A DNA stretch of 64,000 nt. Source: a virus. The stretch's first letter is position 1. Every line of letters begins with the position of its first letter. Made by a program: the position numbers and the translations under genes. Below the pieces are notes generated by a model. The model did not search any database and was not told where the DNA came from. It was given only the letters and a program-made list of their open reading frames with translations. The stretch lies in the IMG/VR virus record IMGVR_UViG_3300042519_001902, positions 1 through 64,000 of that record; one strand, 5' to 3'. This document shows, piece after piece, positions 1 through 64,000 of this stretch.

Positions 1-22
1 CCGAATCACATCAGGTAACACG

Positions 23-9175
<9,153 letters not shown>

Positions 9176-9178
9176 CCG

Positions 9179-9550
9179 ATGGCACTCGACCGACATAAAT
9201 TCGGAAGAGCGGTGCAAGCGCGCTTTCTTTTTGACGCACAGGAAAAGGGCATGGACGTCTGCATTCCTTTTGAGTCGCTGCCCGGTTTCGACTGCGTCGT
9301 GGATACGGGCAAGAAGCTGCTTCGGGTGCAGGTCAAAGGGGCTCATATTTCGAGACGTCGAAACAGCTACACCGTAAATTTCAGACGGTACGCGAGGAAA
9401 GCAGCGCCCAAGTTTGATATCTGCGCGGTGTGGATGGCGGACGCCCAACGCTGGACGTTCCTCCCGCCTACTTTCGCGAAGAAACGGATCGTTCGGATCA
9501 CTGCTGACGGCAAGTATTCGCGGACGGGCTGGGAACTTTTTTACAAATGA
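9179..9550 (+). CDS. PD-(D/E)XK-type endonuclease, PDDEXK_5-like
   Basis: A 123-residue protein, the size of small Holliday-junction-resolvase-like nucleases. The core reads FESLPGFDCVVDTG then LLRVQVKGA, which fits the D-Xn-(E/Q)XK signature (Asp near residue 40, QVK near 52-54) of the PDDEXK_5 family. In those proteins this region follows a strand reading roughly YDLVV...RVQVK. It starts three bases after the giant gene and its end overlaps the next gene by the 4 bases ATGA, so the genes are probably translated together. A role in DNA processing or packaging is inferred; substrate unknown. Confidence 0.65.
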   Translation: MALDRHKFGRAVQARFLFDAQEKGMDVCIPFESLPGFDCVVDTGKKLLRVQVKGAHISRRRNSYTVNFRRYARKAAPKFDICAVWMADAQRWTFLPPTFAKKRIVRITADGKYSRTGWELFYK

Positions 9551-9921
9551 CTCCCGCTACACTGCCCGACACGGGCTCTCGCACGAGCTACTCAACAGGC
9601 GCAGTCCGAGATGCCTCGGAAGGGAAGGGGCACTTCCATTCGATTCCGCCTTCGGCCCTGCGCCGGATTGCCAAACGCTTTGAGGACGGTGCCCGCAAGT
9701 ATGCCAAAAATAATTGGATGAAAGGCATCGCTCTGTCCCACTACCAAGACTCGCTGATGCGCCACACGCTGGCATGGGCTGAGGGCGACACCACGGAGGA
9801 CCACATCGGTGCCATTCTTTGGAACGCCTCGGCCATGGACTGGACCGAGTCCCAGATCGTGGCGGGTAAGCTTCCGGCTGAGCTGAACGACCTGCCTTAC
9901 CGCAATGCACCACACTCTTAA
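9547..9921 (+). CDS. dATP/dGTP diphosphohydrolase N-terminal-domain protein
   Basis: 124 residues matching the phage family labelled dGTP_diPhyd_N (formerly DUF5664). The conserved run AKRFEDGARKYAKNNWMKG is followed by SHYQDSLMRHTLAW and a downstream E/D pair (GDTTEDHIG), an all-alpha layout like MazG-type pyrophosphohydrolases. Family members are thought to hydrolyse deoxynucleoside triphosphates and so adjust the nucleotide pool. No PurZ partner is seen here, so a 2-aminoadenine genome is not supported. It overlaps both neighbours (ATGA upstream; 17 bases downstream). Confidence 0.7.
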   Translation: MTPATLPDTGSRTSYSTGAVRDASEGKGHFHSIPPSALRRIAKRFEDGARKYAKNNWMKGIALSHYQDSLMRHTLAWAEGDTTEDHIGAILWNASAMDWTESQIVAGKLPAELNDLPYRNAPHS

Positions 9922-10552
9922 CGCCTCGATCCCCCAGCACCTTTACGGTCTCGTAGACAAAGGCATCCTGCGGGGAAACATCGCAGACACCAATCACTAC
10001 GATCCCTGCGTGATCTTCGGGGTGACTTCGATCCCGTCGAGGGCACTGCATTTTTCGATCCTGACCGAGGCCGGCAGCCAGTGGGCGAGGATCCCGCTGC
10101 ACAAGTTGCGGCACACTGAGCCGGAGGAAGGAGCTCCGCAGCACCCGTTGCCGGAGTTGCAGTCTTGGGACTGCCACGGCTGGGATTTCTCGGTGGTGGC
10201 CTACGAATACCTGCGGGAAATGGGCTGCGAGTATCGGACGAGAGACGGGGTGATGGTCCCGGCCAGCTACTGGTTCACCCTCGACCACACCGACAACGGC
10301 TACAGCCAGTACCCGAGCGAGCACAAGTGCTACCACCTCCTCCTCTTGGAGGATGGCAGCGGCCAGATCGCAGCGCAGCCCAACAACCGGATCCTGTGGC
10401 GGGACGACTCCTTCGTGCGTCCGAAGTCGAAGAGCCTGTCCGAGTACCGGGTGATGCCGGACGAGACGTGGCACGCGGAGCTCGGTCGCAACCCCGATCT
10501 CAACCCTTTTTGTGGTGGTCCAAAGGATACGACCTCAGTGCTGCCGGCGTGA
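9905..10552 (+). CDS. Conserved phage protein of unknown function
   Basis: 215 residues, no enzyme motif recognised. It carries a run seen in marine and cyanophage hypothetical proteins: QSWDCHGWDFSVVAYEYLRE, then a Trp-Phe-Thr-Leu-Asp-His segment, EHKCYHLLLLEDGSGQI and QPNNRILWRDDSFV. Soluble, with no signal or membrane segment. It overlaps the preceding gene by 17 bases, and its last 44 bases lie inside a tRNA-shaped element, so its 3' end may have been captured or remodelled there. Confidence 0.7.
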   Translation: MHHTLNASIPQHLYGLVDKGILRGNIADTNHYDPCVIFGVTSIPSRALHFSILTEAGSQWARIPLHKLRHTEPEEGAPQHPLPELQSWDCHGWDFSVVAYEYLREMGCEYRTRDGVMVPASYWFTLDHTDNGYSQYPSEHKCYHLLLLEDGSGQIAAQPNNRILWRDDSFVRPKSKSLSEYRVMPDETWHAELGRNPDLNPFCGGPKDTTSVLPA

Positions 10553-10601
10553 CGACGTTGGGGCTGAACTGAGAATGGAGGTTCGAGCCCTCCCCACAAA
10601 T
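10509..10601 (+). tRNA. tRNA-shaped element with 28-nt anticodon loop (possible attP)
   Basis: A cloverleaf can be drawn: acceptor TTTGTGG/CCACAAA (10509-10515 with 10594-10600), T8, D arm GTC/GAC with loop AAAGGATA (A14, GG, A21), anticodon stem TCAGT/ACTGA (10535-10539 with 10568-10572), short variable loop GAAT, and a perfect T arm GGAGG-TTCGAGC-CCTCC (10577-10593). The loop between the anticodon-stem arms is 28 nt rather than 7 and contains its own hairpin. No CCA is encoded and no U33 can be placed. It overlaps the end of the preceding gene and lies 336 bases before an integrase, so a tRNA-derived attachment site or a non-decoding tRNA mimic are both possible. Confidence 0.45.
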
Positions 10602-10672
10602 TTAAGCTCGTGTGAAAGTTCAAGCAGTGTACCAATCGGTGCCGATGAATCGGCCCCCTGAATTTGAGCGAG

Positions 10673-10702
10673 AAAGTTACAGTCCTCGGACTGCAACTTT
10701 TT
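10673..10702 (+). terminator. Hairpin with T tract
   Basis: Inverted repeat AAAGTT-A-CAGTC / GACTG-C-AACTTT closing on a CTCG tetraloop, followed by five T. It lies after the end of the plus-strand late operon and the tRNA-shaped element. Confidence 0.55.
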
Positions 10703-10802
10703 CCCACAAACGCAGGCAAACGCCGGTTGTCGAATATCCACTAAATCCTGCTGTGAAACAACTATTGTTATCCGGTACATCCCCGTTGGCCGCCCCAGAG
10801 AC

Positions 10803-10828
10803 AAACCCTCTTTTAGAGGGTTTTTTTT
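10803..10828 (+). terminator. Rho-independent terminator
   Basis: Perfect 9-bp stem AAACCCTCT / AGAGGGTTT with a TTT loop, running into eight T (10821-10828). The strongest terminator in the window; it would insulate the integrase from late transcription. Confidence 0.85.
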
Positions 10829-10936
10829 GTGCTCAGAGGAGAACGGAGTTGACCGAGATTACCGGTTGTTACCCAGTGGCAAACGAAACCAACACGAAAA
10901 ATGCAACCAGATGCAAACGGAAATAGCCAAAACAGC

Positions 10937-12145
10937 ATGAGTTTTGGGTCACAAATCAAGCCGGGCGCTCGCGAATATGCCAACGACGCACCCATCATTA
11001 GCCGGGTCTCCAAGATCTACCGTCCCGACCGGGCCAGTCCTCATCTGGTCCAGTGGGGGCGCGGCCAAGACCGCCGAACCGAATCGTTCAAAACCCCCGA
11101 GGAGCAGGAGGCACGGTACGCTGAGATAGCCGGACGCCTTCAGCGGAATGGAGACGACTTCGTCTTCAATCGGCAGGCCCAGATCGACTGGGCTGCGTTC
11201 ATGTCGACGATTGGCGACGCATCCTGGGTGGATGTCGTCGCGGGTTGGCGCGAGAACCTGAAGCGCCATGAGCTGGTCCGATCCCGCAAGACGGTAGGCG
11301 AGGCGGCGAAGGAATACATCGCCCACTGCCTGTCGCTGAGGGATACCGGGCAGATGTCGCCCGATACGTTTCGTCAAAAAAGACAGAAGATCAGTTTCCT
11401 CGGTACGAAATTCAACACGGTCCCGCTGTGCGATGTAACTACTGAGATGCTTGAACAGTGGCTCGATGAGTTGCTCGGCGAGCTCGGCCTGTCGGCGGCG
11501 GGCACCTTTAACAACTACCTCAAACCCGTCCGTACTTTTTTTAATTTCAACAAGAAGCACGTCGCGCTCAACCCCGCTGTTGGCATCCCTCTGCGCAATG
11601 CTAGCATCGATGAAGTGGGGGTGCTCACCCCGAAGCAGACCGCTCGACTGTTCGCTTATGCCCTGAAGCACCGGCCCGAGACCCTCGGTCGGCTCGCTCT
11701 GGAGGCATTTGCAGGGTTACGTTTCACTTCCGCTGCAACGCTAGCGAAGGAGGAAATTAACTTCGAGGACAAAGGGATCACCCTTCTGGCGCGAAAAATT
11801 AAAACTCGCCGTCGTCGTTACATCGACGGGTTGCCTGAGAACTTTTGGGCTTGGATCGATAAGACGACCGAAGCGTGCTGGCGAATGAAGAGGAGTCAGT
11901 GGATGCACATAAAGACCGACGTGTTTGAAGGGGCTGACGTACCCCATCCGCAAAACTGCCTGCGCCACTCGTTCTGCACGTACCACGTCTCGGCTTACAA
12001 GAACCCGGGGCTGACGGCGACTCTCCTCTGCCACCAGAATCAGGCTCAGTTGTGGGGGCACTACAACGGAATCGCTAGCCAAGCAGCAGGGCTGACCTAC
12101 TTCTCGATTAAGCCCGAGAACGTGGAGCAGATCGCGGCGGGCTAA
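10937..12145 (+). CDS. int: Tyrosine recombinase / integrase
   Basis: 402 residues from this ATG; an in-frame ATG 36 bases upstream (10901) is possible. Catalytic boxes visible: box I AFAGLRFTS (Arg262), a beta-hairpin with KIKTRRRRYIDG (candidate Lys), box II NCLRHSFCTYH (Arg343-His344, with Asn where many members have His), and a C-terminal LWGHYNG with the probable nucleophile Tyr376. The NCLRHSF...TYH arrangement resembles integrases seen in Verrucomicrobia and Planctomycetes. It stands alone on the plus strand behind a strong terminator and next to a tRNA-shaped element, the usual place of an integrase beside attP. A second recombinase converges on it from the minus strand. Confidence 0.85.
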   Translation: MSFGSQIKPGAREYANDAPIISRVSKIYRPDRASPHLVQWGRGQDRRTESFKTPEEQEARYAEIAGRLQRNGDDFVFNRQAQIDWAAFMSTIGDASWVDVVAGWRENLKRHELVRSRKTVGEAAKEYIAHCLSLRDTGQMSPDTFRQKRQKISFLGTKFNTVPLCDVTTEMLEQWLDELLGELGLSAAGTFNNYLKPVRTFFNFNKKHVALNPAVGIPLRNASIDEVGVLTPKQTARLFAYALKHRPETLGRLALEAFAGLRFTSAATLAKEEINFEDKGITLLARKIKTRRRRYIDGLPENFWAWIDKTTEACWRMKRSQWMHIKTDVFEGADVPHPQNCLRHSFCTYHVSAYKNPGLTATLLCHQNQAQLWGHYNGIASQAAGLTYFSIKPENVEQIAAG

Positions 12146-12164
12146 GCCGTCTCGTCTTTCCCTT

Positions 12165-12186
12165 GAGCGGTGAAGAAAGGCCGCTC
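12165..12186. terminator. Weak hairpin between convergent genes
   Basis: GAGCGG / CCGCTC with a 10-nt loop, sitting between the ends of the plus-strand integrase and the minus-strand accessory operon. No clear T tract, so the assignment is tentative. Confidence 0.3.
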
Positions 12187-12223
12187 TTGGGTAAGCTCGA
12201 TGTCCGCGTGGAACTCGGGGTCT

Positions 12224-12430
12224 CTAGTACAGGTTGGCTACGCGGCGGTTCGCCCAGAAGTGATCGGAGCCCTCGCGAACGGCGTCGGCTAAATCGCGGT
12301 AGTAGCCTACTGAGGTAGGGGAATCCCGGTGGCGTTTAGGGGTACGCGCCTGCTTCTTGGTTGATGCGCGCTGCCACTTATCGCGGGAGAGACGCCTCGA
12401 TGTGGGCTGTTCTTCGGTTGGCTTGGTCAT
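12224..12430 (-). CDS. Small basic protein, unknown
   Basis: 68 residues from an ATG that overlaps the stop of the gene before it by ATGA (12427-12430), which decides the start over a longer reading frame. Lys/Arg/Ser/Thr-rich N-terminal half (KWQRASTKKQARTPKRHR), then a short YYRDLADAVREGSDHFWANRR tail. No family recognised. It is the last gene of the minus-strand accessory operon. The basic half would suit nucleic-acid binding, but that is a guess. Confidence 0.5.
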   Translation of the reverse strand: MTKPTEEQPTSRRLSRDKWQRASTKKQARTPKRHRDSPTSVGYYRDLADAVREGSDHFWANRRVANLY

Positions 12431-12729
12431 GCTGCGACTTGTGCTGAATGTGGCACGGCTCGGTATTGGTACAGCCCCTTGCCGAGGTACCTCTTGTCGA
12501 CTGTCCAAGAACCGAAGCGCGGTTTTCGCATGTGTCGCAACTGGGCGGACACCGAAGCGGGCGGGTCTCGGGTAACCTTGCTGATCTGGGATAACGTACG
12601 CCAGGCACCGTCGCCCATTAAATCTCTAACCCGTACGTGCTGATGCACGAGCCGAGCCCGATCACGCGTGTCCTCGTAACCGGCCCCGGTGAATTCTAGT
12701 TGGTGGTTCATAGTGAAAATCTCAGGCAT
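12427..12729 (-). CDS. Winged-helix DNA-binding protein
   Basis: 100 residues. The segment VRDLMGDGAWRTLSQISKVT, then PPASVSAQLRHMRK, and RYLGKGLYQYR, reads as helix-turn-helix plus wing and resembles small phage proteins in which this motif follows a line like RVLxLMxDGRWRTLxEIS. It starts inside the last codons of the integrase (8-base overlap) and ends in an ATGA overlap, so it is coupled to both. It could regulate the integrase operon or assist replication. An internal Met at residue 7 is an alternative start. Confidence 0.7.
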   Translation of the reverse strand: MPEIFTMNHQLEFTGAGYEDTRDRARLVHQHVRVRDLMGDGAWRTLSQISKVTRDPPASVSAQLRHMRKPRFGSWTVDKRYLGKGLYQYRAVPHSAQVAA

Positions 12730-13735
12730 GCACGTATCCCTCGGTCGTAACCGTGGAGGTATGACCCAGCTTGACGCGGATCTCGTCGATGGTGTCGCCG
12801 TGCGCAGCTCGGCGGGATGCGAACGTGTGGCGCAGGCAGTGGAATGATTTACCCTCGATGCCGAGGCGGCGCAGGATCCGCCCGAAGTACGTGCTGTGCG
12901 TAGCCCGCTTGTTCAGATCCTCCGTGAGCGCGGCGTGAACGGGGAATACGTACTGGCTGGAGTTGCGAAAGAGGGTACGCAGCAGCGCCTCGGTCTCGCC
13001 AAGGAGCGGCATTTCGATCCGGCGGTCACGCTTGTCGGTCCAGACGATGAGCCGGCCCTGCTTCGCGAAGCTGGCCCACTCAAGCTGGGAGATGTCGGAT
13101 AGGCGCAGCCCGTAGTTGAGCGACAGATGAATCGCGACCTTCCAGAACGGGTCTTCGATAGTCGACAGGACATCGAGATCCAGCTCGGTGAAGGGCTCGC
13201 GGGTCTGCTTCTCCTTCTGCTCGAAGGTAAGCCGGTGCATGCGCACTTTGCTGAGGCCAGCCGGATTGCGGACGATGAAGCCCTCGTCGGTGCAGACCTT
13301 AAAGAAATTATCGAGCGACGAGCGTCGTGCGCTGCGAGTCGAAGCAGTCGTGCCGTCGTGGGCGTTGACGTAGTCGTCGACATGGTGGAACGAGGCCATC
13401 GTGATCGGCTTGTCGGCTAGCTTGGTCACGACGAGGAACCGCCGGATGTTGGCCTCGTAGCCGTACAGCGTAGTGGGGGACAGACACAGCTTGGTGTCGG
13501 CTAGGGCGCGCCACTTCACGAGGGCTTGCTCGCCGGTGATGCGGCTGTCGCTAGTGAGTCGTTGGATGGCCTCGGCAGTAAGGAGCCTCGCCTTCGCGGT
13601 GAACTCGATGTCTTCTAACTTGGCGGCTTTGGCTAGCCGTTTCGCCACGGCACGGTCTTTGGTGTCGAGGTTGATGGGGGTACTTCCGGTCAGGTGGGCG
13701 AAGTAAATGCCCTTATGGTTGGGTTTCAGTTTCAT
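12722..13735 (-). CDS. Tyrosine recombinase (second)
   Basis: 337 residues. N-terminal SAM-like core-binding region (about 60-160) and a catalytic domain with all expected residues: YGLRLSD (Arg), a Lys in the TDKRDRRIEM hairpin, HCLRHTFAS (His-x-x-Arg-His), KLGHTS and the C-terminal nucleophile in TEGYVHA (Tyr334). It is more canonical than the plus-strand recombinase and unrelated to it in detail. It lies within the minus-strand accessory operon, overlapping both the coiled-coil gene (23 bases) and the winged-helix gene. It could be the true integrase, or serve resolution or inversion; the sequence does not settle which. Confidence 0.85.
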   Translation of the reverse strand: MKLKPNHKGIYFAHLTGSTPINLDTKDRAVAKRLAKAAKLEDIEFTAKARLLTAEAIQRLTSDSRITGEQALVKWRALADTKLCLSPTTLYGYEANIRRFLVVTKLADKPITMASFHHVDDYVNAHDGTTASTRSARRSSLDNFFKVCTDEGFIVRNPAGLSKVRMHRLTFEQKEKQTREPFTELDLDVLSTIEDPFWKVAIHLSLNYGLRLSDISQLEWASFAKQGRLIVWTDKRDRRIEMPLLGETEALLRTLFRNSSQYVFPVHAALTEDLNKRATHSTYFGRILRRLGIEGKSFHCLRHTFASRRAAHGDTIDEIRVKLGHTSTVTTEGYVHA

Positions 13736-14192
13736 TTGTGTTGTAGATGTCGAAGCCGCCGCCTCCGCGACGCCCGACGTTTTGCTTTAACTCTTTCCCG
13801 ATCTTCGACAGGCGGATCTTCGCCTCATCGATGACCAAATACTTTTCGCGGGCGCTGATCCGCGTCTCGCGAACGCTGCACATGCGGCGCATGTGGCGTT
13901 GGATGGAGTGCTCCCGGAGGATGACTCCCTTCTCTTGCCGAAGTTCTCGCTCGGCGATCTTCGCCTGGGTCATCAGCTCTTGGTACTTCGTGTCCAGAGC
14001 ATTGGCTTTCAAGGTGGCTTCCTTCTCGCGGGCTTTCGACTCGACGATGCGGAGTTCGTACCGAGCGATTGCCGACCGCATCTCGTCGATGGCCCGGTCT
14101 TGGTCGCAGATCAGGGACATCTCCTGCTCCATGTTGTCGAACAGGTAGCCGAATTTCTCTGGGATCTTGGTCAGCATGGGGATGGCGCTCAT
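13713..14192 (-). CDS. Coiled-coil protein, unknown
   Basis: 159 residues from an ATG overlapping the previous stop (ATGA, 14189-14192); a longer frame upstream is rejected for that reason. Most of the protein is charged heptad-like helix (for example EMRSAIARYELRIVESKARE and ELRQEKGVILREHSIQRHMR), so a long coiled coil is expected. The tail is glycine-rich (GRRGGGGFD). No family recognised. Confidence 0.65.
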   Translation of the reverse strand: MSAIPMLTKIPEKFGYLFDNMEQEMSLICDQDRAIDEMRSAIARYELRIVESKAREKEATLKANALDTKYQELMTQAKIAERELRQEKGVILREHSIQRHMRRMCSVRETRISAREKYLVIDEAKIRLSKIGKELKQNVGRRGGGGFDIYNTNETETQP

Positions 14193-14542
14193 GGTTTGCG
14201 AAGGTGCTCGGCGTACGTGGTGAGGAGTTCCTGAAAGTAGAGCCAATCTGGGCCGCGCTTAAGGTAGTCGAAGCGACCGAGCTTCAGGTAGCGGTTGGCG
14301 TTGCGGACTTGGTCGCGGTTGGCGAAGTCGACGCCGCACACTTTGCAGAGCGACTCCATGTGCCGCACGTTCACGTCGTCCCAGCTCGTTAAGAGCGAGA
14401 GACGACGGATGTCGGCGAGCGTGAGCGCACCGCGTGAGGCGACTACGATCTCGGCTTCGGTGAGTGCGTTTCCTCGGCGGTCCCTAGCCATCAGGCGAAC
14501 CAGTACCGGAGGAAACCGTTTAAGTTTCGTCCATATTCCCAT
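14189..14542 (-). CDS. HTH-like conserved phage protein
   Basis: 117 residues. LVRLMARDRRGNALTEAEI followed by LTLADIRRLSLLTSWDDV and MESLCKVCGVDFANRDQV recalls a small phage family in which a helix-turn-helix part precedes a TSWDxV...CGVDF motif. The conserved part begins before the internal Met18, which favours the upstream start at 14542. It is first after an 84-base gap carrying TAACAA motifs, so it may begin a transcription unit. Confidence 0.65.
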   Translation of the reverse strand: MGIWTKLKRFPPVLVRLMARDRRGNALTEAEIVVASRGALTLADIRRLSLLTSWDDVNVRHMESLCKVCGVDFANRDQVRNANRYLKLGRFDYLKRGPDWLYFQELLTTYAEHLRKP

Positions 14543-14626
14543 GTCAGTTTGTGTGAACTGGAACGATTCGGTAACAACCGGTAACAGTCAAGTACCGAAC
14601 GGTGCGAGGTGGGGTTGTGCGTGTTC
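14543..14626 (-). promoter_or_regulatory. Intergenic region with GTTACCG repeats
   Basis: Read on the minus strand it contains GTTACCGGTTGTTACCGAATC about 20 nt before the start at 14542, two close copies of the recurrent GTTA..CGA half-element. Likely a promoter or operator for the genes at 14542 and below. Confidence 0.4.
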
Positions 14627-15406
14627 TTACTGGTCAGTCGGAATCTGCATTTCCTTTTTCCGTAAATCGGAAACGCGGATGACCTCACGGGCAAAGTCGG
14701 CTTGAGCGAGCTGCTCGGCCAGCAGCTCCGTGCCGCAGTACTCGCTGTCGATGTAGGCATCGAACTTGGTTACCATGAGCTTCAGAGCGGAGAGCAGGTT
14801 GGCTTCCCTTTCCCCTGCCATACTGAGGAAGCGGGCTTGCTCCTCAACCTCGCTGATCAAATCAATCTCGCGATCATCGCGGGACATGAGGAGTAGCTTT
14901 TGCCACTTGGCGTTGTCGGCCTCGACCTTCTCGGCACGGTTCGTCTCTTCGTTCAAAATGGCCTCGAGGTCTTGGCAGTGGTGAATGCGGTTCTGCTGGC
15001 CCTTCACGAACTGGTGAATGATTTCGGGCGTGCCGCCCCAGGCCTTGAGCACCGACCAGTCGGCGAGTTCAGCTTCGGCTTTCTCGGCGCGGTTGACGAT
15101 TTCAGTCATGCGCTCCCCGAACAAGTGCGCAATCTGGCCCTCGGTAAGCGTGCGGAGGCAGTGAGCGTGCAGGTTGTGCGGGTCTGCGAGCCATTCCTTC
15201 AACCGCTCCACCTCAGCGCGGAGGCGGCGGCGGTCCGCATCTGCACCAAATCTCAGGCGTTCGGTTTTGGTGAGTTCGGTTTCGAGGGTGCGGGCAACTG
15301 ATGCTGGCACATAATCAATAGCATTGGAGCATCCGGTTACATCCTCCTGATAAATTTGGATGCACTCGGCATCTGTTCGTGGCGTGGGTGATTTGGGTGG
15401 GTTCAT
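14627..15406 (-). CDS. Coiled-coil protein with TPRTDAE N-terminus
   Basis: 259 residues. Opens MNPPKSPTPRTDAECI, then PASVARTLETELTKTERLR, and is mostly charged helix (LRAEVERLKEWL, RAEKAEAELADW, RAEKVEADNAKW), so a long coiled coil is predicted. The TPRTDA opening is shared with the next gene upstream (15403-15933), so the two are probably diverged copies. No catalytic motif. The start overlaps the previous stop by ATGA. Confidence 0.65.
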   Translation of the reverse strand: MNPPKSPTPRTDAECIQIYQEDVTGCSNAIDYVPASVARTLETELTKTERLRFGADADRRRLRAEVERLKEWLADPHNLHAHCLRTLTEGQIAHLFGERMTEIVNRAEKAEAELADWSVLKAWGGTPEIIHQFVKGQQNRIHHCQDLEAILNEETNRAEKVEADNAKWQKLLLMSRDDREIDLISEVEEQARFLSMAGEREANLLSALKLMVTKFDAYIDSEYCGTELLAEQLAQADFAREVIRVSDLRKKEMQIPTDQ

Positions 15407-15933
15407 GGTTTTGCCTCGTTGAGAACTGTAAGCATCTTGGCTGCGGTCTCACCATCGCTACCATCGTGAAAGAACTGCACGCTGGCACGGTTGATTATGT
15501 CGTTACGCCGCTCCACCTCGGCGCGGAGGCGGCTCGCTTCGTTGGCGTTGTGCTCGCGCTCCTGCGACATCTCGGCGGCAACGGTTTTCCACCGCTCCAC
15601 CTCGGCGCGGAGGCGCGTGAGTTCGGCGGTGGCGCAGCACCAGCACCCGACACCTGCTTTTCGTTCTGCGTCGGTGTGGTTTAAGCAGGTGTGCATCCAG
15701 CTCCCAAGTGCTTTCAACCTCTCGCACTCCTCCTTCGCGGCGGCGAGTTTCGTTTCTGCTGCGTCCCACTTCCGGCACGCGAGGGCGTTTAACGAGCAAG
15801 CGCCCGCGAGTTCGCGTTCAATTAGCTTCATCTCACCGGCGAGCGAATACATGGTTGCGCCGTTTGCGAAGTAGGCTGCATCCGTTCTCGGCGTCGGCGC
15901 GAGGGTGGGCGTAGGTTGATCGGGTGGGTTCAT
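15403..15933 (-). CDS. Coiled-coil protein, paralogue of its neighbour
   Basis: 176 residues from the ATG that overlaps the upstream stop (15930-15933). Opens MNPPDQPTPTLAPTPRTDAAY and has IERELAGACSLNALACRKWD, LTRLRAEVERWKTVAAEMSQ and SRLRAEVERRNDIINRASVQ, the same plan as the gene just downstream. Repeated LRAEVER blocks produce near-repeats in the DNA (15520-15620). Two CxC-like stretches (CWCC) are present. Function unknown. Confidence 0.65.
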   Translation of the reverse strand: MNPPDQPTPTLAPTPRTDAAYFANGATMYSLAGEMKLIERELAGACSLNALACRKWDAAETKLAAAKEECERLKALGSWMHTCLNHTDAERKAGVGCWCCATAELTRLRAEVERWKTVAAEMSQEREHNANEASRLRAEVERRNDIINRASVQFFHDGSDGETAAKMLTVLNEAKP

Positions 15934-16286
15934 TCGTCCTCCTCCCACTTGCCAATTGTTTTTAAGAAAGCTTTGGCGCGTTGGGCGGCGGTGGCGTGGA
16001 CGATAGCGCATCGCATCTCGGGTTGGCCGTGCGCTAACCATAGCCATCCGCGAAAGGCGGCTTCTCTATCGTCCCGCAACACCCCCTCCGCTTGGTGCAT
16101 GGCGTTCAAGTCTTTGAGGTAGTCGGGGATGTCATGCTTGAACACTAAAAGCCCACTAGGATTCATAACCCAAGTTTCCCAATCACGGGAAACCCAGCCT
16201 TCTTTCTTGGCTAGGCAGTCGGGGTGATCGTGCATCTTCCAGCCACACGCTTCAGCGATGGCGATACGTTGTTGTTTAGGGTTCAT
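15930..16286 (-). CDS. Conserved phage protein (PDYLKDLNAMHQAE family)
   Basis: 118 residues. Begins MNPKQQRIAIAEACGWK and contains IPDYLKDLNAMHQAEGVL, a motif I recognise from small phage and environmental proteins of unknown function in which AxACGW precedes PDYLxDLNAMHEAE. A Trp-rich tail (FRGWLWLAHGQPEMRC) follows. Coupled on both sides by ATGA overlaps. Confidence 0.65.
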   Translation of the reverse strand: MNPKQQRIAIAEACGWKMHDHPDCLAKKEGWVSRDWETWVMNPSGLLVFKHDIPDYLKDLNAMHQAEGVLRDDREAAFRGWLWLAHGQPEMRCAIVHATAAQRAKAFLKTIGKWEEDE

Positions 16287-16699
16287 TTGTTATCCTCCTT
16301 CTTTGGGCGGTTGAGGCAGAAGTACTCGGCCTTGACCTCCTCGATCACACGGATCTCGGGGTAGTTATCGGCGAGTTCGATGGAGTCCTCGCCGTAGATG
16401 ACGCCGTCCTTCCACGAGTACATCAGGGTCGGGGTCACGATGGTCTCGTCGGGGCAGTTAATGTGCAGCGCGTGGAACGGATGACAGGGTAGGGTGGGGA
16501 ACCAGTCGTTGGACTTGAAGTACGCCGAGCTGCGGAAGGCGGCGGCGCTGCCCGCGATGGACTTGGCCGCGTCCTCCATGGGGAGGGTGACCCCGAGCTC
16601 GTCGGTCACGCGGTCGAGTTGAGCGACCGCACACGGGGCGAGGGTGAGGGTGGGGATTAGCCCGAGGGATTCTCGGGGTACGTATTTTATTAGGTCCAT
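16283..16699 (-). CDS. Hypothetical protein
   Basis: 138 residues, soluble, no family recognised. Features: LGVTLPMEDAAKSIAGSAAA in the first half, an aromatic segment (YFKSNDWFPTLPCHPFHALH) and an acidic C-terminal half. Coupled downstream by ATGA. Confidence 0.55.
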   Translation of the reverse strand: MDLIKYVPRESLGLIPTLTLAPCAVAQLDRVTDELGVTLPMEDAAKSIAGSAAAFRSSAYFKSNDWFPTLPCHPFHALHINCPDETIVTPTLMYSWKDGVIYGEDSIELADNYPEIRVIEEVKAEYFCLNRPKKEDNK

Positions 16700-16701
16700 A
16701 G

Positions 16702-16980
16702 TTAGGCAGCGGTGCGGTGTTCGGAGTCCTCTTTGATGCGGGCGATCAACTCAAGGTCGTCGACGGGGAGATCCTCCATGGCCCTAGCGGCGATGAACTT
16801 CAGGTCGGCGGCGCAGCGCATGATGCAGTCGACCTTGGTCTGGAGTTCCCGTCGGGCGACGTCGTCGTAGGCATAGCCCGCCTCCTTCTCCCAGATGCGA
16901 GCGAGGTTCACCCAGTGGGCGCGTTGACGGAGGAGTTTATCGCACGTACGGGCGTGGATTTTTCGGTAGTCGGGTGTCAT
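16702..16980 (-). CDS. Hypothetical helical protein
   Basis: 92 residues from the ATG at 16980, directly after the stop of the Gp88-like gene; a longer frame in the same phase runs backwards through that gene and is rejected. Helical and charged (KLLRQRAHWVNLARIWEKEA, DLELIARIKEDSEHR). No family recognised. Confidence 0.6.
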   Translation of the reverse strand: MTPDYRKIHARTCDKLLRQRAHWVNLARIWEKEAGYAYDDVARRELQTKVDCIMRCAADLKFIAARAMEDLPVDDLELIARIKEDSEHRTAA

Positions 16981-16981
16981 G

Positions 16982-17713
16982 TTAGGTGATGGCGGCGAGT
17001 TTCTTTTTGCTGTACCCCGTGATCCCAGCCTTTCGCAATTCGCGAATAGCGAAAGCGGCGGCGGTGCCTTTGCGTTGGTTGCCGTGGAGCAGAAGGGCGA
17101 ACGACTCGCCTCCGTCGTAGGCGTGCGTGTCGTCGTGATCGATCTCGAGACCGAGGGCGGCGGCTTGCTCCTCGGCGAAGACCACCTTGGCGGTCTTGAG
17201 CCCACCCGTGGACGCATCGTAGCGGCCACCGAGCGAGGCGGTGAGGATCAGGTTGTCGGGGATGAACTCCTGCAACCGACGCCAGAGGTTAACCGACTTG
17301 GTGTACGAGTAGAAGCGTACGTCCCAGCGGGCGCGGGCGACGTCCATCCACGCAAGGAAGTACGCCTCGCTGAAGTAGTCACCGCCCACATGGATCCGAA
17401 CGATCTTGGCCTTCCTGGGCAGGCTGGCGGCGATCAACTGGGCCATGCCCTCGCGGGTCGCGGCGGCTTTGAGGAGCTCGAAGTTAGCCCAGCGTGACTT
17501 GCGCACGGATGGGTACACCGCTTCGGCCTGCGCGGCGAAGCAGACGAACTCTTGCTGAGGACCGTGCGACATCTTGCCGGTCGTGCGGTCAGCCTTGGCA
17601 AGGCACTTCAGTGCGCCGGGGCAGGTGTACCCTGCTGGCAGACTGAAGGTGTAGATGTCTTTCGTGAGTTTCGCGTTACCTTTCTGGAACGATAGCTTTG
17701 ATTTGGTTTTCAT
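16982..17713 (-). CDS. Gp88-like phage protein
   Basis: 243 residues from the ATG overlapping the methyltransferase stop (ATGA, 17710-17713). Resembles the phage family Gene product 88: KGNAKLTKDIYTFSLPAG, then CPGALKCLAKAD, CFAAQAEAVYP, then RIHVGGDYFSEAYFLAWMDV and FYSYTKSVNLW. Several Cys and the GGDYFS/YTKS motifs are retained. The biochemical role of the family is not known to me. A bipartite TAACAA-type element sits 9 nt upstream, so this gene may have its own promoter inside the methyltransferase tail. Confidence 0.7.
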   Translation of the reverse strand: MKTKSKLSFQKGNAKLTKDIYTFSLPAGYTCPGALKCLAKADRTTGKMSHGPQQEFVCFAAQAEAVYPSVRKSRWANFELLKAAATREGMAQLIAASLPRKAKIVRIHVGGDYFSEAYFLAWMDVARARWDVRFYSYTKSVNLWRRLQEFIPDNLILTASLGGRYDASTGGLKTAKVVFAEEQAAALGLEIDHDDTHAYDGGESFALLLHGNQRKGTAAAFAIRELRKAGITGYSKKKLAAIT

Positions 17714-18624
17714 TTTATTGCATTGTTGTCTGATACCAACGGATAACAACCGCTGGAAAGTTGAAGCGCGTGGGCTTCGTTGAGGAGCGTGCGGAACGCT
17801 AAGCGGCACGTAGCTGGGACGACTCCGTTGCCGAGGAGGCGGAGCTCATCGGTACGATTGTCGCCGGCGAGGCACAGCTCGGCATAACCCAGCCCACGGG
17901 TAGACCCATGAGCGTCTCGACCCAGCGGGGGTTGAGCGCAAGCGACACGGGGCGGCTCCCATTCGTGCTGAGGTTGACCCGGACGACTGGGCCACTCGCC
18001 ATCTCGGCGGCGATCACACCCACCAACCGATCCTTCCGGTTGCGGTGACTCCCGTCGGGGTTCTTCCCGTCCGGTGAGCAGCCGGTGGTATCCTTCCAGT
18101 CGCGTGTCGTGGCGGTGGGCCAGGACGAAGATGCGCTTTCGCTGGTGGGGCGCGCCCACTTCAGCCGCGCTGAATATGCCCCACGCCGTAGCGTAACCGA
18201 TTCGGTCCAGCTCTGCGATGACGTCGCGTAATCCGAGGGAGATGTGACCCTCGACGTTCTCGAAGAAGCAAAGCTCGGGTCGCATGAGGACAATTCCATC
18301 TGCGATCCAAGGCCAGAGGTGACGGGGGTCGTCTCTGCCGAGGCGCTTGCCGACGGTACTGAACGGCTGGCAGGGGTACCCGCCACTGAGGATATCCACT
18401 CGGTCTCGAAAGCTTTCCCACGGGAAGGATCTAAGATCCGTCCACAGAGGTGCCGAGTCCATGAGTCCCGCTTCCATTTTCGCGACCAAGTTCGCAGCGG
18501 CAAAGGCTTCGATCTCACTAACAGCGATTGTGCGCAGACCTTGGATTGCTCCTCGGAGTCCGAGATCAATGCCGCCGTACCCTGCACAGAGGCTAACGTG
18601 TGTAACGACTTTGGAAGTATCCAT
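17710..18624 (-). CDS. DNA (cytosine-5) methyltransferase
   Basis: 304 residues. C5-methyltransferase motifs in order: I (SLCAGYGGIDLG, 11-22), IV (GGYPCQPFS, catalytic Cys85), VI (FENVEGH, 121-127), VIII (QRKRIFVLA, 161-169) and X (GNGVVPAT, in the last 60 residues). It transfers a methyl group from S-adenosylmethionine to cytosine in a specific site. The segment between VIII and X (target recognition) is short and low in ordinary protein character because the DNA there appears shaped by another frame (17799-18629). No cognate restriction enzyme is seen, so self-protection against host restriction is the likely role. ATG at 18624, about 20 nt behind a bipartite regulatory element. Confidence 0.9.
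   Translation of the reverse strand: MDTSKVVTHVSLCAGYGGIDLGLRGAIQGLRTIAVSEIEAFAAANLVAKMEAGLMDSAPLWTDLRSFPWESFRDRVDILSGGYPCQPFSTVGKRLGRDDPRHLWPWIADGIVLMRPELCFFENVEGHISLGLRDVIAELDRIGYATAWGIFSAAEVGAPHQRKRIFVLAHRHDTRLEGYHRLLTGREEPRRESPQPEGSVGGCDRRRDGEWPSRPGQPQHEWEPPRVACAQPPLGRDAHGSTRGLGYAELCLAGDNRTDELRLLGNGVVPATCRLAFRTLLNEAHALQLSSGCYPLVSDNNAIK
17723..17747 (-). promoter_or_regulatory. Bipartite element upstream of Gp88-like gene
   Basis: Minus strand: GTTATCCGTTG-N7-ACAACAA, ending 9 nt before the ATG at 17713. A near-match to the recurrent GTTATCCGATA-N7-GTAACAA element. Read on the plus strand, the same site gives GTTGTCTGATA-N7-ATAACAA, so it is close to dyad-symmetric. Confidence 0.5.
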
Positions 18625-18629
18625 GTCAT
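17799..18629 (-). CDS. Overlapping ORF within the methyltransferase gene
   Basis: 276 codons open in the +1 frame of the methyltransferase, with its own ATG five bases upstream of that gene's ATG. The first half is Ser/Arg-rich and looks like a frame shadow. The second half reads SSWPTATTRDWKDTTG, then NRKDRLVGVIAAEM and LNPRWVETLMGLPVGW. These match a block (WPTPxxRDWKD...LNPxWVExLMGxPxGW) that I know from phage methyltransferase C-termini and adjacent phage proteins. So at least the second half looks selected as protein. Whether it is translated, and from which start, cannot be told. Confidence 0.4.
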   Translation of the reverse strand: MTWILPKSLHTLASVQGTAALISDSEEQSKVCAQSLLVRSKPLPLRTWSRKWKRDSWTRHLCGRILDPSRGKAFETEWISSVAGTPASRSVPSASASAETTPVTSGLGSQMELSSCDPSFASSRTSRVTSPSDYATSSQSWTESVTLRRGAYSARLKWARPTSESASSSWPTATTRDWKDTTGCSPDGKNPDGSHRNRKDRLVGVIAAEMASGPVVRVNLSTNGSRPVSLALNPRWVETLMGLPVGWVMPSCASPATIVPMSSASSATESSQLRAA

Positions 18630-18644
18630 GTTATTTTATTGAGG

Positions 18645-18669
18645 TCATTACGTGCGGCTAACGGATACC
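18645..18669 (-). promoter_or_regulatory. Bipartite element upstream of methyltransferase
   Basis: Minus strand: GGTATCCGTTA-N7-GTAATGA, ending 20 nt before the methyltransferase ATG. Nine of 11 and five of seven bases agree with the recurrent element. The opposite strand at 18657-18681 also reads GCTAACGGATA-N7-GTAACAA. Confidence 0.5.
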
Positions 18670-18701
18670 AACCGGTAACAACTTAGGGCAAGGAGAATGG
18701 G

Positions 18702-19076
18702 TTAATCGACCTCCTCCACCCACGCGGCGGCGAACCCGGGGTCGGCCTCGGCAGCTTTTTCGACGGCCTCTTGCGAGACGGCACCGGCGTCCTTCATCCA
18801 CAGCCACTCGATGACCTCTGCGGCGGTGACGAACGAGGCCGCAGTACAGTGGTTGGATTCTCCCTGCCACTGGGTGAATCTACCGAACGAGGCGACGTAC
18901 CTCCCGCCTTTGGTTCGGTAGATTCTCACCTCGAACCAGCGGTTGGCGTGGCCGTTGTGGCCGATTGCATTATCTGCGCTGGCGATCTGCTCGCCCGTGA
19001 AAGCGAGAGGCGGGAGCCCGTCGCGGTTGATCGTGTATTTTTCCATGGTGCTGTCGGTTTTTTGTTCTGATTTCAT
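18702..19076 (-). CDS. Conserved hypothetical protein
   Basis: 124 residues. A beta-rich core reads YTINRDGLPPLAFTGEQIAS, RWFEVRIYRTKGGRYVASF and FTQWQGESNHCTAASF. I have seen this pattern (FTGExIA...RWxExxLYRTxGGxYVA) in phage proteins of unknown function. An alternative start at Met11 (MEKYTINRDG) is likely, as it begins the conserved part. A small acidic C-terminal tail follows. Confidence 0.6.
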   Translation of the reverse strand: MKSEQKTDSTMEKYTINRDGLPPLAFTGEQIASADNAIGHNGHANRWFEVRIYRTKGGRYVASFGRFTQWQGESNHCTAASFVTAAEVIEWLWMKDAGAVSQEAVEKAAEADPGFAAAWVEEVD

Positions 19077-19089
19077 TTTGTTTTGTGGG

Positions 19090-19326
19090 TTACTCTTTTC
19101 GTTTCCAAGTGGTTGGATCTACCTCGACGATGCGGTAGTCCGCTGCGTCGTACTCATCGGACATGTCGCCGACGGCGACCGCTTCGGCTACGCTCTCGAT
19201 GAGGTCATCGATCTCGGCTTGAGCTGACTCTCGGGTGTCGAATAGCCAGGGCTCATCTTCAGAAATCCATCCGGCGTCGTCCCATCCGTAGGAGAATAGG
19301 TGCTCAACTAGGAACTTAGTTTTCAT
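19090..19326 (-). CDS. Conserved small phage protein
   Basis: 78 residues, acidic. The plan is an aromatic opening (HLFSYGWDDAGW), then FDTRESAQAEIDDLIESVAE, then VGDMSDEYDAADYRIVEV. This matches a widespread phage family with FxTxxEAExEIxxHI...GDMDD...DFRIV; function unknown. Its start overlaps the previous stop by ATGA. Confidence 0.65.
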   Translation of the reverse strand: MKTKFLVEHLFSYGWDDAGWISEDEPWLFDTRESAQAEIDDLIESVAEAVAVGDMSDEYDAADYRIVEVDPTTWKRKE

Positions 19327-19613
19327 GGTGTGCCTTCCGAGTTGGGTTCCGAGTTGGTTACCTCGTCATCCCACTCGGCTTTCTGCGCAGTGACCTCGGC
19401 TAGGTTGAGCACCACCTCTCCAAGAGGGTCATCCATTTCATGCCCGAGGACGTAGATGGAAACGGCTAGCCTGCCGTCGCGAGTGATGATCTGCACGGAC
19501 GCATCTCCGACGGTGATCCATACCCCAGTGCTGCCGTCGGGACGTTCCGGTTTGAGGACGACGTCTTGGGTGCAGTCCAGACCATCGAGATTGAGTTCTG
19601 GTTTAGTGCTCAT
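19323..19613 (-). CDS. Hypothetical protein
   Basis: 96 residues from the ATG overlapping the previous stop (19610-19613); the longer frame is rejected. Beta-strand-rich middle (STGVWITVGDASVQIITRDG) and an acidic tail. No family recognised. ATGA-coupled on both sides. Confidence 0.55.
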   Translation of the reverse strand: MSTKPELNLDGLDCTQDVVLKPERPDGSTGVWITVGDASVQIITRDGRLAVSIYVLGHEMDDPLGEVVLNLAEVTAQKAEWDDEVTNSEPNSEGTP

Positions 19614-19873
19614 GCGTCGACCCTCCTTGCTAGGCGGTGGTCGTAATCGTCGCCGGGATTGATGACGACGGATCGGACCGGAGTCCCGTCTTTCGGGAAC
19701 ATCCAGATGTCCTGCGCCAGATAGCCGCTGAGGCAGCACCCCTTGTAGTAAGCGTGGTAGCTGATGCCCACCTCGTCGGGCAAATGGGCCGTGGCTTTGC
19801 GGAATTCACCGAGCGTGAGTTTCGTCGGCGGTGTCGGAGCTGGAGTTGGAGTTGGAGTGATGTCGGTGCTCAT
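19610..19873 (-). CDS. Hypothetical protein
   Basis: 87 residues with a Thr/Pro-rich N-terminal linker (TPTPTPAPTPPT) and LTLGEFRKATAHLPDEVGIS, a pattern common in small phage proteins that begin a domain with TVGELxxxLxxLPDD. Function unknown. The TP repeats come from a short GGAGTT-type repeat in the DNA (19838-19860). Confidence 0.55.
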   Translation of the reverse strand: MSTDITPTPTPAPTPPTKLTLGEFRKATAHLPDEVGISYHAYYKGCCLSGYLAQDIWMFPKDGTPVRSVVINPGDDYDHRLARRVDA

Positions 19874-20109
19874 GTGCTGGCCTTCTTCCGTGCGCGAAGC
19901 ATCGCGTCAGCGAGCGCGTAGGCTTCTCCCGGCACCCACCCTGAACTGTTCGACGTGTAATTCCCGGCCATGATTCCGGCTAGAGCCTGACCTGCGAGGT
20001 AGTCGCGCAGGGTCATACCGTCTTGGCCGTGCAAGGTTGTGGCGCCGCTGGTGCCGCGTGACTCTGGACGAGGAAACGCCGGGCCTCCGTCGTTGATTGG
20101 TGTGCTCAT
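19870..20109 (-). CDS. Conserved phage protein (NDGGPAFP family)
   Basis: 79 residues. NDGGPAFPRPE at the N-terminus, GMTLRDYLAGQALAGIM in the middle and EAYALADAMLRARK at the end are diagnostic of a very common small phage protein. Its function is unknown. Coupled by ATGA on both sides. Confidence 0.8.
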   Translation of the reverse strand: MSTPINDGGPAFPRPESRGTSGATTLHGQDGMTLRDYLAGQALAGIMAGNYTSNSSGWVPGEAYALADAMLRARKKAST

Positions 20110-20384
20110 GTGATTACAGCTATGCTGTCTCTGACGTTTATTGATCTGGCTTTACCCGACATGACACAGCGGGGCTGCGTCTTGCGGGTGCGGGACCTGA
20201 CGGGAACGCGACAATCAACGCCGTTAACAATCAGGCATTGATCGCGGTAGTGGATGGACAAGCGCGGCTCACCAGCGGACAGCGAGGCGGGCTTGTTGTA
20301 GTGGAAGTAGAACACGGCGGGCTTGGGCTTTGATACCGTGTAGCCACCGCTCCTCTCCCCGAAGGCGTAGTCGGATAGGTTCAT
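20106..20384 (-). CDS. Hypothetical protein
   Basis: 92 residues, basic and beta-rich (KPAVFYFHYNKPASL, LSIHYRDQCLIVNGVDC, RVPVRSRTRKTQPR). No family recognised. Placed in an unbroken chain of ATGA-overlapping small genes. Confidence 0.5.
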   Translation of the reverse strand: MNLSDYAFGERSGGYTVSKPKPAVFYFHYNKPASLSAGEPRLSIHYRDQCLIVNGVDCRVPVRSRTRKTQPRCVMSGKARSINVRDSIAVIT

Positions 20385-20602
20385 GATGGGTTCCTCCCGA
20401 AGAGCACGTCTCCCGCATCTCTGGGAAACGTCGATCCGTAATCGGCGATGAACTGTGCGTCAGACACTTCGTCGTAACCGTCGACGGCAGCTATGCGATA
20501 GCTGTGCTCTCTGTTTTGGTCGTGCTCGAATGGCTCGATCATGACGACACCTACGTTGGTACGTCCGCAGAACCAGACGACTCGTTGTGATGGTGGGTTC
20601 AT
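20381..20602 (-). CDS. Hypothetical protein
   Basis: 73 residues. VVWFCGRTNVGVVMIEPFEH and YRIAAVDGYDEVSDAQFIADYG suggest a small alpha/beta protein. No family assigned. ATGA-coupled on both sides. Confidence 0.5.
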   Translation of the reverse strand: MNPPSQRVVWFCGRTNVGVVMIEPFEHDQNREHSYRIAAVDGYDEVSDAQFIADYGSTFPRDAGDVLFGRNPS

Positions 20603-20931
20603 GCTCGGCCCTCCGCTTTGGCGATGGCGGCGCGGGCGAAGTCGAGTGCGTCACGTTCCTCCGCAACCAAATCGACTTCGCCCAGGTCGGCGTGATCACC
20701 GACGAGTCGCTTCAGCGCGATGAGCAGGTCCGTGTTCACGGCGTGGTGGATCGGCTCGGCGGTGGGTACCTCCCACTTGAAGAGCGCGTCGCGAGCGGAC
20801 TCGATCAAGGTCGTAGCCCACTTGGCTTCGTCCTCGGTGAGTTGCAGCGACGAGCAACTCTCGTCGATCTGAAACAACACGGCGTCGATTTCGTTTCTCG
20901 TAAGGGGTCCAACTTCGATGATCATTTTCAT
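20599..20931 (-). CDS. Hypothetical helical protein
   Basis: 110 residues, acidic and helical. The C-terminal DALDFARAAIAKAEGRA resembles the end of many small phage proteins (xxARAAIAKAEG). No catalytic motif. ATGA-coupled on both sides. Confidence 0.55.
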   Translation of the reverse strand: MKMIIEVGPLTRNEIDAVLFQIDESCSSLQLTEDEAKWATTLIESARDALFKWEVPTAEPIHHAVNTDLLIALKRLVGDHADLGEVDLVAEERDALDFARAAIAKAEGRA

Positions 20932-21281
20932 TTTGGTGATTCCTCCTCTGGTAGGTGTTCAACTTTGCCCATCCATGGCTCAGGCCGGATGGCTCGCACC
21001 CAATCGGTGAACGACGGGATGCGGCCAGCGAAGTCCTCCTTAACGTGCTGCTCTCCGACCCAGCGCGTTGGGATAGACCGACCGTTGGTTAGCGTGATAG
21101 CCGCACCGAAGGTGCGCTCACATTCAAAGATGCCCTGAGCATGGTGGCGCAGGGCACGATGGCGGAAGTCGGCGATGATTTCTTTGCTCGCGTCGAACCA
21201 CTGATGGATCGCGAGGTAATCTTCGATGACTCCGCCCCACTTGCGGACGCTCGACTGAGCGTGGTGGTAGGGGTTAGCCAT
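20928..21281 (-). CDS. DUF6915-family protein
   Basis: 117 residues from the internal ATG at 21281; a longer frame upstream is a shadow of the next gene. It matches DUF6915 along its length: MANPYHHAQSSVRKWGG, EDYLAIHQWFDASKEIIADF, RHRALRHHAQGIFECE, FGAAITLTNGR, then RWVGEQHVKEDFAGRIPSF and DWVRAI. The His/Asp/Glu-rich core (HRALRHH...E...GEQHVxED) looks metal-binding, but no activity is known. ATGA-coupled downstream. Confidence 0.85.
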   Translation of the reverse strand: MANPYHHAQSSVRKWGGVIEDYLAIHQWFDASKEIIADFRHRALRHHAQGIFECERTFGAAITLTNGRSIPTRWVGEQHVKEDFAGRIPSFTDWVRAIRPEPWMGKVEHLPEEESPK

Positions 21282-21282
21282 G

Positions 21283-21714
21283 TTAGAGGGTCTCGTTGTC
21301 GACTTCGATCTCGATGACGTTCGTCTCGTGGTGCCACTCGATGGTGCCTTCTTCCACGTCGATGACGAACGACCCTTGCGCGCCGTCGTTGTTCTCCCAC
21401 CCGTCGTGCTTCTCCTCCAGTTTACCGTAGCATAGATTCTCAATCGCTTCGCGAAGACCTACGGTTCTCGGTTCGCTGACTTTGTATGTGCGGACGTAGG
21501 TCGTGCCGCCCATGTCGTAGCCGCCCACGATATCGCGCTGCTCGATCTTGACGTCGTCGACTACGACCCCGGCTCCGAAGTCAGGCTCGTCGACTTGGCC
21601 GTCATCTCCCGACCCGCTGTAGTTGATGGTGCATTCCTTGACCCCGGCTGCTCGGAGAGCGGCGAGGATGTTCTGCTTGTTATCTTCGTATGCTTTTTTA
21701 GTTTCTGCGTTCAT
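21283..21714 (-). CDS. DUF6878-family protein
   Basis: 143 residues. Matches the DUF6878 pattern: LRAAGVKECTINYSGSGDDGQVDE near the start, EAIENLCYGKLEEKHDGWENNDGA late and a C-terminal HHETNVIEIEVDNETL. The start is taken at 21714 because the upstream part of the frame (LATNNNDNNN) is just the translated AACAACAAC leader. Role unknown; DUF6878, DUF6915 and DUF6876 cluster in this operon. Confidence 0.8.
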   Translation of the reverse strand: MNAETKKAYEDNKQNILAALRAAGVKECTINYSGSGDDGQVDEPDFGAGVVVDDVKIEQRDIVGGYDMGGTTYVRTYKVSEPRTVGLREAIENLCYGKLEEKHDGWENNDGAQGSFVIDVEEGTIEWHHETNVIEIEVDNETL

Positions 21715-21755
21715 ATTATTATTATCGTTGTTGTTGGTTGCTAACAAATCACATC

Positions 21756-23153
21756 TTAACGCCCAGGTTCGGCGGCTCCGACCACGCGCTTGCCAGCCCG
21801 CATCTCTTCAAACGCGGTGACTGCGCTGGACAGGCTAATGAACCGCTTGGCCTTGATGCGCCGAGCTGTGGCAAACGCACTCGTCGTCAGTGCTGCTGAG
21901 CTGCTGTCGTTGCAGCCGGTGATGTACCCATCGCAGACCCACAGGCGCGGCTCGGCTTGCTTGCCCAGCCACGTCAGCGCAGGTCCGTCGATGATGTTAC
22001 CGCCGCCGACTTGAGCGCGGACGCGCTCGATGGCCTTGACGTCCGCACGATGCCCGCCTCGGGCGATCACCGTGATCGAACCCGTGTCCGCCTTGCCCGA
22101 GTACATCGCCACGGTGGCGCAGGGCGCAGCCGTGATGATGCGTTCGATGTCCTCCATGGACAGGCTCATCGAACCCGATGCATCGACGAGCACCGTGCCA
22201 CCGGGTGCTTTGCGCCGACGCCCGAAGATGCGACCGTCGATGTTGTAGCGGTGCATGAACCGAGGCACCGTGCCCGAGTCATGCGCCCGCTCCCGCCGAC
22301 CGACCTGTGCTTCCTTGATCGGGTGGGTCAGGGCCACCGAGCGCACGTCTGCCGTGCCGAACTCGATCTCGTGCCTCGTCTTGTGGAGCTCCTCGCGGAC
22401 CATCCGGGTATCTCGATCAAGCCGTTCGGTCTCCTCCTTGTTAACCGCTGAGTCCGGGTTCGGACGCGGCGGCGTCATGCCGATGCGGTCATGGACGAAC
22501 TTCGCCATGCGCAGCATGTCCTTCCACTTTGGGTAGTTCCGTGGCCCCCGAGTGGGGTGGATCACGGAGTGGGATTCCTCCAGGATCTTCTGCGCCTCCG
22601 TTCCAGCGTAGCGCAGCACCTTCTTCTGCTCGTCGTTGAGCGGACTCGGCGGCGCGGGTTCTGCCTTTCCGTCCTCGTCGGGCTCCGCTGGAATGCCCGC
22701 TAACTGGCGGATGACTTTCTTCAGGCGCAGCCAGTCACCGGTGCGGTGAATTGAAAGCGCCATCTTCACCAGCGGGGAGATGACGTCGGGCTGGTTGACC
22801 AACCGCAGGAGCATAGCTTCGATCTCGCCCTCGGTCATGTGCCCAACGAGGCGCGGCTGCATGCGCATCCGCTCGCTGAGCAGGGCATGCATCCTGTAGT
22901 CCTCGCAGGACTGCAACAGATCGGGCGCAACCCCGATCTTCTCCGCCTCCTTCGCGGGGGATTTCTTGGGGGTCCACTTGGCATGAGCCATCTCATGCAG
23001 GCGGACGAAGTGATCTTCTGCGCTGTCCGACAAGGGCACGAACATCTCGCGCTTGCTGAGGTCCACCCGCGCCTGAGAGCTGGAGTCAATCGACCACCGC
23101 TCTCCGTCAATCGCCTCGGGTAAGGGGGCGATTGGTACGTACTGGTAGCTCAT
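21756..23153 (-). CDS. VWA-domain protein with HExxH motif, partner of MoxR ATPase
   Basis: 465 residues. N-terminal zincin-like motif LHEMAHAKW (His53-Glu54-His57), then a helical middle. A C-terminal von Willebrand factor A domain carries the MIDAS signature DASGSMS (Asp324) and later strand motifs (YSGKAD, WVCDGYITG). It overlaps the ATPase gene by one base, the usual MoxR-VWA pairing of chelatase-like and chaperone-like systems. In that family the ATPase works on targets that the VWA protein delivers through a bound metal ion. The protease motif suggests it may also cleave, or be a degenerate peptidase. N4-type phages carry a similar ATPase/VWA pair; target unknown. Confidence 0.75.
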   Translation of the reverse strand: MSYQYVPIAPLPEAIDGERWSIDSSSQARVDLSKREMFVPLSDSAEDHFVRLHEMAHAKWTPKKSPAKEAEKIGVAPDLLQSCEDYRMHALLSERMRMQPRLVGHMTEGEIEAMLLRLVNQPDVISPLVKMALSIHRTGDWLRLKKVIRQLAGIPAEPDEDGKAEPAPPSPLNDEQKKVLRYAGTEAQKILEESHSVIHPTRGPRNYPKWKDMLRMAKFVHDRIGMTPPRPNPDSAVNKEETERLDRDTRMVREELHKTRHEIEFGTADVRSVALTHPIKEAQVGRRERAHDSGTVPRFMHRYNIDGRIFGRRRKAPGGTVLVDASGSMSLSMEDIERIITAAPCATVAMYSGKADTGSITVIARGGHRADVKAIERVRAQVGGGNIIDGPALTWLGKQAEPRLWVCDGYITGCNDSSSAALTTSAFATARRIKAKRFISLSSAVTAFEEMRAGKRVVGAAEPGR

Positions 23154-23851
23154 TAGGCAGCAGCCGCGATGGTGAGCGAGGCGAGTACGTCCTTAGCCCG
23201 CACCCCGAAGCACGCTTCGGCGGCAGAGGTGTGACCGATCCGTGAACGCAGCGCGCCGTAAGCGAACCACGAACGCAGCGAGATCCGCAGCGCGGGGTCA
23301 GGGTTAACGCAGCTACCCTGCGCAGCGTTGCGTAGATCCTCGGGCAACGCGGCGATGGCGTTGGGGTTCGGATCGGTGACCTCTATGGTCACAGGGAAGC
23401 GGTCCTGCAATGCAGGCGGCAGGTCTGCGGGCACCCCGTTCATCGTGCCGATGCACTGGAAATCCTTGTGCGGATAGACGGTCTCACCCGTGGGCAAGGT
23501 CATCATGGCCGAGGGGCCGTCGTCGAGGAGCGACAGGAAGAACGAGAGCGTGTCGCCCGAAGCCTTGTCGATTTCGTTGACCACGAGCCGGTCGCCATTG
23601 CGCCACGCCTTGAGAGCGGGGCCGTCCTGCCAGATGAACTCGCCACCCTTGGGTACGTAGTGCCCGCGCAACTCGGCGGAGGGCATCTCGTCGGTGAGGG
23701 TCACGTTGTGGATGCCGCCTGCGCCGCCCGAGTGGGGCTCGTGGATGGCGACGTACGATTTGCCCGTGCCGGGAGGACCGTATTGCAAGATGCGGCCCGT
23801 GTTCTTGATGAGGAGCTTCGTGAGTTCCCAGTTGGTTTTGTTCTTAGCCAT
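23153..23851 (-). CDS. MoxR/CobS-like AAA+ ATPase
   Basis: 232 residues, a single AAA+ module. Walker A GPPGTGKS at 25-32; Walker B LVVNEID at 89-95, with Asn in place of the first acidic residue; sensor 1 GTMN; arginine-finger-type ALQDRFPV. Short for the family, with a helical lid. It precedes and overlaps the VWA gene, so the two probably act as one remodelling machine in the cytoplasm. A TATCCGTTAAC half-element lies about 43 nt before the start. Confidence 0.8.
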   Translation of the reverse strand: MAKNKTNWELTKLLIKNTGRILQYGPPGTGKSYVAIHEPHSGGAGGIHNVTLTDEMPSAELRGHYVPKGGEFIWQDGPALKAWRNGDRLVVNEIDKASGDTLSFFLSLLDDGPSAMMTLPTGETVYPHKDFQCIGTMNGVPADLPPALQDRFPVTIEVTDPNPNAIAALPEDLRNAAQGSCVNPDPALRISLRSWFAYGALRSRIGHTSAAEACFGVRAKDVLASLTIAAAA

Positions 23852-23893
23852 ATTATTTTGGATTACCTATCGTTACCTGACGTTTTGTTTTAG

Positions 23894-23904
23894 TATCCGT
23901 TAAC
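23894..23904 (-). promoter_or_regulatory. Half-element before the MoxR/VWA genes
   Basis: Minus strand GTTAACGGATA, preceded by GTTG, about 43 nt upstream of the ATPase start. It resembles the first half of the recurrent bipartite element. The second half is poorly conserved here. Confidence 0.35.
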
Positions 23905-23920
23905 AACGCAACGGAAAAGT

Positions 23921-24031
23921 TTAGTCATCTCTGTCGTCCTCGTCGTCCGACGAGGTGCCAATGAACGGCCACGCGATCGCGATCACTAATGCTACGACTA
24001 CGAATAGGGCGGCGTTGATGATCGGTTTCAT
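23921..24031 (-). CDS. 36-residue single-pass membrane protein
   Basis: A short frame, ATG at 24031, stop TAA at 23923-23921. Translation: a two-residue basic start (MK), a hydrophobic helix (INAALFVVVALVIAIAWPF) and a strongly acidic tail (SSDDEDDRDD). The clean helix-plus-acidic-tail layout argues that it is real. It fills the gap between the DUF6876 gene and the MoxR promoter region. It could be a membrane anchor or partner for the ATPase/VWA pair, but that is only positional. Confidence 0.6.
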   Translation of the reverse strand: MKPIINAALFVVVALVIAIAWPFIGTSSDDEDDRDD

Positions 24032-24040
24032 GGGCCGGTG

Positions 24041-24430
24041 TTAGTACTCCGAGGGCAGCATCAGGGTGAGTCCGCCGAGCTCGTTGCGTACGGCCCAGAC
24101 CGTGATGCCCTCATCGAGGGGGAAGTCGCTGTACTCGATGAACTGTGACGCCAGCGTGTTGTCGTTGCCGTCCTCGGCACTCAAGCGCCAGCCGTCGTCG
24201 CCCTTCACCAGCTTCCAGACTTGGAAGTCTTGCTTACGGAAGACGGGGTCTTGCTTGTACGAGGCAATGGCATCCATCAGCCAGTAAGCGTCGCAGTTCT
24301 CGGCGAGGTAGAGCGTGCCGTCAGTGAGCAGGCAGTTCCTAAATAACGGGGACCACTTGGTCCACGTCTCGGTGCTGGAGAACTGGCCGAGGTTAGTGCG
24401 GATCTCCGAGGGTGTGCTCGTGGTGCTCAT
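24041..24430 (-). CDS. DUF6876-family protein
   Basis: 129 residues from the ATG overlapping the previous stop (24427-24430). Matches DUF6876: NLGQFSSTETWTKWSPLF, LLTDGTLYLAENCDAYWLMD, then AIASYKQDP, FQVWKL, then IEYSDFPLDEGITVW and the end LMLPSEY. Function unknown; common in phage and plasmid genomes. Confidence 0.85.
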   Translation of the reverse strand: MSTTSTPSEIRTNLGQFSSTETWTKWSPLFRNCLLTDGTLYLAENCDAYWLMDAIASYKQDPVFRKQDFQVWKLVKGDDGWRLSAEDGNDNTLASQFIEYSDFPLDEGITVWAVRNELGGLTLMLPSEY

Positions 24431-24450
24431 CGCGCACCTCCTGCCAGTGC
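24426..24450. repeat. 25-bp direct repeat, copy 1
   Basis: Identical to 24782-24806. It spans the stop of the gene at 24427-24786 and the start of the DUF6876 gene, encoding the terminal LAGGAR on the minus strand. Confidence 0.85.
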
Positions 24451-24786
24451 GAGGGTCACCACGATCTCGGCGGGCTTGGGTGCCGGTGCCGATACGGGAG
24501 TGGAGAGCACGACGATTCGAGCGTCCCCTAGACGCAGGACTTTCGTTAAGTGGGCGAGAGCGTACGTGCCCTCCTTCTCGACCCAGCGCCAGCGGGCTTT
24601 TCTGCCCCGCCATCGGGTCGCCGTCATGCCTGCGACGATCCAGTCACCGTCTATGCGTCCGGTCGGACGGCGATGACGGGGAGGCGTGCCCGGAATCTTA
24701 GGCGGCAGCGGAGCACGCCACCTCGTTTGGCCCTTCTCATGCATGACGAAGTCTCCGTACACACAGGGGAGGTGACCGTAACTCAT
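24427..24786 (-). CDS. Basic hypothetical protein
   Basis: 119 residues from the ATG overlapping the previous stop. Arg-rich middle (PRHRRPTGRIDGDWIVAG, RWRGRKARWRWVEKEG) and a hydrophobic C-terminal end. No family recognised. Its last codons and the junction with the next gene are an exact copy of the junction upstream, so the gene may have arrived or duplicated by recombination between those repeats. Confidence 0.55.
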   Translation of the reverse strand: MSYGHLPCVYGDFVMHEKGQTRWRAPLPPKIPGTPPRHRRPTGRIDGDWIVAGMTATRWRGRKARWRWVEKEGTYALAHLTKVLRLGDARIVVLSTPVSAPAPKPAEIVVTLALAGGAR

Positions 24787-24806
24787 CGCGCACCTCCTGC
24801 CAGTGC
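24782..24806. repeat. 25-bp direct repeat, copy 2
   Basis: Second copy of the junction repeat, 356 bp from the first. It spans the stop of the gene at 24783-25010 and the ATG at 24786. Confidence 0.85.
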
Positions 24807-25010
24807 CGACTCTAAGGCGTCGGACATCGTGAAGGTCCACGCGTCGGTCAGGGTGAACTCATCACGGAGGCGAAGCGAGCGACGGTCCGCCAGGACCGTG
24901 CGAGCTGAACTACATGTCGTCATGGCTACGATCTCGTTGTGATCGAGGGTGGCCGTATCGAAAGCGGTCGGATATTTGACCGCGCTGCTGCTGACTATTG
25001 TTTTTGTCAT
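24783..25010 (-). CDS. Hypothetical protein
   Basis: 75 residues, Thr/Ser/Ala-rich, no family recognised. It ends in LAGGAR like the following gene. ATGA overlap downstream. An alternative frame (24910-25125) overlaps its first third and starts with an ATGA overlap of its own, so which of the two is translated is uncertain. Confidence 0.45.
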   Translation of the reverse strand: MTKTIVSSSAVKYPTAFDTATLDHNEIVAMTTCSSARTVLADRRSLRLRDEFTLTDAWTFTMSDALESALAGGAR

Positions 25011-25125
25011 TGGGTTTATTGACCGACTCGTGATGAGTCGGAAGTTTGTGGCGTGTGCCGAAAGGGATTGCCGACAACGTGACGCGAACCGTTGGGTCCG
25101 GTAGTGGTGGCGGCGTGAAGATCAC
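24910..25125 (-). CDS. Possible small ORF, uncertain
   Basis: 71 codons whose ATG overlaps the stop of the membrane-protein gene at 25122 (ATGA), which is the junction style of this operon. The second half is Arg/Ser/Asp-rich and looks like a shadow of 24783-25010. Listed because of the coupled start only. Confidence 0.25.
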   Translation of the reverse strand: MIFTPPPLPDPTVRVTLSAIPFGTRHKLPTHHESVNKPNDKNNSQQQRGQISDRFRYGHPRSQRDRSHDDM

Positions 25126-25271
25126 GGAAAGAAAAAGCCCACAGCGATGTGGGCGCAGAGCAGCGCGAACGCTGCGATTACGACGACGCCGAGGATCCGC
25201 TCGGTGGTCGTGGTGGAGTGGGGTGGGGTCGCCGCTCTCTTATTTTCGCGGCAGGAAAAGGTAACATTCAT
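25122..25271 (-). CDS. 49-residue membrane protein
   Basis: A polar N-terminal half (MNVTFSCRENKRAATPPHST) then one hydrophobic helix (ILGVVVIAAFALLCAHIAVG) ending FFFP. The ATG at 25271 is chosen over an upstream one because the upstream part is the translated promoter region. A second tiny membrane protein of this operon, unrelated in sequence to the one at 23921. Function unknown. Confidence 0.55.
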   Translation of the reverse strand: MNVTFSCRENKRAATPPHSTTTTERILGVVVIAAFALLCAHIAVGFFFP

Positions 25272-25329
25272 GATTACTTCATGCTTAGGATCGTTGTCGG
25301 ATAACAATCATTAACAAGTCAAGCCCGTG
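25272..25329 (-). promoter_or_regulatory. Intergenic region with GTTATCCGACA half-element
   Basis: The minus strand carries GTTATCCGACA at 25305-25295, 23 nt before the start at 25271, with TTGTTAATGATT just upstream. An inverted repeat CCCGTG/CACGGG at its edge (25324-25344) overlaps the end of the preceding gene and could be a weak terminator. Confidence 0.4.
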
Positions 25330-25551
25330 TTAATAACACACGGGCATCGACGTCACGATGGGGCGCTCAGCGTTGACGATGCTGCGGCGCAGCGCGTCGA
25401 GATTCGTGATCGGTGCGGACTTCGTGCGGTAGCCTTTGCCTTTGCACGTTGGAGTGCGGAAGGACGTGGTCGCTCTCGACCAGCCCGTGATGTCGCCGAA
25501 GCGGATGGATTTCGGGCGGTCGTGATCTAACGTAGCGTGGTGGTGTTTCAT
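25330..25551 (-). CDS. Small basic hypothetical protein
   Basis: 73 residues from the ATG that overlaps the previous stop (25548-25551). His/Arg/Thr-rich (MKHHHATLDHDRPKSIRFGD), with CKGKGYRTKSAP. No family recognised. The coupled ATGA start is the main support. Confidence 0.5.
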   Translation of the reverse strand: MKHHHATLDHDRPKSIRFGDITGWSRATTSFRTPTCKGKGYRTKSAPITNLDALRRSIVNAERPIVTSMPVCY

Positions 25552-25706
25552 GAGGTGATCCATGCGTTGAACGCTAGCGTTCGGGTTTCTTTCGCTGCCT
25601 CGAAGATCGCTGCCGCGTCGGGGCAGCGGATGTTCTTCAGGTAGTGGTTGAATGCAGCGGTCGCTGCCTTGTCGGCTGACTTGTAGATCGGATACAGTGA
25701 TTTCAT
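25548..25706 (-). CDS. 52-residue helical protein
   Basis: A short frame, ATG at 25706, TGA overlapping the next ATG. Translation begins MKSLYPIYKSADKAATAAFN, continues HYLKNIRCPDAAAIFEAAKE and ends ITS. Amphipathic helices and the ATGA junction downstream make it credible. Function unknown. Confidence 0.55.
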   Translation of the reverse strand: MKSLYPIYKSADKAATAAFNHYLKNIRCPDAAAIFEAAKETRTLAFNAWITS

Positions 25707-25963
25707 ACGGGCACGAAAAAGCCACCGACACGGGATTCATTGTGTACGGTGGCTTTTATGGTGCCCCCGTTCGTGAGAACGGGAGCGAACACACGCGGTC
25801 GCAGCGGTCGCGTGTGAATGGGGTCGTCGTGCTGCGTTAAACGACGAATGCCCGCACGTTCTTTTAACGTCGGGCGCTTCCTTTCTCGATGAGGTGTGGC
25901 GCGGACAAGATTCTGAGCGTGTGCTGAACTTGTCTGGCGGATCGGCTTTGTTTTTACAGGCAA
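25703..25963 (-). CDS. Doubtful ORF over the hairpin zone
   Basis: 86 codons, Arg/Pro/Thr-rich, ending with an ATGA overlap onto the gene at 25706. It is crossed by four strong inverted repeats (25718-25875), and its composition looks like structured non-coding DNA read in frame. Only the C-terminal IKATVHNESRVGGFFVPV looks protein-like. Confidence 0.25.
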   Translation of the reverse strand: MPVKTKPIRQTSSAHAQNLVRATPHRERKRPTLKERAGIRRLTQHDDPIHTRPLRPRVFAPVLTNGGTIKATVHNESRVGGFFVPV

Positions 25964-26526
25964 ACCGTCGACCTGTTTTGTTACACCGCATTTGTCAGCG
26001 GTGAGTCAGTGTCCCCAGATTCATTTTGAACACGGCGCGAAGTGTCTTTCAGTTGCCAAGTGACGCGGTGAGTCCAAACGAAGTGCCGAGAGCAGAGTTT
26101 CGTTCGTGTTACACCGCGCAATTGCGCCGAGGTGTGTCGAAGTGGGTGAGTGCGAGGCGAAGCGCACGTTGAGCCGATTCCTGCTTTGCGTGACGGCTTG
26201 CGCCGTGACGATGCGGGCGAGGTTTCTTGTTATTCCATAACGCGGAACGCATAGCGTTCTAATCCCAAAACGGTCGCGGACGCTATCCTTTGCGGCGAGT
26301 TGGCTTTGCGTGCATAGCACGCGGGCGAGTGTGAAGGTCGGAGAAACCTGATCGTGATATCACGCGGGCGATTTGAAACGTGCGACCGCATAGCGGTCGC
26401 GACCTTCGCCCGCATAGCGGGCGGCGGAAATGGCGTTGCAAATCTGACTTGGCGTGACTGTAAAGAGCGGGCGAGACGCATTGCGGCGGCTCAAGCTATT
26501 CCCCCGCCATGCGGGCGAGGGAATAG
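25718..26526. ncRNA. Dense array of about 13 short hairpins
   Basis: At least 13 inverted repeats in 810 bp: 25718-25757, 25766-25783 (7-bp stem, GTGA tetraloop), 25790-25816, 25850-25875, 25984-26003, 26111-26135 (GCGCAATTGCGC core), 26193-26206, 26245-26259, 26308-26322, 26353-26364, 26382-26400, 26407-26423 and 26497-26526. Four share the loop ATA between GC and GC (stems GAACGC, GCGTGC, GCGACCGC, CGCCCGC), with different but perfectly matched arms. GCGGGCGA recurs beside several. No convincing ORF covers 25964-26543. The arms change together, which suggests selection for structure: a non-coding RNA, protein-binding hairpins, or hairpin promoters. Strand of transcription unknown. Confidence 0.55.
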
Positions 26527-26543
26527 GTCGAAACGTCGCGGCT

Positions 26544-26993
26544 TTACTTGGCGGCGGCGGCGGCTTCCAAGGTCGCGACCTTCGCCCGGTACTTTTCAAG
26601 CAACGCGGCGGCCTTGGCGGCGGTCTTGGCGGCGGCGGCGGTTGTGTCGACTAGTCGACAATTCCACCCCGTCTTGGTCTTGGTAACTCGTGCGACCGCG
26701 ACCGTTGACAAGGTCGCAAGGGCGGCCAATGCGGCCTTGTTTTCCACCCTATGAGACGCAAGGGCGGCTTCAAATTCCGCAAGGGCGGCGGCTTTTGTTT
26801 CGCCCGCCGCGACGCGGGCGAGGACGTACGTGCGCTTGCTTGCATTGCCTTGCGCCAATTCGGCGGCGGTGATTTTGTCATGCCTTGGCAAAACTAGGGC
26901 GGCGGTTTTTTCGGGCGACGCTACTTGAGACGCGGTCGCAATAAGGGCGGAGGCTGATTCTGAGGTCATTTTCGGATGGGATGGACTTGTCAT
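26544..26993 (-). CDS. Ala/Lys-rich protein of foreign codon use
   Basis: 149 residues, about one third Ala, many Lys. Sections: ITAAELAQGNASKRTYVLAR, AALAEFEAALASHRVENKAA, TKTKTGWNCRLVDTTAAA, KTAAKAAALLEKYRAKVATL. Mostly helical and histone-H1-like in composition, with one short TGWNCRLVD motif. Leu codons are TTG, CTT and CTA with a single CTC and no CTG, and Gln is CAA, unlike neighbours that favour CTC/CTG. No CTG or CAG trinucleotide occurs from about 26460 to 26945. This suggests recent acquisition. A perfect hairpin (27000-27018) sits 6 nt before the ATG. A DNA-binding role is possible but unproven. Confidence 0.5.
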   Translation of the reverse strand: MTSPSHPKMTSESASALIATASQVASPEKTAALVLPRHDKITAAELAQGNASKRTYVLARVAAGETKAAALAEFEAALASHRVENKAALAALATLSTVAVARVTKTKTGWNCRLVDTTAAAAKTAAKAAALLEKYRAKVATLEAAAAAK

Positions 26994-26999
26994 TTGCGG

Positions 27000-27018
27000 T
27001 CTCGGCGACGTGCCGAGA
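27000..27018 (-). promoter_or_regulatory. Leader hairpin of the Ala-rich gene
   Basis: Perfect 7-bp inverted repeat TCTCGGC-GACGT-GCCGAGA, six bases upstream of the ATG at 26993 on the minus strand. Close enough to block or regulate ribosome access. Confidence 0.45.
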
Positions 27019-27239
27019 TTCCATAAGTACCTTTCCCGCTAGAAGATAGATAAGCCCTGTTATCGAATCGGGTTTATGTAACACCCTCGGGGCCACCGAC
27101 CCTGGCTTTGGGGGGACTGGCTCTCGGGGTCGAGGGGGGTGCCTGGCTTTTTATATATATGGGGGCCGTCTGTACTTTCCAGAGGTCGAATTCGGTCCCG
27201 AAAGTCGTTTTGGCGGTTCCGGGTTGCCCGATATCGGGT
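27019..27239. other. Non-coding stretch, GC runs and TATATATAT tract
   Basis: No credible gene. Contains G-rich runs (27095-27145), a TTTTTATATATAT tract at 27149-27161, a CGAATTCG palindrome at about 27187-27194 and CCCGATATCGGG at 27227-27238. Possible control DNA for the gene at 27275 or part of an origin. Confidence 0.4.
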
Positions 27240-27264
27240 GTGATCCTATCGTTTTCGGTAACAA
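27240..27264 (+). promoter_or_regulatory. Bipartite element upstream of zinc-ribbon gene
   Basis: GTGATCCTATC-N7-GTAACAA, ending 10 nt before the ATG at 27275. Enclosed by an inverted repeat CGGGTGT/ACACCCG (27235-27241 with 27264-27270). Confidence 0.55.
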
Positions 27265-27274
27265 CACCCGTTTT

Positions 27275-27598
27275 ATGAACCTCAAGCTGCTTGGTCTGCG
27301 TTTTAACCGTCGTCTGGAGTGGCTATCCCTGGTCAAATACGAGGGTCGGAGGGTCGGATGGGGGTCTGTCCTCGTTTCGGTCGTCAAAGCGGCTAGGATT
27401 GCAACGGTTGGGCGGTCTGTGTGGCGGCAAAGGATGCGGGACTGCGCGGTTTGCCCGATTTACGACCGCCGGAGGCACGCCTGCCGGAAAGGAACCCTCG
27501 GTTGCGGCTGCTGGATGCCCCTCAAGGCGATGTTTCGGGGACCGCAGTGCTGGGGCCGCTCGGTTTTACCGGACGGGAAGTTCGGTCACCGGGGGTAA
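27275..27598 (+). CDS. Cys-rich zinc-ribbon protein
   Basis: 107 residues, the only plus-strand gene in the left arm. The start at 27275 is set by the GTAACAA leader ten bases upstream. A basic helical N-terminus (LLGLRFNRRLEWLSLVKYEG) precedes RDCAVCPIYDRRRHACRKGT, then LGCGCWMPLKAMFRGPQCWG. The pattern CxxCPxYDxxxxxCR...GCGCxxPxxA...CWG resembles a small family with paired Cys, probably a zinc ribbon. Similar proteins occur in phages and Verrucomicrobia by memory. Placed beside the origin candidate, it may bind DNA or RNA, but this is inferred. Confidence 0.7.
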   Translation: MNLKLLGLRFNRRLEWLSLVKYEGRRVGWGSVLVSVVKAARIATVGRSVWRQRMRDCAVCPIYDRRRHACRKGTLGCGCWMPLKAMFRGPQCWGRSVLPDGKFGHRG

Positions 27599-27958
27599 AG
27601 CGGTGTCGGCAAATCATTCGCCGTATCTGCCGTTTTAATCGCCTTTTGTAAGTTAATCAAAAGCAGCCAGCTATCCCCTCTTAGGCATTACGGCTATTAC
27701 TTATATATATATATTATATGTATAGTAGGTATAGGTATTAGGGAGCCCCCACCGGTACCGCTGGGGACCGCTGGGGACCGCTGGGGGCAGGGGTTGAAAC
27801 CATTTGCCGTTCGCCGGAATGCCGTTTTATGAGTCATGTCATTATCTGTTAATCGATAACGAAACGGCCAATGCTTTCGGCTATCTGCCTCAGTTGCCGT
27901 CGACGCAGTCCATACCCTGCCTCCCGGCCCCAAACGCAGTCTTCGGCCTGCCTTGAAC
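27599..27958. other. Non-coding region with AT tract and 10-bp iterons
   Basis: 360 bases without a credible gene. TTATATATATATATTATATG (27701-27720) and TATAGTAGGTATAGGTATTA form an AT-rich tract followed by three exact tandem copies of ACCGCTGGGG (27757-27786). A GTTAATCGATAAC near-palindrome lies at about 27848-27860. AT-rich DNA beside short iterons, next to the primase-helicase operon, is typical of a replication origin. Confidence 0.45.
27757..27786. repeat. Three 10-bp iterons
   Basis: ACCGCTGGGG repeated three times head to tail, beside an AT-rich tract. Candidate initiator-binding sites. Confidence 0.7.
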
Positions 27959-27993
27959 AAAAAGACCCAGACCGGGGTTAGCCGATCTGGGTC
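27959..27993 (-). terminator. Rho-independent terminator of the replication operon
   Basis: On the minus strand an 8-bp stem GACCCAGA/TCTGGGTC with a 14-nt loop is followed by five T (A tract at 27959-27963 on the plus strand). It lies 26 bases after the last gene of the operon. Confidence 0.8.
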
Positions 27994-28018
27994 AGGGGGT
28001 GCGGAACTGCGGGTTACG

Positions 28019-28414
28019 TCACTTGAACGCTTCGAGGATGGCCGTCTCGGTCTGTACCCGGACACGCCCCAGCTCCTCGCTATGCCGACGGTTGAACTCC
28101 GAGACGGCCCAGTCCGAGAACGCCCGGGAGAACAGCTCACCCATACTTACGCGACCGCAGGTAACGCGGGCAGGCGAGGCGGATCCAGCAACGAAACCGT
28201 CCAAATCCCGCTCGTTTACGTCGCCAACGGACAAGGCGATGCCCTTTTCACGGTTAGCGGCCCGCAGGACGTGGGCACCTTCGGAGTGATCGAGGAACCA
28301 CTTCGAGGGGTCTTCTTTGACGCTCTTCATGAGGGCGACCTCGTGGGGAGCCATGACCGGGTCGGACACCCGACGTTTGAGGAATGGGAGGAATGGGAGG
28401 AATGTACTGATCAT
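28019..28414 (-). CDS. Hypothetical protein at end of replication operon
   Basis: 131 residues. Starts MISTFLPFLPFLKRRVSDPV, in which FLP repeats come from a 9-bp tandem DNA repeat (GGGAGGAAT, 28379-28403). Then HEVALMKSVKEDPSKWFLDH, and a helical tail (LFSRAFSDWAVSEFNRRHSE). No family recognised. The gap to the primase gene is only 10 bases. Confidence 0.6.
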   Translation of the reverse strand: MISTFLPFLPFLKRRVSDPVMAPHEVALMKSVKEDPSKWFLDHSEGAHVLRAANREKGIALSVGDVNERDLDGFVAGSASPARVTCGRVSMGELFSRAFSDWAVSEFNRRHSEELGRVRVQTETAILEAFK

Positions 28415-28424
28415 GATTGGTAGG

Positions 28425-30593
28425 TTAAGCAGCCTGTTTGAGGACGAGTGATGGTTTATGGATGATGAAGATGCGGGTGTCCCCGTTGATCCTACCCCGC
28501 TTCATCCATTCGCAGTCGGTCACTAGAGCCTTCTTGATCGCGGCCCCGAACGAGTTGCGGTTGAACCCCGATGCCAGACACGCGGTGTCGGTGTCGTTCT
28601 TGAGCGACTTCAACAGTTCGGACGTGTTACCCTTCCACGGGTCCGTCGCTTTGAGGGGCGTGAACTTCTCAATCCACATCTCGATCATCTCCAAGACCCC
28701 GACGGAATCGGAAGCCGAACGGGCTTCATCGAGCAGGACCGAGTCGTGGTAAGACTTCATCCCGAACCGATCATCCCGTTCGATGGTGTCGGGGAGTTCC
28801 CAATCAAGGAGCCAGCGCAGGAACTGAGGCAGCTCGGCATCGACTGCCGCTTGGTTGGCCGAGACCGATCCGGCTAGGGATGCGATATTGTTACCCGTCC
28901 GCACGAGGATGACCTTGTCGAGAAGCGACTGGTCTGTGTCGGGCAAGATGCCGAGGGACACGGGGTCTTCGTTCAAGGTGCAGACGAATCGGCCCGTAAA
29001 CGAACACGACCCGCTGTAGCCGAACTTCTTTTCGTAGGGCATCGACGGGTTAGCCACGCACGCTTTAATCAGACCGGAGAACTTCTGGTAGGCTTTACGG
29101 TCCCCGAGGATCGTCGAATCATCGAGGGACCACACCGAGTGGTCGAACATCGAGGAGTTAAACCGACTGCCGTCGACGAAGTAACTGCGAGCATCGGCGC
29201 AGCCACCGAAGATCGTACCGAGGATTACCCGAGAGAAGAACGTCTTCCCGGTACCGGGAGGACCGGCGATGAACAGGGCGTGACCCCGGTCGGGTTTACC
29301 CTCGTGGCACAACTGGTAGTAGATTTTGAGCCAAGCGAGGACGACCTCAAGGGTAGTGGCATCGACCCACAGGTTGGTCAGGTAGTCCGCGATGAACGGA
29401 AAGGACTTCCCGAACATGGGGTCGACCTTCTCGGCGCACGGCTTCGCGAGGTTGCACTGAGCGTTGTTGAGGTACTTCTTACCTTCCCAAGTCACGACCT
29501 GCTCGGGCCGATGAGGGAAGGGGATCGCCCCTATGATGCGACGGTGCATCTCCAAGTGGAGGAGAACCTGATCGACCTCGGAGAGGGCATCGCCTTTGCG
29601 CGCAACGTCCGAGAGCAGGTAGACGCCCTTCAAATGCCGCCGCGCATGGGTCGCTTCGCACAGATCCCACGATCCATCGGGCAGCTCGCGGTAGTAGTTC
29701 TTGGCCTCGTCGCAGTACATCTCGGCGATGGCCTTGCCGATCCGGTCTTCCATGTACTTGGAGGTGAACGCACGGCCTAGAACGTCGGTCCAAGACAGGA
29801 ACCCGCGATCTCCGGTGAACGCCGTCATACCCGTCTTGCGCACCAAGGCGGCGGTCGGGTTATCGGCGGTCATGTCCCAGAACCGAACCCCACGAGCGCC
29901 TTCCTCGAACTTACCGCTCCAGCGACCGGGGAACTGTCGCTCGACCTCGGCGGCGACGATATCAAGCGGGATCTCCATTTCCTTATCGAAGTCCTTCGAC
30001 TTCTTGAGGACGTCGTTGAGCCACAGATGGAGGGTCTCTTTGCCGATGAAGGCGTCCTTATTGACGGTCCACTTGTCACCGGAGACGTAGACCTGATCGG
30101 ATTGAAAGTACGCTTTCTCGTCGAGGCCCGGGAAGATAACGCTGAGGTTCAACTCACGTTTAGCGCGCTTCAAGAACGCGTCGTACGTGTCATCGCCGTA
30201 GTGGAAGATCGGTCTCTCGAAACGCCAGATCATGCGGATGCCGCCCCGACGGGTACGATTCCACGCGAAGCACGGGAACCGAGCGGGGATCCGGGCGAGG
30301 CCCAACGGTATCTCGGAGTCCTCGGCCTCGACGTCGTAGTCGGTGATGATGCCGTAGACGAGTTGGGCTTTGTTGGCTGAGCTGACGCGCTGCCCGGGGT
30401 TTTCTCCTTCTATCAAGGAGAACAATGGCACCATGGAGGTGGGCTCGGACATCCAGCGTTTGTAGCCATCACGATCGTCTTTGAACGAAGGTATCGCAGA
30501 AGCGGTGTACCATGGCTCGCGGTGTTCGCTGAGGATGACGGGACTGGCGAGGTTCGCGACGGCGAAGGCGCGGAAGGGTGGGGGTGTGCTCAT
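28425..30593 (-). CDS. Primase-helicase (AEP-like primase plus SF3-like helicase)
   Basis: 722 residues. N-terminal half with an archaeo-eukaryotic-primase-like acidic motif (GIITDYDVE, Asp85/Asp87) and a basic RTRRGGIRMIWRFE strand region. Then a linker and a P-loop helicase with Walker A FIAGPPGTGKT near 440-448, Walker B VWSLDDS and sensor-like VCTLNEDP; a C-terminal winged-helix-like region (ASGFNRNSFGAAIKKAL). This plan fits primase-polymerases fused to a superfamily-3-like helicase, as in the NrS-1 type. It would prime and unwind DNA at the phage fork. It heads the late part of the minus-strand replication operon beside the origin candidate. The exact primase class is inferred. Confidence 0.75.
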   Translation of the reverse strand: MSTPPPFRAFAVANLASPVILSEHREPWYTASAIPSFKDDRDGYKRWMSEPTSMVPLFSLIEGENPGQRVSSANKAQLVYGIITDYDVEAEDSEIPLGLARIPARFPCFAWNRTRRGGIRMIWRFERPIFHYGDDTYDAFLKRAKRELNLSVIFPGLDEKAYFQSDQVYVSGDKWTVNKDAFIGKETLHLWLNDVLKKSKDFDKEMEIPLDIVAAEVERQFPGRWSGKFEEGARGVRFWDMTADNPTAALVRKTGMTAFTGDRGFLSWTDVLGRAFTSKYMEDRIGKAIAEMYCDEAKNYYRELPDGSWDLCEATHARRHLKGVYLLSDVARKGDALSEVDQVLLHLEMHRRIIGAIPFPHRPEQVVTWEGKKYLNNAQCNLAKPCAEKVDPMFGKSFPFIADYLTNLWVDATTLEVVLAWLKIYYQLCHEGKPDRGHALFIAGPPGTGKTFFSRVILGTIFGGCADARSYFVDGSRFNSSMFDHSVWSLDDSTILGDRKAYQKFSGLIKACVANPSMPYEKKFGYSGSCSFTGRFVCTLNEDPVSLGILPDTDQSLLDKVILVRTGNNIASLAGSVSANQAAVDAELPQFLRWLLDWELPDTIERDDRFGMKSYHDSVLLDEARSASDSVGVLEMIEMWIEKFTPLKATDPWKGNTSELLKSLKNDTDTACLASGFNRNSFGAAIKKALVTDCEWMKRGRINGDTRIFIIHKPSLVLKQAA

Positions 30594-30597
30594 GGTC

Positions 30598-30978
30598 TCA
30601 CTTGATGCGAACGGCGGTGACGTGGATTACCCCGACCTTCGGATTCTCCAGGATGCGGAAGGCGGTGTGCGACAGGTCGAACAGTCGGCCTTTGTCGCGG
30701 AGCGCCTTGGACGGACCACGGTCAGTAACCTCGCAGACGACGGAACGCTTGGTGCCGCCCTTCGAGATGTACGTTAACTCGACGATGCTCCCGAGCGGGA
30801 ATGCGTACGTCGCCATGGTTAGGAGGTAGGCGTTGTACGGCTGACCGTTCGCCATTCTCTTGCCGACGTATTCGCGGGCGTAGAACGACGCGTCTCCCGT
30901 CAGGGCGACGGGTTCTTTCCCGCTCAGCGACAGTGTCGCCGAGACGGCCATTAAGATATTTTTTAGTAGGTTTTTCAT
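30598..30978 (-). CDS. RlpA-like double-psi beta-barrel protein, secreted
   Basis: 126 residues from the ATG overlapping the resolvase stop (ATGA). Signal-like N-terminus MKNLLKNILMAVSATLSLSG, then the RlpA fold: GDASFYAREYVGKRMANG, NAYLLTMATYAFPLGSIVEL, VCEVTDRGPSK and RLFDLSHTAFRIL. The conserved Asp of (N/D)DRGP and the IDLS-type motif are present. RlpA proteins act on denuded peptidoglycan in the periplasm. Finding one inside a replication operon is unusual; it may modify the wall early, or serve as an endolysin. No SPOR domain. Confidence 0.8.
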   Translation of the reverse strand: MKNLLKNILMAVSATLSLSGKEPVALTGDASFYAREYVGKRMANGQPYNAYLLTMATYAFPLGSIVELTYISKGGTKRSVVCEVTDRGPSKALRDKGRLFDLSHTAFRILENPKVGVIHVTAVRIK

Positions 30979-31436
30979 AGCTGGTCCAAACCCCACGCCA
31001 TGATGTGCAGCGCGTCGGCGACGTTGTCGTCCGGCACATGCATCGTGGGGTACTTTTTTCTGGCGACGGCAACCATCAGCTCTTTCGAGGCCCGATGCGT
31101 ACCCGTCGCGTGTTTCTTTAAGGTGATTACGGGAACGGCCATGTAGGTGACACCAACCTCGTCGCAGCATTTCATGAGAATCGCTGAGCACGCTCCGAGG
31201 ACTTGGGCCGCTTGCACGCCGGCATGAGCGCGATGCTCCTCAAACACGACCAAGGCAGGCCGATGCGTTTGAAGCAGCTCGCGGATTCCTTTTTCAAAGC
31301 GCAGGAACCTCGCGCCGAGTGAGTCGAATCGCCGTGGACTGACGACGATCAAGCCACACGCCACCGGACCGTCGGAAGTACCGACCGCCCAGCCCGTGTT
31401 TTGGAAAGCCTGATCGAACGCCAGTACGGTTTTCAT
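30975..31436 (-). CDS. RuvC-like Holliday junction resolvase
   Basis: 153 residues with the RuvC/RNase H-fold acidic residues: Asp8 (LAFDQAFQNTGWA), Glu66 or Glu67 (VVFEEHRA) and Asp136/137 with Asp141 (PDDNVADALHI). A Lys-rich KKHATGTHRASKE segment precedes the last motif, as in RuvC. Cleaves branched DNA before packaging. Start overlaps the previous stop by one base (TGATG). Confidence 0.85.
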   Translation of the reverse strand: MKTVLAFDQAFQNTGWAVGTSDGPVACGLIVVSPRRFDSLGARFLRFEKGIRELLQTHRPALVVFEEHRAHAGVQAAQVLGACSAILMKCCDEVGVTYMAVPVITLKKHATGTHRASKELMVAVARKKYPTMHVPDDNVADALHIMAWGLDQL

Positions 31437-31627
31437 CAGTTTAGGTCGAACTGACTTTGCTCGGACTCGTCCGCGAGGATCTCGGCGGTGCGTTCCTGAG
31501 TGACGACGTCCACGTACTTCCAGCCCTCGCTCTCGCGCAGGACGAGGTCGTCGATGGTTGTCGGAGTGGACGGACTCGTCTTGTCCATGAGGTTGTCGAT
31601 GAGGTCTCTGACTTGTTCTAGCGTCAT
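31436..31627 (-). CDS. Small acidic hypothetical protein
   Basis: 63 residues: MTLEQVRDLIDNLMDKTSPS at the start, acidic C-terminus (ADESEQSQFDLN). No family recognised. One-base overlap with the resolvase gene supports it. Confidence 0.55.
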   Translation of the reverse strand: MTLEQVRDLIDNLMDKTSPSTPTTIDDLVLRESEGWKYVDVVTQERTAEILADESEQSQFDLN

Positions 31628-31669
31628 ATTTTTGTTGGGTTGATGGGTGAGTTATGTTGCAAGATGTTA

Positions 31670-31906
31670 TTAGTTGTTATCACGGCTCATGAGTTGGATG
31701 AGTCGGTGCTTCTGAATCTCAAGCAGAGCGATGGTCTGAGAGATCGTCAGGCCGGAGACGCGCATCTCGGTGGCGAACTTTCCGTCGCGGTTGAGGTGGA
31801 TGAGGGTGAGCGATGCGTCCGCATCGATCTCGTCGGCTAAGTTCGCGGCTTCTCGGAGGCAGTCGCCGGGGCTCCAGTCCATCGGGTTCTTATCTTGCAT
31901 TTTCAT
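31670..31906 (-). CDS. Hypothetical protein
   Basis: 78 residues, amphipathic: PGDCLREAANLADEIDADAS, TEMRVSGLTISQTIALLEIQ. No family recognised. Its ATG overlaps the DNA polymerase stop (31903-31906). Its end contains a GTTGTTATC motif copy. Confidence 0.55.
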   Translation of the reverse strand: MKMQDKNPMDWSPGDCLREAANLADEIDADASLTLIHLNRDGKFATEMRVSGLTISQTIALLEIQKHRLIQLMSRDNN

Positions 31907-34005
31907 TTTTTGTAGAATGTTGAGGTTTCGGTTTCAGCCGCGAGCGGGAGACCAGGTGCCCACGAAGGAGTCGTGGACATGACCCGCTCGATGATCTTGG
32001 CGTCGAATCCCACGGGAACTTCGCAGATTACTTCGTCGTAGACGTCGAGGACCACGGGGATACCCCGGTCATCCAGCGTGAGCTGGAATGTACAGAAGAT
32101 CTGGCGGGCGAATGCTTGGACGGCGTTCTCCAGAATCTTGCCGCCGTAGAAATACTTGAACGGCCCACCGCGCTCGACTTGGGCTACGATGTTGCCCTCA
32201 CGAATCTGAGGAGCGAAGTACTTCAGCTCTCTTCCATCCGGGAGTTCGACTGAGTGATAACATCCTGCGGTGGTTGCCGAGTTCTTCAGTTCTGTATCTA
32301 GGTGTCGCCACAGCTTCACCAACGTGTGCTTCTTGGCCTCGCGGAACTGCTCGACCTGCTTCCACGCCTCGATGCGGATGCGCTGACCCTTGAGGTCGAG
32401 GGCTTGGAAGGTCTTCAGGGCCGGGATCTGCTTGGTCGCTTCGAGGTAACCCTCGTAGGTTGCCCGGTCGTCGGCGGTGAATTCTTTGTCGAAGATCGCG
32501 TCGAAGTCTTCGTCGTCGATGTACAGGCGAGCCATCTCGATGAACTTCTGGTGACCCGCTTGGAATCCGAGGGCGAGCTCCCGGGCCTTCGCCAGCGCGT
32601 ACTTCTGCGGATCCGACTTCTTGAGCGAGATCGGTTTCCCGTTCGCGTCGAACTTGGGCTTCACCCCCATCAGCGAAATGGCGTGGGCGTCGTAGACGGA
32701 GATGCCCTCCCGGATGAGGGCGAGCGTCTGCTTGTCACCGGCCAACCAGTTCGTGATCCGAGCCTCAATTTGAGCCGCGTCCGCGATCACGAAGACGTGA
32801 CCCTCCTCGGGGATGATCTTCGAGCGGAGGTCGACGAGGTGAGCGACGCCCGGCGGGAGGGCTCCCGCGTTGGCCTTACGGTACGCGGCGATCTCCTTCA
32901 TCTCCTTCTTCCGGTGAACGACGGAGAGGTCGCTGCGCAGGTAGAACGGATCTCTCGGCATGTTGAGTAGATTGGCCCCGCCACGCTCGCCCCCTTTGTC
33001 GGTACCCGAGGTGCGCCCAGTGTGCGTGCCGAGGTAGCTGACGGAGAATTCAAAGCGTCCGTCATCTTTGATCCGGTCGTAGATCGTCTGGTACTTCTTG
33101 AGAATCGCGTTCATGCGACGGTAGTCGCGCATGGCTCCGACGAACGGGAACCGCTCACCGAACTCGTCTTCCCAGACGTGGACATCGGCATCGGCCATCG
33201 AGAGCGACTCCGGTACGCGGATACCGTGTTTGCGGCATTCCTTGGTACAGGCGCTCATGGAGAGCGGCTTCTCGTCTGGGTCGCTGTGCCACGGGATGCG
33301 GATGAGGGCAGAGTGGACGGCCTTTTCGAGGATGTTGATGTCTCGGTCCATCCCAGCGCGATCAGCGCGCAGGCCGCGCAAACCGCGATTGTCGATCAGG
33401 TCGGAGATGCGAATCTCATTCTGCGGCCAGCTCGCGATATTATCCATCCAGATGCGGAGGGTGAGGGAACAGTCATCGATGACGTACTGGTCCACGCGGG
33501 CTTGCAGCTCGGCTCCGTACTCTTCCCACGACCGGCTCTTCATGTCCTTGTCGCGGATGTCCTTCTTGTGAACGACGTGGTAGAGCTCAGCTACGGCCTT
33601 TGCCAACGACCGAGGGACGCGAATCCAAGCGCACAGGTTGGCGCTGTTACCCCAGTAGGGTGGGTGCCAAGCGGGAACGAGTCCCTTATCTTGGAGGCTA
33701 GAGTGGACGGACCAGTCGAACGGACGGTTGTGGGAGACCCAGACGTGGTTCTTGATTTGATCCCAAGGCGCGTCCTCTGGGAAGCCCTTCCATTGGAAGC
33801 CGTCGTTGGTGACGATACCCACGCGGTAGGCGCGAAATTTTGGATGATGGCAGTAGTGCCAGTAGCTCATCTTCGCCACGGAGTACTCGGCATCGTAGTA
33901 CGTCTCGTAATCTACGACTGCGACGAGCTCGGTCAGAGACGGCAGGGTGTAAGGTGGTTTCATGATGGGTGGAAAAGAAGGTGGCTTTTGATATCCCGGA
34001 GCCAC
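31903..34005 (-). CDS. Family A DNA polymerase with 3'-5' exonuclease
   Basis: 700 residues from this ATG; Met15 (33963) is an alternative, but the upstream start leaves the bipartite element 21 nt away, in line with other genes. Exonuclease motif I VVDYET (Asp32, Glu34). Polymerase motif A ADAAQIEAR (about 405), motif B-like ALAKARELALGFQAG, motif C VYDEVICEV with Tyr in place of the usual His. THTGRTSG precedes motif A. It replicates the phage DNA with the adjoining primase-helicase. The YDE variant also occurs in other phage polymerases, so it is probably active. Confidence 0.9.
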   Translation of the reverse strand: MAPGYQKPPSFPPIMKPPYTLPSLTELVAVVDYETYYDAEYSVAKMSYWHYCHHPKFRAYRVGIVTNDGFQWKGFPEDAPWDQIKNHVWVSHNRPFDWSVHSSLQDKGLVPAWHPPYWGNSANLCAWIRVPRSLAKAVAELYHVVHKKDIRDKDMKSRSWEEYGAELQARVDQYVIDDCSLTLRIWMDNIASWPQNEIRISDLIDNRGLRGLRADRAGMDRDINILEKAVHSALIRIPWHSDPDEKPLSMSACTKECRKHGIRVPESLSMADADVHVWEDEFGERFPFVGAMRDYRRMNAILKKYQTIYDRIKDDGRFEFSVSYLGTHTGRTSGTDKGGERGGANLLNMPRDPFYLRSDLSVVHRKKEMKEIAAYRKANAGALPPGVAHLVDLRSKIIPEEGHVFVIADAAQIEARITNWLAGDKQTLALIREGISVYDAHAISLMGVKPKFDANGKPISLKKSDPQKYALAKARELALGFQAGHQKFIEMARLYIDDEDFDAIFDKEFTADDRATYEGYLEATKQIPALKTFQALDLKGQRIRIEAWKQVEQFREAKKHTLVKLWRHLDTELKNSATTAGCYHSVELPDGRELKYFAPQIREGNIVAQVERGGPFKYFYGGKILENAVQAFARQIFCTFQLTLDDRGIPVVLDVYDEVICEVPVGFDAKIIERVMSTTPSWAPGLPLAAETETSTFYKK

Positions 34006-34026
34006 CGAACCGGGCTTTTCCTCATG

Positions 34027-34051
34027 TTGTCATCCGAACCCATCGGATAAC
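34027..34051 (-). promoter_or_regulatory. Bipartite element upstream of DNA polymerase
   Basis: Minus strand GTTATCCGATG-N7-ATGACAA, ending 21 nt before the ATG at 34005. Ten of 11 bases of the first half match the consensus. A further TTGTTAAC lies just upstream. Confidence 0.6.
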
Positions 34052-34067
34052 AAAGTTAACAAACAGC

Positions 34068-34790
34068 TCAGAGGCTGTGGATTTCGGCTGCGGCCTCCTG
34101 GGTGTGCCGCCCGATCAGACGAACTTTCGGCACCCAGACCATGTTGACGCCGAATTTCTCGCGGGAGGCGCAGACCTCGAAGATCCCGTGGTGCATACCC
34201 TCACGCAGATTGTACGACGCCGCCGTGATGAACGACTGAGCCGCCGAGTAGGAGGTGCCTTTGAGGGTCAGGCGCGCCGCCGTGCCAGGCTCGCCCGCGA
34301 TGGTAGCCCAAGCGGGGTTCTTCTCTTTGGTGCCACGGATGTAGACTTCGCAGTCAACGACCCGCTCGAAGATGCCGGCACCGGGGATCTTGTCCCACGA
34401 CATGGCGAGGCCAGCCGCACGGGCTTCTTTCTCGGTGTCGAAACGACGCGGGAGGGTCTCGCTACCGTACGGCAGCTTCTCTTGGAAGTATTTCCGCATC
34501 CGGCGAACGGTGACGCGGATCGGGTTGTTCTGGTCCCCGATGACTTCCTCCTTGTTGTAGATGAACTGACCGGGGGTGAACTTCGTCGAGAGCGGTCCGA
34601 CCGCTTGGCAAAGGTTCAGGGATGGGATGCGGATATCGCTGCGATCAAAGTCGCCGACCATGTCTTCGTTATTGAAGAAACGGTCATCGACGGTGACGAG
34701 GGCTTCGGCTTCGGGGCTGACGGTGGCGACGGCGGTAACGAGGGTTTCCGCGTACTCTTTCTGGATGGTGTCTTTCAGTGATGTTTTCAT
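34068..34790 (-). CDS. Conserved phage protein, candidate ssDNA-binding protein
   Basis: 240 residues. Recognisable phage pattern: SDIRIPSLNLCQAVGPLSTK, TPGQFIYNKEEVIGD, RRMRKYFQEKLPYG, then FITAASYNLREGMHHGIFEV and KVRLIGRHT. I have seen this in phage replication modules without an assigned role. Its place between polymerase and recombination nuclease suggests single-stranded DNA binding; no OB-fold motif is visible, so that stays a guess. Confidence 0.6.
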   Translation of the reverse strand: MKTSLKDTIQKEYAETLVTAVATVSPEAEALVTVDDRFFNNEDMVGDFDRSDIRIPSLNLCQAVGPLSTKFTPGQFIYNKEEVIGDQNNPIRVTVRRMRKYFQEKLPYGSETLPRRFDTEKEARAAGLAMSWDKIPGAGIFERVVDCEVYIRGTKEKNPAWATIAGEPGTAARLTLKGTSYSAAQSFITAASYNLREGMHHGIFEVCASREKFGVNMVWVPKVRLIGRHTQEAAAEIHSL

Positions 34791-34815
34791 GATGTTGGGA
34801 TGTCTGTTGGTTTAA

Positions 34816-34834
34816 GTTGTTATAAAATAACAAC
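34816..34834. promoter_or_regulatory. Perfect 8-bp palindrome GTTGTTAT-AAA-ATAACAAC
   Basis: Lies 25 bases before the start at 34790 and just after the stop of the nuclease gene. The most symmetrical copy of the GTTGTTA/TAACAAC motif; reads as an operator. Confidence 0.55.
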
Positions 34835-34841
34835 CAAAAGT

Positions 34842-35969
34842 TTACTCTTTGACGCGGCGCAGGTAGCGGGACGAATTGCCCTGCGTTAGGGCGTCGGCGT
34901 CGTGAAGTTCTTCCTCCACTTGGCCGATCAGTTTACTCTTCCCGCCCCTCGGGGCGGAGGAGCCGATCAGGGAGAGTGCCTTGCTCAGCGACAGCTCGGA
35001 GACCGACAGGAGCGCCCGGTCGTCGAGGTACTTTGAGAGGACGGGGAGAGCGAGACCGAGGTCTTTGACTTTACGCGCACCCTCGCGCTCGGCGATTTCG
35101 TAGAGGATCTTGCCGTTCTCGTCGTGGAGACCGCTGCCCGTGGAGAGCGCCATGTCGAGCGCGTGCTTCTTCACCGATTCCACGAACTTCTCCATGACCT
35201 TGGCGGCGTCGAAGAGACGAGCCATCTGCCCGGGCGAGGTGATGACCGAAGAGTGGACCTCCTCCATGATTTCGAGTGGGGCGTACTTCTTCGCGACCCC
35301 GAGAGCGAACTCGGTGACCTTGGGGCAGGTGACCTTACGCCCGCAGTACAGGCACCCCTGCGTCGTGGGTTTCAACATCGTGTGATCGAGGGACGTGTTG
35401 TAGTGCATCGCTCGCTCGATCACGGTGCGCACCGCGAGAGCGAGGCGGTCGTAGTCCCCCCGCGAGAAGCTGCACACGTCCGCCTCATCGCGTCGCGGCA
35501 GGAGAAAATGCACGTCTGCGGTCTCGGCTTCTGGGTAGAGGTCGAACGCACCGAGGAGGTACGAGTACCCCTGAAGGTTCTTCTCTGCCGGATCGACCGA
35601 GTGACGCCCGAACTTAAAGTCGACGACGTCGAGGTGCTTCTTGCCCTTCTTCACGCGGTAGATCACGCGATCCGACGTCCCGAAGCTCAGTCCACCGAGG
35701 ATGCTGAGGCGGACCTCTTTCAAAACAGCGGTGGCTCCTTTTTCGAGCGGGGCGACGTACTCGATGCAGGTGAGCACTGCGTCCTTCTGCTCGTCGGTCA
35801 GGCCGGTGACGTCGCCCGTCTCCGTGCGTTTGTGCAGCATCTCGCCTTCGTCGGCGGCGGTGGTGTCACTTGTCTTATCGTTGACCCATCCGGGGCAGAT
35901 GGCGCGGTCTTTGAGGCTGCTTGGTCCGTACGAGTGATGGGCTTCTGCTTTATGTGGAGTGGAGTTCAT
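34842..35969 (-). CDS. Cas4/RecB-like PD-(D/E)XK exonuclease with Fe-S cysteines
   Basis: 375 residues. Nuclease core: SDRVIYR (Asp100) and LDVVDFKFGR (Asp117, Lys119), then a motif IV-like QGYSYLLG. Cysteines C25, C206, C209 and C215 give the C-Xn-C-x2-C-x5-C set that holds an iron-sulphur cluster in Cas4 and AddB nucleases. Long for Cas4, close to the DUF2800-type phage exonucleases. Likely processes DNA ends in recombination beside the SNF2 helicase and resolvase. Confidence 0.8.
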   Translation of the reverse strand: MNSTPHKAEAHHSYGPSSLKDRAICPGWVNDKTSDTTAADEGEMLHKRTETGDVTGLTDEQKDAVLTCIEYVAPLEKGATAVLKEVRLSILGGLSFGTSDRVIYRVKKGKKHLDVVDFKFGRHSVDPAEKNLQGYSYLLGAFDLYPEAETADVHFLLPRRDEADVCSFSRGDYDRLALAVRTVIERAMHYNTSLDHTMLKPTTQGCLYCGRKVTCPKVTEFALGVAKKYAPLEIMEEVHSSVITSPGQMARLFDAAKVMEKFVESVKKHALDMALSTGSGLHDENGKILYEIAEREGARKVKDLGLALPVLSKYLDDRALLSVSELSLSKALSLIGSSAPRGGKSKLIGQVEEELHDADALTQGNSSRYLRRVKE

Positions 35970-35988
35970 TATTTTGTATTAAGAAAAG

Positions 35989-37356
35989 TTATTCGATCAC
36001 AACATCGCTGTCCAAAAGGGCGTCAATGTTTTGCACGCGGTTTTGCACGCGCTGCATGACCTGCTCTTCAACCGTGTCGGCGGCGAAGATGAGCTTCTGG
36101 GTTGAGTGTCCGCCGCCGAGACGGTGAGTGCGACCGAGCACCTGCTTGAGGTCGATGGCGGAGTACGGCGGCGAGATCAGGGCGACCCGAGGCACCTGCG
36201 TCACGGGGTCGTGGAGGGATAGCCCCGCGCCGCCCGCCCGGATATTCACGATCACGTAGGGTGCGGTGTTGTTTTGAAATGCCGTCACGACGTGGTGCCG
36301 GTCAAAATTGTTGAGCGACTTGCCTGAACCGTCGCCTCGGATGATGTGTTTGCAATCGAGGTACTCGCTCAGGATCTCGATGGTGGCGTCGAAATTGACG
36401 AAGATGGCGACTTGCTCACCGCGATCCGAGTGCATTTGAGCGATCTCGGCGATGGCGCGGGCTTTGAGTACCTCGGCTTCCTGCCGGCTGCGCATGATCT
36501 TGGTGATGGGCAGGACGTCTACCATGTCGTGGAACTCAGGATCGACGTCTTGGACGGCCTTGGCGTGATCAAGCTCACGTTGAGCCGCGATGACTTCTTG
36601 GTAGAGTCGGGTGATCTCATCGGCGTGCCCGGTGTCCACGGCCTCGCACAGGAGAAGCGAATCGGGGAACCCGGGGATGTCTTCGCGGCGGGTGCGCACG
36701 CCCCTCTTCGGGAAAACCTCATCTCTGATCTTCTCCATGGCCTCCTGCCCGAGTTTGGCTCGCGTACCGGGCTCCTCGTTGCGGTGGTCCTTTTGGTCAC
36801 CGACGAATTCCATGTGACCTAGGAAATTTTTGCGGCACCCGTGAGCGAACAGCCACCGGTAGTACCCACTGTCGTTAAACAGGCCGAGAATTAACCCGAT
36901 GGTGCGAGCCTCCAAGGGGGTTTGAAACGGTGTCGCCGAGAGCAGCAGGGTTTTGTACTTCCGGTGAGCGGTGGTAGCCAACTTCGAGGTGATCGAGGAC
37001 GCCCCACGCAGGGCTTGAGCTTCGTCGAAAATGAAGATCACTCGCGGCTCGGTAATCGTCCACTCGTAGCTTTTCTCGGTACGGTGCCCAAAGCTGAAGT
37101 TCTTGGAGCGGCACTGCTCGTAGTTCGTAATGAACAACGGGGTGACTCCAGCGACCTCACAGGCAGACCTCCACGACGGGATGATGGCTTTGCGCGTAAC
37201 AATCGCGGGGACTGCCCCGATTGCTTTGCACAGGCCAAGAGCCGTGAAGGTCTTGCCGGTCCCAGTATCGCTGCCGTCGATGGCTCCTCCGTTGTTGCGG
37301 AGAGCCTCAACCAGCCGAGCGATGTTGGCGACTTGGTGGTCTCGTAACGTCAGCAC
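35989..37356 (-). CDS. SNF2-type superfamily 2 helicase
   Basis: 455 residues, GTG start (cac on the plus strand at 37354-37356). Helicase motifs: I GSDTGTGKT (28-36), II FDEAQ (DEAQ 111-114), III LLLSATPF (about 137-144), V near NIRAGGAGLSLHDP and VI QVLGRTHRLGG. The DEAQ box and QVxGRxHRxGG fit the SNF2/DEXQ group common in phages. Translocates on DNA, likely in recombination-dependent replication. Four bases separate its start from the RHH gene's stop upstream. Confidence 0.85.
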   Translation of the reverse strand: MLTLRDHQVANIARLVEALRNNGGAIDGSDTGTGKTFTALGLCKAIGAVPAIVTRKAIIPSWRSACEVAGVTPLFITNYEQCRSKNFSFGHRTEKSYEWTITEPRVIFIFDEAQALRGASSITSKLATTAHRKYKTLLLSATPFQTPLEARTIGLILGLFNDSGYYRWLFAHGCRKNFLGHMEFVGDQKDHRNEEPGTRAKLGQEAMEKIRDEVFPKRGVRTRREDIPGFPDSLLLCEAVDTGHADEITRLYQEVIAAQRELDHAKAVQDVDPEFHDMVDVLPITKIMRSRQEAEVLKARAIAEIAQMHSDRGEQVAIFVNFDATIEILSEYLDCKHIIRGDGSGKSLNNFDRHHVVTAFQNNTAPYVIVNIRAGGAGLSLHDPVTQVPRVALISPPYSAIDLKQVLGRTHRLGGGHSTQKLIFAADTVEEQVMQRVQNRVQNIDALLDSDVVIE

Positions 37357-37359
37357 GAC

Positions 37360-37524
37360 TTATTCGGCTGAGTTCTGAAGGTGTTTCTTGACCAAGTCAT
37401 TCAAGACCCAGTTTACGGAGCGATCCAATTCGGCGGCTCGGGCTTTAACGTGGTTGAGTACGTCTTTGTGGAAACTGACGCTGCGGGTGATCCGCTTAAC
37501 ACGGGAGACGGGTTTCTTTTTCAT
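37360..37524 (-). CDS. Ribbon-helix-helix (Arc/CopG-like) regulator
   Basis: 54 residues, ATG at 37524, stop TAA at 37362. Basic tail MKKKPVSRVK, then RITRSVSFHKDVLNHVKARA (beta strand plus helix A) and ELDRSVNWVLNDLVKKHL (helix B), the RHH fold. First gene of the minus-strand arm, next to the divergent control region, so it is a good candidate repressor of one or both arms. Confidence 0.75.
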   Translation of the reverse strand: MKKKPVSRVKRITRSVSFHKDVLNHVKARAAELDRSVNWVLNDLVKKHLQNSAE

Positions 37525-37960
37525 TTCTGGTGGGTGTTTTTCTGGTGGGTGCTACGTCATCGGGTTTGTCCCGGTGATGTCTTATGACTGTGCATAAATT
37601 GTTAGTTAGTACCAGCTTTATCACTTAAATAGTTGCGGAATGTTACTAATTAACTAGACCTAGTTTGTCGCGAAGACGCGACATGACTGCGTTTACGAGG
37701 GGGAGAAGGGGTTTAAGTAGGCGGGGGTGCGACTAGTTGTTATCAGTAAAATTAACGGGGGGTATTACTGACTGACGTGAAACTCTCCGATGACTTTTTA
37801 TAAAAAGCGCGCACGTTCTATCCCCTATGAAAAAATAAAGATGCGGTTAGCGTCGTTTAGATGCCAATAGACGCTAATGGGCACGGGTTCGACGATTGTT
37901 GCCTCTAAACAACTTGATCCCGACCCGGCTCGGTGAGGGTTTGGGGTGGTGAAAACTCGC
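37525..37960. promoter_or_regulatory. Divergent control region between the two arms
   Basis: 436 bases without a gene. Inverted repeats: AACTAG-AC-CTAGTT (37652-37665) directly joined to TGTCGCG-AAGA-CGCGACA (37666-37683), CTTTTTATAAAAAG (37794-37807) and TTAGCGTC/GACGCTAA with a 15-nt loop (37847-37877). GTTGTTATC also occurs (37736-37744). It separates leftward early genes from rightward late genes, so early and late promoters and their operators should lie here. No confident -35/-10 pair was found. Confidence 0.6.
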
Positions 37961-38152
37961 ATGAAGAACAACACGACCCGGATTACCGTGACCGTCACCA
38001 AGGCGTTGCGCAAAAGGATGGAGGAGTGCATGGCTTTTCGGGGGCACCGCATCGTCTCTGAATTCATTGCGGTGTCTATCGCCGGGCGCTGCTGCGAGAT
38101 CGAGACGGCTCGGCTGAATGCCCAAAAAGCCCCCGGACTCAGCTCCCTCTAA
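37961..38152 (+). CDS. Ribbon-helix-helix protein
   Basis: 63 residues from ATG at 37961 (a GTG 15 bases upstream is possible). NTTRITVTVTKALRKRMEEC, then RGHRIVSEFIAVSIAGRCCE, matches the RHH pattern of strand, helix, turn, helix. First gene of the rightward arm, facing the RHH gene of the leftward arm across the control region. Confidence 0.65.
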   Translation: MKNNTTRITVTVTKALRKRMEECMAFRGHRIVSEFIAVSIAGRCCEIETARLNAQKAPGLSSL

Positions 38153-38299
38153 AATAAACTCCGTCTTGTTGTGTGAAAAAAAGTGTTGCTTGTTGTTACT
38201 TCTCCCACAGAGTGCAACAAAACGGTGACCTCTCAGTGCGAAGTTACCCCAGTGAAACACAGCCCAGAACAACCGCAGACAACACACACACACACACAC
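38153..38299 (+). promoter_or_regulatory. Leader with GTTGTTAC and CA-dinucleotide run
   Basis: 147 bases between RHH genes. Contains TGTTGCTTGTTGTTAC at about 38190-38205 and a (CA)9 run (38283-38300) that abuts the next ATG. No Shine-Dalgarno sequence. CA repeats can slip, which would change leader length. Confidence 0.45.
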
Positions 38300-38521
38300 A
38301 TGAGCAGAAACGTAATTGCCCGGTCCATATCATTCGATCCCCAGATATTCACCAAGATGGAAGAACGCCGCGCCCGGTTGCTGATGCAGCGGAGCGAGTA
38401 CATCTCCCGCTGTATCCTCGCCGACATGCGAAGCGGCGGGAATATGGCGATCCACGAGGACGGGGGTGTTCTGATCCCCGCCAAACCGAAGAAGGTAGCG
38501 AAGAAGAAAGTAGACAAGTAA
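38300..38521 (+). CDS. Ribbon-helix-helix protein
   Basis: 73 residues; the ATG lies at the end of the CA run, upstream reading-frame extension being only translated repeat. SRNVIARSISFDPQIFTKME, then RRARLLMQRSEYISRCILAD, is a clear RHH motif with a Lys-rich tail (AKPKKVAKKKVDK). Third RHH protein around the control region. Confidence 0.7.
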   Translation: MSRNVIARSISFDPQIFTKMEERRARLLMQRSEYISRCILADMRSGGNMAIHEDGGVLIPAKPKKVAKKKVDK

Positions 38522-38552
38522 CAACCGGTAACATAAGGTGCTGCTCCCACAC

Positions 38553-39284
38553 ATGGAGCAGCCACGACCGAACTTTCCGCCCACCCCGGAAGAAATCAGC
38601 TTTCTCGACGCCGCATTGGAACGGACCAACGGCGTCAGGGCACATGCCGCCCTCGCCCTAGGCTGGGATCCGCAAAAGGTCCACAACATCATCGGCACCA
38701 ACGCCCATCTGAGGGCCAAGTGGCTGAACAAAAATGCCGAGGCGGTGGCACCCGGTCTCGACACGGACCTGCACCGTCCTCCCGCGCTGGAGCCGTTCAG
38801 CCCCGGGGAGAAGAAGGTCGTCGACGCCCTCAATCGGGAAGACGCCTCCCTGCAAAAGGGTTGGAAGCGGCTAAATTTTAAACCCGAGGAGCGCAAGTTT
38901 CTCGCGGGACTCCAGGCCAGCTACGCTGGGAACCTGAAGAGCACGATGGACCTCGCCTACGGCGGGGCCGCTCACGCCAACACCCGGCTGCTCCTCGCGC
39001 TCGAAGACATTAAAGAGAAGCTGGAGGACATCAAAGCCAACCCTGACAACTACCGCCGGTCGTTTATGACCGAGCACGGTGAGCGGGAATCCAAGGGACC
39101 GGACGAATACTACGCCGAGTACTACAAGCTTTTCGTGCAGGTATCCGCCGAGCTGCGCAAAATGGGGGACAGTGTGACCAAAGCGAACGAACTCCGGCTT
39201 CGGATGGAGAAACTCCGCATGACGCACATGACCAAGGTCCGCTCTGAAGCGGGCTGGGATACCGCGAAGGCGCTGGAAGTCTGA
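38553..39284 (+). CDS. terS: Probable terminase small subunit
   Basis: 243 residues from ATG 38553 (a GTG at 38538 is possible). Recognised mainly by position, one base before the large subunit (TGATG), with a helix-turn-helix-like region early (LDAALERTNGVRAHAALALG) and long helices later (LLALEDIKEKLEDIKANPDN). Binds the packaging site and recruits the large subunit. An inverted repeat CTGCTCC-CACACAT-GGAGCAG places the start codon in a hairpin loop. Confidence 0.6.
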   Translation: MEQPRPNFPPTPEEISFLDAALERTNGVRAHAALALGWDPQKVHNIIGTNAHLRAKWLNKNAEAVAPGLDTDLHRPPALEPFSPGEKKVVDALNREDASLQKGWKRLNFKPEERKFLAGLQASYAGNLKSTMDLAYGGAAHANTRLLLALEDIKEKLEDIKANPDNYRRSFMTEHGERESKGPDEYYAEYYKLFVQVSAELRKMGDSVTKANELRLRMEKLRMTHMTKVRSEAGWDTAKALEV

Positions 39285-40855
39285 TGGACGAAGACATCGA
39301 CGACCTGCCGGCGCTTGACCCGATCTCGGACGCCGAGCTCGCCGAGATCTGCATCAACGTCGGTGGGCCGGTGCCCGCGCATGCCGTGATCGAACCCAAG
39401 AAGTGGCTTCCGGGTCTGTCTGCCCGCCAATTTGAGGTCTTTTTCGACCGGAGTCCCAACCTTCTCCTTCAGTCGAGTCGGTTCACCGGCAAGACGTGGG
39501 CGACTGGGTACACGGCGGTGAAGCACGCCTTCGATTTTCACAATGCCCTTGTCCTGATCGTCGCCAAAACGAAGCGCCAACTTCTGACCGGCGGTCTGAT
39601 GAGCAAGTTGGGCAGTGAGATCCTCGCCGATTTCAAAAGCAACATCACCGACTTTCAGTGGGAGGGGCCAAAGCTGACGGTCGAGAAGGACGTGATCTTC
39701 CGCGTGAAGAATCGGTTCGGTTCGTGGTCGATCATCCAGATGATGTCCATCGGCAACGACAACGACCTCACCCGCAAAATCAAGGGGTTGGAAGCTAGCC
39801 TGGTCATCGTCGATGAAATCACGCTGTACGACACCCCCGAGATTTACCGCCACCTCTCTGCTGTGCTCGGTCGTCGCAACCACATCCCGTCAACGGAACA
39901 GCGATTCATCGGTACCTGTAACCCGGACGGCCCTTCGCATTGGGTCGCCAAGACATGGAGTATCATGGACGAGGCCAGCCGAGACCCCTCTTGCCGAGTC
40001 ATCCGCTTTCTACCCGAGGACAACCCCGATCCGAAGGTCGCCGCCTACTACGAGCGCCTCCGGCAGTCTCTCCGCACCCACCGCACCCAGTACCAACGCG
40101 ACATCGAGGGGCTCTGGGTCGACCTTCCCCAGGGTGAAGCCATTTTTAAGGAGCATTTCGTCCGAGACTTCCATGTGCGGGGCGATCTCCGCACGGGTGA
40201 ACTGCTTCAGCCCCAGCCAGGACACACGATCTCAATCGGCTGGGATCCGGGCGACGTAAACCACGGTATTGTCTTCATGCAGGAGGTGCCGACCACGGAC
40301 CGGATCGTCTGGCTCATCTTCGACGAGGTAGTCTTCGTCGATAAGAAGGTGAATTTGGAGCAGCTTACCCGAGAAGTCCTGTCTCGGATGCAGCACTGGG
40401 CGGAGTACCTCGATGAGGAGCCGGTCTACCACCATATCTCCGACCGATCTGCCTTTGACCGCTACCGCGCCCAGTCGGGCAGCTACGATTTCATGGAGAT
40501 CGAGCGCCACGCCCGGGATAACCTGTCGAAGTACTCCAAAATTAAGCGGCCTGTGAAGGTATTGGAGTGCCCGAAGCCCGCCGGCAGCGTGGAGTCCCGC
40601 ACCCGGATCGTCATGGACCTGCTGGGCAGCGAATCGCTCTTTATCTCGGCCAAGTGCGTGAAGGTCATCGAGTCGCTGGAGCGCATTACGTCCAAGAAAG
40701 ACAACCCGTTCGCTCCCGATACGCATTCTCCGTACAAACACGCCTTCGATGCCCTGACTTACCCGCTGTTTTACTACCGCGTGGGAGGTTCCGGTGCCGT
40801 CACTCACGCTTCCGATGAGAGCCTCAAGCCGCAGCTACTGCGCGTAGGCTCTTGA
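39284..40855 (+). CDS. terL: Terminase large subunit
   Basis: 523 residues. ATPase: Walker A QSSRFTGKTWA (64-71), Walker B LVIVDEI (Asp177, Glu178), coupling motif GTCNP (210-214). Nuclease: GWDPGDVNHGI (Asp321), a second acidic cluster near IFDEVVF, and a late HAFDALTY (Asp). All expected residues are present. Packages DNA into the prohead through the portal. Overlaps the small subunit by one base. Confidence 0.92.
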   Translation: MDEDIDDLPALDPISDAELAEICINVGGPVPAHAVIEPKKWLPGLSARQFEVFFDRSPNLLLQSSRFTGKTWATGYTAVKHAFDFHNALVLIVAKTKRQLLTGGLMSKLGSEILADFKSNITDFQWEGPKLTVEKDVIFRVKNRFGSWSIIQMMSIGNDNDLTRKIKGLEASLVIVDEITLYDTPEIYRHLSAVLGRRNHIPSTEQRFIGTCNPDGPSHWVAKTWSIMDEASRDPSCRVIRFLPEDNPDPKVAAYYERLRQSLRTHRTQYQRDIEGLWVDLPQGEAIFKEHFVRDFHVRGDLRTGELLQPQPGHTISIGWDPGDVNHGIVFMQEVPTTDRIVWLIFDEVVFVDKKVNLEQLTREVLSRMQHWAEYLDEEPVYHHISDRSAFDRYRAQSGSYDFMEIERHARDNLSKYSKIKRPVKVLECPKPAGSVESRTRIVMDLLGSESLFISAKCVKVIESLERITSKKDNPFAPDTHSPYKHAFDALTYPLFYYRVGGSGAVTHASDESLKPQLLRVGS

Positions 40856-40889
40856 CGCCTACGTTAATAACAGATAACAACGCCACACC

Positions 40890-41270
40890 ATGAAACTACC
40901 ACGTTCCTCCGTCGCAGCACTCTTTGCTGCCCATAAAGCGGTCCAAGGTGACCTCGAACCGAAGACCCGTTACACGATTGCCAAGAATTTGATTCACCTG
41001 GCCCGCGCTCATAAGGAAGTTGAGAAGTTCCGCGTCGATCTGGTGAAGAAACTCGCTCCGACCACGCTGGAGGTGAAGCCGGACTCACCGGAGTGGGAGC
41101 TGTTCACGGGTGAGTTCTACGCCTTCTTGGAAGCCGAGACCGAAATCTCACTTCAGAGCTTTCCCTTCGATGGTTTGAACGTCGAAAAGAACAACACCCC
41201 AGTCACGGCAGTCGCCGCGCTTGAGCCTCTTCTCCTGCTCGATCAGCCGGCTGAAATTGTTACTGGTTGA
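40890..41270 (+). CDS. Small conserved phage protein, DUF1617-like
   Basis: 126 residues, helical. ALFAAHKAVQGDLEPK, YTIAKNLIHLARAHKEVEKF, then LNVEKNNTPVTAVAALEPLL. The same plan appears in 56105-56503 (WAVAKNLSILKPHIEAFEAA, LNLDKNAIQPGVLADITHLI), so they are paralogues. Both follow nearly the same AACAACGC leader. Role in the virion or assembly unknown. Confidence 0.6.
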   Translation: MKLPRSSVAALFAAHKAVQGDLEPKTRYTIAKNLIHLARAHKEVEKFRVDLVKKLAPTTLEVKPDSPEWELFTGEFYAFLEAETEISLQSFPFDGLNVEKNNTPVTAVAALEPLLLLDQPAEIVTG

Positions 41271-41283
41271 CATTCCATAACAC
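41259..41283 (+). promoter_or_regulatory. Bipartite element upstream of 41304
   Basis: GTTACTGGTTG-N7-ATAACAC, ending 20 nt before the ATG at 41304; its first half overlaps the end of the preceding gene. A weak match (six of 11). Confidence 0.35.
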
Positions 41284-41303
41284 CTCAGCAACTACCGATC
41301 ATC

Positions 41304-41615
41304 ATGGATTCTAAATCTGACTGCCTCGTTCTGAATTACAAAGACAACCCTGACCTCAAAGCGGCGCTCGGCGACACGGAGCCAGGCGATACCGTGACCC
41401 TTCAACTGACCTGCACGGTTCGGTCCAACGACGACGAAGCCTTCGACGGAATGATCGACGAGATCGAAGTCGACGGGGCCGAGGATGCCGATGGTGCCGA
41501 CGACGAGGACAGTGGGTACGGCGACAAAAAGAAGAGCGACAAAGATTCGTCCGACATGGACTCGGCTGAGCCCGCTCTCATCATCGTCACGGCGCGCAAC
41601 AAGATGAAGAAGTGA
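41304..41615 (+). CDS. Acidic hypothetical protein
   Basis: 103 residues. A folded-looking N-terminal part (LVLNYKDNPDLKAALGDTEP, VTLQLTCTVRS) is followed by a very acidic linker (DEIEVDGAEDADGADDEDSG) and LIIVTARNKMKK. The beta-type ends suggest a small barrel with an acidic loop. Capsid-associated role possible from position only. Confidence 0.6.
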   Translation: MDSKSDCLVLNYKDNPDLKAALGDTEPGDTVTLQLTCTVRSNDDEAFDGMIDEIEVDGAEDADGADDEDSGYGDKKKSDKDSSDMDSAEPALIIVTARNKMKK

Positions 41616-41917
41616 GCGATGATCCGCGATCTTCTGCAAAATATCGCATGCTGGTGCTCCACTATGAGCGCCAAGCTGAAGCCCTTCATTGGAATGCTGC
41701 CCGCTACCGACGACTCGCGTCGGCCTTGCAGCTCACCGCCTACGAGCTCGGCGCGTTCGTGCGTCTGCGCATCTACGAAACGGAAAAGTACCTCACGAAA
41801 AACGCGTTCCCGCCGACCATAGAGCTGCACCTGACGCTCATCGAGCACTCCATTTTTCCAACCAGCAAGCCGCCGATCTTTCCTGACCTCCCATGCTCAT
41901 CGACTTCGACGTCCTGA
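41612..41917 (+). CDS. Small HTH-like phage protein
   Basis: 101 residues, GTG start overlapping the previous stop (GTGA). RYRRLASALQLTAYELGAFV, RLRIYETEKYLTKNAFPPTI, LHLTLIEHS reads as a helix-turn-helix similar to small proteins with LxLTxxELGALV...FPGxVALHLTLIE. It overlaps the portal start by 25 bases. A regulatory or assembly role is possible. Confidence 0.6.
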   Translation: MSDDPRSSAKYRMLVLHYERQAEALHWNAARYRRLASALQLTAYELGAFVRLRIYETEKYLTKNAFPPTIELHLTLIEHSIFPTSKPPIFPDLPCSSTSTS

Positions 41918-44214
41918 AAAAGTTTGGCACGACCAACCAGGCTATCCGCGAGCTCTTCACGGCTGAGGCGGGCGATTCAAAGCATGCGTTGCGCAAGAAG
42001 TGGGAAGACCGCATCCAGGGCCGCATCCAAGAGGGGGCGATCTGGGGTCTGAAGAACCACCAGTTCTTCCAAGCCGCCGATCTGGCGTGGGACAGCAACC
42101 TTATCACCAAGGAGCTCGTCCCGCTCAGCCTCTACGCCCAGGGCAAGATCACTTTCAAAAACCTTGAGGAGAGCCTCAAAGACATCTCGCCGGAGATGAG
42201 CGCCAAGTTCGTGAAGAAGGACTCAGCGGGGAAGGGGGTCGGCATCGATCTCCCGGCGTTCCACAAGGTCGTCGTTAACTTGGTCCGCTCGCTGATCACG
42301 AAGCGCACGGCGTCGCTCGTCATCCGCTACGAGAAGCAGTTCCCTCTTTTTAAGTACGAGCCCCTCGGCACCAGCTACGTCGCCCGCCTTCGCGGCGATG
42401 TGCTCTCGCAGCGCGTCGAGATGATGACAAACCAGTACGGTTACCGTCACGACCTTGAGCAGGCCGTGCGCGACATGTTGCTCTACAGTTTCTCGCTGGA
42501 GTTCCCGCGCAGTGCCTGGGACCGCGAGCGCGCCGTTCGCAAAAAAGTCCGCGCCGAGGGTTTCGATTCCTCCACGGAATCCGATTTTGAAGTCGAGACG
42601 TACATCGCACGCGAAGGGCTGACGTTTAAGCGCCCGCACCCCACGCGCATTTTCTACGACATGGCATTCCCGCTGTCGTCCATCAACACGGACACGGGCG
42701 TCACCTTCCTCGGTCACTGGAATGTCATCCCGTACCGCGACGTCACGCACAACAAACTCTACTTCAACAATTCCAAAGTCGGTTTCGATACCTCGTTCGC
42801 TTCGCGACTGGTGGGCTACCGGAACTACTGGGCACTGTACTTCTCTAACTCGGCGATCAACTTCCCGAACGGCACCTCGCCCGACGTGGTGGGGCTGAAC
42901 GAACGCGAGAAGGTCACCGGCTACTATTCGACGGAGGACGACGACCGCACGATCATGTTGACCGAGTACTTCGAGCGCGTGATCCCCCGCGATGTCGGCC
43001 TCGGCGATTACCCGTTCCCCGTCTGGGTACGCCTAGCGGTCGCCGCCGACCGCACCGTGGTCTTCGGCGAGATTATGCCGTGTGCGCCCGCGACCTACTG
43101 GGCCTACAACTGCTCCGATTCTAAGGTGCTCAACAACGCCTACGCTCACGACGTGATGCCGTGGCAGGACCAGATGAGCAATATGTTCACCAACCTCCTG
43201 TTCGCGCAGAAGGCAGGCCTGATCAAGGTCATGTCGATGGATCTGGATCTCATCAACGATCCCGAGTTGGTGAAACAGATCCGCGAAATTGCCAGCGGCG
43301 AGTCGATCTACACCAAGCCCCTGCTCATTGAGTACAAGGGCGTGCAAGCCGCCGAGATGGGGCTCGATCCCCGCCGGGTTATCTCGATCAACGAGACCAC
43401 CGCCCTCGCCGACCCGACGCTCTACTTCCGCTCGATCCTCCAGGTGCTGTCTCTCGCTGAGCGCATGCTCGGCACCAGCGCCAATGAGTCGGCCCAGTCG
43501 GAGCCCCGCGAAATTTCCGCCACCGAATCCAGCACCATCGCTCAGTCGGTTAACACCGGCATCGGCTTCATGTCTGCCGGCATCGATGAGGCGATTTCCG
43601 CCAAGAAGCGCCAGGTCTACGAAGCTCTCATCGCCTGCGGCCACAGCCGCATCGTCGTCCCGGTCGCCAACCGCTACACCAATTCCACGATCAAGGCCGC
43701 TGGGTTTGAGCCCATGACCGAGGAGCAGGAAGGCGAGGGGATGAGTGAGAACTATTCAGCCACGGTGCCCCGTCGGGTTACTGTGATGGGCGAGAAGCAG
43801 GCGCTGATGTTCGACTACAATTTCTCCGCCCGCGACGGCAGCGAACGCCCGACCGATCCAAAAGCCGCTGAGGTTTTGGTCCGACTGCTCCAGCCGTTGG
43901 TGCAGATGCCTGGCTTGGTTCAGGCCATGGGCAAGACGGGCATGTACGACTTCATGAACTCCATCATCCGTCTGTCGGGTGCGGGAGTTGACGTAAAATT
44001 TGAAACTCAGGACGGGGAAGGGGACGATATGCCTTCCGGCGATGCCGTGACCGACAACAAAGCCGAGCTTGAGCAGACCATCTCGAAGCTCATCGGAGCC
44101 ATCGAGCAGGACCGCGCCGAGATCGCTGCCATCAAGCAGGCCATGGGCATGCAAGAGGCCGCGCCCCAACCGTCGGCTCCTCCGCAGGAAGCGCCGCCGC
44201 CGCCGCCGCCCTGA
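41893..44214 (+). CDS. Portal protein
   Basis: 773 residues, the length of large podovirus portals. Identified by position after the terminase and before scaffold and capsid, and by an overall mixed alpha/beta plan with a helical stem (ETTALADPTLYFRSILQVLS, ESSTIAQSVNTGIGFMSAGI). The C-terminal part is coiled-coil-like (ELEQTISKLIGAIEQDRAEI) and ends in a Pro-rich tail (APPQEAPPPPPP). Forms the dodecameric DNA gate. Confidence 0.8.
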   Translation: MLIDFDVLKKFGTTNQAIRELFTAEAGDSKHALRKKWEDRIQGRIQEGAIWGLKNHQFFQAADLAWDSNLITKELVPLSLYAQGKITFKNLEESLKDISPEMSAKFVKKDSAGKGVGIDLPAFHKVVVNLVRSLITKRTASLVIRYEKQFPLFKYEPLGTSYVARLRGDVLSQRVEMMTNQYGYRHDLEQAVRDMLLYSFSLEFPRSAWDRERAVRKKVRAEGFDSSTESDFEVETYIAREGLTFKRPHPTRIFYDMAFPLSSINTDTGVTFLGHWNVIPYRDVTHNKLYFNNSKVGFDTSFASRLVGYRNYWALYFSNSAINFPNGTSPDVVGLNEREKVTGYYSTEDDDRTIMLTEYFERVIPRDVGLGDYPFPVWVRLAVAADRTVVFGEIMPCAPATYWAYNCSDSKVLNNAYAHDVMPWQDQMSNMFTNLLFAQKAGLIKVMSMDLDLINDPELVKQIREIASGESIYTKPLLIEYKGVQAAEMGLDPRRVISINETTALADPTLYFRSILQVLSLAERMLGTSANESAQSEPREISATESSTIAQSVNTGIGFMSAGIDEAISAKKRQVYEALIACGHSRIVVPVANRYTNSTIKAAGFEPMTEEQEGEGMSENYSATVPRRVTVMGEKQALMFDYNFSARDGSERPTDPKAAEVLVRLLQPLVQMPGLVQAMGKTGMYDFMNSIIRLSGAGVDVKFETQDGEGDDMPSGDAVTDNKAELEQTISKLIGAIEQDRAEIAAIKQAMGMQEAAPQPSAPPQEAPPPPPP

Positions 44215-44223
44215 TAGCACTCT

Positions 44224-45588
44224 ATGTCTGAAACCACTACCACACCCGCTGCGGAAATCACACCTCCAGCAGCCGAACCACAAGTCCCAGCAACACCTCC
44301 GCCGCCTCCGCCACCAGCGGAAGACAACAATCTGCTGAACACCATCCTCGGTCTCATCAAGCCCGAGGACAAAAAGGTGACGGTCGATCCGGTTGTTAAA
44401 AAGGAAGAGGCTCCCGCCGTCGCCAAGCCAGCCGCTCCCGAAACTCCCCCGAAGAAAATCGGAGTGAAGAAAAAGGAAGCCGCTCCCACTCCTGCTCCCG
44501 TCTCCGACGACAAGCTCGACGAAGCGGTGCGACGTGCGATGGTGAGCCACCAGGCCCAGACGCCGCCGCCCGCTGCCAAGGCACCTGATCCTGAGCCTGC
44601 CCTGCCGGACGACATCACCGCCGACGAGCGAGATGAACTCGATCTCTACAAGTTCGCCGAGTCGAAAGACCCCGCGAAAAAAGGGCTCCACGCCAAAGCC
44701 CTGAAGTTTGTCGCTGATAATAAAAAGTTCCTGGAGAAACGACTGGAGGAGGAGGGCGACGACTACGATCCCGCCAAAGATCCTCAGTACAAAAAGTTTC
44801 TCGATGCCAACGAACCGAAGCTATCTCAGACCGAGAAGCGTCGGTTCATGATCCAGCGGGAGACCGCCGGACTCAAAGAGGAAGCGTACGAGAGAGCCCG
44901 CAGCGAACTCATGCCCGAGATCGAAGCGACGAAAAAGAAGCTCCTCGAGATCGAGGAGAACCCGAAGATCCACTCGCGGCTCAGTTCGTACAGCGATGAA
45001 CTCGCGTCGGTCATGCCCGAAGAGGTCGTCACCTACTGGAAACAGAACAACAAGGACTTCGCCAAGATGAAGGCGCAGTTCCCGATTGAACACGACGCGG
45101 TCGTCGCCTCGGTCAGCGGGGCGATCAAAGTTGCCCAGGAATTTCTGAAGATGAGATCGGGTCTCACTGACTTCAAGCAGAGCAGCCCCGAGCACGACTA
45201 CATGCTCAAGTTCGTCGACAGCCAGGCCAAGGTCTTCGACTCTCGTGGCGGCGACGCTCGCGTGCGCGACGGCAAACAGTTCGCCCACCCCTACCAGATG
45301 AAGCCCGGGATGGAGCGGACCCACTGGACCTTCGACAACGAGGACATCCTCGGGATGCTGAAATACCAAGCGGCCCGAGAGGCAAATGCTCGCATCAAAG
45401 CGGAATATGGCCGCATCGATCAGGCGAACGATGCCCGTAAACGGCGCTCGTCGACACAGAAAGGTGCAGAACCTGCTGAATCTATCTCTCCCTCGATCAG
45501 CTCGGCGTCTTCACCCGGTGCCTCTCAGGCTTCCGGCGGTGGCGAAAACGGCTTGCTGGCCTCGATCCTCGGCTTCGGCACCAAATAG
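44224..45588 (+). CDS. Probable scaffolding protein
   Basis: 454 residues: a Pro/Ala/Lys-rich disordered N-terminal third, then charged long helices (ARSELMPEIEATKKKLLEIE, QFPIEHDAVVASVSGAIKVA) and a Ser-rich tail ending GLLASILGFGTK. Repeated similar ends (NTILGLIKPED near residue 40) may be binding motifs. The composition and its place between portal and capsid are typical of scaffolds. Confidence 0.7.
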   Translation: MSETTTTPAAEITPPAAEPQVPATPPPPPPPAEDNNLLNTILGLIKPEDKKVTVDPVVKKEEAPAVAKPAAPETPPKKIGVKKKEAAPTPAPVSDDKLDEAVRRAMVSHQAQTPPPAAKAPDPEPALPDDITADERDELDLYKFAESKDPAKKGLHAKALKFVADNKKFLEKRLEEEGDDYDPAKDPQYKKFLDANEPKLSQTEKRRFMIQRETAGLKEEAYERARSELMPEIEATKKKLLEIEENPKIHSRLSSYSDELASVMPEEVVTYWKQNNKDFAKMKAQFPIEHDAVVASVSGAIKVAQEFLKMRSGLTDFKQSSPEHDYMLKFVDSQAKVFDSRGGDARVRDGKQFAHPYQMKPGMERTHWTFDNEDILGMLKYQAAREANARIKAEYGRIDQANDARKRRSSTQKGAEPAESISPSISSASSPGASQASGGGENGLLASILGFGTK

Positions 45589-45618
45589 TACCAAAGAGAA
45601 ATCTTCCTAGAAAACACT

Positions 45619-45655
45619 AAGCCCTGCCCAGTAATTATTTGGGTAGGGCTTTTTC
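45619..45655 (+). terminator. Rho-independent terminator before the capsid gene
   Basis: 12-bp stem AAGCCCTGCCCA / TGGGTAGGGCTT (one G-T pair), a 9-nt loop and a T tract. Would separate capsid transcription from the portal-scaffold unit. Confidence 0.8.
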
Positions 45656-45659
45656 GTGT

Positions 45660-45695
45660 TAGTATGCGTTGTTAAAAACTAACAACAACATACTA
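45660..45695 (+). promoter_or_regulatory. Capsid leader hairpin built on GTTGTTA/TAACAAC
   Basis: Two stacked 7-bp stems, TAGTATG/CATACTA (45660-45666 with 45689-45695) and GTTGTTA/TAACAAC (45668-45674 with 45680-45686). The outer stem ends on the A of the capsid ATG. Could be operator DNA or a translational switch. Confidence 0.6.
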
Positions 45696-47392
45696 TGGCA
45701 CTCACCGACAAAGTTCGTATCGTCAGCATTCCTGACTCCTGCGGCGGCACCCTCACGGCTGCTTCCATCACCGGCCTCACTCCCGCCGTCCTCGCGGGCT
45801 ACTCCAAGATCGAGCACGACAAAGCCCGCGTCATCGCGGAAGCCGTCGAAGCCCGCACGATTGGCGTGGTTCCCAAGACCCTGAACGACCTCCTCTTCTC
45901 GCGTATCACCGAGATCGACAAGGCCGCGCTCAACAAACGCAGCATTTCCGGTCAATCGCTGATCCTCCCGTTCAGCTACCGTAACCGCCGCACCAACCTC
46001 GGCCACGAGTACTTCAACATCTCCGCTGGTGTCGCCACCACGGGTGCGGGTACCGGGACCATCCCAGCTTCGGCTTGGGACGTGACCGTCAACGTCGGTG
46101 CTTCGCCCCGCGCTTCGGCCCTCACGGACCTCCACCGCTACTTCCTCCCCGGCGAGTACGTCTACGTCGAGAACGTGAAGAGCTCCGGTGTTGCTGGAGT
46201 CGACCGCGACAAGCGCGTCACGGCTTTCAAGATCATTGCCGCTTCCACCGTCGGTGGCGTGTGCAAGGTCACCCTCGCCGCCAACCGTACCGCCGCCTGG
46301 TGGGCTGCCTCTACCTCGCCCGAAAAAGCGATCTACCAACCGACCTTCGGCGTAGTGCATATCGGCACCAACAGCATCGGCGACCACGAGTCCTGGTGCT
46401 ACAATCAACCGAGCGACTTCAGCCGCTCGATGATCATCGACTGGCACCAGACCAGCCGGTACACGCAGTGCTACAACGACGAATACGAGCGTATTCTCGG
46501 TGAACTGCTCTCCGGCAACGTCAACGAAGTCGAGAAGAACTACAACTGGCTCTCGATGAAAGAGCAGAACGCCCGTCAACGTAAAGTGTACGAGGACAAG
46601 TGGGCGAAGGATCTCTTCTTCGGCGATGTGATCGACGAGAAGCAGCAGAACCCCGAGCTCTACGCCCAACTTCCGCCCGTCGTCGACCCAGAAGACGGCA
46701 CGGTCTACGGCTACAAAGCCCGCGCCCTCGGTCTTCGCACGCTCCTCGCCAACGAGTCCCGCGTCGTCGACAACCACGGCGGTCCTCTCGACCTCGACAT
46801 GCTCTTCTCGCTTTCGTACGAGGTCATGCGTAACCGCAAGGCCACGGGCGACAGCGTCGACGTGATCGACTGGATGACGGACAAAGACACCGCCCAGCTC
46901 CTCAACATCGCCTTCATGGACTTCTTGAAAAAGAACTATGGAGTGTCGACGACCCAGTACGTGGAACAGGGTAAGGTTCTCGACGGCATCAAAGTCGCCT
47001 ATCGCTACAATCGCTACACCTTCCCCGGTGTCGGTTTCGATATCGCGGTCTTCGTCGAAGAGTTCTTCTCCGACCGCGTCCTTGCGTTCGCCAACGGTGC
47101 CAACAGCAGCGTGGACTTCCGCGCTTCTGGCCGCTCCATCTGGCTGATCGACTGGTCTGACTTCAACATCGGCGTCGTCGCCACGGCCTCGGCCAAGCGC
47201 GAGTACAAGGGCAAAGTCACCGCTGAAGCGAACTCGCTGTTTAGCTGCGTGATCGCTCTCAACACCAAGCACTACGATCTGCGTTCTACGACCTGGAGCA
47301 CCCAGCTCGGCGATGCGGCCCGTCACTTGGTCATCGAAAACTTCAGCCTGGCTCGTCCGACGATCACGCTGAACCCGGCGGCTCCGGTCTAA
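45695..47392 (+). CDS. Major capsid protein
   Basis: 565 residues, abundant Thr/Val/Phe strands and few charged runs, as in capsid proteins. Position after scaffold, its own terminator-bounded unit (45619-47707) and a leader hairpin all support the call. No signature motif is short enough to confirm it. An HK97-type fold is expected in tailed phages but is inferred. Confidence 0.8.
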   Translation: MALTDKVRIVSIPDSCGGTLTAASITGLTPAVLAGYSKIEHDKARVIAEAVEARTIGVVPKTLNDLLFSRITEIDKAALNKRSISGQSLILPFSYRNRRTNLGHEYFNISAGVATTGAGTGTIPASAWDVTVNVGASPRASALTDLHRYFLPGEYVYVENVKSSGVAGVDRDKRVTAFKIIAASTVGGVCKVTLAANRTAAWWAASTSPEKAIYQPTFGVVHIGTNSIGDHESWCYNQPSDFSRSMIIDWHQTSRYTQCYNDEYERILGELLSGNVNEVEKNYNWLSMKEQNARQRKVYEDKWAKDLFFGDVIDEKQQNPELYAQLPPVVDPEDGTVYGYKARALGLRTLLANESRVVDNHGGPLDLDMLFSLSYEVMRNRKATGDSVDVIDWMTDKDTAQLLNIAFMDFLKKNYGVSTTQYVEQGKVLDGIKVAYRYNRYTFPGVGFDIAVFVEEFFSDRVLAFANGANSSVDFRASGRSIWLIDWSDFNIGVVATASAKREYKGKVTAEANSLFSCVIALNTKHYDLRSTTWSTQLGDAARHLVIENFSLARPTITLNPAAPV

Positions 47393-47396
47393 CCAG

Positions 47397-47642
47397 TTGA
47401 TTACCTACCGAGGCGAGACCTTCTCCGGTTATAACATTCCCAAGCTAACACCGGGCGGATCTAAAAAATCCGCCGTGTTGGCGAAGGAAGCCGGAGAGGT
47501 CCGCCTTGTTCGTTTTGGCGATCCGTTGATGACGATCAAAAAGCACATCCCGGCTCGTCGTAAAAGTTTCCGTGCCCGCCATCACTGCGAATCTCCAGGC
47601 TCTAAACTTAGTGCCCGGTATTGGTCGTGCAAAGCGTGGTAA
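47397..47642 (+). CDS. Conserved small basic phage protein
   Basis: 81 residues, TTG start four bases after the capsid stop. YRGETFSGYNIPKLTPGGSK, then KEAGEVRLVRFGDPLMTIKK, RRKSFRARHHCESPGSK and ARYWSCKAW. The pattern (YRGxxxxGYNxPxxTP...KxxxVRFGDPxMxIK...RRKSFRARHxC...ARYWSCxxW) occurs in many marine phages. Two Cys and a His suggest metal binding. Role unknown; often near the capsid gene. Confidence 0.75.
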   Translation: MITYRGETFSGYNIPKLTPGGSKKSAVLAKEAGEVRLVRFGDPLMTIKKHIPARRKSFRARHHCESPGSKLSARYWSCKAW

Positions 47643-47665
47643 GGAGAACGTGTGGTTTATGTGGG

Positions 47666-47707
47666 ATTGGCCTCGCTGCTTTAACGGCGGCGGGGCCAAT
47701 TTTCTTT
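47666..47707 (+). terminator. Rho-independent terminator after capsid unit
   Basis: ATTGGCC-TCGCTGC paired with GGCGGCG-GGGCCAAT around a 6-nt loop, then TTTTCTTT. Closes the capsid transcription unit. Confidence 0.8.
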
Positions 47708-47718
47708 GACACGTTTTA

Positions 47719-47743
47719 AATAACCAATCACACCCAGTAACAA
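47719..47743 (+). promoter_or_regulatory. Bipartite element directly before 47744
   Basis: AATAACCAATC-N7-GTAACAA, with the ATG following immediately. Together with the terminator just upstream, this suggests a new transcription start. Confidence 0.5.
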
Positions 47744-48124
47744 ATGACGAAGTTCTATTTCACTGAGAACACCGCCGTGGCGTTGCTGCACGCGGGGAAG
47801 AAATTTGAATTTGAACCGTTCGCATTTTACAACGCCACGAACAGTTGGTGGGGCATTCTGAAGACGGACGTGGCGGCGGATATCGCGGCGCTAGACGAGC
47901 TCGCGGCCAAGGGCCGGATCGCTGCAATCACCGAGGAGGACTACCTCCGGTACCAGCAAAAAAAAAAGAACGTGAGCGACTTGATTACCTCGATTCAGTT
48001 GAAGTCGCCGCTCGATCCCGAGCAGCCCAGCCCCGTGGCTGCCGAACCTGCGGTAGTCCCCGCACCTAAGAAGGCTACCTCTTCTGTGGAAGAAGTACTC
48101 ACCCCTCGGCGCACCCGCAAATGA
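47744..48124 (+). CDS. Hypothetical head protein
   Basis: 126 residues: beta-rich start (MTKFYFTENTAVALLHAGKK, FEPFAFYNATNSWWGILKTD), a helix (ALDELAAKGRIAAITEEDYL), then a Pro-rich tail. Overlaps the next gene by ATGA. Position between capsid and connector suggests a head accessory protein. Confidence 0.6.
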   Translation: MTKFYFTENTAVALLHAGKKFEFEPFAFYNATNSWWGILKTDVAADIAALDELAAKGRIAAITEEDYLRYQQKKKNVSDLITSIQLKSPLDPEQPSPVAAEPAVVPAPKKATSSVEEVLTPRRTRK

Positions 48125-48768
48125 CCTGGCTTGAATTTAATACCACCGTCCGAGTCCACCTGGTCTCGCACAACCGTCGGCAGGGTATCCAGCCCCTCAT
48201 CGATATGTTGATTAAGGCTGCGGTCTGGGACTTGCAGGCATCGATCCCGTTCTACGCGTCGATGACCCGGCGTTCCATTGCCGGAACGAGCCTAAAAAAC
48301 AACGGATTCTACGCTTCGGGTACCCTCCCTGCCGGATCCAAAATCAGCGACGTCTACGTGCAGGACGTGACCGACGGCACCCTCCGGGCGCGCTTCAACA
48401 TCATCACGGACAAAGCCGAATTTGAGCGCATGCAGACCGGAGAGGCGGGCGCACTCACCCACTTTTTTTACTACGTCCCGACCACGGGGGTCTTCTTCAT
48501 TTCGCCCAACCCCGTGCTGAACGGCTCGATCCTGAAGATCGAGTACGCCAACAAGAAACTCGACTACGAGAACGACGACGACGTCCTGTTCGACGAAAAG
48601 GCCGCAGAAGCGGTCTCGAGTTACGTCAATGCGCGGCTCTCGGCTCAGGTCGACCGCGACCCCGGCGTGGCCGGGATGCACCAGAACCTGTACGTGGCGA
48701 ACAAGCGGAGGCTCTACAGCGAGCTGAATGACGCGCTCCTCGTGCCAAAACAGGACAAACTTACTTGA
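48121..48768 (+). CDS. Head-tail connector / adaptor-like protein
   Basis: 215 residues. Helical N-terminus (TWLEFNTTVRVHLVSHNRRQ, IDMLIKAAVWDLQASIPFYA), beta middle and a helical C-terminus with YVNARLSAQVDRDPGVAGMH. The plan matches tail-tubular-A-like adaptors of podoviruses (helical bundle that docks under the portal). Identification rests on plan and position. Confidence 0.6.
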   Translation: MTWLEFNTTVRVHLVSHNRRQGIQPLIDMLIKAAVWDLQASIPFYASMTRRSIAGTSLKNNGFYASGTLPAGSKISDVYVQDVTDGTLRARFNIITDKAEFERMQTGEAGALTHFFYYVPTTGVFFISPNPVLNGSILKIEYANKKLDYENDDDVLFDEKAAEAVSSYVNARLSAQVDRDPGVAGMHQNLYVANKRRLYSELNDALLVPKQDKLT

Positions 48769-48776
48769 CCGCAGGT

Positions 48777-48801
48777 GTTATCCGATAATAAAAGGTAACA
48801 A
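48777..48801 (+). promoter_or_regulatory. Bipartite element directly before 48802
   Basis: GTTATCCGATA-N7-GTAACAA, exact consensus, ending one base before the GTG start. One of the two copies used to define the motif. Confidence 0.7.
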
Positions 48802-49170
48802 GTGGCTTTCTCATTTAAATTCACTCAGGGAGACACCGCTTCGATCCGCCTAAACGTGACCGAGGATGCCTCGCCGTTCGCCGCGTACAACCTCACCGGC
48901 GGCAAACTTTACTTCACCCTCAAGGAGACCAACGACCAGAGCGACGAGGTCGCGCTGATCAAGAAGGATAGCGCCACGGGCGGTATCACTTTCTCCAACG
49001 CTCTCACCGGAGAAGCGGTGTTGTACCTGACGGCTGCGGACACCTCGGCGTGTCCCACCGGAATCCCTCTCATCGGCGACGTTCAACTAAAAACATCGAC
49101 GGGAGAAATCTTCACGGTCGCTAGCGGGAAAATCACTTTCCGCGAGCAGACTACTCGCAGGACTTCGTAA
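48802..49170 (+). CDS. Beta-sandwich phage structural protein
   Basis: 122 residues, GTG start. FKFTQGDTASIRLNVTEDAS, GGKLYFTLKETNDQSDEVAL, TGEAVLYLTAADTSACPTGI and DVQLKTSTGEIFTVASGKIT are alternating strands, as in BppU/tail-fibre N-terminal domains. A virion surface or fibre attachment protein is likely. Confidence 0.65.
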   Translation: MAFSFKFTQGDTASIRLNVTEDASPFAAYNLTGGKLYFTLKETNDQSDEVALIKKDSATGGITFSNALTGEAVLYLTAADTSACPTGIPLIGDVQLKTSTGEIFTVASGKITFREQTTRRTS

Positions 49171-49182
49171 CCAAACAAACAT

Positions 49183-49584
49183 ATGGCCGGCTCAAAATCT
49201 GATTATCTCGAAAACAAAATGCTCGACCTCGTGTTGGGCAACCAGGCGTACACCCCGCCTGCCTCGCTGTACTTCGGTCTCTACACCGCGAATCCTAGTG
49301 ATTCCGGTGGCGGTACCGAGGTATCTGGCAACGCCTACGCTCGCGTGGCTATCGTCAATGACTTGACGAACTTCCCCTCGGCCTCCGGCGGATCGAAGCA
49401 AAACGCTGCGTCCGTCACTTGGCCCACGGCAACTGCCGGCTGGGGCGTCGTCACGGCAGTGGGCATCCATGATGCCGCGACCGGGGGCAATCTCCTGTAC
49501 TGGACGACCATCTCGTCCAAGACGATTGATTCCAACGACACCGTCTCGATTCCCGTTAATAACCTGACGATCACGGAAGACTAA
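49183..49584 (+). CDS. Conserved phage structural protein (tail-fibre-like)
   Basis: 133 residues. NKMLDLVLGNQAYTPPASLY, FGLYTANPSDSGGGTEVSGN, YARVAIVNDLTNF, then GWGVVTAVGIHDAATGGNLL and TVSIPVNNLTI. This is a widespread phage family with the line LxxxLG...YTxPxxLYVALxTxxPT...E. Usually found beside fibre genes and assigned to the virion. Confidence 0.75.
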   Translation: MAGSKSDYLENKMLDLVLGNQAYTPPASLYFGLYTANPSDSGGGTEVSGNAYARVAIVNDLTNFPSASGGSKQNAASVTWPTATAGWGVVTAVGIHDAATGGNLLYWTTISSKTIDSNDTVSIPVNNLTITED

Positions 49585-49605
49585 TCGCGGGTCTGTACAT
49601 CCGCG

Positions 49606-51873
49606 ATGAGGGCTTCCTTGGAGGTTACGAAGCGTCCCACGGCGGTCGTGACCCTTTTGTCACGACCCGCTGCGGCGGTTGCGCGTGCTATCGCCCCCGC
49701 GATGGGCGTGATGCTGCGTCTCGTTGCCCCGATCAGCGCATTGCTCCGCATCTTCCTCGACACCTTTCCCGCTGCGGCAGGAGGCGTGTCCACGGTCGCG
49801 GTCATCGCCGCCGGATTCAAGCGGGTCGTCGGGCTGATGATCAGGGGCGACAACACGGTCATGGTCATCAAGTTTCCCGCCTGGGCCGACGTGGTGAACC
49901 TGTTCACCTACGGCATATCGCGACCCACTGCTTTGATGGCGGCACAGCGACGCCTGACCCCGACCTCGTCTGGGGCAGCGATGGTCGTCATCAGTTCGCT
50001 GGCGTGCTTCGCGGCCATCGTCGATGCGAACGCGTCAGGCGCGTCCTACCCGTATGCGGTCACCGCTGCTGAGGCCAAAATTCAGCCGGCTTCTGTCTCG
50101 GGTGCTTGCTTCAACACCGCAGGAACGGCGGTCGATGCGAAGCTAAACACCTCCGTCTGCCTGTGCTCGGCCACGGTCACGGTCGACACCGCCTCGCTGC
50201 TTAGAACGAGCCCTCAGTCCACCGGCACTTCGACGGCGGATGCCGTGACCGCTGCTCAGGTTCCGTTGAGTTCCGCCGCGCCGGACGGATCGGCAGTAGT
50301 GACCTGCACCACGGCGGCGCAGGCCCGCATCAATGCGACGGAGAGTTCCGGTGTCGCGACCGTGACCACGCACACGGCAGTAGCTGCCGCCATCCCCGCT
50401 TCGATTTCCGGTTCGGCTGCTGTCCTGGCGGATACCGCTTCAGTGGCTCGCCTGACCCCCTCCGCAGACGGCGCGGCGAGCGTCCTAGCCGACACCGCTG
50501 CGCAAACCGGGATCAACCCGACCCAGTCCGACGGTTCGTCGACAGTTTACGCGGACCTCTTTACCTTTGCCCGAGTCTCCCCGACCGCTGAGGGCGGCTC
50601 CACGGTCAGCGCGACGACGGCGGTTGCCGCGATTATCAGCCCGGTGATCACCGGCACTTCGACCACCTACGCCGACCTGTCGACGCTGGCTCGGGTGTCC
50701 CCGACGGTGACGGGCGGAGCGGCGCTAAACGCTACAACCGCAATTGCGGCCTCGATCAGTGTCGCGTCTGACGGATCGGCCACTTTCATCTCTGATAGTG
50801 CTGCCGAGGCCAACGCGTCCGGCTCAGCAAGCGGTCTCTCCTCGGTCTCCGCCACCACGGCTGTCGCAGCTGGGATCGATCTGGCTCCCTCCGACGGTGT
50901 CGCGACGACCTTCTCGGAGTTGTCCACGTTTACCCGAGCCACCGGATCTTCTGCCGGGGTGGCTACGATTACGGCGGAGCTGGCGACCTCCGTCCCGCTG
51001 GTGGTTTCTTCGGACGGGACCAGCACGACTTTCTCTGAGACGGCATCGACCTGTCGGATCAGCCCCGTAGTTGATGGGCTGCTCTCGATTTCGGCAACGA
51101 CCGCGTCGGTGTGCGCAATCGCGCCTAGCTCGTCGGGCGCTGCGACGGTCCTGGCTGACACAGCATCTTCCTTGGCAGTCAGTGCCGTGGTATCGAGTGC
51201 GGCTGAGGTGGCGACATCGATCAGCGCGGATGCCCCGGTCATCGCGGTCGTCGACGGCGCGGCTACGGCAAGCGCATCGATCTCGGCGCTCGCATCCATC
51301 AACTCGGTATCGGCGGATGGAAGCGGCGCGGCGTCCGTTGCCGATTTAATCGCTCAGCGCCGTCTCGGCTCCGGTACTTTCTCGGGCTCCTCGGAGGTGT
51401 TGGTTACTGCCAGCGCGCTGAATCAGCTCACCGCGTTGGCCGACGGGACGTCGTCCGTCGCAGCGACCACGACGGTACTGAACCAGATCGTGGCCTCGTC
51501 CTCTGGCGCGGCTTCCGTGTCCGTAACCCTTTCGTACTTCTACGCCCTCTCGCCGAGCGTTACGGGATCATCCTCGCCGTACATAATCGCCGCGAAGTCT
51601 GCGGGGATTAACTCCGCAACGATTGCTAATTCCAGCTCGGTCGTCGGTTCCGCCGCCTGCACTCTTGGCCTCACGGGTAACCTCGTCTACTGCGCCGGTA
51701 TCGCCTCGGGCTTCACGGTCTGGACCTCCGCGCAGGTCGCTCCTTTCACCATTCAAGACTCATCCACGACCGCAGTGGGCAGTACGACCATCCGTTTCGG
51801 TCTGAAAGCCTCCGACGGCCAGGGCTGGGCCACCACCAACGGATCTTCGTGGGTCACTAATTTGAACGCATAA
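49606..51873 (+). CDS. Repetitive fibre/adhesin-like protein
   Basis: 755 residues, dominated by Ala, Ser, Thr, Val. Residues about 150-690 consist of roughly 25 degenerate repeats of about 20 residues, each starting with Gly and reading near G(T/S)(S/A)xVxADTAxxARIxPSxD, e.g. GTSTTYADLSTLARVSPTVT, GAASVLADTAAQTGINPTQS. The C-terminal 60 residues are different. No charge, no Cys clusters. A fibrous beta-solenoid that lengthens by repeat gain is likely. It lies before the main fibre gene. Confidence 0.65.
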   Translation: MRASLEVTKRPTAVVTLLSRPAAAVARAIAPAMGVMLRLVAPISALLRIFLDTFPAAAGGVSTVAVIAAGFKRVVGLMIRGDNTVMVIKFPAWADVVNLFTYGISRPTALMAAQRRLTPTSSGAAMVVISSLACFAAIVDANASGASYPYAVTAAEAKIQPASVSGACFNTAGTAVDAKLNTSVCLCSATVTVDTASLLRTSPQSTGTSTADAVTAAQVPLSSAAPDGSAVVTCTTAAQARINATESSGVATVTTHTAVAAAIPASISGSAAVLADTASVARLTPSADGAASVLADTAAQTGINPTQSDGSSTVYADLFTFARVSPTAEGGSTVSATTAVAAIISPVITGTSTTYADLSTLARVSPTVTGGAALNATTAIAASISVASDGSATFISDSAAEANASGSASGLSSVSATTAVAAGIDLAPSDGVATTFSELSTFTRATGSSAGVATITAELATSVPLVVSSDGTSTTFSETASTCRISPVVDGLLSISATTASVCAIAPSSSGAATVLADTASSLAVSAVVSSAAEVATSISADAPVIAVVDGAATASASISALASINSVSADGSGAASVADLIAQRRLGSGTFSGSSEVLVTASALNQLTALADGTSSVAATTTVLNQIVASSSGAASVSVTLSYFYALSPSVTGSSSPYIIAAKSAGINSATIANSSSVVGSAACTLGLTGNLVYCAGIASGFTVWTSAQVAPFTIQDSSTTAVGSTTIRFGLKASDGQGWATTNGSSWVTNLNA

Positions 51874-51875
51874 CC

Positions 51876-54833
51876 ATGGCCTACACACTCAACGACTCTG
51901 TACTCGCAACCGTCACCGCAGACTTTGCGACGGATGACCACTTTGGTCTCGACGGAACGACGAACGGTCCACGCAAAGTTCTGTGCTCCCGCTTTGTCCT
52001 TAACGACAAGAGCTACGCGGATCCGTCGTGGATCACCTCGTTGGCTGCGTCGAAGGTCGGTCTGGGTAGCGTCGAGAACAAATCCAGCGCGACGATTCGC
52101 GGCGAGATTACGTCGGGCAACGTCACGACCGCGTTGGGTTTTACGCCGTATGACGCGACCAATCCCAGCGGATACATCACCTCATCTGCGCTGTCCCCGT
52201 ATTTGACCAGCGCCACCGCCGCCAGCACGTACCAGACGGCACTCGTATCCGGCACGTCGATTAAGACGATCAACGGCAACTCGGTCCTCGGCTCGGGCGA
52301 CATTACGATAACGGCGAGTTCCGTCACGAACGCAGCCGTCATTTCGGCGCTCGGCTTCACGCCCTACAACGCGACGAATCCCAACGGATACACGGCGAAC
52401 GTGGGCACGGTTACGGGCGTGACGGCGACCGGCCCCGTGGTATCATCGGGCGGCACGGCTCCGGTGATCAGCATGGCGGCGGCGACCGCGAGCGTGCCGG
52501 GCTACCTCACCGCAGCGGACTGGGCGACTTTTAACGGCAAGCAAGCGGCGTTGGGTTTCACGCCCTACAACAGCAGCAATCCGAGCGGATACATCACGTC
52601 GAGCGGTTCGATCAGCGGCAACGCGGCGACAGCAACGACGGCGGCAAATGTCAGCGCGGGAGCAGACCAAGCCATCGTAAACCAAAACAACGGAAACGCC
52701 TCAGCTTGGTATGGTCGCATAGTGTCCAAAAACTCTACCAGCGACCGAGCCGCTTTCTTGGGAACGTATGGTTCGATAGCTGGCGTTTTTGCGCATAACA
52801 ACGCAATGACCGCGTGGGCTGATCTATACATTAACACCGTAGATGGCAGCAGCGGCGGCATTATTCGGATGACCTCCAGCGTGTTTATGGCGGGCAATCA
52901 AGCTCTGCACGCCGGTAACTACACCAGCTATTCCCCATCCCTGACCGGCTCCGGGGCGAGCGGGACGTGGGGCATCAGCATTAGCGGCAACGCATCGACC
53001 GCTTACGGGCTCAATGTTCACACCGCCAGAAACAACGAGGCGAACAAGGTCGTCAGAACGGACGCCAGCGGGTACATTCAAGCGGGATGGATTAACACCG
53101 ACTCCGGCGACAACGGCACGACAGCAATTAGCCGGGTGTATGCCTCTCACGACGGGTATGTCCGCTACTACACACCGACGAATTTCAGAACGGTTCTTGA
53201 TGTTCCGACGAGGACGGGCGGCAGCGCGAGCGGGAGCTGGGGCATCTCCGTCACGGGCACCGCATCGAACATCACGGCCTACACGATCAACCAGAGTCTC
53301 GGCACCGGAAACGGCCCCACCTTCGATCAGGTCTACGTCGCCGGTTGGTTCCGCAACGTCGGAGATCAGGGGTTGTACAACAGCACCCACGGACACCACT
53401 TCTACGCAACCAGCAACCAATACTTTAACCTGGCCGGGAATGACGGTTCCGTGTGCGGTTTAATCCTTCGTACCGGAGGTCATCAGGGCGCGATTCGCGG
53501 TTACGTGTACGCAAATAATGGCAACAGCGTCGGCTTCCTCTCTCAGGACGCTAACTGGCAGATTCGCTGCACCAACAGCGAGGTCGAACTCTACGACACT
53601 ACCTACGCTAACGATTTTCGGACATACATCACGTACGACCGCAACGACACGTCTTACTTCCTCGATCCCAATTCAAGCAGCACACTAAGGACGATTACCA
53701 ACAGAGGGTGGCTCTACATCAACGAGAACTACGGGCACTCCGTGGTGGGGGTGTACGCTTCGGAACGGTATCAGGGCGTGTTTGCGATGGGAGACTCGTA
53801 CAAACTTCCTGCGGACGGAACGAGTACCGGCGGATTGTACGGTCTTGCTTGGTCGCACCCCAACGCGGGCGGCGCGGCAAGCAACCTCAACGATCACGGG
53901 CTTTTGGTCATAAATGCCGGTTCTTTCAAGGCCGCGATCTCAGCCAGCATCCGGTGCGTGACGGATATGCGTGCCCCGAATTTCACGGACTACAACGACT
54001 CGGCGTACTACATCGACCCCAATTCAGACTCTAACTGGCAAGGTCTGACGCAAAGAGGTAAGGCCCAAACTGGTCTGACCGGGCGGAGTAACTGGAGACG
54101 CCCAGCTATCACAAGCGATACCGCTTACTGGGGCGGTCAAATGGGTTGGGGACAAGAAAACCTAGATACTGTCTTTGACTGGGGTACTGGCTTTTGGGAC
54201 ACTTGGGGCAACCCCGCCAATCAGCCGACCGGCACCTCTCATTGGACGGGGATTAACTGCCAGCACCATGTTTCGTATGGCTGGCAGATGGCCGGGGGCG
54301 CTGGTGATCCAGCCCTAACTTTCATCCGAGCCCGCTGGGGCGGTGGATGGACACCTTGGTACAAAGTCGCCATCTACGGAAGCAACACCGAGGCGAACCG
54401 AACTTTCTACGCGCAGCAGTTCATCGATGCCGAAAATACGGGATACTATTGTGACCCGAACAACACCAGCCGCCTAAATGCGGTGGTCGCGGACAACCTC
54501 TACGCCTATGGCACGGTCACCGCGTACTACTCCGACGACCGCCTCAAGACTCGTTTCGCCAACATCGTCGGCGCACTCGACAAGGTCTGTTCGTTAAACG
54601 GGTTTTTCTACGTCGGTAACGCAGTGGCCCAGAGCCTCGGTTACAAATCGAAAATGGAGGTCGGTCTGTCGGCTCAGGAGATGCAGCGCGTCCTGCCCGA
54701 GGTCGTCGTACCCGCGCCCGTCGATGAGACGTACCTGACGATCCAGTACGACCGCGTCGTGCCGCTCCTCGTCGAGGCCATCAAAGAACTTCGTTTAGAA
54801 CTCAACCAGCTCAAGTCCCTCGTAAAATTATGA
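51876..54833 (+). CDS. Tail fibre with S74 chaperone domain
   Basis: 985 residues. N-terminal fibre repeats of the kind ALGFTPY(D/N)ATNPSGYI (three copies within residues 85-235), then beta-rich fibre with repeats of SGSWGISVTGTAS type and DFRTYITYDRNDTSYFLDPN / YNDSAYYIDPNSD modules. The C-terminal about 100 residues are an intramolecular chaperone (Peptidase S74): YYSDDRLKTRFANI with the Ser and Lys of the self-cleaving dyad, then GLSAQEMQRVLPEVV and YDRVVPLLVEAIKEL. Host-recognition fibre, trimerised and cleaved by its chaperone. Confidence 0.85.
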   Translation: MAYTLNDSVLATVTADFATDDHFGLDGTTNGPRKVLCSRFVLNDKSYADPSWITSLAASKVGLGSVENKSSATIRGEITSGNVTTALGFTPYDATNPSGYITSSALSPYLTSATAASTYQTALVSGTSIKTINGNSVLGSGDITITASSVTNAAVISALGFTPYNATNPNGYTANVGTVTGVTATGPVVSSGGTAPVISMAAATASVPGYLTAADWATFNGKQAALGFTPYNSSNPSGYITSSGSISGNAATATTAANVSAGADQAIVNQNNGNASAWYGRIVSKNSTSDRAAFLGTYGSIAGVFAHNNAMTAWADLYINTVDGSSGGIIRMTSSVFMAGNQALHAGNYTSYSPSLTGSGASGTWGISISGNASTAYGLNVHTARNNEANKVVRTDASGYIQAGWINTDSGDNGTTAISRVYASHDGYVRYYTPTNFRTVLDVPTRTGGSASGSWGISVTGTASNITAYTINQSLGTGNGPTFDQVYVAGWFRNVGDQGLYNSTHGHHFYATSNQYFNLAGNDGSVCGLILRTGGHQGAIRGYVYANNGNSVGFLSQDANWQIRCTNSEVELYDTTYANDFRTYITYDRNDTSYFLDPNSSSTLRTITNRGWLYINENYGHSVVGVYASERYQGVFAMGDSYKLPADGTSTGGLYGLAWSHPNAGGAASNLNDHGLLVINAGSFKAAISASIRCVTDMRAPNFTDYNDSAYYIDPNSDSNWQGLTQRGKAQTGLTGRSNWRRPAITSDTAYWGGQMGWGQENLDTVFDWGTGFWDTWGNPANQPTGTSHWTGINCQHHVSYGWQMAGGAGDPALTFIRARWGGGWTPWYKVAIYGSNTEANRTFYAQQFIDAENTGYYCDPNNTSRLNAVVADNLYAYGTVTAYYSDDRLKTRFANIVGALDKVCSLNGFFYVGNAVAQSLGYKSKMEVGLSAQEMQRVLPEVVVPAPVDETYLTIQYDRVVPLLVEAIKELRLELNQLKSLVKL

Positions 54834-55189
54834 TCACATACTCATGGAAAGTAACCGGCGTGAAAACGCTTACTCAAGGCACTAACGCCAACGCCGTCGT
54901 CCAAACGTACTGGAAAAAAATCGGCACCGACGAAAACGGTAAAGTCGGTGAGTTCTCCGGCGCGACTCCGTTCGATGCGTCCAACATCCCCGCCGACAAG
55001 TTCGTGCCGTTCGACCAACTGACCGAGGCAATCGTCGTTGGCTGGATTCAATCGGTCGTGGTCGGGAGCTACGAGAAACACGTCAACGACCAGATCGCCA
55101 AGGCACTCGCGCCGCAAGCGGTCGAGGCGTCGATGCCGTGGGCACCGCCCACTGAACCCGTCACGCCCACGCCTCCGGCCCCCGTCTGA
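54830..55189 (+). CDS. Conserved fibre-associated protein (DUF7936-like)
   Basis: 119 residues, ATG overlapping the fibre stop. MITYSWKVTGVKTLTQGTNA, VVQTYWKKIGTDENGKVGEF, then GATPFDASNIPADKFVPFDQ, LTEAIVVGWIQSVVVGSYEK resemble small proteins next to fibre genes in T4-like and cyanophages. A Pro-rich tail follows. Confidence 0.65.
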   Translation: MITYSWKVTGVKTLTQGTNANAVVQTYWKKIGTDENGKVGEFSGATPFDASNIPADKFVPFDQLTEAIVVGWIQSVVVGSYEKHVNDQIAKALAPQAVEASMPWAPPTEPVTPTPPAPV

Positions 55190-55443
55190 TGAACCTCCCG
55201 ATTCAGCCCATTCAGGCGAAGACCATCGGTGGGCAGGTCGTGTTCGGCCTCAAGCCGGTCGCGGTGACTATCAGCGGGGTGCAGACTCAAGTGGTCGTGG
55301 CCTTCTTCGGCGACGATGCCTTGGCCTCAGCCGTCCCTCTGAGTAGCTTCGACATTACCCCCGAGGAATACTCGGCGTGGGGGATCGACGACGGCTACCT
55401 CATCGACCTCGCGTGCGCCAAACTAGACTGCGTAAAGGCGTAA
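55189..55443 (+). CDS. Small hypothetical tail protein
   Basis: 84 residues, starts on the last base of the previous stop (TGATG). Beta-rich (IQAKTIGGQVVFGLKPVAVT, QVVVAFFGDDALASAVPLSS), then DITPEEYSAWGIDDGYLIDL. No family assigned; in the fibre cluster. Confidence 0.6.
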   Translation: MNLPIQPIQAKTIGGQVVFGLKPVAVTISGVQTQVVVAFFGDDALASAVPLSSFDITPEEYSAWGIDDGYLIDLACAKLDCVKA

Positions 55444-55447
55444 ACCC

Positions 55448-56050
55448 ATGCCACTCGTCGCAGCTCCAAGATACGACAGCCACTACGTCTCTACCGGCAG
55501 CGGCGTGACGGGCACCACCGTGACCGGGGGCGCGACGTTCACGGGTATGCTGTCGGATAATAGCGACGGAAACGACTGGAATTCTGGGATCGGGAGCCCG
55601 CGCATCTACGTCATCGCGTGGGATGTAACCAAGCCCAACGGCTCGACCCTCCGCGTGATGGACTGGATTCCCGGTGGGCCGATTGGCAGCGTGGGGCAAG
55701 AGAACACGGTCTCTCATAGTGGTAGCTTCGTCGCGGATCAGGCCGGTACCTACAATTACTCGTTTGAGTGCATGGACGCTCGTCCGTGGTTCACCCGCGC
55801 AGGGTACGGGAGTTTCAGCATCGCGCAGGCGTGGGCCTACGTCAGCGTGCCCAACCCGCTAGGGCTGCGGCGCGACGGCACCGACATTCGCGGGCTCTAC
55901 GAGCACCGGCACGACAACACCGGAAAACGCGCCGACGTCGGCATCCGCTACGGTGGTACCGACATCTCAAATTATTTTCAGCCCGGAGCCAACGGCTACG
56001 ACAGCGGCTTCCGCTCGGGCGGCTCTTCGCTCGGATCGCTCTTCGGCTAA
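55448..56050 (+). CDS. Beta-rich tail or fibre-tip protein
   Basis: 200 residues: Gly/Thr/Ser/Asn-rich strands (TGTTVTGGATFTGMLSDNSD), aromatic middle (FECMDARPWFTRAGYGSFSI) and a repeated DGTDIRGLYEHRHD, YGGTDISNYFQPGANGYDSG ending with SGGSSLGSLFG. The DI(R/S) x (L/Y) repeats suggest a short fibre or tip. Confidence 0.55.
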   Translation: MPLVAAPRYDSHYVSTGSGVTGTTVTGGATFTGMLSDNSDGNDWNSGIGSPRIYVIAWDVTKPNGSTLRVMDWIPGGPIGSVGQENTVSHSGSFVADQAGTYNYSFECMDARPWFTRAGYGSFSIAQAWAYVSVPNPLGLRRDGTDIRGLYEHRHDNTGKRADVGIRYGGTDISNYFQPGANGYDSGFRSGGSSLGSLFG

Positions 56051-56066
56051 TTTTGCTTGTAAAGCA

Positions 56067-56091
56067 GGCACACGGTAACAAAAAATAACAA
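56067..56091 (+). promoter_or_regulatory. Bipartite element upstream of 56105
   Basis: GGCACACGGTA-N7-ATAACAA, ending 13 nt before the ATG. Weak match (six of 11) to the first half, good to the second. Confidence 0.4.
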
Positions 56092-56104
56092 CGCAACCAC
56101 ACAT

Positions 56105-56503
56105 ATGGATACCACACTACGTAACGTCATCAGTCTGTTCGGAACCCTTCGATCCCTTAACGGGAAAGAAGTCGAAACCACGGTGGAGGGTCAGAAGAAA
56201 GTCAGCGTCGAACCCTACCACTTTTCCTCCAAAGCCTGCTGGGCTGTCGCCAAGAACTTGAGTATCCTCAAGCCGCACATCGAGGCGTTTGAGGCCGCTC
56301 GTACCGCCTTGGCCGGCGGTCTCGGCGACGTGAACGGCGACGCCATCAAGCGCGAGCAGTTCATCAAGGGTCTCAACGACCTCCTCGACCAACCGGTCGT
56401 CGTCGACGAAATGCTTAAGATCCCACTGGTCGGACTTAATTTAGATAAGAACGCCATCCAGCCCGGGGTGCTCGCCGACATCACCCACCTGATCGTAGAG
56501 TAG
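56105..56503 (+). CDS. Small helical phage protein, paralogue of 40890-41270
   Basis: 132 residues. WAVAKNLSILKPHIEAFEAA, FIKGLNDLLDQPVVVDEMLK and LNLDKNAIQPGVLADITHLI align with the gene at 40890. No motif for catalysis. It precedes the holin-like genes. Confidence 0.6.
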   Translation: MDTTLRNVISLFGTLRSLNGKEVETTVEGQKKVSVEPYHFSSKACWAVAKNLSILKPHIEAFEAARTALAGGLGDVNGDAIKREQFIKGLNDLLDQPVVVDEMLKIPLVGLNLDKNAIQPGVLADITHLIVE

Positions 56504-56511
56504 CCATCACC

Positions 56512-56970
56512 ATGGATATCACCACTCTCTTCGCTGGCCCGTTAGGCGGAATCCTCGGATTGGGTGGTGCCATTTTCCAAAAGTGGATGGGCATGAAGGA
56601 GGCTAAGCAGAACCATGAGTTCAAGGTAGCCGAGATGGAGATGTCTGCGAAGATTGATGTGCAGAAAGCGGACATCACGTACCGGCAGACGGTCGAGGAG
56701 GCCAATGCCGCGTCGTTCGCAGCGGCGATCAAAGCACAGGGGTCTCTCGCCTCAACCGGGGTGACTGCGAACATCATGACCCTGTTCCGCCCGGGACTGA
56801 CACTGGCCCTCTGGATCACTGCTACGTCCATGAGCATCATCTACCGCAACGAAGATCCTGCGATGATGGAGTTCATCATCACCTCGACTTTTTCGATGTT
56901 CTCAATGGCGACAGGCTACTGGTTCGGCGTGCGCTCCGAGGAGAAATTTAAATCGAGCTCAAAAAAATAA
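56512..56970 (+). CDS. Three-TM holin-like protein
   Basis: 152 residues. Membrane segments: about 4-22 (TLFAGPLGGILGLGGAIF), about 85-105 (MTLFRPGLTLALWITATSMS) and about 120-140 (FIITSTFSMFSMATGYWFGV), with a charged coiled-coil-like stretch between the first and second (HEFKVAEMEMSAKIDVQKAD). ATGYWFGxR is typical of the three-TM phage holin family. Inner membrane; probable lysis timer or membrane part of the lysis cassette. Confidence 0.65.
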   Translation: MDITTLFAGPLGGILGLGGAIFQKWMGMKEAKQNHEFKVAEMEMSAKIDVQKADITYRQTVEEANAASFAAAIKAQGSLASTGVTANIMTLFRPGLTLALWITATSMSIIYRNEDPAMMEFIITSTFSMFSMATGYWFGVRSEEKFKSSSKK

Positions 56971-56983
56971 GGAATCCAACCCG

Positions 56984-57316
56984 ATGCTGAACGAACAGAA
57001 GGATCTCATGGAAGTGGCTCGGCTCTGGCGAGAGACCGGCTGGCTCACGGCTGTCATCGGTGGCGCGGGCATGACCGCCCGGTTGCTGGCTAACCCAATT
57101 CAAGGCACGACGTGGGACAGCATCCGCCGCATCCTGATGGCGGCTATCGTCAGCACCATCGCGTGGTTCATCGTCGAGCAGATCGACGGGCTGAGCTCCC
57201 TAGTGAAAGCAATCACGTACGGGGTAGCCGGCGTGGTAGCGCCAGAGCTGTTAGAGGGGATCACGACCCTCGCCAAAAAATACGCCAAGAATCCGACCAA
57301 GGTCCTCAAGAAATAA
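56984..57316 (+). CDS. Holin, LydA-like
   Basis: 110 residues. LWRETGWLTAVIGGAGMTAR, RRILMAAIVSTIAWFIVEQ and ITYGVAGVVAPELLEGITTL give three hydrophobic segments and the family's shape (small, basic C-terminus KKYAKNPTKVLKK). LydA-type holins form inner membrane holes. It ends on the start of the next gene (TAATG). Confidence 0.7.
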   Translation: MLNEQKDLMEVARLWRETGWLTAVIGGAGMTARLLANPIQGTTWDSIRRILMAAIVSTIAWFIVEQIDGLSSLVKAITYGVAGVVAPELLEGITTLAKKYAKNPTKVLKK

Positions 57317-57915
57317 TGAACCCGAAGGTCATTACTGCTCTACTTGCTGCGGTCGTCATCTGCTTCGCTGGCGTCGGAGCGTTGACCGTGAAGTCAGTCT
57401 CCGGGCACATCGCCGCGAGCGACAAAGAATTTGCCCTGACGAGCAACGTGCTGAGTCCGATGTTCGACATTTACGGACTCGCAATCGTGGACTCTCAAGC
57501 CAAGGCGAGCAAGGGGCTGATCGACGCAAAGGAGTTCTGTGCCTCACTAACCGGGCTGGAGTCTGAAGCCGAGCGGTTGATTAGCGAGTTCGGCAATCCG
57601 CCCGAGTTGGTCGCGCAGCACGGGCTCGTTAAAGCCTACTTGCGAAAAGTGCGCGTGGCCTGCGACAGCGGACAGATCGAGACGCTGAACTCTGCGACGA
57701 TGACCGCCGAACTGTACAGCGTCATCGAGCCGATGACCGAGTCGATCAACAAAATGCTAGCTAACAATCTGGCGATCTCTCGCGGGCACAAAGACTCGGC
57801 AGACCGGGCGCTGATCACGTTTGAGCGGTTCGCCTCGGTGGCTGCGGGGCTGGGCATCGTCTTCGCCATCGCGCCGTGGATTGGCCGCAAAACTAAAAAA
57901 AGGGGGAAGAGGTAA
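57316..57915 (+). CDS. Two-TM protein with chemoreceptor-like four-helix domain
   Basis: 199 residues, starting on the holin stop (TAATG). N-terminal TM (ITALLAAVVICFAGVGALTV), an all-helical outer part (about 30-160: SVSGHIAASDKEFALTSNVL, LIDAKEFCASLTGLESEAER) and a C-terminal TM (FASVAAGLGIVFAIAPWIG) with a basic tail. The layout resembles the 4HB ligand-binding module of chemoreceptors without the signalling part. In the lysis cluster it may be a spanin-like or sensor protein; identity uncertain. Confidence 0.6.
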   Translation: MNPKVITALLAAVVICFAGVGALTVKSVSGHIAASDKEFALTSNVLSPMFDIYGLAIVDSQAKASKGLIDAKEFCASLTGLESEAERLISEFGNPPELVAQHGLVKAYLRKVRVACDSGQIETLNSATMTAELYSVIEPMTESINKMLANNLAISRGHKDSADRALITFERFASVAAGLGIVFAIAPWIGRKTKKRGKR

Positions 57916-59811
57916 ATGGCCCGCGAAACTACCTTTTCCGTTCGCGCCACCCAAGGCGGTCGGCTGATGAACACCCCATCCGTCGACAACGTCGGAGTGG
58001 GGAACTACGCCATCAAGACGAACTGGCGGCGCGAGAACGACGCCGAGGTTCCTCGCGAGGGGCACCTCCCGTTCAAAGGGAACACCGCTCTTTCCAACGA
58101 CTCGGCCCAGACTCTATCCATCGGCTCCGACATCATCGGCCTGTGGGAAGCCACTCGCCCCAACGGAGATCGCGCCATCGTCGCCGCCAGCAAGACAACG
58201 ATCTACCGCTTCGACTACACCACCGGAACGTGGCTGACCATCGGCTCCGGCTTCTCGGCGAGCACCACCAACTGGGAGGGCGAACAGCTCGACGGCTACC
58301 TGATCCTGAATAACGGCATCGATCTCCCCGTCACGTTCCGCGTCGAGTCCAGCGAGGTATCCCCGATCTACGAGCTGCGGGAGAACGGGATCGCCTCAGT
58401 CGGGCACATCGCGACGCACAACGGGTTTCTCGTTTGTGCCGACATCTCCGAGGTCGCGAGCACCCACCTGACGACGTTGATGAACAGCGCGACCCCGTAC
58501 GGGGTGGTGAGCGCGGCCAATGTTAACCGGATCCGCTACAAACTTTCATGGAGCGACTTTGGCGCACCTCGCAACTGGTCGCCGGTCGTCTCCGGTACGA
58601 TCCAGTCCGCGACCAAGAACAAGGTCACCCTCGTGTTCCCGATGCCCGTCACCTTCGGCGTCGGCAGCAAGCTCGGCATCATCGGCGCTGGCCCCAATGG
58701 GACGACCCTCGGCGGTCAGTCCGGCTACGACGACGGCGTCACCGTCACAGCGGTCAACGGATCCGAACTCACGCTGAACCTGACGGCGGATGCGTCTCTG
58801 ACCTACCCGCTGAACGTCTCCGTCACGCGCTTCGCTGACGTGTCCACCTTCGCCGGCAGCAGCAGCATCAAGGATGACTCGTCCGCCATTCTGGCGGTCC
58901 GCTCGCTGAAGCAGGTTCTCATCGTCTACCGCGAAACCGGCATCTGGATCGGGCGTTACACGGGCTCCGTCGAGACTCCGTTCCAGTTTCGGCCCGCGTA
59001 TAAGGGTCCAAACGTGCTGGCGCATCCTCGCGCCATTGCCGACATCGACGGCGACTATCATCTCTTCGTCGGCCCCGATAGCGTGTACCGCTTCGATGGA
59101 GCCGGGAGCCCCGCTATCCACCGGACAACCACTGACGCGAGCGCCCTGCTCTTTGCGTCGATTAGTGCGGCTCCGTCCGACTCGGCAGAGAAAGTCTTCG
59201 TCTCGCACAACTCGATCACGCGTGAGTGGTGGTTCCACTACTCGGGCGGCGTGCTCGCCTACAGCTACCTTTACGACTCGTGCAGCACCATCGACACGCC
59301 GTACACCGCTGCGGTGATCGTGCGAAAGCCGAATTCCTCCGATAACATCCCGTGGTCCGTCACTGCTGCGGGCGGTAAAGTGCTGCAACACGCCGTCCTC
59401 GACTCTGGGCCGATCTGCTACACCCGCTCCAGCGTACTGGGGGTAACCACCCCCGTCACCTGCGTGCTCAAACGCGGCGAGATCACGCTCAACGACGATG
59501 AGTCGGAGAAGGACATCAACAGTTACCTGCCGCTGTTTGCGGCGATCCCGCAGGCGACCGGAAGTCAGTTGACGGTGACCCTTTTTGGCCGAGACAACAT
59601 CGCTCAGCCCCCGGAGACCCTGTGCTCCGTCACGTTGGAGGACGCGACGATCAGCCCCTTGATCGAAACGCATTTCAGAAACGTGTACTTCAGCGACTCG
59701 ATTACCTACGTGCCCGGATCCACGACCCAGGTGGCAAAGCTGCTCGGCTGCACCTACAGCTTCAGCCGCGTCGGCTCTCGCGGCGTAACCCGACACGATG
59801 GCACTCTCTGA
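57916..59811 (+). CDS. Tail nozzle / tail tubular protein B-like
   Basis: 631 residues. Beta-propeller-like composition, with repeats such as GLWEATRPNGDRAIVAASKT, IYRFDYTTGTWLTIGSGFSA, GYLILNNGIDLPV, and VLIVYRETGIWIGRYTGS. The line NNGIDLPV...VLIVY is typical of podovirus nozzle proteins. Begins after TAA with ATG sharing its A. Forms the distal tail hub below the connector. Confidence 0.7.
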   Translation: MARETTFSVRATQGGRLMNTPSVDNVGVGNYAIKTNWRRENDAEVPREGHLPFKGNTALSNDSAQTLSIGSDIIGLWEATRPNGDRAIVAASKTTIYRFDYTTGTWLTIGSGFSASTTNWEGEQLDGYLILNNGIDLPVTFRVESSEVSPIYELRENGIASVGHIATHNGFLVCADISEVASTHLTTLMNSATPYGVVSAANVNRIRYKLSWSDFGAPRNWSPVVSGTIQSATKNKVTLVFPMPVTFGVGSKLGIIGAGPNGTTLGGQSGYDDGVTVTAVNGSELTLNLTADASLTYPLNVSVTRFADVSTFAGSSSIKDDSSAILAVRSLKQVLIVYRETGIWIGRYTGSVETPFQFRPAYKGPNVLAHPRAIADIDGDYHLFVGPDSVYRFDGAGSPAIHRTTTDASALLFASISAAPSDSAEKVFVSHNSITREWWFHYSGGVLAYSYLYDSCSTIDTPYTAAVIVRKPNSSDNIPWSVTAAGGKVLQHAVLDSGPICYTRSSVLGVTTPVTCVLKRGEITLNDDESEKDINSYLPLFAAIPQATGSQLTVTLFGRDNIAQPPETLCSVTLEDATISPLIETHFRNVYFSDSITYVPGSTTQVAKLLGCTYSFSRVGSRGVTRHDGTL

Positions 59812-62398
59812 CAAAACCCAGTTCGATGACCGCATCGCGGCCACGTTCTCGACGATCCCGTCGAAGTATCCGCCGCTGCCCAACGATGTCCTGAAGCGGT
59901 TCCCGTCGCTGGAGAGCTGGCAGACGGAGCAGTCGCGCCTCATTGCTCGCGTAAGAGAGGCGCTGGACTCGATGGGCTCGGACTTCGGGATTCCCCTCAA
60001 CAAGGCGCAAGCTACCCAGGAACTCCTGTCGAAGACGGTGGCGACGCAGTACGACGAGCTGTCGGCCCGCATCACGTCCGAGACCACGATCCTAGTGGAC
60101 GAGAACCAGGCACTCGCGCAGCGCACGACCACGATTGAATCCACGATCAACACGCCGACTACCGGTCTGTTGGCTCGGATCAACACGGTTGAGACCACCT
60201 ACGCGACCAAGGACTTCGCTCTAGCGAAGAAGGAAGAAGCCATCACGGCAGCGGTGACATCGGCGAACGGCTACACGGCTGGACAGATAACGTCTCTGTC
60301 TTCGGTTTACGCCACGCCTACGTTCGTCGAGACGAAAAAGTCCGAGGCGATAACCGCTGCGGTGACTTCGGCGAATAGCAGCACTGACGGGAAAATCAGT
60401 GCTCTGTCCTCGGTCTATGCCACTCCTTTGTTCGTTGAGACGAAGAAGACTGAAGCCATCGCGGCAGCGGTGACTTCGGCGAATAGCAGTACTGACGGGA
60501 AAATCAGTGCTCTGTCTTCGGTTTACGCTACGCCTACGTTTGTTGAGACGAAAAAGTCCGAAGCAATCTCGGCAGCGGCGACCGCAGCGACAGGCTACAC
60601 CGATGGTCAGATAAGCAGCCTGTCCTCGGTTTACGCCACGCCTTTGCAGGTCACGTCCACAGTTAACAACCTCATCTCCGCTTCCGTCGGGAGCACATCC
60701 GGTACTATCGGAGCAGCCATCGAGACCGAGCGACTGGCGAGGGCAAACGCCGACGGTAACCTGTCCGGTAAATTCAGCCTCAAGGTGACCGCCGGAAACG
60801 TGGTCACGGGCATGAACATCACCAGCTCCACAGGGGCTGGGACGGATGTCAGCTCGGTCACGTTCCTCGCGTCTGAGTTCAAGATTTTCAACTCAACCAC
60901 CGGCATCGCGCCCTTTGCCGTGGTAGACGGGGTGGTGATTGCGCAGAACATGTTGATCAGCGGAACGCTCCTGGTTAGCGGCAGCATCGCCGCGAGCCGG
61001 TTGAACTTCGTCCCCGTTAGCTCGACCAACGTAGTCGCTTCGATCAACGCCACGGCTGAAGGCATCCAGATCAGCGGTTCTAGAATCCAGATTAACGGCA
61101 GTACTACATTCTCAAGCGGGTACGATCCTTCGACGAAACTCACACCCGGCAGCGCAGCGGCTGACATCAACGCAAACACCACGACAATCAGTGGTGGGAA
61201 GATCACGGCGCGTTCTATTTCAGCGAGTCAGATTCAGGCGGGAACGATTACGGCTAACGAGATCTTTGCTGGGACGATTACGGCAGCGCAGCTCAACTTT
61301 ACGCCCGTCACATCAACCAACGTCATCGCCTCGATCAACGCGACGATTGAGGGCGGGTTGCGGATCACCGGGTCAAAGATCGAGATCAGTGGCAGTACTA
61401 CATTCTCAAGCGGGTATGATCCTTCAACGAAACTCACACCCGGCAGCGCAGCGGCTGACATCAACGCAAACACCACGACAATCAACGGTGGGAAAATTAC
61501 GGCAAATAGTATCACCGCTTCCCAGATAGACGTATCGACCCTTTCGCTGAGCTCTAGTCAGATCGGCGGGACCGCAGTTACCCTATCCGCAATTGGTTCG
61601 GGGCTAAACATCACCAGCGGCGGGGTAATTTTGAGCGGAACTTCGGCTATCCGAAGCAGTAACTACGTTACCGGTTCGGCGGGTTGGGCGATAAAGGCCG
61701 ACGGATCTGTTGAGTTCTCCAGCGGTACGTTCAGGGGAAGCCTCTCCGGTGCCACGGGTACGTTTGCTGGAGCTCTCGACGTCGGAACAGGGAGGGAACG
61801 AAAGCGGATAGAACCTTCAGGGTTGTATGTCGGTGATCTGGTTGCATTTAATAATGTTGGGTTAGACACGGTCCTTTATTTTACCAGCTATATTACTGCG
61901 TCGAGGACGATGTACTTTCGCAGTGGCGGATATACGCCTGAGATTCGCATAGGCGATAGCTTGTACACGGTTTTTGAAAATCTTGGTTTTTCCGCAAGTC
62001 ACGACGGGGCTTTTGCTCGTAGTATGACCGTCGGCCTCAGCGGGTTGACTGTACGGGGCGGTGGATTGAACGTACAGAACGGCGGGGTAAACCAGGCGAC
62101 GATCAGTGCCGCCGGCGACGCAACTTTTTTAGGGGCCGTTACCACGACCAACAACACCTACTCGGGCAGTTTCTCCAGCAACGGAAACGCCACGTTCGGA
62201 TCGCTGACGAACACGCCTTTCTCCAACGCAGCCATCGATGCATTTACCAACACGACCTTCTATTTTCACCCGAACGGCAACAACAGCGTGAGCGGCGGTG
62301 AAGACGGCGGCACAGTGGGCGCGACCACCGGCACCTACATCGCAATTCGGTACAACGGACGCACCGTCTGGGTGCCCTTCTTTACTGCTTTACCTTGA
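59798..62398 (+). CDS. Tail tip / fibre protein with DUF1983-like region
   Basis: 866 residues, overlapping the nozzle by 14 bases. A helical N-terminus (SLESWQTEQSRLIARVREAL), then four 36-residue repeats (SVYATPTFVETKKSEAITAA type, 60294-60640), then beta-helix-like repeats of the TGIAPFAVVDGVVIAQNMLI / LNFTPVTSTNVIASINATIE kind with a 98-residue near-identical duplication (294-bp period, 61097 and 61391). A C-terminal fibre part includes GTYIAIRYNGRTVWVPFF. The middle resembles J-like tail tip proteins. Probably a host-contact fibre attached to the nozzle. Confidence 0.7.
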   Translation: MALSDKTQFDDRIAATFSTIPSKYPPLPNDVLKRFPSLESWQTEQSRLIARVREALDSMGSDFGIPLNKAQATQELLSKTVATQYDELSARITSETTILVDENQALAQRTTTIESTINTPTTGLLARINTVETTYATKDFALAKKEEAITAAVTSANGYTAGQITSLSSVYATPTFVETKKSEAITAAVTSANSSTDGKISALSSVYATPLFVETKKTEAIAAAVTSANSSTDGKISALSSVYATPTFVETKKSEAISAAATAATGYTDGQISSLSSVYATPLQVTSTVNNLISASVGSTSGTIGAAIETERLARANADGNLSGKFSLKVTAGNVVTGMNITSSTGAGTDVSSVTFLASEFKIFNSTTGIAPFAVVDGVVIAQNMLISGTLLVSGSIAASRLNFVPVSSTNVVASINATAEGIQISGSRIQINGSTTFSSGYDPSTKLTPGSAAADINANTTTISGGKITARSISASQIQAGTITANEIFAGTITAAQLNFTPVTSTNVIASINATIEGGLRITGSKIEISGSTTFSSGYDPSTKLTPGSAAADINANTTTINGGKITANSITASQIDVSTLSLSSSQIGGTAVTLSAIGSGLNITSGGVILSGTSAIRSSNYVTGSAGWAIKADGSVEFSSGTFRGSLSGATGTFAGALDVGTGRERKRIEPSGLYVGDLVAFNNVGLDTVLYFTSYITASRTMYFRSGGYTPEIRIGDSLYTVFENLGFSASHDGAFARSMTVGLSGLTVRGGGLNVQNGGVNQATISAAGDATFLGAVTTTNNTYSGSFSSNGNATFGSLTNTPFSNAAIDAFTNTTFYFHPNGNNSVSGGEDGGTVGATTGTYIAIRYNGRTVWVPFFTALP
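60294..60640 (+). repeat. 108-bp tandem repeat in tail-tip gene
   Basis: Anchor CTCTGTC recurs at 60294, 60402 and 60510, with a diverged copy near 60618. Each unit encodes 36 residues. Confidence 0.8.
61097..61510 (+). repeat. 294-bp tandem duplication in tail-tip gene
   Basis: GGCAGTACTACATTCTCAAG at 61097 recurs at 61391, with the following about 110 bases nearly identical. Encodes a 98-residue repeat. Confidence 0.8.
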
Positions 62399-62404
62399 CC
62401 TGAT

Positions 62405-62429
62405 GTTATCCGATACGCATAAGTAACAA
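62405..62429 (+). promoter_or_regulatory. Bipartite element upstream of 62437
   Basis: GTTATCCGATA-N7-GTAACAA, exact consensus, 7 nt before the ATG at 62437. Confidence 0.7.
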
Positions 62430-62436
62430 TCAACCG

Positions 62437-62943
62437 ATGCCCTTTGAAATCATCACGACCGATGAGCAATCCGCCCTGGACACGGTGCTGGTGCGTCTGC
62501 GTGCGGCTGAGTGGCGGGAGCTGGATCAGATCGAGGAAGCCCTCGAGCAGCTAGACCAGCAGCACATCCCGCTGCGGCACATTTTTACGCCTGGGCTGTA
62601 CACCCGGGAGTGTTTTATCCCCAAGGGCACTTTGCTCGTCACGCGGATGCACCTGAAAGAGCACCCGTTCGTGGTGCTGAAGGGTGAAGCAGCGGTCTGG
62701 ACCGTCGAGACGGGCTGGATGAAGCTGACCGCACCGCACCTCGGGGTGACCCAGCCCGGTACGCGTCGCCTGATCTACGCGCAAGAGGACGTGGTCTGGG
62801 CGACGTCGCACGTCACCGACAAAACCGACCCCGATGAAGTGATCTTGGAGGTCACTTACAGCCGCGAAAAGTACGTCGCGCTGGGCACGGCCAAGACCGA
62901 CGCCCGAGACCTATTTTACAACAAGCCCCTGATCCAAGGATAA
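62437..62943 (+). CDS. Cupin-like phage protein
   Basis: 168 residues. The central part HIFTPGLYTRECFIPKGTLL, VTRMHLKEHPFVVLKGEAAV, TQPGTRRLIYAQEDVVWATS is a double-stranded beta-helix; a common phage family with H(x)FxPGxYxRExxxPxGTLxxxxxHxxEH. Metal-binding His are partly kept (RMHLKEH). Small molecule or structural role unknown; begins the internal virion gene set. Confidence 0.7.
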   Translation: MPFEIITTDEQSALDTVLVRLRAAEWRELDQIEEALEQLDQQHIPLRHIFTPGLYTRECFIPKGTLLVTRMHLKEHPFVVLKGEAAVWTVETGWMKLTAPHLGVTQPGTRRLIYAQEDVVWATSHVTDKTDPDEVILEVTYSREKYVALGTAKTDARDLFYNKPLIQG

Positions 62944-62947
62944 CGCC

Positions 62948-63484
62948 ATGAGCCTCACCGAACTGATTACTCCACACCTCTACCTCGCCACGTCCGCGTG
63001 GACCGCTGCCGCCATGCTCGGCTCTGCCGTCGTGGGTAGCGCCACGGCAATCTACGGCGCGAACAAGTCGGCGAAAGCTCAGGCCGAAGCTAACGCAGCC
63101 AACCAAGCCGCGCAGGCCGAAGCTAACCGCCTCAATTATCAACGCTGGCTAGAGAGCCAGGGCGTGGGTTCCGACGGAAAACCGGTCAACACCTGGCTCC
63201 CTCGCTACGCGACGATCACGTCACCCAACGTAGAAGTCCCAAGAGGCTTCAGCCTTTTCGGCAAACCGAAATACGGCTCCGCCTCGGTGGGTGCGAACGG
63301 AGTGGTGAACGGAATGCAGATGGCTCCGGGCGCTGGCGGCGCTGGTCCCTCGGGAGGCGGCGCTGGCCCATCAGGCGACATGGGGCAGATGCAGATGGGC
63401 GGGAACACTCCCTACCTCAACGCCGCCGGAAACACAATGTACGAGGAAGACGGCCTGCCCTACAACCCGTACCAAAAGTCTTAA
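62948..63484 (+). CDS. Small internal-virion-like protein
   Basis: 178 residues. Membrane-like N-terminus (AWTAAAMLGSAVVGSATAIYG), an Ala/Gln-rich helix (ANKSAKAQAEANAANQAAQA) and a Gly/Pro-rich tail. The layout matches small podovirus internal virion proteins that precede larger ejection proteins. No enzymatic motif. Confidence 0.65.
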   Translation: MSLTELITPHLYLATSAWTAAAMLGSAVVGSATAIYGANKSAKAQAEANAANQAAQAEANRLNYQRWLESQGVGSDGKPVNTWLPRYATITSPNVEVPRGFSLFGKPKYGSASVGANGVVNGMQMAPGAGGAGPSGGGAGPSGDMGQMQMGGNTPYLNAAGNTMYEEDGLPYNPYQKS

Positions 63485-63490
63485 CCTACC

Positions 63491-64000
63491 ATGCCTGCTC
63501 CTACGTTAGATGCAGCTCTCAAAGAGCTGTCGCTCGATCCAGATTTCGCAAAGCTGCCGAAAGAGTGGCAGACCAACATTGCGCAAAAGCTCGTCGACGG
63601 CGACGGACCCGGCGCGTTGGCGTACGGTCGGCAGACCGTAAAGACTCCGCTTACGGTCCAGAACATCCCCGAGCTGGCTCCGCAGGAAATGGCGGAGTAC
63701 AACCGCCGCAAGGCGGCAGGCGATACCCGGAGCTGGGAACAGTGGGCCGCTGATCACCAGCTCGCTGACCCCAAATGGCTGAATTCGCTGCAAGTGCTCG
63801 CCCCGATGAACAACGACGGCGCGCAGGGCTCGCCCGAAGAGCTCGCCGCCCTAGATCGCTGGCGCGGGAAAGCCCAGAAAGTCGTCGACGGCGGCAGCTC
63901 TAGCACGAATGCGGAGGATTACCTCCTTAATCAGGCCATCAATAAGGGTCTCGCCGACATCGAAAAGGACAAAGAGCGTGCCGAGATGGCGGGTAAGCTC
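63491..64000 (+). CDS. Internal virion protein, cut by the window end
   Basis: First 170 codons only; no stop before the edge. Starts MPAPTLDAALKELSLDPDFA, then LPKEWQTNIAQKLVDGDGPG, EYNRRKAAGDTRSWEQWAAD and DYLLNQAINKGLADIEKDKE. Helical, Ala-rich. Likely one of the ejection proteins before the giant gene if the genome is circularly permuted. Confidence 0.6.
   Translation, partial: MPAPTLDAALKELSLDPDFAKLPKEWQTNIAQKLVDGDGPGALAYGRQTVKTPLTVQNIPELAPQEMAEYNRRKAAGDTRSWEQWAADHQLADPKWLNSLQVLAPMNNDGAQGSPEELAALDRWRGKAQKVVDGGSSSTNAEDYLLNQAINKGLADIEKDKERAEMAGKL

What the first reader, a model, noticed from the sequence alone, without database searches (positions are those of the whole stretch)
25718..26526. 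Array of about 13 hairpins, several with an invariant ATA loop and covarying stems
Seen directly: inverted repeats packed into 810 bp with almost no coding potential. Four share GC-ATA-GC at the tip (26245-26259, 26308-26322, 26382-26400, 26407-26423) while their arms differ and still pair perfectly. A GTGA tetraloop hairpin, a GCGCAATTGCGC core and recurring GCGGGCGA flanks lie among them. Independent change of both arms implies selection on structure. Known parallel: the early promoters of phage N4 are short stems with 3-nt loops read by a virion RNA polymerase. The genome layout here also echoes N4, but no RNA polymerase motif was found in the giant protein. Other options are a phage non-coding RNA, a protein sponge or host-derived palindromes.
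Basis: partly seen in the sequence, partly recalled or inferred. Interest (0 to 1): 0.8.

Follow-up and report, generated by a model that had tools for sequence, protein, structure and literature searches.

The report
Phage cluster of short palindromic hairpins
A circular ~68 kb phage from environmental DNA carries a real cluster of short, perfectly pairing palindromes, four with the same ATA tip, in a non-coding stretch found in no other sequence searched; it looks like a local set of REP-like hairpins rather than N4-type polymerase promoters or a large folded RNA.

Summary
Four perfect hairpins with a GC-ATA-GC tip sit exactly where stated (stems 6, 6, 8, 7 bp); shuffles predict 0.31 such hairpins in the region. 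About 13 hairpins and six GCGGGCGA motifs lie in 25718-26526, which has no convincing gene. The hairpin-rich zone is wider (24.5-27.0 kb) and overlaps the genome's strongest tetranucleotide outlier (25.5-28.5 kb).

The N4 reading is not supported. The loop lacks the 5'G and 3'A that N4 vRNAP promoters need. The 3050-aa giant protein has no RNA polymerase profile or motif, although it contains no cysteine, as ejected vRNAPs do. A large ornate RNA is not supported either: there is no Rfam match, and with the local hairpins held fixed the linkers add no folding energy on either strand. Host-dispersed palindromes were not found, but the host is unknown.

Hairpin-rich zones are fairly common in phages: 9 of 173 viral loci have one as strong. 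The fixed tip with varying arms appeared only here. Best explanation: a lineage-specific cluster of REP-like palindromes in the 3' untranslated stretch of a small minus-strand gene, ending in an intrinsic terminator. Architecture is shown; function is inferred. No homologous array exists to test covariation.

The parts
26245..26259 (.). ATA-tip hairpin 1, GAACGC-ATA-GCGTTC, 6-bp stem
26308..26322 (.). ATA-tip hairpin 2, GCGTGC-ATA-GCACGC, 6-bp stem, running into GCGGGCGA
26353..26364 (.). perfect palindrome CGTGAT|ATCACG followed by GCGGGCGA; 93% alike over 15 nt to the 3' half of hairpin 2 with its flank, probable degenerate copy
   Evidence: (D12)
26382..26400 (.). ATA-tip hairpin 3, GCGACCGC-ATA-GCGGTCGC, 8-bp stem
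26407..26423 (.). ATA-tip hairpin 4, CGCCCGC-ATA-GCGGGCG, 7-bp stem
26483..26539 (-). long imperfect hairpin just after the stop codon of the gene at 26544-26993 (26-nt arms, 77% complementary), holding a repeat copy CCCGC-CAT-GCGGGCGAG
   Evidence: (I1, D1)
26189..26210 (.). hairpin CGTGACGGC-TTGC-GCCGTGACG with one mismatch, followed by GCGGGCGA at 26213
26116..26127 (.). palindrome GCGCAATTGCGC
25984..26003 (.). hairpin, 6-bp stem, 8-nt loop
25824..25847 (.). hairpin, 7-bp stem, 10-nt loop
25790..25816 (.). hairpin, 8-bp stem
25766..25783 (.). GTGA tetraloop hairpin, 7-bp stem (TCAC loop on the minus strand)
25717..25757 (-). terminator-like hairpin: 11-bp perfect stem AAAAGCCACCG / CGGTGGCTTTT with T-run on both strands; probable 3' end of a minus-strand transcript
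   Evidence: (I19)
26544..26993 (-). 149-aa Ala/Lys-rich ORF directly upstream on the minus strand; no family match; shares the 18-mer GGTCGCGACCTTCGCCCG with the array and holds a TCGCCCGC...GCGGGCGA hairpin at 26800-26821
   Evidence: (D9)
25548..25706 (-). 52-aa ORF starting about 11 nt after the terminator hairpin; overlaps the next ORF by ATGA
25330..25551 (-). 73-aa ORF, ATGA-coupled to the preceding one

Best explanation
A lineage-specific cluster of REP-like short palindromes in the non-coding stretch between two groups of minus-strand genes. Shown: separate local hairpins with 6-8 bp stems and a fixed GC-ATA-GC tip, mixed with a repeated GCGGGCGA motif, downstream of a small gene and upstream of a terminator-like hairpin, in the most compositionally deviant segment of the phage. 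Inferred: the copies multiplied locally; they are transcribed on the minus strand as the 3' untranslated part of the gene at 26544-26993; and as RNA they block exonuclease decay and insulate that gene from the genes beyond the terminator.
For: The hairpins are real and above chance. They behave as independent local elements: with local hairpins fixed and linkers shuffled, the whole stretch folds no better than controls (minus z +0.65, plus z +1.24). Members share tip and flank but differ in the arms, as do published REP families, which have stems of mostly 6-9 bp, loops of 2-3 nt in many families and complementary stem changes (PMC3733652). The transcript layout fits: all nearby genes are on the minus strand, a long hairpin follows the stop codon at 26544, and an 11-bp hairpin with a T-run ends the stretch at 25717. 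The segment is a tetranucleotide outlier and has no counterpart in the searched stretch of relative G001, as expected of an accessory segment.
Against: No transcript data. No GTAG or CGTC tag next to the four ATA hairpins, no dispersed copies in the phage, and no RAYT transposase among the ORFs scanned. The 149-aa ORF has only modest coding potential and no relatives. The outlier composition may partly reflect that the stretch is non-coding. Several palindromes lie inside the ORF itself, which a pure 3'UTR role does not explain.
Confidence: 0.42

Rival explanations
1. A stand-alone multi-hairpin non-coding RNA of about 800 nt on the minus strand, with UAU tri-loops on variable stems bound by a phage or host protein (a sponge or regulator).
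For: The minus strand folds better than whole-sequence shuffles (z -5.85), with a centroid close to the MFE, and ends in a terminator-like hairpin. The tip is fixed while the stems vary, as expected of shape-plus-loop recognition.
Against: All excess folding energy comes from the local hairpins; linkers add nothing. No Rfam match. No sigma-70 promoter match on the minus strand near the array, though other promoter types are not covered. Only four to five of about 13 hairpins share the tip.
Confidence: 0.2
2. Neutral by-product: imperfect palindromes in unconstrained non-coding DNA made perfect by template switching during replication, with short local duplications spreading the tip.
For: Arms are almost all perfectly Watson-Crick with next to no G-T pairs on either strand (0 and 1), which fits DNA-level correction. 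Zones of equal hairpin excess occur in 9 of 173 viral loci. Near-copies such as the 18-mer shared with the gene show local duplication.
Against: Does not by itself explain why the tip and its orientation stay fixed in all four copies while the arms change.
Confidence: 0.18
3. An array of binding sites for a DNA-binding protein (operator or partition-like site), recognising GCGGGCGA and/or GCATAGC in double-stranded DNA.
For: GCGGGCGA is enriched (6 against 11 in the rest of the genome, Poisson P 9.5e-9 before correction for the number of words), mostly in one orientation. Other phages show operator-like arrays, e.g. TGTCAAT-N4-ATTGACA in L020.
Against: A DNA-binding protein would conserve the arms, which are the part that varies. 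Spacing between motifs is irregular. No regulator gene was recognised next to the array.
Confidence: 0.13
4. N4-like DNA hairpin promoters read by a polymerase delivered with the virion.
For: 3-nt loops on short stems closed by a C:G pair. The 3050-aa virion-type protein has no cysteine, as reported for ejected vRNAPs (PMC3715699), and relative G001 has an open frame of 2974 aa with 41% identity to part of it.
Against: The loop is ATA (or TAT), without the 5'G and 3'A that N4 needs for extrusion (PMC4496689). No RNA polymerase family or motif in the giant protein; two chance-like motif-B strings lie in other ORFs. Copies sit within 180 bp with no gene between them, whereas N4-like phages have three promoters each preceding a gene.
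Confidence: 0.04

Closest known systems
REP / palindromic repeat families (GTAG- and CGTC-tagged), PMC3733652
   Same: Short non-coding palindromes, stems 6-9 bp, 2-3 nt loops, complementary stem changes between members, grouped copies, possible RNA role.
   Different: Found as one cluster in a phage rather than dispersed in a bacterial chromosome; no GTAG/CGTC tag at the ATA hairpins; no RAYT found.
N4 vRNAP early promoters (PMC4496689, PMC3715699)
   Same: 3-nt loop on a short variable stem with fixed closing pairs; the phage also has a giant cysteine-free protein.
   Different: Wrong loop bases, no polymerase found, clustered without genes between copies.
GOLLD and ROOL large phage RNAs (PMC12286853)
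   Same: About 800 nt, phage-borne, structured on paper.
   Different: No Rfam match, no tRNA genes in the window, no folding signal beyond local hairpins.

Membership tests
N4-type vRNAP promoters | Short stem with 3-nt loop | tested here: met
N4-type vRNAP promoters | Loop with 5'G and 3'A and a recognised central purine on the template strand | tested here: not met
   Loop is ATA or TAT; requirement from PMC4496689
N4-type vRNAP promoters | Giant virion-borne T7-like RNA polymerase in the same phage | tested here: not met
   3050-aa protein: no PHROG, Pfam, NCBIfam or relevant PDB match and no motif B; zero cysteines noted. A very diverged polymerase cannot be excluded by sequence.
N4-type vRNAP promoters | A few promoters, each preceding an early gene | tested here: not met
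   Four hairpins within 180 bp of non-coding DNA
REP palindromes | Stem 6-13 bp, mostly short loop, complementary stem variation | tested here: met
   definition
REP palindromes | GTAG or CGTC (or variant) tag at one end | tested here: not met
   Flanks of the four ATA hairpins read on both strands; one untypical CGTC at 26189-26210
REP palindromes | High copy number, dispersed in the genome | tested here: not met
   All four long-stem GCATAGC copies lie within 180 bp; host genome unknown
REP palindromes | Linked RAYT (Y1) transposase | tested here: inconclusive
   None among the ORFs scanned against Pfam; small ORFs not all scanned
Large ornate phage RNA (GOLLD, ROOL) | Match to the family covariance model | tested here: not met
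Large ornate phage RNA (GOLLD, ROOL) | Long-range conserved structure supported by covariation | tested here: inconclusive
   No homologous array found; linker-shuffle test negative
Intrinsic terminators | G+C-rich stem followed by a T-run | tested here: inconclusive
   Met for the outermost hairpin 25717-25757 only; the ATA hairpins have no T-run
Type III toxin-antitoxin (ToxIN-like) | Toxin gene of the ToxN/AbiF kind after the repeat RNA and terminator | tested here: not met
   The ORFs beyond the terminator are 52 and 73 aa with no PHROG or PADLOC match

The most novel reading that the evidence does not exclude
The ATA-tip hairpins are extruded from DNA and recognised, with arms free to vary, by a phage protein delivered with the DNA (the cysteine-free 3050-aa protein or a partner), giving an N4-like start signal that evolved outside the known N4 polymerase family.
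Probability: 0.04. Interest if true: 0.8.

Novelty: new variant of a known kind. Interest (0 to 1): 0.3.

Why it matters
Short palindromic repeats with variable arms and a fixed tip are known from bacterial chromosomes; a compact private cluster in a phage would be a small, tractable case for asking whether such elements are selected as RNA hairpins, as DNA structures, or not at all. It also gives a base rate: hairpin-rich non-coding zones occur about once per 190 kb of viral DNA in this sample (9 loci in 1.74 Mb), so hairpin density alone should not be read as a new RNA or promoter system.

Tried and rejected
N4 promoters: rejected on loop bases, polymerase search and layout. Large ornate RNA: no Rfam match and negative linker-shuffle test. 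Type III toxin-antitoxin: no toxin family. Replication origin: the array is not at an inflection of cumulative GC skew (minimum near 1, maximum near 38.1 kb). Host-dispersed palindromes: the 19-mer of hairpin 3 gave 12 scattered single hits in genome contigs, with no enrichment of the 11-mer core in those genomes; CGCATAGCG is below its reversed control in most of 398 Pseudomonadota, and sites read in two of the genomes where it was enriched (plus two others) are nearly all in open frames with 3-6 bp stems. Doublet search in IMG/VR: 118 stretches, none with three or more long-stem GC-ATA-GC hairpins; the close pairs are tandem copies with identical or near-identical arms. Searches for relatives by DNA polymerase, terminase, primase, the 149-aa ORF and DNA found only identical fragments or distant phages. 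AlphaFold of the 149-aa ORF was too poor to use (pLDDT 56.6).

Full report
What the window is. The window is part of a virus record of 68,584 bases. Its first and last 127 bases are identical, and an almost identical contig (G002) runs across the junction, so the genome is circular or circularly permuted, about 68.46 kb. It carries two integrase genes, a family A DNA polymerase, a helicase, an exonuclease, a terminase and tail proteins. Two other contigs are 99.99-100% identical over parts of it; the stretches compared do not cover the array. The closest different relative, G001, has a DNA polymerase 39% identical in its best stretch.

The observation. Dinucleotide shuffles of the region give 0.31 three-nt-loop hairpins of that stem length, and 4 were seen; for loops of 3-8 nt the figures are 1.41 and 6. 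They are the only ATA-loop hairpins among 23 three-nt-loop hairpins in the window. GCGGGCGA occurs six times in the stretch and eleven times in the rest of the genome. About 13 hairpins is a fair count if the terminator-like hairpin and two near-perfect ones are included.

How unusual it is. The hairpin excess extends from 24.5 to 27.0 kb and is the strongest in the window. But 9 of 173 viral loci fetched here (1.74 Mb) contain a 1-kb window with an equal or larger excess, some of it from operator-like arrays, terminator-like hairpins and simple repeats. These loci were fetched for other reasons and are not a random sample. The density is therefore notable, not exceptional. The shared tip on differing arms is the distinctive part: among 118 IMG/VR stretches holding two CGCATAGCG words close together, none has three or more long-stem GC-ATA-GC hairpins, and the close pairs are tandem copies with identical or near-identical arms.

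Surroundings. All neighbouring genes are on the minus strand. Upstream lies a 149-aa Ala/Lys-rich ORF (26544-26993) with no family match in PHROGs, NCBIfam, Pfam or PADLOC; a long hairpin follows its stop codon. Downstream, an 11-bp hairpin with T-runs on both strands (25717-25757) ends the stretch, and about 11 nt beyond it begins a pair of small ATGA-coupled ORFs. The segment 25.5-28.5 kb is the top tetranucleotide outlier of the genome, which may mean foreign origin or simply little coding sequence. No array was seen between the primase and DUF6915 genes of G001, and GCATAGC shows no such cluster in G001 or G003.

Local hairpins or a large RNA? As a whole the minus strand folds better than shuffled sequence (z -5.85) and the plus strand also does (z -4.82). 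When the local hairpins are held fixed and only the linkers are shuffled, the advantage vanishes on both strands (z +0.65 and +1.24). The signal is therefore a string of local hairpins, with no evidence of long-range architecture. The hairpins to be fixed were chosen by hand and cover 36% of the stretch. Mismatches within extended stems do not point to one strand.

N4 comparison. N4 promoters need a loop with 5'G and 3'A and a recognised central purine (PMC4496689), and N4-like phages have three, each preceding a gene (PMC3715699). Here the loop is ATA or TAT and four copies sit in 180 bp with no gene between. The 3050-aa protein shows no polymerase by profile, motif or PDB sequence. One point does favour an ejected-protein role: it contains no cysteine at all, as reported for vRNAPs of N4-like phages, and G001 has an open frame of 2974 aa with 41% identity to part of it. 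That is consistent with a giant ejection protein without being a polymerase.

Host palindromes. The 19-mer of hairpin 3 occurs once each in 12 unrelated genomes, mostly as isolated hairpins, and those genomes are not enriched in its 11-mer core. In 398 Pseudomonadota the 9-mer CGCATAGCG is generally rarer than its reversed control; sites read in two enriched genomes lie nearly all in open frames without long stems. The host is unknown, so this does not exclude a host family.

Conclusion. The best-supported reading is a private cluster of REP-like palindromes in a non-coding accessory stretch, probably the 3' untranslated part of a minus-strand transcript. The architecture is shown; transcription and function are inferred. 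Whether the arms are kept paired by selection cannot be decided without homologous arrays.

Noticed in passing
window 23-9175: Gene for a 3050-aa protein with no cysteine and no family match; G001 has an open frame of 2974 aa with 41% identity over residues 91-341. Looks like a giant ejected virion protein.
   Followed up: partly
window 26994-28018: About 1 kb of further low-coding DNA with an ATATATATA run, three copies of ACCGCTGGGG (27757-27786) and a strong minus-strand terminator at 27993-27964.
   Followed up: no
window 10901-12145 and 12722-13735: Two integrase genes facing each other, about 577 bp apart.
   Followed up: no
window 20928-21443: DUF6915 protein; relatives in 36 viral loci and clear full-length matches in 11 of 398 Pseudomonadota genomes sampled.
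   Followed up: partly
window 60225-60646: 108-bp tandem repeat, about 3.8 copies, inside the tail-tip-like gene 59798-62398 (866 aa, no cysteine).
   Followed up: no
window 2862-2917: Perfect hexamer repeat CTCCTG, 9.3 copies, inside the giant gene.
   Followed up: no
L020:9043-9225: Run of TGTCAAT-N4-ATTGACA-type palindromes, looks like an operator array in another phage carrying a DUF6915 gene.
   Followed up: no
L187:2250-2510: Hairpins sharing GTTTT...AAAAC outer arms with different inner stems in another viral contig.
   Followed up: no
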